23,993 nucleotides of DNA from a virus. Numbering within the stretch: the stretch's first letter is position 1; the number at the start of each line of letters is the position of its first letter. The notes below the pieces were generated by a model. The model did no database searches and had not been told where the DNA came from. It saw only the letters and a list, made by a program, of their open reading frames with translations. Positions 1-23,993 of this stretch are shown one piece after another. The DNA lies in the IMG/VR virus record IMGVR_UViG_3300009702_000085, positions 1-23,993 of that record. One strand, 5' to 3'. Both the position numbers and the translations under genes were made by a program.

Positions 1-123
1 GAAAAGTTTTTTCTGTTCTTCGGCAGTACGGAACAACGAATAAGTTAAAATATTTATATCATTATCATGCGCGTAATCAATCAGCTTTCCGAGATCGCGC
101 GCGAATTTTTCTTGTTTGGTCAT
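1..123 (-). CDS. M15-type peptidase endolysin, N-terminal part (cut by window edge)
   Basis: The gene starts at ATG 123-121 and stays open for 41 codons to the left edge, so only the N-terminus is visible. The peptide begins MTKQEKFARDLGKLIDYAH and contains LFRTAEEQ at about residues 31-38. This is the layout of the N-terminal helix and the Arg-Thr-x-Glu-Gln segment of M15-family L-Ala-D-Glu / D-Ala-D-Ala peptidases, a common phage endolysin class that cuts peptidoglycan cross-links or stem peptides. The zinc-binding SxHxxGxAxD and ExWH motifs would lie beyond the edge. Its ATG overlaps the TGA of the preceding membrane protein gene (ATGA), which fits a holin-endolysin cassette. The family call rests on a short segment. 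Confidence 0.75.
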   Translation of the reverse strand, partial: MTKQEKFARDLGKLIDYAHDNDINILTYSLFRTAEEQKKLF

Positions 124-419
124 GCTTTCCCATTCCGCAATGTTTGTTCAATGTTCGTTAATTTTGTCATCATAATTCCTTGCTGTATTTGTATTTGCCC
201 AAGACGTTGCTCAAGTTTGAGATTCGTGTGCGCCGTTTCTGCATTATGTTCTTCTATTTTCTTTTTGTGATCATTTACGCGGTCTTTTAACATTGAAAAT
301 TCTTGATAGCTCACAGCTTTATCCTTTGTTGTTAGTTTCAGAACCAAATTTACAACTTTCTCTGCCACCAAAAGCCCGACAATCACGCTTAATCCATTAA
401 CCGACTTTAACCATTCCAT
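120..419 (-). CDS. Membrane-anchored coiled-coil protein, holin or spanin candidate
   Basis: The protein has 99 residues. One hydrophobic segment near the N-terminus (about residues 10-28, LSVIVGLLVAEKVVNLVLKL) is followed by a charged, coiled-coil-like tail from about residue 40 to 90 with repeated Lys/Glu and Leu/Ile spacing. A single N-terminal membrane helix plus a long helical tail, directly before the endolysin with an ATGA overlap, is typical of small phage lysis proteins such as XhlA-type accessories, pinholins or i-spanin-like proteins. The start is supported by AAAGGA about 5 bases upstream. The exact lysis role cannot be told from sequence. Confidence 0.6.
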   Translation of the reverse strand: MEWLKSVNGLSVIVGLLVAEKVVNLVLKLTTKDKAVSYQEFSMLKDRVNDHKKKIEEHNAETAHTNLKLEQRLGQIQIQQGIMMTKLTNIEQTLRNGKA

Positions 420-452
420 TTCATTCCTTTAATATACAAAAATTCAATCCTG

Positions 453-704
453 TCATTCTGTGTACCCATCAAAATTGTAACCAACAAAAATTCCAAAAGC
501 TCCGAATAAAATGTCCATGATAGTATCTGTGTGCAAGAACCAACTGTAAATATCTGTTGTATAGGAAACTGCCTGATCAAGTTCTATTCCGATTATGATT
601 GCGACAGCCCACTGCCATTTAATCCCTGACCATTTCATCAGGATGAAGAATACCAGAAAGTGCTCAATCCAGCTTACCCAGTCTTTGTGTAGAGGAGTTA
701 TCAT
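453..704 (-). CDS. Small multi-pass membrane protein, possible holin, VanZ-like topology
   Basis: The protein has 83 residues and three hydrophobic stretches at roughly residues 12-24, 31-42 and 61-77. The segment GIELDQAVSYTT followed by DTIMDILFGAFGIFVG resembles the Glu-x-x-Gln ... Asp-x-x-x-Asn/Leu-x-x-Gly pattern of VanZ-like small membrane proteins. That resemblance is by eye only. Its ATG overlaps the TGA of the upstream exported-protein gene (ATGA), so the two are translationally coupled, and the coiled-coil membrane protein follows 33 bases downstream. By position it belongs to the lysis cassette and could be the holin. Confidence 0.55.
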   Translation of the reverse strand: MITPLHKDWVSWIEHFLVFFILMKWSGIKWQWAVAIIIGIELDQAVSYTTDIYSWFLHTDTIMDILFGAFGIFVGYNFDGYTE

Positions 705-1189
705 TTTACCACTTTCTTAATTACGACATTTGCCACATTAATAGTTTTTCTATTTTCTTTAGACAAATACATGATAAGTTCTTTTCTTACTTTCCTTTTT
801 TGCATAGTTGTAAGAGTTCCGATTTCAGCATGGATACAGGCCAAGATATTTTTCAAATGAATCTTTGTGCTGTCAACTTTTACTTTAGTCCTGTAAAGAT
901 TTGTTATCCCATCAACAAGCACCCCATTGTCGATTCTTTTGCTCATGGATTTTTTCAAAGAGTCAGCATTTATCCACCTTGGCACATATATTTCCATGCA
1001 CTTCCAATATGTTTCTATTAATCCTTCTTCATTTTTTTGATTAAATTGCTTATTATTCAGACGGATTAATGTTCCACCTTGTCGCTGCACAATGGTGTCC
1101 TGTCTGTATTTACTTTCGGAAATCCTATATTCCTGAGCAAAAACAGAAACACTAAAAGTTAGCGTAAATAATATTAATATTTTTTTCAT
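701..1189 (-). CDS. Exported protein of unknown function
   Basis: The protein has 162 residues. It begins with a clear Sec signal peptide, a Lys-Lys N-region, a hydrophobic core to about residue 16 and a likely signal peptidase I site after VFA/Q (residues 17-19). The mature part is basic and mostly helical towards the C-terminus (IGTLTTMQKRKVRKELIMYL at about 123-142). No family is recognised. AAGGTG lies upstream of the ATG. It sits between the DGR target gene and the two small membrane proteins of the lysis region. It could be a periplasmic lysis accessory, an exported anti-infection factor or a phage-borne host-type protein. Confidence 0.6.
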   Translation of the reverse strand: MKKILILFTLTFSVSVFAQEYRISESKYRQDTIVQRQGGTLIRLNNKQFNQKNEEGLIETYWKCMEIYVPRWINADSLKKSMSKRIDNGVLVDGITNLYRTKVKVDSTKIHLKNILACIHAEIGTLTTMQKRKVRKELIMYLSKENRKTINVANVVIKKVVK

Positions 1190-1243
1190 TATTTCACCTT
1201 ATGTTCTTATTAATAACCAGTTGCATAGAAACCTGAGGTTTTT

Positions 1244-2407
1244 TTATGGCGTAAAGCAAAGGCGCGCGCCGGCAGCCGAGCCGCTATACGACGAACCGAA
1301 ATCCGCAAAAACGCAGAAAACGCCCTCCGCGCCACCGGAATTCGCAGCCCCGCCAAGCAGGTAAACACGCCAGCCTCCACTGGGATCACTATCGTAAGCA
1401 GTATAATAATAATCACACACATAAGTCGATGATGACCCACCTATCGAAGTGGGATAGAATCCATTACTAATATCCATAAAGTTTGTTTGATATCCATCCA
1501 CCTCACATAGATTTCCATATAATGTATAATTTGTTGAAATATCATCTGCATAATTTGAGTCAACACTACATAAATATAGCTTTGAGCTACTTCCATCATT
1601 GTTTATATTAACTCCATCAACAAATTGCCAAATATTACCGAAAATATCCTCTATCCCACGATAGCTCATATAATCCAGACTATCTCCATTAGTAGTCGAT
1701 TGCCCACCTGAAAAGTTTCCATCTGAATTAGATTTTCCAGTCGGCCCTATATCTGCATCATAATCCCATGCTGTAAATTTAGTATTACCCTCTGAAATTT
1801 CACTCTGAATATTTAGATTTGCGTATTCTACAAGATAAAGAATTTGAATTGCTTGTAGAGTTCTATTGTCCAATAGATGCCAGCCTGTCCCTCTATTTTC
1901 TGCCAAAGTTCTGTATTCTGCTCTGGTTTCGTTCGTATGAGGTTTTATGCCGGATATGCTACAAAGAGTATCATTTACTGTATTTGCAATATCTGCATCA
2001 TCGCCTTTATAAACTCCAGCAGATAAATCATATATTGCGGCAGGATAAGCCCCGACATAGCTTTTGCTAAACTTTGTATAACCTGGTAATTCATCTTGTG
2101 ATATTTTCCACGTATGCACACTGTCAGCATAGTGATGATAATAATAAAAGGTTGGAATTTCTACTACTACTTGGCCATCAGCTAATCCACCGGTTGTATC
2201 AATATTTGCAGGTTGATCATTTGCTTTCAAATTTGAGTTAGTTGATTTCAAATAATATTCTATATTTCCAGCATTATTTAACACACATCGCCTTAGCGCA
2301 GACTGAATTGGCAGATTAGCATCTGGTATTGTTGCACTTGCAGCACTATCGGCCAGATTACCAAGACGGGTATATGTATCTGTTTTAATATCCCAGCTAA
2401 CACCATA
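1244..2407 (-). CDS. DGR target (variable protein), C-type lectin / FGE-like fold, main segment
   Basis: The open frame from 2407 to the TAA at 1244-1246 encodes 387 residues. Near its beginning it reads YGVSWDIKTDTYTRLGN and then LPIQSALRRCVLNNAGNIEYYL, followed by VVEIPTFYYY. This is the N-terminal layout of many phage DGR variable proteins. Later come YRGIEDIFGNIWQFVDG (an FGE/CLec core motif), SGGWRVYLLGG and the terminal GARLCFTP, the classic ending of a variable region. Such proteins bind receptors or other ligands. The only standard-type start in frame is GTG 2284-2282, which would drop the conserved LPIQSALRRC block. The frame runs back to an in-frame TAG at 2410-2408 that separates it from the 92-residue segment upstream. 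The family call is strong; the true start is unresolved. Confidence 0.8.
   Translation of the reverse strand, partial: YGVSWDIKTDTYTRLGNLADSAASATIPDANLPIQSALRRCVLNNAGNIEYYLKSTNSNLKANDQPANIDTTGGLADGQVVVEIPTFYYYHHYADSVHTWKISQDELPGYTKFSKSYVGAYPAAIYDLSAGVYKGDDADIANTVNDTLCSISGIKPHTNETRAEYRTLAENRGTGWHLLDNRTLQAIQILYLVEYANLNIQSEISEGNTKFTAWDYDADIGPTGKSNSDGNFSGGQSTTNGDSLDYMSYRGIEDIFGNIWQFVDGVNINNDGSSSKLYLCSVDSNYADDISTNYTLYGNLCEVDGYQTNFMDISNGFYPTSIGGSSSTYVCDYYYTAYDSDPSGGWRVYLLGGAANSGGAEGVFCVFADFGSSYSGSAAGARLCFTP
1247..1375 (-). other. Putative DGR variable region (VR) with GC-only end tract
   Basis: The last 43 or so codons of the variable protein, from GGWRV to the stop, are strikingly GC-rich: about 79 of 120 bases at 1261-1380, in an AT-rich genome. 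The coding strand has very few adenines there, about 8 in 120 by my count. That is what adenine-to-any-base mutagenesis through a template repeat leaves behind. A run of 13 bases that are all G or C (1261-1273) lies at the end, just before CTTTGC, comparable to the GC-only tract that marks the initiation of mutagenic homology in phage BPP-1. No second copy (template repeat) is visible in the window, so the assignment rests on protein motifs and composition. Confidence 0.68.
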
Positions 2408-2410
2408 CTA
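2408..2410 (-). other. In-frame TAG joining a signal-peptide segment to the DGR target protein
   Basis: On the minus strand the text reads AAT GAT TAG TAT GGT GTT AGC TGG. The TAG is in the same frame as both the 92-residue upstream segment and the 387-residue downstream segment. There is no ATG, GTG or TTG in frame between the TAG and the conserved YGVSWD start of the downstream domain. Read as one frame with the TAG as a sense codon, 2686-1244 would encode 480 residues. It is either a true stop with unusual reinitiation, a nonsense mutation, a sequencing error or a readthrough site. Confidence 0.7.
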
Positions 2411-2686
2411 ATCATTTGAGGTTGTTACATTAGCAAATTGCCACCTTTCTGTTGAATTGTTCCATATTACTCCATATCCATCTACTTTTCCCCCTGTGGG
2501 AGGATTCGGGATAATATCGTAAGTTCCAGAACTATTCCCAGCATAGTAATTGCCGGAATAGGTATAAATCAATCCAGCTTCTGATGCACTCGTTGTATCT
2601 GATAATATGATAACTCCGCTTCCACTATGGCCATATTGTCCAAAAAGCAGAATCGGGAATAAAAGAATTAAAATCATTTTTTTCAT
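2408..2686 (-). CDS. Signal-peptide-bearing segment upstream of the DGR target, ends at TAG
   Basis: The segment has 92 residues. It opens with a Sec signal peptide (MKKMILILLFPILLFG, cleavage probably near FG/Q at 16-17) and continues with a Ser/Thr/Gly/Tyr-rich stretch (LIYTYSGNYYAGNSS) and GGKVDGYGVIWNN, a fibre-like or beta-rich sequence. CGAGGT lies 7 bases before the ATG. It ends at the TAG at 2410-2408, beyond which the DGR target continues in the same frame. It may be a small exported protein on its own, or the N-terminal part of a 480-residue exported variable protein. No independent family is recognised. Confidence 0.6.
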   Translation of the reverse strand: MKKMILILLFPILLFGQYGHSGSGVIILSDTTSASEAGLIYTYSGNYYAGNSSGTYDIIPNPPTGGKVDGYGVIWNNSTERWQFANVTTSND

Positions 2687-2691
2687 TTTAT

Positions 2692-3126
2692 TTACCTCGA
2701 AATATTCGGATAACCATCAAAATATAACTCCAGACGCGTACTGTCATTTGAAGCCCCGCCAGTCGCAATGATACGCCAATACATTCCGTTTCCAATTGCT
2801 GATTGTGTTATTTTCCAATCTGAAGTATCAGCGGCGGACAATGTCAAAGTTTTATCGGTCACGGCTAAATCCTTGGATGAATTTGTCGTTTGAAATGATA
2901 AAGTAATATCGGGAGCATCTGAGGTGGCATTCCATTTTCTAACGCCATAGTAAATAGTCATCGTTTCAAACGAACGATACCATTCCGATGTATCGGCATC
3001 GGTTGTTACTAAATCCCATTGTGCAACTCCAACACTATCTTTCTCTTGCACCTTGAAACCAGAATGCGGCCTTTGAGCAAATAGCAAAGAAGCCGAAAAG
3101 AGAATCAGAATAATTATTTTTTTCAT
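2692..3126 (-). CDS. Exported beta-rich protein of unknown function
   Basis: The protein has 144 residues. A Sec signal peptide with hydrophobic core IIILILFSASLL is followed by a probable cleavage at LFA/Q (residues 17-18). The mature part is rich in Ser, Thr and Asp with alternating hydrophobic residues (ITLSFQTTNSS, KTLTLSAADTSDW, YWRIIATGG, TRLELYFDGYP), suggesting one or two small beta-sandwich domains, as seen in phage surface or decoration proteins. CGGAGT lies before the ATG, which overlaps the TGA of the upstream gene. It is one of a run of exported products downstream of the capsid gene. A signal peptide is unusual for a virion part assembled in the cytoplasm. Confidence 0.6.
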   Translation of the reverse strand: MKKIIILILFSASLLFAQRPHSGFKVQEKDSVGVAQWDLVTTDADTSEWYRSFETMTIYYGVRKWNATSDAPDITLSFQTTNSSKDLAVTDKTLTLSAADTSDWKITQSAIGNGMYWRIIATGGASNDSTRLELYFDGYPNISR

Positions 3127-3377
3127 TTCATACTCCGATTATTTTTAATTTCTGCAAGTTGTTTCTTGAGCTTTTCATTCTCCGCAACAAGATCAATTTT
3201 ATTCAAAGCTCTGCGTTTTGTTACTTCCGGTGATTCTTTATATCCTTTTTTGTAACCGCGCTTTAAATATTCACCAACCAAACGCGCGGGAACATTCGCC
3301 GGATTTCCACTTGGGTGTGTCATCAATACCAAAGGTTGTTCTTTTTCCTCTTTGATAATTTCCATCATCTTTGCCAT
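3123..3377 (-). CDS. Small phage protein with C-terminal coiled coil, unknown function
   Basis: The protein has 84 residues. The first half contains MTHPSGNPANVPARLVGEYLKRGYKKGY (given here as a pattern: His-Pro-x-Gly ... Val-Pro-Ala-Arg-Leu-Val ... Arg-Gly-Tyr). This resembles short phage proteins often found beside capsid genes that carry a 'V-P-x-x-x-V-x-x-Y-L-x-x-G-Y' segment. The C-terminal 30 residues (KIDLVAENEKLKKQLAEIK) form a short coiled coil. The start is well supported by AAGGAG about 8 bases upstream. It directly follows the capsid gene and a hairpin, and its TGA overlaps the ATG of the exported protein gene. A structural or capsid-associated role is inferred from position only. 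Confidence 0.6.
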   Translation of the reverse strand: MAKMMEIIKEEKEQPLVLMTHPSGNPANVPARLVGEYLKRGYKKGYKESPEVTKRRALNKIDLVAENEKLKKQLAEIKNNRSMK

Positions 3378-3397
3378 GATTTTTTCTCCTTAAAATT

Positions 3398-3419
3398 AGC
3401 GGCCGAATCAACGGCCGCT
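3398..3419 (-). terminator. Hairpin after the capsid gene (weak terminator or mRNA stabiliser)
   Basis: A perfect 8-bp inverted repeat, AGCGGCCG and CGGCCGCT, flanks the 6-base loop AATCAA. It lies 7 bases past the capsid TAA. On the minus strand it is followed by AATTTTAAGGAG, a poor U-tract, so full termination is doubtful. It may stabilise the abundant capsid mRNA or reduce readthrough into the exported-protein genes. Confidence 0.55.
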
Positions 3420-3426
3420 TGTTTGA

Positions 3427-4299
3427 TTAGCTTACATCGGAAAGAGCATAAACGCCCCAACCGTCATTCACTTTAATTACGCCCCACTCGCCGACACAGA
3501 CCAGAGAACTATATCTGGCCTCGGCACCGGTCGAACCGCGTGCCACTTCGATTTTGAACAAGTCTTTGGTATGAAGGCCAATTGCACCGCGCTGATATAT
3601 TGCGCCTGCGGCATCGCCACCGGAGGCAACATTTTCGTCGATTTCGTTTGAAACAAACCAATCAATTCCAAAGGCATTACTTACAAAGCCCTGTGATTTC
3701 ATTGTTTCGCCAATGTCACCACTCGCGGCATTTGCATCTACAATCAAAGCACGCAAACCCTTGGAGCCCCAGTATTGTTTTGGAGAAACTACACCAACGA
3801 GATTGTTGGTATCACCATTTGCTGCCTTGATTTGCTGAATTGCACTCCAAATATCTGGTTCGGTTAAAGTTACTCCAGCGCCAGCGATTGTTTGCGAAAA
3901 ACCAGAAAACAAATTAACAATATCGTCTTCCAGCTTTGCCATCAGTGCAGAAGCAAAAAGCTGTGAACCAGCCGCAATAACGTCATCAGTCGTATAGTTA
4001 TGTGCAAGATCGGAAACGCGCGCAACGATAACTTTCTCTGTGATTGTCGCTTGATGCGCATTTGTTTCAAGATCAATCACATTTGTCGTCGCGGTTGCTT
4101 CGCCTGGAGTCTCGACATCAGAACTTGGAACCTCTGTATATGTCGGGAAATCAGCGACAAGTCCTGGCTGTCCGCTTGTGTTCTTCAGATTTACGGTATT
4201 CAAAATCCCTGCTTTGTTTTGCAGGATTAAAATTGTTTCGGCAACTATTTCTGGGACAAGTTCCGTCAGTGTCGTTGTCGTTGTTAATGTTGTAGCCAT
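3427..4299 (-). CDS. Major capsid protein, HK97-like fold
   Basis: The protein has 290 residues, a normal length for an HK97-fold capsid protein that uses a separate scaffold. After a Thr-rich start (MATTLTTTTTLTELVPEIVA) it has a beta-rich N-arm region and a helical stretch (DDVIAAGSQLFASALMAKLEDDIVNL, about residues 104-129, the spine-helix type). The block VVSPKQYWGSKGLRALIVD and the late segment FGIDWFVSNEI follow, then AIYQRGAIGLHTKDLFKIEVA and a GEWGVIKVNDGWGVY ending, all typical of this family. TGAGGT lies just before the ATG. The scaffold gene lies immediately upstream. The hairpins on both sides isolate scaffold and capsid as a separately tunable pair. Confidence 0.85.
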   Translation of the reverse strand: MATTLTTTTTLTELVPEIVAETILILQNKAGILNTVNLKNTSGQPGLVADFPTYTEVPSSDVETPGEATATTNVIDLETNAHQATITEKVIVARVSDLAHNYTTDDVIAAGSQLFASALMAKLEDDIVNLFSGFSQTIAGAGVTLTEPDIWSAIQQIKAANGDTNNLVGVVSPKQYWGSKGLRALIVDANAASGDIGETMKSQGFVSNAFGIDWFVSNEIDENVASGGDAAGAIYQRGAIGLHTKDLFKIEVARGSTGAEARYSSLVCVGEWGVIKVNDGWGVYALSDVS

Positions 4300-4307
4300 T
4301 TTTTACC

Positions 4308-4994
4308 TCACGAAAATAGTGGATTCTTGTTACGTTTTGCATCCAATACTTTCCTCGCTTCTGCCGGATTCGTTTTGGCCAGCTCAACAATATCAATATC
4401 TTTAAAGTCTGTCACTTTCGGAGTTGCCGGATTTTCCATTGCTGATTCTTTGCCAAACAGTCCGATCCGTTTATATTCCGCAAGTTTTTCTTTTGTAAAA
4501 ATAGCATCTTCATCTGGGTAATTCTCAAAGTCAAATTTATCATCTTTGACCTCTGGCAATTTCAGATTCGGCTTCACTTTTTCAAAAGCCGGGGAGTCTT
4601 TTAAAACTTCCAGGTCTGTTTTGACTTCATCTTTAAAGATTTGATTCAATTGTTTTTGCGATTCGAGTAAAGCTGCATTTTGAGCTTCCAAATCTGCCTT
4701 TGTTGTATCAAAATTTGTTTGAAGCTCAGCTAATTGTTTTTCGTAGTTCGCTTTCAAATCTTGCATTGCGCTGTCATCTGACAATTTCGCAATTTTTACA
4801 TCCGCGTCCTCTAATTTACCGCGCAAATCGTTTGCTTTCAGTCTATTTGTTTTTGCTTCTTCATTTGCAGCTTTCAGGGAAATTTGCATCGCGCTGAATT
4901 CGCGTTTAATATTTTCAAGCGATTCTTTTGTGCTCTCTGGTGAATCCTCACCCAAAGAGTTTGCGATCTCCGCAATTACTTTTTCAATATCCAT
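4308..4994 (-). CDS. Capsid scaffolding protein
   Basis: The protein has 228 residues and is highly charged. Long heptad-like helices span about residues 25-130 (SLENIKREFSAMQISLKAAN, EKQLAELQTNFDTTKADLEAQ). A short Pro/Asp-rich linker and a basic C-terminal tail (ARKVLDAKRNKNPLFS) follow; such tails commonly bind the capsid protein. Position directly before the major capsid gene and the coiled-coil profile match scaffolding proteins of siphoviruses such as the Firmicutes GP20 minor structural/scaffold type. I see no protease motif, so the scaffold probably leaves intact or is cut by another enzyme. AAAGGAAAG precedes the ATG. Confidence 0.75.
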   Translation of the reverse strand: MDIEKVIAEIANSLGEDSPESTKESLENIKREFSAMQISLKAANEEAKTNRLKANDLRGKLEDADVKIAKLSDDSAMQDLKANYEKQLAELQTNFDTTKADLEAQNAALLESQKQLNQIFKDEVKTDLEVLKDSPAFEKVKPNLKLPEVKDDKFDFENYPDEDAIFTKEKLAEYKRIGLFGKESAMENPATPKVTDFKDIDIVELAKTNPAEARKVLDAKRNKNPLFS

Positions 4995-5024
4995 TGAACT
5001 TTCCTTTCTGGCATCTCGCCAAAT

Positions 5025-5091
5025 AAAAAGAGTCGGCCTCGGAGACAGGTGTCGGTCAGAAACCTATCTCCAATTAAGACCGACTTTTTTT
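5025..5091 (-). promoter_or_regulatory. Complex hairpin / possible attenuator before the scaffold-capsid genes
   Basis: On the minus strand, arm A (AGTCGGTCT, 5085-5077) can pair with A' (AGGCCGACT, 5039-5031), which is followed by CTTTTTATTT: a terminator shape. Inside it, B (GGAGATAGGT, 5071-5062) pairs with B' (ACCTGTCTCC, 5050-5041). Both stems need one U-G wobble on this strand, where the plus strand would have C-A mismatches, so the RNA is read from the minus strand. Arm A also pairs perfectly with a third copy C (GACCGAC, 5057-5051), which would stop A:A' forming. This is the layout of a terminator/antiterminator switch, or a pseudoknot if A:C and B:B' form together. It lies 31 bases before the scaffold start. 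Confidence 0.6.
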
Positions 5092-5096
5092 GTTAA

Positions 5097-6056
5097 TTAA
5101 AACTTTGTTAATCTTATCGAACGTATTCCTTTATTTGTGATTTCTTCCGTACCTCCAAGAATTTCAACAAGCCATTCATCATCTGTGACAAATGTGCCGG
5201 ACATTCTAATATAAATTCCGGCATAAAGATACATATAATTTATTGTACTTGTTATCGCACTTGACCAATTTGTTTTTCCATCAACGCTATATTTCCACGT
5301 TGCAGTTCCGACCGCGCCATCGGTTACGATTTTAATGTTTATCAGATAATGCCCTGAATGATCACCTGTTCCTGCAATGAATATTAATCCCGTACTATTT
5401 GCATCGCGTGTTACAAGCATGATATTTCCATCGAACTGATCCGCCGTTGCCTCAAAACTAAAAGATCGCAATCCTTTGGCATATTCCCACATTACGCCTT
5501 TTTCTTCCTCGGCGTTCCAGACACGATCCATAAATGTTTTTATGAGCGGACTGTCTGGGTCTGTATGTTTTATGATATTTACACAAGTCAATAATGACGC
5601 ACTTTCGACAATATCACTATCATAATTTTTTGAATTATACTGATCTTTTGCAAAAGGAATCGGCCTGGGATACTTGGGATCGAGCATATTCTCTAATTGC
5701 TGAAAAGCGCGTTCTGCAAAAAATGTTTTTAAAGTCTCCCAGTCCTCTGTTGCTATTTTAATTGTGTATAAATCAGGATCGCTACCGTCTGGAGTATGAA
5801 TATAAAGTATATCATTTGTTTCATCGTACCAAAAGGTTGACGCCGTAGCTTCAACTGTTGCGATGCTTGTTTTTTCTGTTAGCGCAACATCATCCGCATA
5901 TACAATCCCACAATAACCTGTTCCATGTTTGCTGTATACACTTCCAGAAACCAGCTCAAAAGTTGTGATTGTTTCCTTGCCAGAAAATTGCTCAATGTTT
6001 TTGAAAACATATTGCAAGTCGGATGACGTGTTACAGTATGGATAATCCATGCTCAT
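5097..6056 (-). CDS. Head/connector-region structural protein, unknown exact role
   Basis: The protein has 319 residues. An N-terminal part (about 1-110) reads FWYDETNDILYIHTPDGSDPD, a phrase seen in several phage structural proteins. A helical middle follows (ETLKTFFAERAFQQLENML, then SASLLTCVNIIKH and SPLIKTFMDRVWNAEEEKG, about 105-195), resembling a head-tail connector helix bundle. The C-terminal third (about 196-319) is beta-rich (GTATWKYSVDGKTNWSS, YLYAGIYIRMSG). It lies between the Mu gpF-like gene group and the scaffold, so it is probably a virion protein of the head or neck. No family is named with confidence. Its ATG overlaps the TGA of the 54-residue gene upstream. Confidence 0.55.
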   Translation of the reverse strand: MSMDYPYCNTSSDLQYVFKNIEQFSGKETITTFELVSGSVYSKHGTGYCGIVYADDVALTEKTSIATVEATASTFWYDETNDILYIHTPDGSDPDLYTIKIATEDWETLKTFFAERAFQQLENMLDPKYPRPIPFAKDQYNSKNYDSDIVESASLLTCVNIIKHTDPDSPLIKTFMDRVWNAEEEKGVMWEYAKGLRSFSFEATADQFDGNIMLVTRDANSTGLIFIAGTGDHSGHYLINIKIVTDGAVGTATWKYSVDGKTNWSSAITSTINYMYLYAGIYIRMSGTFVTDDEWLVEILGGTEEITNKGIRSIRLTKF

Positions 6057-6217
6057 CTTTTCTTTGGCCTCCAGCCACTTTCAAAAGCATATTTCATTTT
6101 TATTCCGGTGTCTCGCTTTTTCTTTGAAGCGTAACAAGTCACTGTTCCATCTGTGAGCTTTTTAATGCAAAATTTTTTCTGCCCTTTAACAATTTTTGTA
6201 AATTTTTTGAATGGCAT
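6053..6217 (-). CDS. Small basic protein, unknown function
   Basis: This 54-residue gene begins MPFKKFTKIVKGQKKFCIKK and ends ESGWRPKKR. About a quarter of its residues are Lys or Arg, and it has a beta-like centre (LTDGTVTCYASKKK). It is linked by overlaps on both sides: its ATG overlaps the TAA of the Mu gpF-like gene (TAATG), and its TGA overlaps the next ATG (ATGA). GGAGG lies upstream within the preceding gene's end. This tight fit makes it a real gene despite its size. No function can be assigned. Confidence 0.6.
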   Translation of the reverse strand: MPFKKFTKIVKGQKKFCIKKLTDGTVTCYASKKKRDTGIKMKYAFESGWRPKKR

Positions 6218-6699
6218 TATCTTTTTAAACCTCCTTTTTCTTTCTCAATAACACCCGCCGGGACCATAACACAGCGATCATTTTTCCCGCAAATTGTTGC
6301 ACCTGAACCAGGTAAACCCATTGCTTGCCATTTCTCCCAGCTTTGCGCCGGCATATTATGTCTTGCCAGGCAATCGCTGCAAATATGACTATCGTTTATT
6401 CCAAGCCAATCCCATAATTGAACATCTGCGAATTCATCTCTTATCGCTCCACGACCTGCCTGTTCAATTCCGGCCTTCATTGAGCCTTTAAGCTGTTTGC
6501 GGAAATCGCCAAATATTTGACCGCCTTTTTCCAGATCATTAAATAACATATTTTCAATTTCTTTATCAACCATGCCAGACGCTTTTGCACGTTTAATAAA
6601 TTGCGATAAGGTCAAAACTTCTTTCTGCGCTTCTTGCACCAAATATGCGACCAAAGTGATTTGCATTTCCTTCAAATATGCAGGTACTTCATCAGGCAC
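6217..6699 (-). CDS. Minor head / head morphogenesis protein, Mu gpF-like C-terminal domain
   Basis: The protein has 160 residues. A helical first half precedes the conserved block DSHICSDCLARH (residues 103-114), then the WEKWQAMGLPGSG stretch and a later CGKNDRC. The Cys107-x-x-Cys110 ... His114 ... Cys137 ... Cys143 set with Gly-x-Pro-Gly-Ser-Gly matches the C-terminal domain of phage Mu gpF-like / SPP1 gp7-like head morphogenesis proteins, minor virion proteins near the portal. It is shorter than full-length relatives (about 250 or more residues), so it may hold the core domain only. The start is GTG at 6699-6697, supported by CAGGAG about 9 bases upstream. It overlaps the upstream gene by 8 bases. 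Confidence 0.7.
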   Translation of the reverse strand: MPDEVPAYLKEMQITLVAYLVQEAQKEVLTLSQFIKRAKASGMVDKEIENMLFNDLEKGGQIFGDFRKQLKGSMKAGIEQAGRGAIRDEFADVQLWDWLGINDSHICSDCLARHNMPAQSWEKWQAMGLPGSGATICGKNDRCVMVPAGVIEKEKGGLKR

Positions 6700-7120
6700 G
6701 GCTCAACTCCTGATGTATTCGTGCCTTTGCTCTGATCATAATCTCTCGCTCTGCCTTGCTTGATATTCCCCAAAATGGTCTGGCCGGGATCGTGGCCGTT
6801 CCTTCTTGATTCCAGTGTGCTATATCAACTCTTTCAATGTGCGGGATTAATTTAGCAACTTGATAATTTCGTTGTGCTCTCGTCTTGACCATCTGGCCGG
6901 AATCCATCATAATGCCTTTTTCTTTCAGGGGATGATCAAAACCTTTTTTCTTTATCGTCGATTTTGCATTCCGCTTGAAAGCCTTGCCAAACTGTGAACC
7001 TCTTTCAATTCCTTTTTGTATATCCAAAGCAATCACATCAATACCTTCATTCAGTTCTTTGCTGAAATCAAGTTTTATATTTGCCAGATTAAAATGTTTT
7101 TCAAGTTTGACTTCGAGCAT
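6692..7120 (-). CDS. Virion morphogenesis protein, Mu gpG-like
   Basis: The protein has 142 residues. A basic middle region (RGSQFGKAFKRNAKSTIKKKG) is followed by LKEKGIMMDSGQM and near the C-terminus by EGTATIPARPFWGIS (about 106-120). The 'G-x-x-x-I-P-A-R-P-F-x-G' phrase is the signature of the phage virion morphogenesis family (Mu gpG / P2 gpS-like), which contributes to tail completion or head-tail joining. It sits between portal and gpF-like genes. The next gene (Mu gpF-like) follows with an 8-base overlap, echoing the F-G gene neighbourhood of Mu. Confidence 0.7.
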   Translation of the reverse strand: MLEVKLEKHFNLANIKLDFSKELNEGIDVIALDIQKGIERGSQFGKAFKRNAKSTIKKKGFDHPLKEKGIMMDSGQMVKTRAQRNYQVAKLIPHIERVDIAHWNQEGTATIPARPFWGISSKAEREIMIRAKARIHQELSRA

Positions 7121-7342
7121 TTATTTTAAACTCTTTGCTAAAGTTTTGCCATGTTTATTTGCATCCAAAAACAATTTATTATTTTTTTTAATGAATGTCA
7201 ATACGAACAATTTTAAATATTTGTCTGGGTTTGCAATTAATAATTTAATATCTATTTTCTTCAAATCTTCGTCAACATTCTTGTCGACTTCATCGCGAGA
7301 TTTATCCATTTCATTAAGATATTGTTTTATTCTATTTGGCAT
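7121..7342 (-). CDS. Small charged helical protein, unknown function
   Basis: The protein has 73 residues. An acidic N-terminal half (NEMDKSRDEVDKNVDEDLKK) precedes a more hydrophobic, basic helix (DKYLKLFVLTFIKKNNKLF). The ATG lies upstream of and overlaps the portal TAG stop by 11 bases, so its translation is coupled to that of the portal. Its TAA sits directly before the ATG of the gpG-like gene. No family is recognised. A portal-associated or assembly role is possible from position only. Confidence 0.5.
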   Translation of the reverse strand: MPNRIKQYLNEMDKSRDEVDKNVDEDLKKIDIKLLIANPDKYLKLFVLTFIKKNNKLFLDANKHGKTLAKSLK

Positions 7343-8669
7343 TGAATATATCCGAGATGGTCGGTTCCGTTTGCTGCGATATTTTCGTCAACTTGTTTTC
7401 TTCACCAATTTGTTTAATTTTTTCTTGAATTTGTTCATCCGTTATATCAGGATTTTGCATTCGCCAATAATCTCCGCGAGAACTCAAATTATTTTTAAAT
7501 TCAAACTCCCACTTTTTGTTTTTTTCTTCGATTGAAATCGGCATTTGAACTTCGGCATAGTCGATTCTGAATTTCTTCGCGTCGGGAACAATTAAATTAT
7601 ATTTTTTGCCGATGATTCGTTCCATTGCAAGCAAATCATACTCCCACGTTCTGCAAACTTCTTGCATATTCTCCAAGTCATCTTTGTGATCTATATTTTG
7701 CACGACCAGGGAAAAGCCTGAAGTATTTCCACTTATGCCCCAGTTTATATTCAAGCCATAATTGCGCTCAATAAGCTGCACCTGAAACTTGATAAGCTCA
7801 ACATCATCAGCAAAAGAATGATTTATATTTAAAGAACCAACCGTCGCCTGTTCGTCATCAATCGCTAAAATCTTGTTATAATTATAATGCACGTTGTCTG
7901 TCTGGCCGATCCGCCCAGTAATATAGATCGGATTAAATGCAGTATATCTATATTTATGAGCCATCTCAGACAGCATTAAACTTATATGTTCATTTGCGTT
8001 AATCAATCCATCTGCACAATTGCCGGTATTATAAAAGTCATCAATTAAAAAATCATTCGGTAACCAAACAAAAGGAATAGTTTTGTATGGATTATTTCCG
8101 AACATATCTAATTCTGTATAGCCGGCCTTACCTGGATCAACCGGCACATTATCGCTATTAATAATCAAATGAAAATCGTCAGACCAATACTCCCACAAAC
8201 GTTCATCGCCATCCTGGATTAAATATTTCAAAGCCACCGGCTTTAATCTTTCAAGATAAACCGTAAAGCTCCGCAGAATCATGTAATCAAATTGTTTTGT
8301 GCCGTTTCTTTCGATAACAACCGGACGCACCCCAATCATTCCTAAAAGGTTTGATTGCCGTTCGATTGTTTTCATTCTCATGTTTTTTAGTTGCGTCAAG
8401 GCTTCATATTTATCATTTCTTTTTTCATTGAAATATCGGATTGGTGCTTTTTTGTAAACCTCTGAAATCTTATTGATAATCTTTTTTGTAATATCTGACT
8501 CATAAAATGGGAAGTCATCCAAATCACGCAATTTCAAATATTGTTTTAAATATCGCTTTTGTTCACCATTGTAAAAATCAATCAATTTCTGCACATTTTT
8601 TAATCGTGCATTGTTTTCTTCGATTTGATATTCATTAAAATTATTGAATATAACATCTTTAGCTGTCAT
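7332..8669 (-). CDS. Portal protein
   Basis: The protein has 445 residues, a typical size for the SPP1/phi29-like portal superfamily. It begins with helices and RYLKQYLKLRDLDDFPFYESDITKKIINKISEVY (described: helix, then Pro-rich turn, then the conserved 'I-x-x-K-I-I-x-x-x-x-x-x-Y'). A long middle has IPFVWLPNDFL and a helical stem-like part (ANEHISLMLSEMAHKYRYTA, then DDLENMQEVCRTWEYDLL, about 340-357). A polar C-terminal tail (GDYWRMQNPDITDEQIQEKI) follows. It forms the DNA channel at one capsid vertex and docks the terminase. It ends in TAG; the next TAA in frame lies five codons on. It is separated from the terminase genes by the whole tail module, which is unusual. Confidence 0.8.
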   Translation of the reverse strand: MTAKDVIFNNFNEYQIEENNARLKNVQKLIDFYNGEQKRYLKQYLKLRDLDDFPFYESDITKKIINKISEVYKKAPIRYFNEKRNDKYEALTQLKNMRMKTIERQSNLLGMIGVRPVVIERNGTKQFDYMILRSFTVYLERLKPVALKYLIQDGDERLWEYWSDDFHLIINSDNVPVDPGKAGYTELDMFGNNPYKTIPFVWLPNDFLIDDFYNTGNCADGLINANEHISLMLSEMAHKYRYTAFNPIYITGRIGQTDNVHYNYNKILAIDDEQATVGSLNINHSFADDVELIKFQVQLIERNYGLNINWGISGNTSGFSLVVQNIDHKDDLENMQEVCRTWEYDLLAMERIIGKKYNLIVPDAKKFRIDYAEVQMPISIEEKNKKWEFEFKNNLSSRGDYWRMQNPDITDEQIQEKIKQIGEENKLTKISQQTEPTISDIFNAK

Positions 8670-9460
8670 AATTCCTGCTCGAAATTAATTTCTGTCTGCC
8701 AAACATCATAAGCATGTTCCATGAATTTTAAAACTCCGCGGTTTCTGACATAATACATTTGATTGACCGAGTCTTTAAAGAAAAAAGGATAATGTGATAA
8801 ACCGCTACTGATATAAATATTGTCTCGCCATGTTTCAAAATTAGTTTTTTCTGAACTTGTAACGTACTTGTAAATATAATTCCAATATTTTTTGACCGTT
8901 GTGTTATTAATTTGTGTTCTGACTATTCCAGCCGTCGTTATACCGGAATCAACTAAATATTCAGCACTCGGACTGACACCCAACTCTGGACTATGCGAAT
9001 GTTCCCAGGCCGTACCCAAAAAAAGACAAGCAAGTTGTTGATACGTCCCAGCGCCCATTGCTTCAAGATATAATCTGTAATATCTATATGAACCTTGCGC
9101 TGTAAATGTTTCAAGCCAAATATCTGAATTATCAGTGACATAATCTTCGTAATTAAATGATGATCCAACTAAATAATATTCGCCAGTGAAGTTTCCATCA
9201 TTATTCATATCAAACGTAAACTTTATACCGACGCTTGTATCTGTGTAATTATGAAAACCTAAAATAATATAATCAACCGTTCTATTTTCGCCCAAATCAA
9301 TTTCAATATATCCCGATGTATTTGCATTGGCTGCTTTCCAATAAACATTTTTATTTCTATCATTCAAATTAGTTGCCGGATAATTTGTATCTGAACCAAG
9401 GCTATTAACTGTAAATGTTGCGCCATCCACGCTCTCGCTATAAAATACCAAGTTTGCCAT
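8666..9460 (-). CDS. Tail-tip protein with discoidin (F5/8 C)-like N-terminal domain
   Basis: The protein has 264 residues. The first about 150 read like a galactose-binding/discoidin beta-sandwich: YPATNLNDRNKNVYWKAA, then GYIEIDLGENRTVDYIILGFHNY and YRYYRLYLEAMG. The 'ATNLxDxxxxxxW ... IxIDLGxxxxVDxIxL' pattern is the hallmark. The C-terminal about 110 residues (KYVTSSEKTNFETWRDNIY, KFMEHAYDVWQTEINFEQEL) look like a small tail-fibre or distal-tail adaptor domain. Discoidin-like domains commonly bind carbohydrates, so it may aid adsorption. It is coupled to the portal gene by an ATGA overlap and to the upstream tail-tip gene by TAATG. Confidence 0.65.
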   Translation of the reverse strand: MANLVFYSESVDGATFTVNSLGSDTNYPATNLNDRNKNVYWKAANANTSGYIEIDLGENRTVDYIILGFHNYTDTSVGIKFTFDMNNDGNFTGEYYLVGSSFNYEDYVTDNSDIWLETFTAQGSYRYYRLYLEAMGAGTYQQLACLFLGTAWEHSHSPELGVSPSAEYLVDSGITTAGIVRTQINNTTVKKYWNYIYKYVTSSEKTNFETWRDNIYISSGLSHYPFFFKDSVNQMYYVRNRGVLKFMEHAYDVWQTEINFEQEL

Positions 9461-10671
9461 TATACAAAATCGTATGTTAAATGTTCAGCGACAATATGAT
9501 AATCTGTTTGACCTGTACGATCAATATTTAATACAACAAATTTCTCTCCGCTCCAGCTTGCTCCGCCCAATTTTATATATGAATTCAAAATAGTTGAATC
9601 AAATGAAATAATATCATTAACAACCATATCAGAAACATTTAGAAAAGTATCAAATTCAACAATCCATTTGGGTGCTTTCAAATAATCAAAATAATGCTCC
9701 CGCAGCTCCTGCGCCGTTGTGTCATCAATGATAAAATCACAATCAAGACTAAATTCGCCGACTTTCCCATATCGCCAAACGCTTTGGATTGCTGTGCTTT
9801 CTCTGTTGTTCGGAGTCGTTGTATTTTGATCTTGCGTCCCTGTCCCGTCATCTGAATTGGTTGTCAAAATATAAATCGGCATATTAGTAACATGAGTCGC
9901 AGGCGAACTACTATAAGAACCGCGCGATACATTCAAGGTGTCGGTAGAAACAGAATTTACGATCATAACTTCATTTTCAATTAAAATTATATCGCCGCTC
10001 GAAAAGTTAGATCCGCCACCGGCTAAAACGTTGACGCCTGTTTCTGTTGTGTCTAAATCTTCATCTGTATTTGTATTTGAGTATTTCTTATTTACTTCAA
10101 TAAATGTTTGCCTTTGATAATTCCCGGAACCACGGTCAAGCATATAATTTATCCGAACTGTATTGGCAATTTCAGATTGTGGCGTTCTGTAAATCTTTAG
10201 ATTTTTAATATATTGCTGTTGATCAAAATTATAACTATCATAAGTGATAACAGCATTCACATCATAAGTCCACAATGAAAACTGTCCGCTTGCGTTTTTG
10301 AATAATCTTGATTTGCTTTGTGCGCATAATCGTTCTAAAACATCTTTGGAATTTTCTTCCTTATAAAGCGCACCCATAAATTCCCAGTCTTTTATAGTGC
10401 CGCCAGTTGCGTCTCCACTTACATCAAAGGAATCTGTGTCAATGTTTGCAGTTGTCTGATAGAGAACGCGTCGCAAAATATCCTCGATTACATAGGCCGG
10501 ATTTTGAATAACATCACCTGAATTATATCCATTGCTACGTGTTCCTTCATCAACCCAATCTCCGAATAAGGCGCCGCCGTCTTCTAAATGTGAAAATATA
10601 GCAGATTGCTGTCTTTCAGAAATAACCGGCTTTTTTATTGTTGGCAATCTTCTTTGAAATACTCTACGCAC
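9460..10671 (-). CDS. Tail hub / tail-tip protein
   Basis: The protein has 403 residues. The N-terminal part has VIQNPAYVIEDILRRVLY followed by a helical segment (ENSKDVLERLCAQSKSRLF) and a beta region, as in tail-hub proteins of the gpJ/gp27-like group ('NPAyIlediLr'). At about 215-260 there is an inserted beta domain (GDIILIENEVMIVNSVS, then LNVSRGSYSSSPATHV) of a type found in many phage tail proteins. The C-terminus (WIVEFDTFLNVSDMVVNDII) is beta-rich. The start is GTG at 10671-10669, overlapping the TAG of the upstream gene (TAGTG), with AGAGG about 9 bases before it. A tail-tip location is inferred from motif and position. Confidence 0.65.
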   Translation of the reverse strand: MRRVFQRRLPTIKKPVISERQQSAIFSHLEDGGALFGDWVDEGTRSNGYNSGDVIQNPAYVIEDILRRVLYQTTANIDTDSFDVSGDATGGTIKDWEFMGALYKEENSKDVLERLCAQSKSRLFKNASGQFSLWTYDVNAVITYDSYNFDQQQYIKNLKIYRTPQSEIANTVRINYMLDRGSGNYQRQTFIEVNKKYSNTNTDEDLDTTETGVNVLAGGGSNFSSGDIILIENEVMIVNSVSTDTLNVSRGSYSSSPATHVTNMPIYILTTNSDDGTGTQDQNTTTPNNRESTAIQSVWRYGKVGEFSLDCDFIIDDTTAQELREHYFDYLKAPKWIVEFDTFLNVSDMVVNDIISFDSTILNSYIKLGGASWSGEKFVVLNIDRTGQTDYHIVAEHLTYDFV

Positions 10672-12056
10672 TATAAAGAACCTCGCTTGGTATCTCTATG
10701 TACAAGCCTCGTTGTTCTATTTACATCAAAAGATAAATGTTCTGCAATCAAATAAAAATCCGTTATTGTTATCGTGCATCCGGCGGCTGCTTTGATACCA
10801 AACTGATATTTCGCTAATTCACTCCATTGCCAGGCTGCCGTTTGATCTTCTTGACCAGTTGCATCACCATGGGCAGCCCTGTCTCCGCCGAAAGAATAAT
10901 TTTTATATCCAGCCGTTACATCTGCCGTTTCAATATTTGTTCCTATGCTTGTTCCTCCGGCACCTCCATTATAATCATCATTAATATAATACATAGATGC
11001 GTATGGACTTGAACCTGTTACGCTATCAATATCCACTCTAATAGTTAGATGATCAGCATCTATCGGCCCTAAATCTGGCAAAGTTCCAAAAGTCAAATAA
11101 AAACTTTCGCCAGCTTCTATTGTTAATGATGTTGTATCATCTTCATCGGTTGCTTTTATATAATCAGTATCAGCACAATCATAATCATCGCCTTTTTGAG
11201 TCGGGCGCAACAAAAGAGACCATGTTGCTGTATTCTTAAAACTTATTGAACAATCAGATTCTGTGTTAGAATAAACAGCATTTGGTGCAGTATTATAAAT
11301 TAAATAAGATTTTAATTCTTCAATATACATATATGGAATATTCATTGGCGCGGTTACATCTGGAAAAACATCAGCTCCAATAATATGATCGGCCATCATA
11401 TATTTTAAATTGTCTTTCTCAATTTGTACTGTCGGAAATAAAGTCCAGTTTTTAGTGCTTCTAATTCCTCTTGTTAAACTTTTCCCATAAATCACTGGTT
11501 TTGGAATCCCGATACTTTCACTCGGTGCTTTTGAATATGCTTGTTTTGAAATTCTATTTATTGGAATTGTTTTAAAAACATCATCATCATCAACAATATC
11601 AAAAGTAAAATGTAAATCATCAAAATTCACATTCTGTATTTTGCCGGAAAAAAGAACATTGCATTCTGCATAAGTCAATCCATCAAAATGTTGTCGGATG
11701 GTTGCTTGTCGTCCTTCAAAATTATAACTTGCCAACATATCAGAAATACGATTTTCTGTTGTCATATATGCAAGACGATTATTTTGCAATGTGATTGAAA
11801 CATCGCTTTGCTCACCAATCCCATTACTGCCAGCAGAAATGTCATTCAGTCCAAATTCTTGCACAATACCTTCATAGCTATATGAATCGACTATTATATA
11901 TTTGTCTGATAAGTATAAAGTCTTCCCATCCAATTTGACTTCTAATAATAATGTGCCTTGAGTTGTCATTTTCTTTGCCGCAATTGAAAAAGCTGTTTGT
12001 CCGCTTTCGCCATAAAGTCCAATACCATATTCTATATAACCATAACCTTTTGACAT
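10671..12056 (-). CDS. Tail-tip / baseplate-hub associated protein
   Basis: The protein has 461 residues. A Gly/Tyr-rich start (GYGYIEYGIGLYGESG) precedes a beta-rich region (TLLLEVKLDGKTLYLSDKYI, then SDVSITLQNN and EGRQATIRQHFDG). The phrase KPVIYGKSLT at about residues 187-196, seen in tail-hub N-terminal parts ('x-P-V-V-Y-G-x'), comes next, and then a long beta domain. Together with the next gene it looks like a tail hub split in two, one providing the N-terminal rings and the other the 'NPAYVIEDILR' core. It ends in TAG directly overlapping the next GTG; the first TAA after it in frame comes 11 codons on. Exact role unknown. Confidence 0.6.
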   Translation of the reverse strand: MSKGYGYIEYGIGLYGESGQTAFSIAAKKMTTQGTLLLEVKLDGKTLYLSDKYIIVDSYSYEGIVQEFGLNDISAGSNGIGEQSDVSITLQNNRLAYMTTENRISDMLASYNFEGRQATIRQHFDGLTYAECNVLFSGKIQNVNFDDLHFTFDIVDDDDVFKTIPINRISKQAYSKAPSESIGIPKPVIYGKSLTRGIRSTKNWTLFPTVQIEKDNLKYMMADHIIGADVFPDVTAPMNIPYMYIEELKSYLIYNTAPNAVYSNTESDCSISFKNTATWSLLLRPTQKGDDYDCADTDYIKATDEDDTTSLTIEAGESFYLTFGTLPDLGPIDADHLTIRVDIDSVTGSSPYASMYYINDDYNGGAGGTSIGTNIETADVTAGYKNYSFGGDRAAHGDATGQEDQTAAWQWSELAKYQFGIKAAAGCTITITDFYLIAEHLSFDVNRTTRLVHRDTKRGSL

Positions 12057-12063
12057 TTATTGC

Positions 12064-13632
12064 TCATAAGTTTTGTATGTCCATGCTAACAAGCCCAATT
12101 CTATAATTGTCACTTCCATGTGTCGCATTAAAAAACAGATAAATCTTCCCATCGTAACTGTTTGTCATCATATAAGGTGCAATCCCTGTGTGATCTGCCT
12201 GCCAGTCATAATCTGGTCCCCAAAGATCATCGCCGTAAAAAGTGTTGATAAAAATCGGCGATCTTGTATCTTCAACCCATGCTGGTGTTGCTTTACGTTC
12301 ATCCCAATAAAATATTCCAAATGCTCTATTCCCACGTGTACCTGAATCAAGATAACGCGCTGTTCCACCAACCAATAAATAGAGCCTTCCTTTATAAAGA
12401 AAATAGCAATGATGGTCTGTATGATTTGATCTGTAAATCCCATCGTTTGTTGATCTTCCAGTACAAATCGTGTTGTTATAAACAAACGGACCTTCTGGAA
12501 CATCCGAAAAAGCCTCTTTTGATGACCAAGGATTTGTTGACAAATCTGGATTCTCATTATCGTCTCTATCACAATAAACCATCCGGTATTGAGTGCCATA
12601 TCGAATCACAGAAACACCATAAAAACCGTTTGATGAACCAGACGAATCTATAATTTCATCACTTGAATATTCGATGCTATCACTTGAAAAATCTTCATCA
12701 AATTTTACCCAACCAAGTCGCCACTTTGAATCTAAATTATTATATCCATAGCAATATCCGATATAACGATCATCCTGGTTAAGTTTTATGACAGATGTTA
12801 CAGCAATTGCATCCCGTCGCCAGTCATTGTTACCACTGCCAGTAAAAATTGCCGCATCTGAATTAAGCATTGTCCATGTTGAAAAATCGCTTTGAGAAGC
12901 AGACGCCGCTCCTGTTGTGCAAGCCAGTAATTGAGTATTTGTCCCAATGACCATTACAATATAATTACCATTTGAATGCTTAAATGTTCCGCCGGATAAA
13001 ACATATTGTTGCCGCCAACTTGACCCAGAATCATTCGAGATAATTGGCAATCCACTCGGAAAATCATAATTCGATTCAAACGGATTATAAAAAGTAACTT
13101 TATCACCAACAACCCAATCTGTATCAGCCCCACGTGGCGATGTATAAGTAAATGTCTTTGTCGAATATGTTCCGCTTTGCAAAAGAAAGATATTTGTATA
13201 ATCGCCTGACCGACTGGGATCAGCGGGGCCAGTTGTTAATCTCAAATTTTGCGCCGCCCATTCCTTCCCGGAAGTCGGACTAAATAAAGTATTTATATAT
13301 GGCACCCAGGAAAAAGTTATAGACTTTGTTGTTGTGTCTAAGGCTGTTACTGTTATCTCGGTTCCTGTTGCGGTATCCAGTAGATTGTTCATTTCTTCAT
13401 TTCGGATATACGGCATTTTTGACGGGAAAAAATCCTCGCCAAGATAGAATGGTTCTTTTATAGTTGCAATATCTGCCGGTTGCAATGCCGTCCCAGCAGT
13501 AGTTTCGGTATCATGCAAATTTGTATCAATCGTATCGAAATTTGAATTTAATGCATCATCCCAATCATCGACATCACTTTCGCCATAAGCTGGCTTGATT
13601 AAATTATAATTTGTCGTATATGTCCGCGCCAT
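12064..13632 (-). CDS. Tail fibre/spike-like protein, possible five-bladed beta-propeller
   Basis: The protein has 522 residues. It opens with NYNLIKPAYGESDVDDWDD then LNSNFDTIDTNL, a motif found at the N-terminus of many phage tail fibre and fibre-associated proteins. From about residue 190 to the end, repeated blade-like strands occur (YGVSVIRYGTQYRMVYCDRD, CYFLYKGRLYLLVGG, FGIFYWDE, GKIYLFFNATHG, YRIGLVSMD). Trp-Gln-Ala-Asp-His-Thr-Gly and the blade-closing phrases recall GH43/GH32-type propellers. It may bind or cleave a surface polysaccharide, but I cannot confirm a catalytic Asp/Glu set. It directly follows the tape measure gene (TAATG overlap), before the tail-tip genes. Confidence 0.6.
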   Translation of the reverse strand: MARTYTTNYNLIKPAYGESDVDDWDDALNSNFDTIDTNLHDTETTAGTALQPADIATIKEPFYLGEDFFPSKMPYIRNEEMNNLLDTATGTEITVTALDTTTKSITFSWVPYINTLFSPTSGKEWAAQNLRLTTGPADPSRSGDYTNIFLLQSGTYSTKTFTYTSPRGADTDWVVGDKVTFYNPFESNYDFPSGLPIISNDSGSSWRQQYVLSGGTFKHSNGNYIVMVIGTNTQLLACTTGAASASQSDFSTWTMLNSDAAIFTGSGNNDWRRDAIAVTSVIKLNQDDRYIGYCYGYNNLDSKWRLGWVKFDEDFSSDSIEYSSDEIIDSSGSSNGFYGVSVIRYGTQYRMVYCDRDDNENPDLSTNPWSSKEAFSDVPEGPFVYNNTICTGRSTNDGIYRSNHTDHHCYFLYKGRLYLLVGGTARYLDSGTRGNRAFGIFYWDERKATPAWVEDTRSPIFINTFYGDDLWGPDYDWQADHTGIAPYMMTNSYDGKIYLFFNATHGSDNYRIGLVSMDIQNL

Positions 13633-15572
13633 TATACCGCTATCCTTCCACGCGCAAATTGTTTTTCAATAACAGCATTCCCGCCTTTGCGCAAAAATGT
13701 TTCAAAACTTTCCGAGTCTATTGCATTAATTACGTAATTTCCTCCACCGTTCAAAGAGCTTAATTTATCATCAATTCTGTTCATCGTTTCTACCAGGCTT
13801 CTGTTATCATTCAAAGATAGAATCCGCTCGCCCTCATGCACAATCGCGGGGCCCGTCCTCTGGACATAAGGCGTTCCAATCTGCCAACTATCAACCGCAA
13901 CTCGCGCACCTTCAAGTGCTGCATATCCGGCCATTACTTTCGCGGCACTGGAAAAACTTAAAACTCCGCCGCTAATTATTGTATCTAAAATGGCGCTTGC
14001 CTGTGCCTCAAGAAATTTCTTTTCAAGGAGATCAATTCCAATATCCAGCATTGACTTTGCCGCTGCTTTGAAAACGTCCTCTCCGTTTTTAACAGCATTC
14101 GCAACCGATTGTCCGATCTGCCGCCCATAGCTTGCATACAATCCAACTTGCTGATTAACAAAACTCTTTTGATTGTCTGCCCATTGCTGATAGCGTTCAC
14201 TCTGTGCTGATAATTCTTCTTTTTCCCCTGCGGCGACCAAAGCCATCGGTGATCCAGGCATTCCTCTTATCCCGCCGCTTACATTCAAATCTAATAATTG
14301 TTTTGTTTGCTTAATTCTTTCATTTATTTGTTTAGCCACATCGCTGTTTGTTTTGTCTGGTTTCTTTGCCTTTTCCCCGTTATTGGCAATTAATTCCTCT
14401 AACAATTTTCGTTGTTTTAAATATGATAAATATTGAGCCGCTTCATCTCTTTCTTTTGATATTCTATTTGCAATCGTGCTCAATTCTGCCGTTGCAAATG
14501 TCAATCTATTCTCATAAGCTTCTTTTGTTAATTTATATCTTAACTGATCTTTTTTATCTTCCGATGTTTTTAAGAAACCATAATTTTCAAGAAATGTATT
14601 ATAATCTTTTTGAATATTCGCTGTCTTTTCTAAAACATTTTTCTGATCCATTGTTGTTTTTGTTATTATTGCTTTTGCCGAGGCTTCTGTTAATTTTGAC
14701 CCTGCTATCTTTCCTTCAATATCAAGCCTCTTTGTCAATAGATCATTCATTCGTATTTCTTTATTAATATCATTTACTATGTCAAGCTCGATTCCCATAT
14801 TTTTTAATTCTGCTGTAATATCAGAAAAATTCTTTGGTTTTACCGATTTTATAAAACTGGTGAAAGTTTTTATTAATCCAATTGCCGCCGGTAATGTTTT
14901 ATCCCCGATTGCTTCGCCAATATCACCAAGATAATTTCTCAATTGTTTTAATCTTGCACCGGTAGATTCGAGATTCTTTTGTGCTGTTCCTGTGAATTTC
15001 TCATTGAATATTCTGAGAAACTCTGCTGTCTTTTCAGACGCCGTTCCGTTTTTAACAATTTCATTATTTGCCGCCCGCAACTCTGGAATATATCGGCCAA
15101 GCATTTGTACATTACCTTTCAAGGCCATGGCCACATATTTAGCTGCTGTATTTGCATCGAATAATCCGGTCGCCGCTAAATCCAAAGCCATAGGCAGAGC
15201 TTTGACAGATTTTTGATAATCGCTTGTTAATTGTATCAGTGTTGTCAATACTCCAGCCGATTCCGTGTCTCCATATTGAGTCGTCGCTTGCAATTTCGCA
15301 AACAATCCATCAAGTTCCGTTTTTGCTCCGCCCCATTTTTTGCCAACCAGCTCAACTGATGTTTGTAGTTTTCTGAATATGTTCTCTTGCCTGATAGATG
15401 CAGCAACGGTAAAATCAAGCGCTTTTTTTAAAGCATAAAAAGAAGCTACTCCGACCAATGCTTTTTTAGCCATCGAACCAATAGATTTCTCGACTCCGCC
15501 GAGTTTCCGTTTTGCCGTTTCCGTCCCTTTTGCAGCAACGACAACATCCATTGTTTTCTTTACATCAGCCAT
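13632..15572 (-). CDS. Tail tape measure protein
   Basis: The protein has 646 residues. An N-terminal helical domain (KKTMDVVVAAKGTETAKRKL, then VGVASFYALKKALDF) with small-residue hydrophobic stretches is followed by long Lys/Glu-rich helices (about 60-430). A Gly/Ala-rich membrane-like part (SAILDTIISGGVLSFSSAA, about 535-553) and a short beta tail come last. This is the typical profile of small siphovirus tape measures, which set tail length and are ejected with the DNA. The usual rule of about 0.15 nm per residue would give a tail near 100 nm. It follows the G/GT chaperone genes, as in lambda-type order. The upstream GT frame ends 8 bases inside it. Confidence 0.8.
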   Translation of the reverse strand: MADVKKTMDVVVAAKGTETAKRKLGGVEKSIGSMAKKALVGVASFYALKKALDFTVAASIRQENIFRKLQTSVELVGKKWGGAKTELDGLFAKLQATTQYGDTESAGVLTTLIQLTSDYQKSVKALPMALDLAATGLFDANTAAKYVAMALKGNVQMLGRYIPELRAANNEIVKNGTASEKTAEFLRIFNEKFTGTAQKNLESTGARLKQLRNYLGDIGEAIGDKTLPAAIGLIKTFTSFIKSVKPKNFSDITAELKNMGIELDIVNDINKEIRMNDLLTKRLDIEGKIAGSKLTEASAKAIITKTTMDQKNVLEKTANIQKDYNTFLENYGFLKTSEDKKDQLRYKLTKEAYENRLTFATAELSTIANRISKERDEAAQYLSYLKQRKLLEELIANNGEKAKKPDKTNSDVAKQINERIKQTKQLLDLNVSGGIRGMPGSPMALVAAGEKEELSAQSERYQQWADNQKSFVNQQVGLYASYGRQIGQSVANAVKNGEDVFKAAAKSMLDIGIDLLEKKFLEAQASAILDTIISGGVLSFSSAAKVMAGYAALEGARVAVDSWQIGTPYVQRTGPAIVHEGERILSLNDNRSLVETMNRIDDKLSSLNGGGNYVINAIDSESFETFLRKGGNAVIEKQFARGRIAV

Positions 15573-16211
15573 TTTTTCTATTCAATTCTTTCTCGCATAA
15601 ATTCAGTTCATTAGACATAATTTTACAAAAATCTATCCAGATCGCCGGTAATTCGTTATAGCTACCTGGGAATGGCGCCACGTTGAATTTTGTACAAAAG
15701 ACATATCGTTCAATATTATTTTGTATCCATCTGTCCCAGACGAGATTAATCGGGAACTCCAACATGCTGCTATAGAATAATCCCTGGCTTGAATCTTTTC
15801 CGTATCGCTTTTGCACATATTCTAAAATCTCATCCTGATTTTTAAAGGTTCTACCTTGTTTATTTGTAAACGGAAATTGATAATTTTCTTTATTCCAGCC
15901 ATCAAAATAATCCGCCCAAATATTTAATCTGATTTGGATTTCTTTTTTTTTGACAAATTTGTTTCTTCGGCTATTGCATCGCTTATCTTTTCGATCTCGT
16001 CATTTGTGAGTTTGTTTATTTCAGCATCCACGTTTTCATCGGTTAGCTCAACATCTCCGAGTGAAGCTAACCCATAACGCAAATATTTAACTCGCTGCCG
16101 GAACACATCTCTGACAATGATCGTGCCGGTTGTTGGATTCATTTCTGTCATCAAATCATTGACTTCGATCCGCTGCTCAAGCGATAATGGCTTTGTTTTA
16201 TATTTTATCAT
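15565..16211 (-). CDS. Tail assembly chaperone fusion (G-T) made by -1 frameshift
   Basis: The open frame after the 95-residue protein is in the -1 frame. It runs without a stop from the A-run at 15951-15943 to the TGA at 15567-15565, reading KEIQIRLNIWADYFDGW, then EILEYVQKRYGKDSSQGL and FPINLVWDRWIQNN. There is no good start of its own: the first standard-type codon in frame is GTG at 15816, which would discard the conserved-looking first part. A -1 slip from the upstream gene gives a product of 215 residues. Such a G/GT pair between the tail tube and tape measure genes is a long-known feature of lambda-like phages, where both products coat the tape measure during tail assembly. Confidence 0.82.
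15924..16211 (-). CDS. Tail assembly chaperone, short form (G-like)
   Basis: The protein has 95 residues. It begins MIKYKTKPLSLEQRIEVNDL, is acidic in the middle (VDAEINKLTNDEIEKISDAI) and ends in a Lys-rich tail (LSKKKKSKSD) encoded over the slippery A-run. Its ATG overlaps the TAA of the tail tube gene (TAATG). It is the unshifted product of the two-frame tail chaperone pair; such proteins bind the tape measure before tube assembly. Identity rests on place, size, acidity and the shift signal, since sequence similarity in this family is very weak. Confidence 0.75.
   Translation of the reverse strand: MIKYKTKPLSLEQRIEVNDLMTEMNPTTGTIIVRDVFRQRVKYLRYGLASLGDVELTDENVDAEINKLTNDEIEKISDAIAEETNLSKKKKSKSD
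15942..15948 (-). other. Programmed -1 ribosomal frameshift site A_AAA_AAG
   Basis: In the frame of the short chaperone the codons read TTG TCA AAA AAA AAG AAA, inside a run of nine A bases (15951-15943) followed by G at 15942. A_AAA_AAG is one of the most efficient bacterial -1 slip heptamers. The -1 frame continues as an open chaperone T-domain for about 125 codons. The position, 19 bases before the TAA that ends the short form, matches known G/GT sites. I did not find a clear downstream stem-loop. Confidence 0.85.
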
Positions 16212-17206
16212 TATGGAACAACCTGTATTAAATCACCACTTGTACTTGCCATAAACTTCAATGGAAGATCAAAAAAAGCACCGCCTTCAACATCACCTGG
16301 ATCGAAATTATCCATTATTTGTGCATAGGAACCCTTGATTCCAAATGTTGCACTCGCCCATGTTGCATTATTGCTGATCTCAACAGCAATATCATTCTCG
16401 TCATATTGTTTTGCGATGATCCCCGCTGTGTTGGAATCATATTTTATTCCGAACGTGCCGGTTGCAAGAAATTCAGGCAAACCGCGACCCATCGTGTCAG
16501 GAATTCCACTTGCGCCATATCCATAAAATTTAACCTGGCTGTTTAGAGTTAAATCAAATTTATTCATTACAACATCAACGCTGTCAATTGATCGCTTTGT
16601 TGCAAGATCGTGAATTGTCCGATAAGTCGTTGGGTATGCAGATGGTGATGTTGGTGCAGCCTGGCCGCCGGATATATTGTATCTCGTTTTGAGTGTAATA
16701 TCCATTTTGAAGCGCCCGCCGTCCGTGGCACCATCTGCATATATTCGCATTGTATCAACAAAACAACCCGGGTAAATTTCTGAATTACTTCCCTCGGGAG
16801 AAATAAGCGCAACCGTCAAAGCTCCGGTATTATCTATATCTGTGTCTCCGTTCGCGCATTCAACTCCGGTGAAATTGTACGGAATATCATAACTTGCCGG
16901 TGAAGTCCCGACGGTAACACCCATTACGTTTTCCAAGAAAATCGGAGCCAGGGTTTGATCATAAAAAGCCGTGAATGAAATCTCTTTTACTTTCCCTTGT
17001 TGGCTTACATAGACATCTGCCTTTTTTGCTGTGTTTCCGGCATTGTGCCGTCTGTCTAAGAATCGCTCCGGCGCACGCGAAACAGATGGATAGCCATCAA
17101 TGTTCACATATTGCATAGCCGTCACATTTGCCGTTCCGAGTGTCGTTTCCGCTTTAACCGCAACCTGGAATTGCTCCATTGCGTACATTCCACTGTCAAT
17201 TGCCAT
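16211..17206 (-). CDS. Major tail tube protein
   Basis: The protein has 331 residues. It starts MAIDSGMYAMEQFQVAVKAE, with GTANVTAMQYVNIDGYPSVS, then VKEISFTAFYDQTLAPIFL (about 71-90) and late segments YAQIMDNFDPGD and LPLKFMAS. The 'E-T-x-x-G-x-x-x-x-x-x-Y-x-x-x-x-x-x-x-S' opening and the tandem beta regions fit tail tube proteins of siphoviruses. It lies immediately before the chaperone pair and tape measure gene, which is where the tube gene is expected. Its size suggests two tube-type domains or a tube domain plus a decoration domain. AAGGAAAAG lies just before the ATG. It overlaps the 58-residue gene by 11 bases. Confidence 0.75.
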   Translation of the reverse strand: MAIDSGMYAMEQFQVAVKAETTLGTANVTAMQYVNIDGYPSVSRAPERFLDRRHNAGNTAKKADVYVSQQGKVKEISFTAFYDQTLAPIFLENVMGVTVGTSPASYDIPYNFTGVECANGDTDIDNTGALTVALISPEGSNSEIYPGCFVDTMRIYADGATDGGRFKMDITLKTRYNISGGQAAPTSPSAYPTTYRTIHDLATKRSIDSVDVVMNKFDLTLNSQVKFYGYGASGIPDTMGRGLPEFLATGTFGIKYDSNTAGIIAKQYDENDIAVEISNNATWASATFGIKGSYAQIMDNFDPGDVEGGAFFDLPLKFMASTSGDLIQVVP

Positions 17207-17372
17207 GATTCTTTTCCTTTATTTTTTCGACATAATTTATTAAAGATTGCGGAATTTCTTTTAATTCCACAATCTTACCTGCTCTCAATTTATAATAGTC
17301 ATCAACGGAAAGACCGTGATAACTATCCTCAATCCCAAGCATGTAAAATTTCTTTGTTGCTTTTACTTTCAT
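17196..17372 (-). CDS. Small protein between tail terminator candidate and tail tube
   Basis: This 58-residue gene begins MKVKATKKFYMLGIEDSYHG and continues LSVDDYYKLRAGKIVEL with KEIPQSLINYVEKI near the end. The pattern of short strands followed by 'L-x-x-G-x-x-V-E-L' and a terminal helix is frequent in small phage proteins placed next to head-tail joining genes. AGAGGT lies 4 bases before the ATG, and its TGA lies inside the tail tube gene start region. Codon use looks like that of its neighbours, so I take it as real. The function is unknown. Confidence 0.6.
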   Translation of the reverse strand: MKVKATKKFYMLGIEDSYHGLSVDDYYKLRAGKIVELKEIPQSLINYVEKIKEKNHGN

Positions 17373-17382
17373 TTTTTACCTC

Positions 17383-17799
17383 TTAATAAGCTATAAAATT
17401 AAATGTCATTATAAAACCATTGATTTTCCCCAAATATTCATCTGGAATATCAATGTTATAATCAATTTCATTTTCAAACGAAACCCAATAATCGTTATGA
17501 TGAATATAATCAAGTAAATAAGCATCCAAGGTTTCGGCAAAAGCTGAAATTGTTTTGATAACATCCTGATAAAGTTTTTTATAATAATGCAATTCAATGA
17601 TGTATGTACTTATTTTGCCAATAGTTAATGTTAATGATGTATTTTTAGGGAGAGGTTTTAATAAAATAACATCTTCATACCCAAGATTTTCGATTTCTAT
17701 TTCCCGGGCAAGTTGAATGCGTCCGGGGTCTTTAAACCGTGGATATTCCGATTGAATTAAAGAAATCAACTCATCTGTTATTGTGTTAAGTGTCGCCAT
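17383..17799 (-). CDS. Tail terminator / tail completion protein candidate
   Basis: Using ATG 17799-17797 gives 138 residues beginning MATLNTITDELISLIQSEYP. An in-frame ATG at 17838 would add 13 residues, but it lies inside a strong hairpin and lacks a ribosome site, so I prefer the later one (TAGGAC lies upstream, rather far away). The protein has an N-terminal helix, a central beta region (SLTLTIGKISTYIIELHYYK), a helix (TISAFAETLDAYLL) and a C-terminal beta part ending GFIMTFNFIAY. Size, fold order and place just before the tail tube gene fit gpU-like tail terminators. The name is an inference from position. Confidence 0.6.
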   Translation of the reverse strand: MATLNTITDELISLIQSEYPRFKDPGRIQLAREIEIENLGYEDVILLKPLPKNTSLTLTIGKISTYIIELHYYKKLYQDVIKTISAFAETLDAYLLDYIHHNDYWVSFENEIDYNIDIPDEYLGKINGFIMTFNFIAY

Positions 17800-17823
17800 T
17801 GTCGTAGAGTTTGTCCTATAAAT

Positions 17824-17858
17824 AAAAAAGTCGGCCATGAAAGTTGACCGACTTTTTT
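17824..17858 (-). terminator. Intrinsic-terminator-like hairpin in the leader of the tail genes
   Basis: On the minus strand AAAAAAGTCGGTC (17858-17846) pairs with GGCCGACTTTTTT (17836-17824) around a 9-base loop. This gives a 13-bp stem with one U-G wobble, ending in a run of six T. The plus-strand version would have a C-A mismatch, so it is built for minus-strand RNA. It separates the terminase group from the tail group and shares its arms with the element at 5025-5091. It could stop terminase transcripts, or act as an attenuator if the promoter upstream of it is used. Confidence 0.72.
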
Positions 17859-17880
17859 AAGTAAATGATTATTTATATAT

Positions 17881-17908
17881 AATATAATGCTTTTTATTAA
17901 TTTGTCAA
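17881..17908 (-). promoter_or_regulatory. Sigma-70-type promoter candidate for the tail operon
   Basis: The minus strand holds TTGACA (17908-17903), then 16 bases, then TATATT (17886-17881). The -35 box is a perfect consensus and lies across the end of the small gene after the large terminase gene (codons ..AAC TTG ACA AAT TAA). Transcription would start near 17874, so the leader would contain the 17858-17824 hairpin. The AT-rich setting makes a chance -10 box likely, but a perfect TTGACA at this spacing in the one clear gap of the block is notable. Confidence 0.5.
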
Positions 17909-18094
17909 GTTAAAAGTGTGCTTTTTTATTAATTCTTCTTTTTCGTCTTCTTCAAGTAAATCAAGATTCTCTCTTTCCCAACCAATCCGCACAAAACCAA
18001 ATGGCAAATGGATTTCAAGGTTTGGCGAAGAAAAATCAACATGAAATACGAAACTAAAATGTGACCAGGCAATAAAATAATAATAACATTTCAT
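17897..18094 (-). CDS. Small aromatic-rich phage protein, unknown function
   Basis: The protein has 65 residues. It opens MKCYYYFIAWSHFSFVFHVDF, then SSPNLEIHLPFGFVRIGWE (aromatic and beta-rich), and has a charged C-terminal helix (LLEEDEKEELIKKH). The 'P-N-L-E-I-H-L-P-F-x-F-x-x-I-G-W' centre looks like a conserved small beta-domain. Its ATG overlaps the TGA of the large terminase gene (ATGA), so it is translationally coupled to packaging genes. The promoter candidate overlaps its 3' end. The role is unknown. Confidence 0.55.
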   Translation of the reverse strand: MKCYYYFIAWSHFSFVFHVDFSSPNLEIHLPFGFVRIGWERENLDLLEEDEKEELIKKHTFNLTN

Positions 18095-19524
18095 CTTGCG
18101 ATCTCTCTTACTCTGTGCTTTCGGCCTTTTAGATTTATCATTTTATACCGGATTCCATCACAACGATGTTTCGCCCAATCATCACTTACAATCCCAGAGT
18201 CAAGGACATTGCCATTTGCGTCTGTTTTGCGTTTATAATTTTCCAGCGAGTCGATTGTTGTCGCGCATTCTGCCGTGCAAAGTATTTTATTTTTTTCAAT
18301 CAAATTTTTCATAAGTTGATGACCATATTCGAGGTCACGATCTTGTGCGTTTGTTGTGTACTGGATACGTATTCCAAAGCGCTCAAATTCCGAAATCCAG
18401 CTTTTCCCTGTCGCTCCGCGTGCTTTCCCCGCAGGATCGCCCCAACAACGCAAACGCTCTGCCGGTGCCTTATATCCTATTTCCTCAAGGATTTCGTTAA
18501 TCTTCGGAATGATCTTGTCGACCGACATTCCATGATATTCCGCGTCTCGGATATATACCGTCTCGCCGGAGGGGAGTTCCTGACTGAATCCAACCGATAC
18601 GGGACTTTCACCGATACCAAAATCAAAATCTAAATCAAGCGGAAGCTCCGGCTGATATTGATATTTTACAACATGATCATCCGTATTCCAGGCGCTGTAA
18701 ATCCGCCCTTTCACAGATACATTCCAGTCTATATCTAACTCTCGCGCAACCTCATCTTTTGTTTTATCTCTGCATTGTTCTTTGTACCAGGCCTGGTCCC
18801 GAAGCGGATGTTGTTTCCAGTGGATAGAAATTAAATGATAGTTATTTAGCCCCTTGATTGCATCGTTTCGTAAACGATAAAAATTGCATTTCTTCCCAAG
18901 GAATGGTGGTGTTGTAATTAAGTTCTTTCCATTTTTACAGCTATCACTTATCGCGGCATAGACCGTTTCGCTCTTCGGGACAAATCCCCATTCATCGCCA
19001 AACAGTTTACTATATCCGCCGCCCCGCCCGGCCTCTTGGTTTGCGGATTCACCAACAACAAAATTATTTCTTTTATCATTTTTGGCACGACAATACCGGA
19101 TACAGGTTGTCGAATTGAGATATTGTCCCATTTGCGCTTCAATCATCCAGCCTGGAAGATGATCATAAATAAATCGCATTTTCCCAAATAAAGAATTAAC
19201 AGTAGAGTCATCAACAAGGTTTTCTTTTCGGCTCACATTCAAGGCCAGGTAACCCTTGCCAAATAATAATCCCCAGATATTATATGCTTGTGTTATCCAA
19301 GAAACCGTCATCCTCCTGGATTTCTCAATCAGATTATCTTGTGGTTTATGAATGTCATTTATTAAATCTATTATATAATTATATTTGGGAATAAGTTTGA
19401 TCTGGCTGTCTTCGTTGTCGATTGTATAGCAATATTTTGTTATGAAATAAACCGGGTCATATTCACAACGAACAAGATCAAAGTCTCGCTTGGGAACACT
19501 ATTTATCCAGTTAGCTAACGCCAT
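18091..19524 (-). CDS. terL: Terminase large subunit
   Basis: The protein has 477 residues. The ATPase part has a Walker A-like IEKSRRMTVSW (about 66-76), Walker B in KLFGDEWGF (173-181, with the Asp-Glu pair) and the coupling motif LITTPPF (202-208). The nuclease part has acidic residues at DFDFGIG (299-305), CWGDPAGKA (360-368) and SDDWAKHRCDGIRY (447-460), as expected for an RNase H-like fold. It packages DNA into the procapsid through the portal. The Walker A is the degenerate 'K-S-R-x-M' kind common in terminases. It overlaps the small terminase gene by 14 bases. The order TerS-TerL is normal; the next genes are tail, not portal. Confidence 0.9.
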   Translation of the reverse strand: MALANWINSVPKRDFDLVRCEYDPVYFITKYCYTIDNEDSQIKLIPKYNYIIDLINDIHKPQDNLIEKSRRMTVSWITQAYNIWGLLFGKGYLALNVSRKENLVDDSTVNSLFGKMRFIYDHLPGWMIEAQMGQYLNSTTCIRYCRAKNDKRNNFVVGESANQEAGRGGGYSKLFGDEWGFVPKSETVYAAISDSCKNGKNLITTPPFLGKKCNFYRLRNDAIKGLNNYHLISIHWKQHPLRDQAWYKEQCRDKTKDEVARELDIDWNVSVKGRIYSAWNTDDHVVKYQYQPELPLDLDFDFGIGESPVSVGFSQELPSGETVYIRDAEYHGMSVDKIIPKINEILEEIGYKAPAERLRCWGDPAGKARGATGKSWISEFERFGIRIQYTTNAQDRDLEYGHQLMKNLIEKNKILCTAECATTIDSLENYKRKTDANGNVLDSGIVSDDWAKHRCDGIRYKMINLKGRKHRVREIAR

Positions 19525-20056
19525 TATTTTTCTCTACTATCTCAAAAAATGTTTTCCGTTCTTCATCGGACATTTTATCAACAACCTTTTTGAGCTTATC
19601 TGTGTTCTCGTTTTCGATTTTTCCGGTTATTGCAATCGGAGCATCCAGCCCAAGGAGTTTACATCTTTTGTCAATGCACCACTGGATTGCATCCAGGTAT
19701 TTCTTTTCGCCAAATATGCTCTCAGTTCTGACCGCAACCTCTGTTCGCCCGCTTTCCTGGCCGCCGGATTGTTTTTTGGATTTGATTATTTTTTCGGCTT
19801 TTGAGTTTTCCCAGGCTTCGTATGCTTCTCTTTCAATATTGTTAATCTTGATCAGTTCACGCGCTTTTAGTTTCGCAATTTCATCAACGGCCTCAGCTTT
19901 CCAGCGCTGTTCGAGCGTTTTTAAATCGCGCGAAACAGTAGAACGTTCAACACCAACTTTCTCCGCGATCTCGAATTGATTTAATCCTTGAGCAAACCAT
20001 TTCGCTATCTCAATTCGCCGCAATTCCATCTTTTTCTTTTTTGTGCTAATTGGCAT
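19511..20056 (-). CDS. terS: Terminase small subunit
   Basis: The protein has 181 residues. The N-terminal part holds a helix-turn-helix, GLNQFEIAEKVGVERSTVSR (about 28-47), for binding packaging-start DNA. Long charged helices follow (VDEIAKLKARELIKINNIER, about 57-76, for oligomerisation), then a C-terminal part (LKKVVDKMSDEERKTFFEI) of the kind that contacts the large subunit. Its partner overlaps directly downstream. The 89-base gap upstream (20057-20145) is AT-rich with no hairpin or clear promoter that I trust, though it is the likely place for one. Confidence 0.8.
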   Translation of the reverse strand: MPISTKKKKMELRRIEIAKWFAQGLNQFEIAEKVGVERSTVSRDLKTLEQRWKAEAVDEIAKLKARELIKINNIEREAYEAWENSKAEKIIKSKKQSGGQESGRTEVAVRTESIFGEKKYLDAIQWCIDKRCKLLGLDAPIAITGKIENENTDKLKKVVDKMSDEERKTFFEIVEKNNGVS

Positions 20057-20145
20057 TTTATTCCGTGCAGTTTATAGTGTGTAAATTTCCTATAGTTTGA
20101 ATTTATTAAAAAACATCTTCTTATTAGGAATTAGAGGAATAATTA

Positions 20146-20868
20146 TTATTTTATAAAAGAAAGTAAATCTTTTTTCCAATATACATTTTCATTCTTTAGA
20201 ACATTTTTTGCATTAAAATAAAACTGTTTCCAATCAATATTTTTCTCAATTTCTGGAAAATGATTTAATTTGCCAACTTTCCATTTATTGACAAAACCTT
20301 TCAAATCATGCATTACTTTTAATGCTTCATCAGGATTTATGACCGGTTCAATACTAATCCATGTATAAATATTCAGTTTATGTGCTATCTTTACAGCTTC
20401 ATATCTTGATTCAATTGATGGAGCATTTTGTTCCCATTCTTTACGATAATTTTCTGATCTAAAGCTTATTGTGCTGCCAAACTTCCAATTATTACGCTTT
20501 AAGACATCGAAGTCTTTAACTGTCCTGAATCCGGCCTTTGTTAATACACTTACATTTTTAAATTGATATTTCTCGCAAATTAATAATGCCTGTCTTGTTA
20601 AAAATGCGGCTTCATCGTCCTGATATGGATCAGACATAAAACAAAACAATAATTCTTTTTCTGTTCTAAACAATTTTTGAGCATCTTTATCAAGCTGTTT
20701 TAAAATGTTTGTCCTTGCCTTAGGATGGCTTGCCCATTCATCTAATGATTGTCGCCTAATCGCAGGGCAATAACAATATTTACATTTATGCAAACAGCCT
20801 GTATAAAGATTGCAAGCAAGCTCCGAATACTCACGCGCTTTCCCGCGCGGTTCATATATGACTGGCAT
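20146..20868 (-). CDS. Radical SAM protein, spore photoproduct lyase-like (SPL) family
   Basis: Starting at ATG 20868-20866 (AGAGG 7 bases upstream) the protein has 240 residues; a GTG two codons earlier is a weaker choice. The cluster motif GCLHKCKYCYCP places Cys25-x3-Cys29-x2-Cys32, the standard [4Fe-4S]-SAM site. Later parts (SVLTKAGFRTVKDFDVLK, GSTISFRSENYRKEWEQ, WISIEPVINPDEAL) fit the SPL-like barrel, with the SIEPV block near the barrel end. Phages often carry these next to DNA-modifying genes. The substrate is unknown: it could be DNA base modification or repair of a damaged base. It stands last in the modification group, downstream of the methyltransferase genes. Confidence 0.75.
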   Translation of the reverse strand: MPVIYEPRGKAREYSELACNLYTGCLHKCKYCYCPAIRRQSLDEWASHPKARTNILKQLDKDAQKLFRTEKELLFCFMSDPYQDDEAAFLTRQALLICEKYQFKNVSVLTKAGFRTVKDFDVLKRNNWKFGSTISFRSENYRKEWEQNAPSIESRYEAVKIAHKLNIYTWISIEPVINPDEALKVMHDLKGFVNKWKVGKLNHFPEIEKNIDWKQFYFNAKNVLKNENVYWKKDLLSFIK

Positions 20869-20885
20869 TGGCACACCTCTTTAAT

Positions 20886-22055
20886 TTAATTAATTTGTTT
20901 AGCTTTTATTCCTGTATAATTTTCAAAGCGCTGAATTATTAAATCACAATAATATGGATTTATTTCTATCATAAAACATTTTTTCTTATACTTTTCAGCA
21001 GCAATTAAGGTGGAACCATATCCTCCAAAAATATCTAAAACAGCATTTGTGCAATAATGTTTTATAAACTGCCCAGGCAATTGTATATTTTTACCCATTT
21101 TAAATATTTTATGTTCCTTAGTAGTATATTGGCTTTTAATTTTTAATAATGTAGAAAATCCATCTTTTAAATTTTTTATTTTTTTGTTTTTAAACTTAGC
21201 AATCAAAGTATGCTGGGACATTGGTTGTGAACCAGAAAGCATTACCGCAATAATTCTATCATGAATAAAATAATGTGAAAATAATTCAAAATTTTTTGCG
21301 GCCAGTCTTGTTAATTGTTTGTCGCTTCCCATCCAAAACTGAACATCTGCATATTTTTTTATATTATTAAAACATTTATTTATCAAATTAAAGTCCATAT
21401 CATAGGGAGGATCAGTAAAAACAATATCAATTTCATTTGTTACAATTCTATTGATTACATCAATATCTGTTGAATCACCACAAAGCAATTTATTATTGCC
21501 AAGTTCAAACATATCGCCAATTTTTATATCAGTTTCTGTTGGAACCTCTGGAATATCATTTTCTTTTTCGTCGTTGTTATCAATTATAAAATTAATTTCA
21601 AACTGATTTAAATCAATTTCAGACAATTCCAAATCAGTCTTTAAATCTGCAAAATCTAAATCATATTCATTCAGAAAATCATATAATCCTTTTTCCGTGA
21701 TTTTACCATAACTTGTCGATTGTGTTAAAATAGCCTTGGCGGCTTCTTTTTTATCTTTTGCAAATATTTCAACGCAAGGATATTTCTCAGGAAGTTTATA
21801 TTCGCCGGATTTTTGCATCCAGGTTAAAACTTTATAACGCTGTGTGCCATCCGTATAATACCATTTGTTTTCAGCTTTGCAATGCCAAACAAAAAAAGGA
21901 AACCAAAATCCGTTCTTTATAATGCTATTTTTGAGCTTTTCTAAATTTTCTTCGCTCAATTCTTTTAGTTTAAAATCTTTAGTATCTTGCAGAATATTAA
22001 GCTCGGATAAACTGAAATAATTTGTGCCTTTGCAATTTACTTTAATTTCTATCAT
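20886..22055 (-). CDS. ParB-like domain fused to N4/N6-type DNA methyltransferase
   Basis: From ATG 22055-22053 the protein has 389 residues (a TTG at 22088 would add 11 and overlap the gene before it). The N-terminal part has a ParB-type layout: helix LSEENLEKLKNSIIKNG and YTDGTQRYKVL (about 67-77, in place of the usual D-G-H-x-R). The methyltransferase part has TDPPYD (motif IV, about 214-219) before DIFGGYGSTLIAAE (motif I, 341-354), the beta-class order, and ends IEINPYYCDLIIQRF. It should methylate adenine N6 or cytosine N4 in DNA. It follows the C5-methyltransferase gene by 16 bases. Confidence 0.85.
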   Translation of the reverse strand: MIEIKVNCKGTNYFSLSELNILQDTKDFKLKELSEENLEKLKNSIIKNGFWFPFFVWHCKAENKWYYTDGTQRYKVLTWMQKSGEYKLPEKYPCVEIFAKDKKEAAKAILTQSTSYGKITEKGLYDFLNEYDLDFADLKTDLELSEIDLNQFEINFIIDNNDEKENDIPEVPTETDIKIGDMFELGNNKLLCGDSTDIDVINRIVTNEIDIVFTDPPYDMDFNLINKCFNNIKKYADVQFWMGSDKQLTRLAAKNFELFSHYFIHDRIIAVMLSGSQPMSQHTLIAKFKNKKIKNLKDGFSTLLKIKSQYTTKEHKIFKMGKNIQLPGQFIKHYCTNAVLDIFGGYGSTLIAAEKYKKKCFMIEINPYYCDLIIQRFENYTGIKAKQIN

Positions 22056-22071
22056 AAGGAATTTTCTATAT

Positions 22072-23055
22072 TTATCGTTCAAAAACAATCTTTTTAATAT
22101 GTTCTGCTATTGCTTGCATAAATTTAGGCATTACTGCATTTCCGATTCTTGCCCATTGTTCTTGAAAAGTACCAATTAACATATAATTTTCAGGAAATGA
22201 ACTTAACTTCTTAATTTCCGATATTGTATGTTTTCTATTTTCTATCGGATGTAATGTCCCGTCTGAAGATGCTGAATGATTAACTGTTTTTGTAATTGTA
22301 CAGCTTGGTTTATTCAAATTATTCCTTGATAATGCGAATCCAGAACCGTTAGGACTATATTTTTGATAACTTTCGCCATATTTCATTTTACATATTCTTG
22401 GATAAATAACAGATTTTTTTATATGATTAACCCATTTTAATTCCCATTCTTCATTTTTTAAATTTTTTAATGCCTCTTTTACTGTTATTATTTTCTTGCT
22501 CGGTCTCGGAAAACTCGGCTCAATATTTAAGTCTTTGCGAATACCAATAAAAATTAAGCGCTGTCTTGATTGTGGTACATTATAATACATTGTATTCATT
22601 AACTTACATTTGACATTATAATTCATTGATTTCAAAGCTTGCATTATTTCAATAAATTTACCTTTCATTTTCCCTTTAGCCATGCCAGGAACATTTTCCA
22701 TTATAAAAACTTTTGGCTGTAATTCATCAACAAGTCGAGCAAATTCTTCAAACAAATCATTTCTTTCATCTTTTACTTGTCTTTTACCTGCTGTAGAAAA
22801 GCCTTGACATGGCGGCGATCCATCAAGTAAATCTAATTCACCGACCTTTATATTTAAAAAATCAAGTATTTCTTTTGTTGTTACTGTTCTAATATCTCTT
22901 TGCCAAACTGGAATATCAGGGAAATTTAATTTAAAAGTATCAACAGCATTTTGTTCCCATTCGATAGCTAAAAGCTCTTTATATCCAGCCCATTTATAAC
23001 CAAGCGATGAACCGCCACTTCCGGCAAAAGTTGAAATGACTGTAGGTTTCACCAT
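22072..23055 (-). CDS. DNA (cytosine-5-)-methyltransferase
   Basis: The protein has 327 residues with all key motifs: FAGSGGSSLG (I, 10-19), the catalytic SPPCQGFS with Cys83 (IV), ENVPG (VI, 120-124), QSRQRLIFIG (VIII, 162-171), a variable recognition part (about 180-255) with PSCTITK, and GNAVMP (X, near 308). It methylates C5 of cytosine in a target the recognition domain picks. No restriction nuclease gene is adjacent, so it is probably an orphan phage methyltransferase that shields phage DNA from host enzymes or sets a packaging or expression mark. It overlaps the ParB-like gene by 7 bases. Confidence 0.93.
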   Translation of the reverse strand: MVKPTVISTFAGSGGSSLGYKWAGYKELLAIEWEQNAVDTFKLNFPDIPVWQRDIRTVTTKEILDFLNIKVGELDLLDGSPPCQGFSTAGKRQVKDERNDLFEEFARLVDELQPKVFIMENVPGMAKGKMKGKFIEIMQALKSMNYNVKCKLMNTMYYNVPQSRQRLIFIGIRKDLNIEPSFPRPSKKIITVKEALKNLKNEEWELKWVNHIKKSVIYPRICKMKYGESYQKYSPNGSGFALSRNNLNKPSCTITKTVNHSASSDGTLHPIENRKHTISEIKKLSSFPENYMLIGTFQEQWARIGNAVMPKFMQAIAEHIKKIVFER

Positions 23056-23543
23056 TTATATCCACAGCTTGGACATTCATGTTCTGTGGGAATATTTTCA
23101 TCAATTTCCTTTTCACCTTCTCCGGCTTCAGGTGCAAATATTGTATAATCAAAATCTTCATCATTAATTACATTTGATAAAATTTCATTATCTATATTTA
23201 TTTCACTTTTAAGCTGTTCAAATATATCCTCGTCAATTATTGCCATGTTTGTGATTTTATCAAAGACCGCAAGCGCCAATTTTTCTTCTTCCGGTGTCAA
23301 ATCAACCTGGATATATGGCACGTCTTCATTATCTTTAAGCGCCTGCATAACTCGTTCATGGCCATCTAAAATATTTCCAGTTTGAATATTTTCAACCACA
23401 ACACCGATCCAGCCCAATTCTTTTAGTGATTCCTGAACTGCTATTCGTTGCTGCTGTGGATGTTTACGCCAATTCAAAGGGTTTGCTGTAAATTGATCGG
23501 CTGGCTTTGTTCCATATTTTACTATCTTGTTTTTTATATTCAT
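23049..23543 (-). CDS. ParB-like nuclease-domain protein without a methyltransferase domain
   Basis: The protein has 164 residues. The ParB core reads NWRKHPQQQRIAVQESLKEL and NILDGHERV (57-65, the Asp-Gly-His-x-Arg motif). A helical acidic part (EEEKLALAVFDKITNMAII) follows. The C-terminus CPSCGYKW is a single Cys-x-x-Cys knuckle, the usual end of ParB proteins found beside phage DNA methyltransferase genes. It probably binds or nicks DNA, or helps target the neighbouring methyltransferases. Its ATG overlaps the TGA of the upstream gene (ATGA) and its TGA lies inside the next gene's start. A second ParB domain is fused to the next-but-one gene. Confidence 0.8.
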   Translation of the reverse strand: MNIKNKIVKYGTKPADQFTANPLNWRKHPQQQRIAVQESLKELGWIGVVVENIQTGNILDGHERVMQALKDNEDVPYIQVDLTPEEEKLALAVFDKITNMAIIDEDIFEQLKSEINIDNEILSNVINDEDFDYTIFAPEAGEGEKEIDENIPTEHECPSCGYKW

Positions 23544-23860
23544 TGTTCACTCTTCGATGTTTGTTTTTCTGCATCCTTTATCGCCGCGATTAAATTACTT
23601 CCGCGCCCGATAATTCTTTTGCCGCCTTCTTTTTTATCCACGATGCACATTATTTTTGCCTCTCCTGATTGAGTCGATCTGTCTTGGATAATATAAACAA
23701 AGTCAAATTGTGCCCACGATTCAAAGATCGCCTCAAGGGAGTCCTGAATGGTAATCTCGGATATATATTTCCAGGCAAGTGCTGCCTCTTTCTAACCGGC
23801 GCTTTTTTCATCTGCTTTGACCTCTTCGGTCAATTCTTTTAGCAGCTTTTCGATATACAA
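23540..23860 (-). CDS. Small acidic phage protein interrupted by one in-frame TAG
   Basis: From TTG 23860-23858 (GGAAG about 9 bases upstream) the frame reads LYIEKLLKELTEEVKADEKSAG and, after TAG 23794-23792, KEAALAWKYISEITIQDSLE, then AIFESWAQFDFVYIIQD and GGKRIIGRGSNLIAAIKDAE, to a TGA that overlaps the next ATG (ATGA). The 83-codon part after the TAG looks like a real alpha/beta protein, but its only in-frame ATG lies 47 codons on and would cut it in half. So it is either a nonsense-broken gene or one read through the TAG. With the TAG as sense it would be 106 residues. No family is recognised. Confidence 0.5.
23792..23794 (-). other. In-frame TAG inside the small acidic gene
   Basis: The context is GCC GGT TAG AAA GAG GCA, in the same frame as the upstream 22 codons and the 83 downstream codons. 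The reading frame on both sides agrees, with no frameshift needed. Only this codon blocks the gene. It is the second such site in the window, after 2408-2410. Confidence 0.6.
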
Positions 23861-23863
23861 AAA

Positions 23864-23993
23864 TCATATCTTCCTTTTGAAAAGTTTTCGTCCCCAAATA
23901 TAACCAGCCGGAGCAACTATAAAAATAACTCCGGCGACGCCGATGTTAGAGAAAATTGTATCTTCTTTGAAATAATATCCTGCGGCAAAGAAA
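23864..23993 (-). CDS. C-terminal end of a membrane protein (cut by window edge)
   Basis: The last 42 residues of a gene entering from the right edge read FFAAGYYFKEDTIFSNIGVA, then GVIFIVAPAGYIWGRKLFKR and KI, ending at TGA 23866-23864. About residues 15-33 form one hydrophobic, membrane-like helix followed by a basic tail, the expected cytoplasmic side. The first part may be the end of a previous helix. The TTG of the next gene lies only 3 bases beyond its stop. Nothing more can be said about function. Confidence 0.5.
   Translation of the reverse strand, partial: FFAAGYYFKEDTIFSNIGVAGVIFIVAPAGYIWGRKLFKRKI

Follow-up and report, generated by a model that had tools for sequence, protein, structure and literature searches.

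Known phage DGR variable proteins include TaqVP, encoded by a Thermus aquaticus prophage (PDB 5vf4), which combines a C-type-lectin (C-lectin) fold with a C-terminal variable region (VR). Its gene is intact, and the portion of the published account used here makes no mention of a signal peptide (PMC6328139). The PHROG 5302 domain occurs in tail or tail-collar fibre DGR proteins of crAss-like and other phages, such as MetMV and cr50_1, the latter with an RT gene close by. Exported C-lectin variable proteins are represented by Treponema TvpA and Legionella LdtA, which are bacterial lipoproteins. Surface display of bacterial DGR proteins of this type is cited in a 2021 global survey, which associates signal peptides with cellular targets and tail proteins with viral ones (PMC8144416). 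Phage DGR proteins were described as being without transmembrane regions or signal peptides in a 2018 survey that covered 92 phage-encoded DGRs (PMC6199706). In addition, the MAT chimeric fibre proteins of Bdellovibrio are phage-fibre-like, carry a signal peptide and are used outside the cytoplasm (PMC10769870), and Porphyromonas gingivalis phages encode proteins, with no function assigned, in which a Gln is predicted to follow signal-peptide cleavage according to the Bacteroidetes Q rule (PMC10367356).

The locus described here lies in a linear viral DNA fragment of 23,993 bases, hereafter the window, and comprises the following features, all on the minus strand.

3427..4299, minus strand: major capsid protein gene (phrog_544, 1.3e-10), giving a late structural module context
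2692..3126, minus strand: upstream gene of 144 aa with a signal-peptide-like start (rule of thumb), adjoining the target; 67% identical in L005
2639..2686, minus strand: Sec signal-peptide-like start MKKMILILLFPILLFG with predicted cleavage before Gln (rule of thumb; homologous start in L005)
2411..2638, minus strand: N-terminal mature segment, residues 17-92 (low confidence in the structure model; L005 is the sole relative found)
2408..2410, minus strand: in-frame TAG, codon 93, where the C-lectin domain is predicted to begin (reading frame and first strand of the AlphaFold2 model)
1247..2407, minus strand: predicted C-type-lectin (FGE-like) DGR variable domain, 387 codons (PHROG 5302, Foldseek and AlphaFold2 model)
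1247..1360, minus strand: VR, a G+C-rich 3ˊ end with approximate limits (A-column changes relative to templates of relatives)
701..1189, minus strand: downstream gene of 162 aa with a signal-peptide-like start (rule of thumb) and Gln at +1

Like TaqVP, the window protein is phage-encoded and appears to combine a C-lectin fold with a C-terminal VR. However, the two proteins are only ~15% identical, and the window protein has a predicted signal peptide. It shares its domain family with the proteins of cr50_1 and MetMV, but these proteins and those of S-EIV1, Freya and Versailles start without a signal peptide, and no signal-peptide version was found among the cultured phages examined. The window protein would be an exported C-lectin variable protein like TvpA and LdtA, although its gene is a phage gene, presumably late, with a predicted Sec rather than a lipoprotein start. 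The Bdellovibrio MAT proteins differ in being bacterial and in carrying S74 and beta-helix fibres (PMC10769870). Finally, Gln after the predicted cleavage site is common to the P. gingivalis phage proteins and three window genes, but the former, unlike the window gene, are not reported as DGR targets in PMC10367356.

Positions 2686 to 1244 of the minus strand form a single frame whose sole break is the TAG at 2410-2408. An ATG at 2686 opens a run of 92 codons, and the TAG is followed by 387 sense codons and a TAA at 1246-1244. The initial annotation had described such a shared frame, split only by TAG, with no usable start codon between the stop and the conserved part of the variable protein and with a potential product of 480 residues. 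Reading the frame confirms this arrangement, and the length is correct provided that the TAG counts as one residue. Between the TAG and position 2284 there is no ATG, GTG or TTG, and the first candidate, a GTG at 2284, lies inside the conserved domain. The TAG is also unique within the window, since a scan of both strands found no other stop that is preceded by at least 90 open codons and followed by at least 200.

When Gln is assigned to the TAG, a match to PHROG 5302 (2.5e-88) runs from residue 80, and no Pfam family is assigned to the variable protein. The PHROG 5302 sequence family is named tail protein, and membership of the window protein in the virion is putative. An AlphaFold2 model based on 35 family members has high confidence past residue 90 (pLDDT mostly >90) and places the first strand at residues 93-99, with the TAG being residue 93. 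The best PDB match of this model in Foldseek is TaqVP (9.5e-10), followed weakly by Mtd and TvpA, and its viral matches are tail-collar fibre proteins. Taken with the PHROG match, these comparisons point to the C-type-lectin fold with a C-terminal VR that characterizes DGR variable proteins. The domain downstream of the TAG retains 84% of the 79 best-conserved columns and contains no second stop and no frameshift. Its agreement with these columns places it 32nd of 35, a position that mild decay or distance alone could explain.

The initial annotation had labelled this gene a DGR target. That label is unprovable from the window alone, but it is supported by comparison with the template regions of relatives. 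Among columns where the templates of 13 relatives agree, the window VR is changed at 19 of 23 A columns and at 5 of 53 other columns (Fisher p 7e-10), the phage's own template being outside the record. This distribution makes it very likely that adenine mutagenesis has rewritten the window VR. The 24-kb fragment has no RVT_1 match to indicate an RT and no template or second VR copy, whereas an RT and a template linked to the target are both present in L001, L007 and other related loci. Because the absence of both might stem from the fragment, we file the gene as a DGR target rather than as a complete cassette, and its present-day DGR activity stays a candidate property.

The start MKKMILILLFPILLFG and the Gln that follows it are positive by our signal-peptide rule of thumb and fit the Q-rule pattern. 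Here and below, signal-peptide calls rely on this rule rather than on SignalP, and it also flags 12% of other ORFs. A homologue scan with the 92-residue segment alone was empty, and its one relative was found by reading the end of contig L005 (record 3300014613_000528), whose major capsid protein is 77% identical to that of the window. The L005 gene at the homologous place starts with MKKFIFLLFVIIFATGLFAQSGQYGHGG, and 11 of 25 residues are identical to the window segment (pair E 6e-5). It follows the 67% identical 144-aa gene and one additional signal-peptide gene, and the contig ends within it, before the TAG site. The shared start indicates that the 92-residue segment is a conserved gene start and not a chance frame. 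The end of this segment, DGYGVIWNNSTERW (window 2440-2480), is similar to YGVSWDIKTDTY (2370-2407), with which the lectin domain forms its first hairpin. The likeness may be a partial duplication, and we speculate that it is a recombination scar.

Genes for a terminase, a neck protein and the major capsid protein are also carried on the minus strand of the window, and a small gene, the 144-aa gene and the interrupted target follow the capsid gene in that order. A structure model of the 144-aa protein, built from two sequences only, is useless (pLDDT 46). Behind the capsid gene, the target is flanked by small genes with predicted Q-rule signal peptides (window 3126-2692 and 1189-701), L005 having an extra one (6535-7437), and Gln follows the predicted cleavage site in all three signal peptides of the window and in three of L005. 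At the other end of the window (23543-20146), the translations read as ParB-like proteins, a DNA cytosine methyltransferase, a protein that fuses ParB and methyltransferase parts, and a radical-SAM enzyme resembling spore photoproduct lyase.

A scan of viral contigs yielded 80 relatives, and a survey of their starts took in 84 loci, including a few near-duplicates. The N-termini are of two sorts, namely phage-fibre-like heads and signal-peptide-like starts. The closest relative by identity (L007, ~50% identical) begins with MKKLIIIAMIFIANLANAQ, which is joined to the domain within a single ORF. Overall, a signal-peptide-like start in one ORF with the domain is found for 19 of 84 targets, compared to 67 of 562 other ORFs by the same rule, a weak test (p 0.015) in which the targets were scanned over more codons. 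The pattern itself is more telling. An RT is encoded in the same record as the signal-peptide target in seven cases (L007, L008, L027, L046, L051, L066 and L077). Template and VR pairs in L007, L019, L027, L046, L050, L066 and L077 differ by 17-25 mismatches, all but 0-4 of which are changes from A. Furthermore, a separate signal-peptide gene precedes the target for 11 of 15 signal-peptide targets but for only 3 of 48 other targets. Several of the loci adjoin phage genes, with head closure by L069 (3.7e-86), a capsid gene near L007, tape measure genes near both L015 and L051, an endolysin gene also near L051, and genes of the head closure, capsid, tape measure or endolysin class around L066.

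These uninterrupted relatives agree with two proposals of the initial annotation. The two window segments correspond to one gene, given that relatives carry a signal-peptide-like start and the domain in one intact ORF, and phage DGR variable proteins with such a start occur repeatedly among related viral contigs, where the ORFs are intact and templates and RTs are present. Sequence comparison gives good support to an exported phage DGR protein, although export itself is deduced from the predicted signal peptides. The signal-peptide targets do not form one clade. The family tree needs at least 13 label changes, at least six of them forced by well-supported branches, suggesting that gain and loss of the signal peptide recur.

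Two of the related loci (L044:3776-6407 and L070:3345-6428) have genes split by small indels, while the near-identical L071:3756-6418 has an intact gene for an 887-aa signal-peptide DGR target. The indels look like sequencing errors. L044 was considered as a second split gene of the window type and was rejected, as it carries a frameshift relative to L071.

We consider it probable that a single late gene of this phage encodes a Sec-exported DGR variable protein and that the copy in the window is interrupted by an allele-specific amber. Such a gene would encode a signal peptide, a short N-terminal segment and the C-type-lectin domain, with a C-terminal binding surface rewritten by adenine-specific mutagenic retrohoming, presumably in a phage of an FCB/Bacteroidota-group host. 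The amber where the lectin domain begins would be a nonsense mutation or a domain-shuffling scar at the boundary, most likely particular to this allele. Since it interrupts the gene, this copy would yield mainly a 92-residue exported fragment, presumably with loss of function. Aligned signal-peptide relatives have Y, S, F or W at or beside the TAG site, and because TAG differs by only one base from codons for Tyr and Trp and from the TCG codon for Ser, a single base change could have made the stop. The exact placement of the TAG, in a gene with no further break, points against an allele-specific amber, given that a random stop would fall within two codons of the domain boundary only ~1% of the time. 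Domain shuffling at the boundary would also account for this position. The same placement is what most favours functional read-through as put forward in the initial annotation, whereby partial reading of the amber would give mostly the short exported protein and a small amount of the full-length exported variable protein. The 387 intact and conserved codons past the stop, the intact VR footprint and the lack of a usable start codon for the second part are equally in keeping with it. However, when relatives were checked for a sense codon at this site, as that annotation had suggested, they had sense codons throughout the junction and conserved no stop, the relatives compared being at most ~50% identical. 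An in-frame stop upstream, within the locus, is present in 128 relatives, and in none of them does a stop fall at the junction behind a coding N-terminus. The only one with a stop within five codons of the domain start, L118, has just three codons preceding it. Because the closest relatives are only about half identical, their lack of the stop is still compatible with a recent, lineage-specific read-through. Also weighing against read-through, there is no RNA structure 3ˊ of the TAG (z 0.9) and no suppressor tRNA in the window, and the base following the TAG is U, generally a well-terminated context. Genome-wide recoding of TAG (code 15) was rejected for the same lack of a suppressor tRNA and because TAG normally terminates two other window genes, whose extensions past the stop are just 5 and 11 codons. 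Read-through is unproven and less likely than a broken allele, and on balance we regard it as unlikely. Decidedly unlikely is the broader proposal that some phages, many with FCB-group hosts, diversify Sec-exported late proteins rather than ordinary tail fibres and that a leaky boundary amber here sets the ratio of short to full-length product.

Two other explanations concern the sequence itself and the start of translation. The real phage might have a sense codon at this site, and hence one intact gene, if the TAG were a sequencing or assembly error. The indels of L044 and L070 indicate that error-broken ORFs exist in the collection, and a pattern search of viral contigs with the TAG-site codon left free found no second copy of the TAG allele. 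The change in the window is a substitution and not an indel, however, and none of the 28 other window genes (7041 codons) is visibly broken, making an error improbable. Separate translation of the second part, either from a non-standard start after the TAG or by re-initiation at GTG 2284, would be in line with the very short N-termini of some relatives (L025 and L075) and with an AAGG ~six bases upstream of that GTG. Yet a protein started there would lack its first two strands as well as the LPIQSxxRRC motif, features that relatives retain, there is no nearer ATG, GTG or TTG, and the frame is identical to that of the upstream part. We judge this very unlikely.

The allele-specific amber concerns a single copy, and the main interest lies in a recurrent class of putatively exported proteins, because phage DGR proteins have been reported to lack signal peptides (PMC6199706). 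The seven viral records that pair a signal-peptide target with an RT nearly all have the A-mutated template pattern, and the target often follows another signal-peptide gene. Should the predicted export be real, phages would be applying mutagenic retrohoming to something outside the infected cell. Candidates are an adhesin on the cell surface, a factor for superinfection or receptor masking, and a fibre that virions acquire outside the cytoplasm. The display on the infected cell, not on the virion, that the initial annotation envisaged is putative.

Two further loci have distinctive arrangements. In L011 (6098-6349), the VR is accompanied by a downstream second copy in which the mismatches are never from A (0/24), unlike all other pairs, and this locus perhaps has two variable regions. 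A contig assigned to a Deltaproteobacteria MAG (L087:4782-8904) carries a signal-peptide gene, a signal-peptide DGR target with a fibre-like middle and an RT, and this bacterial contig may represent a prophage.
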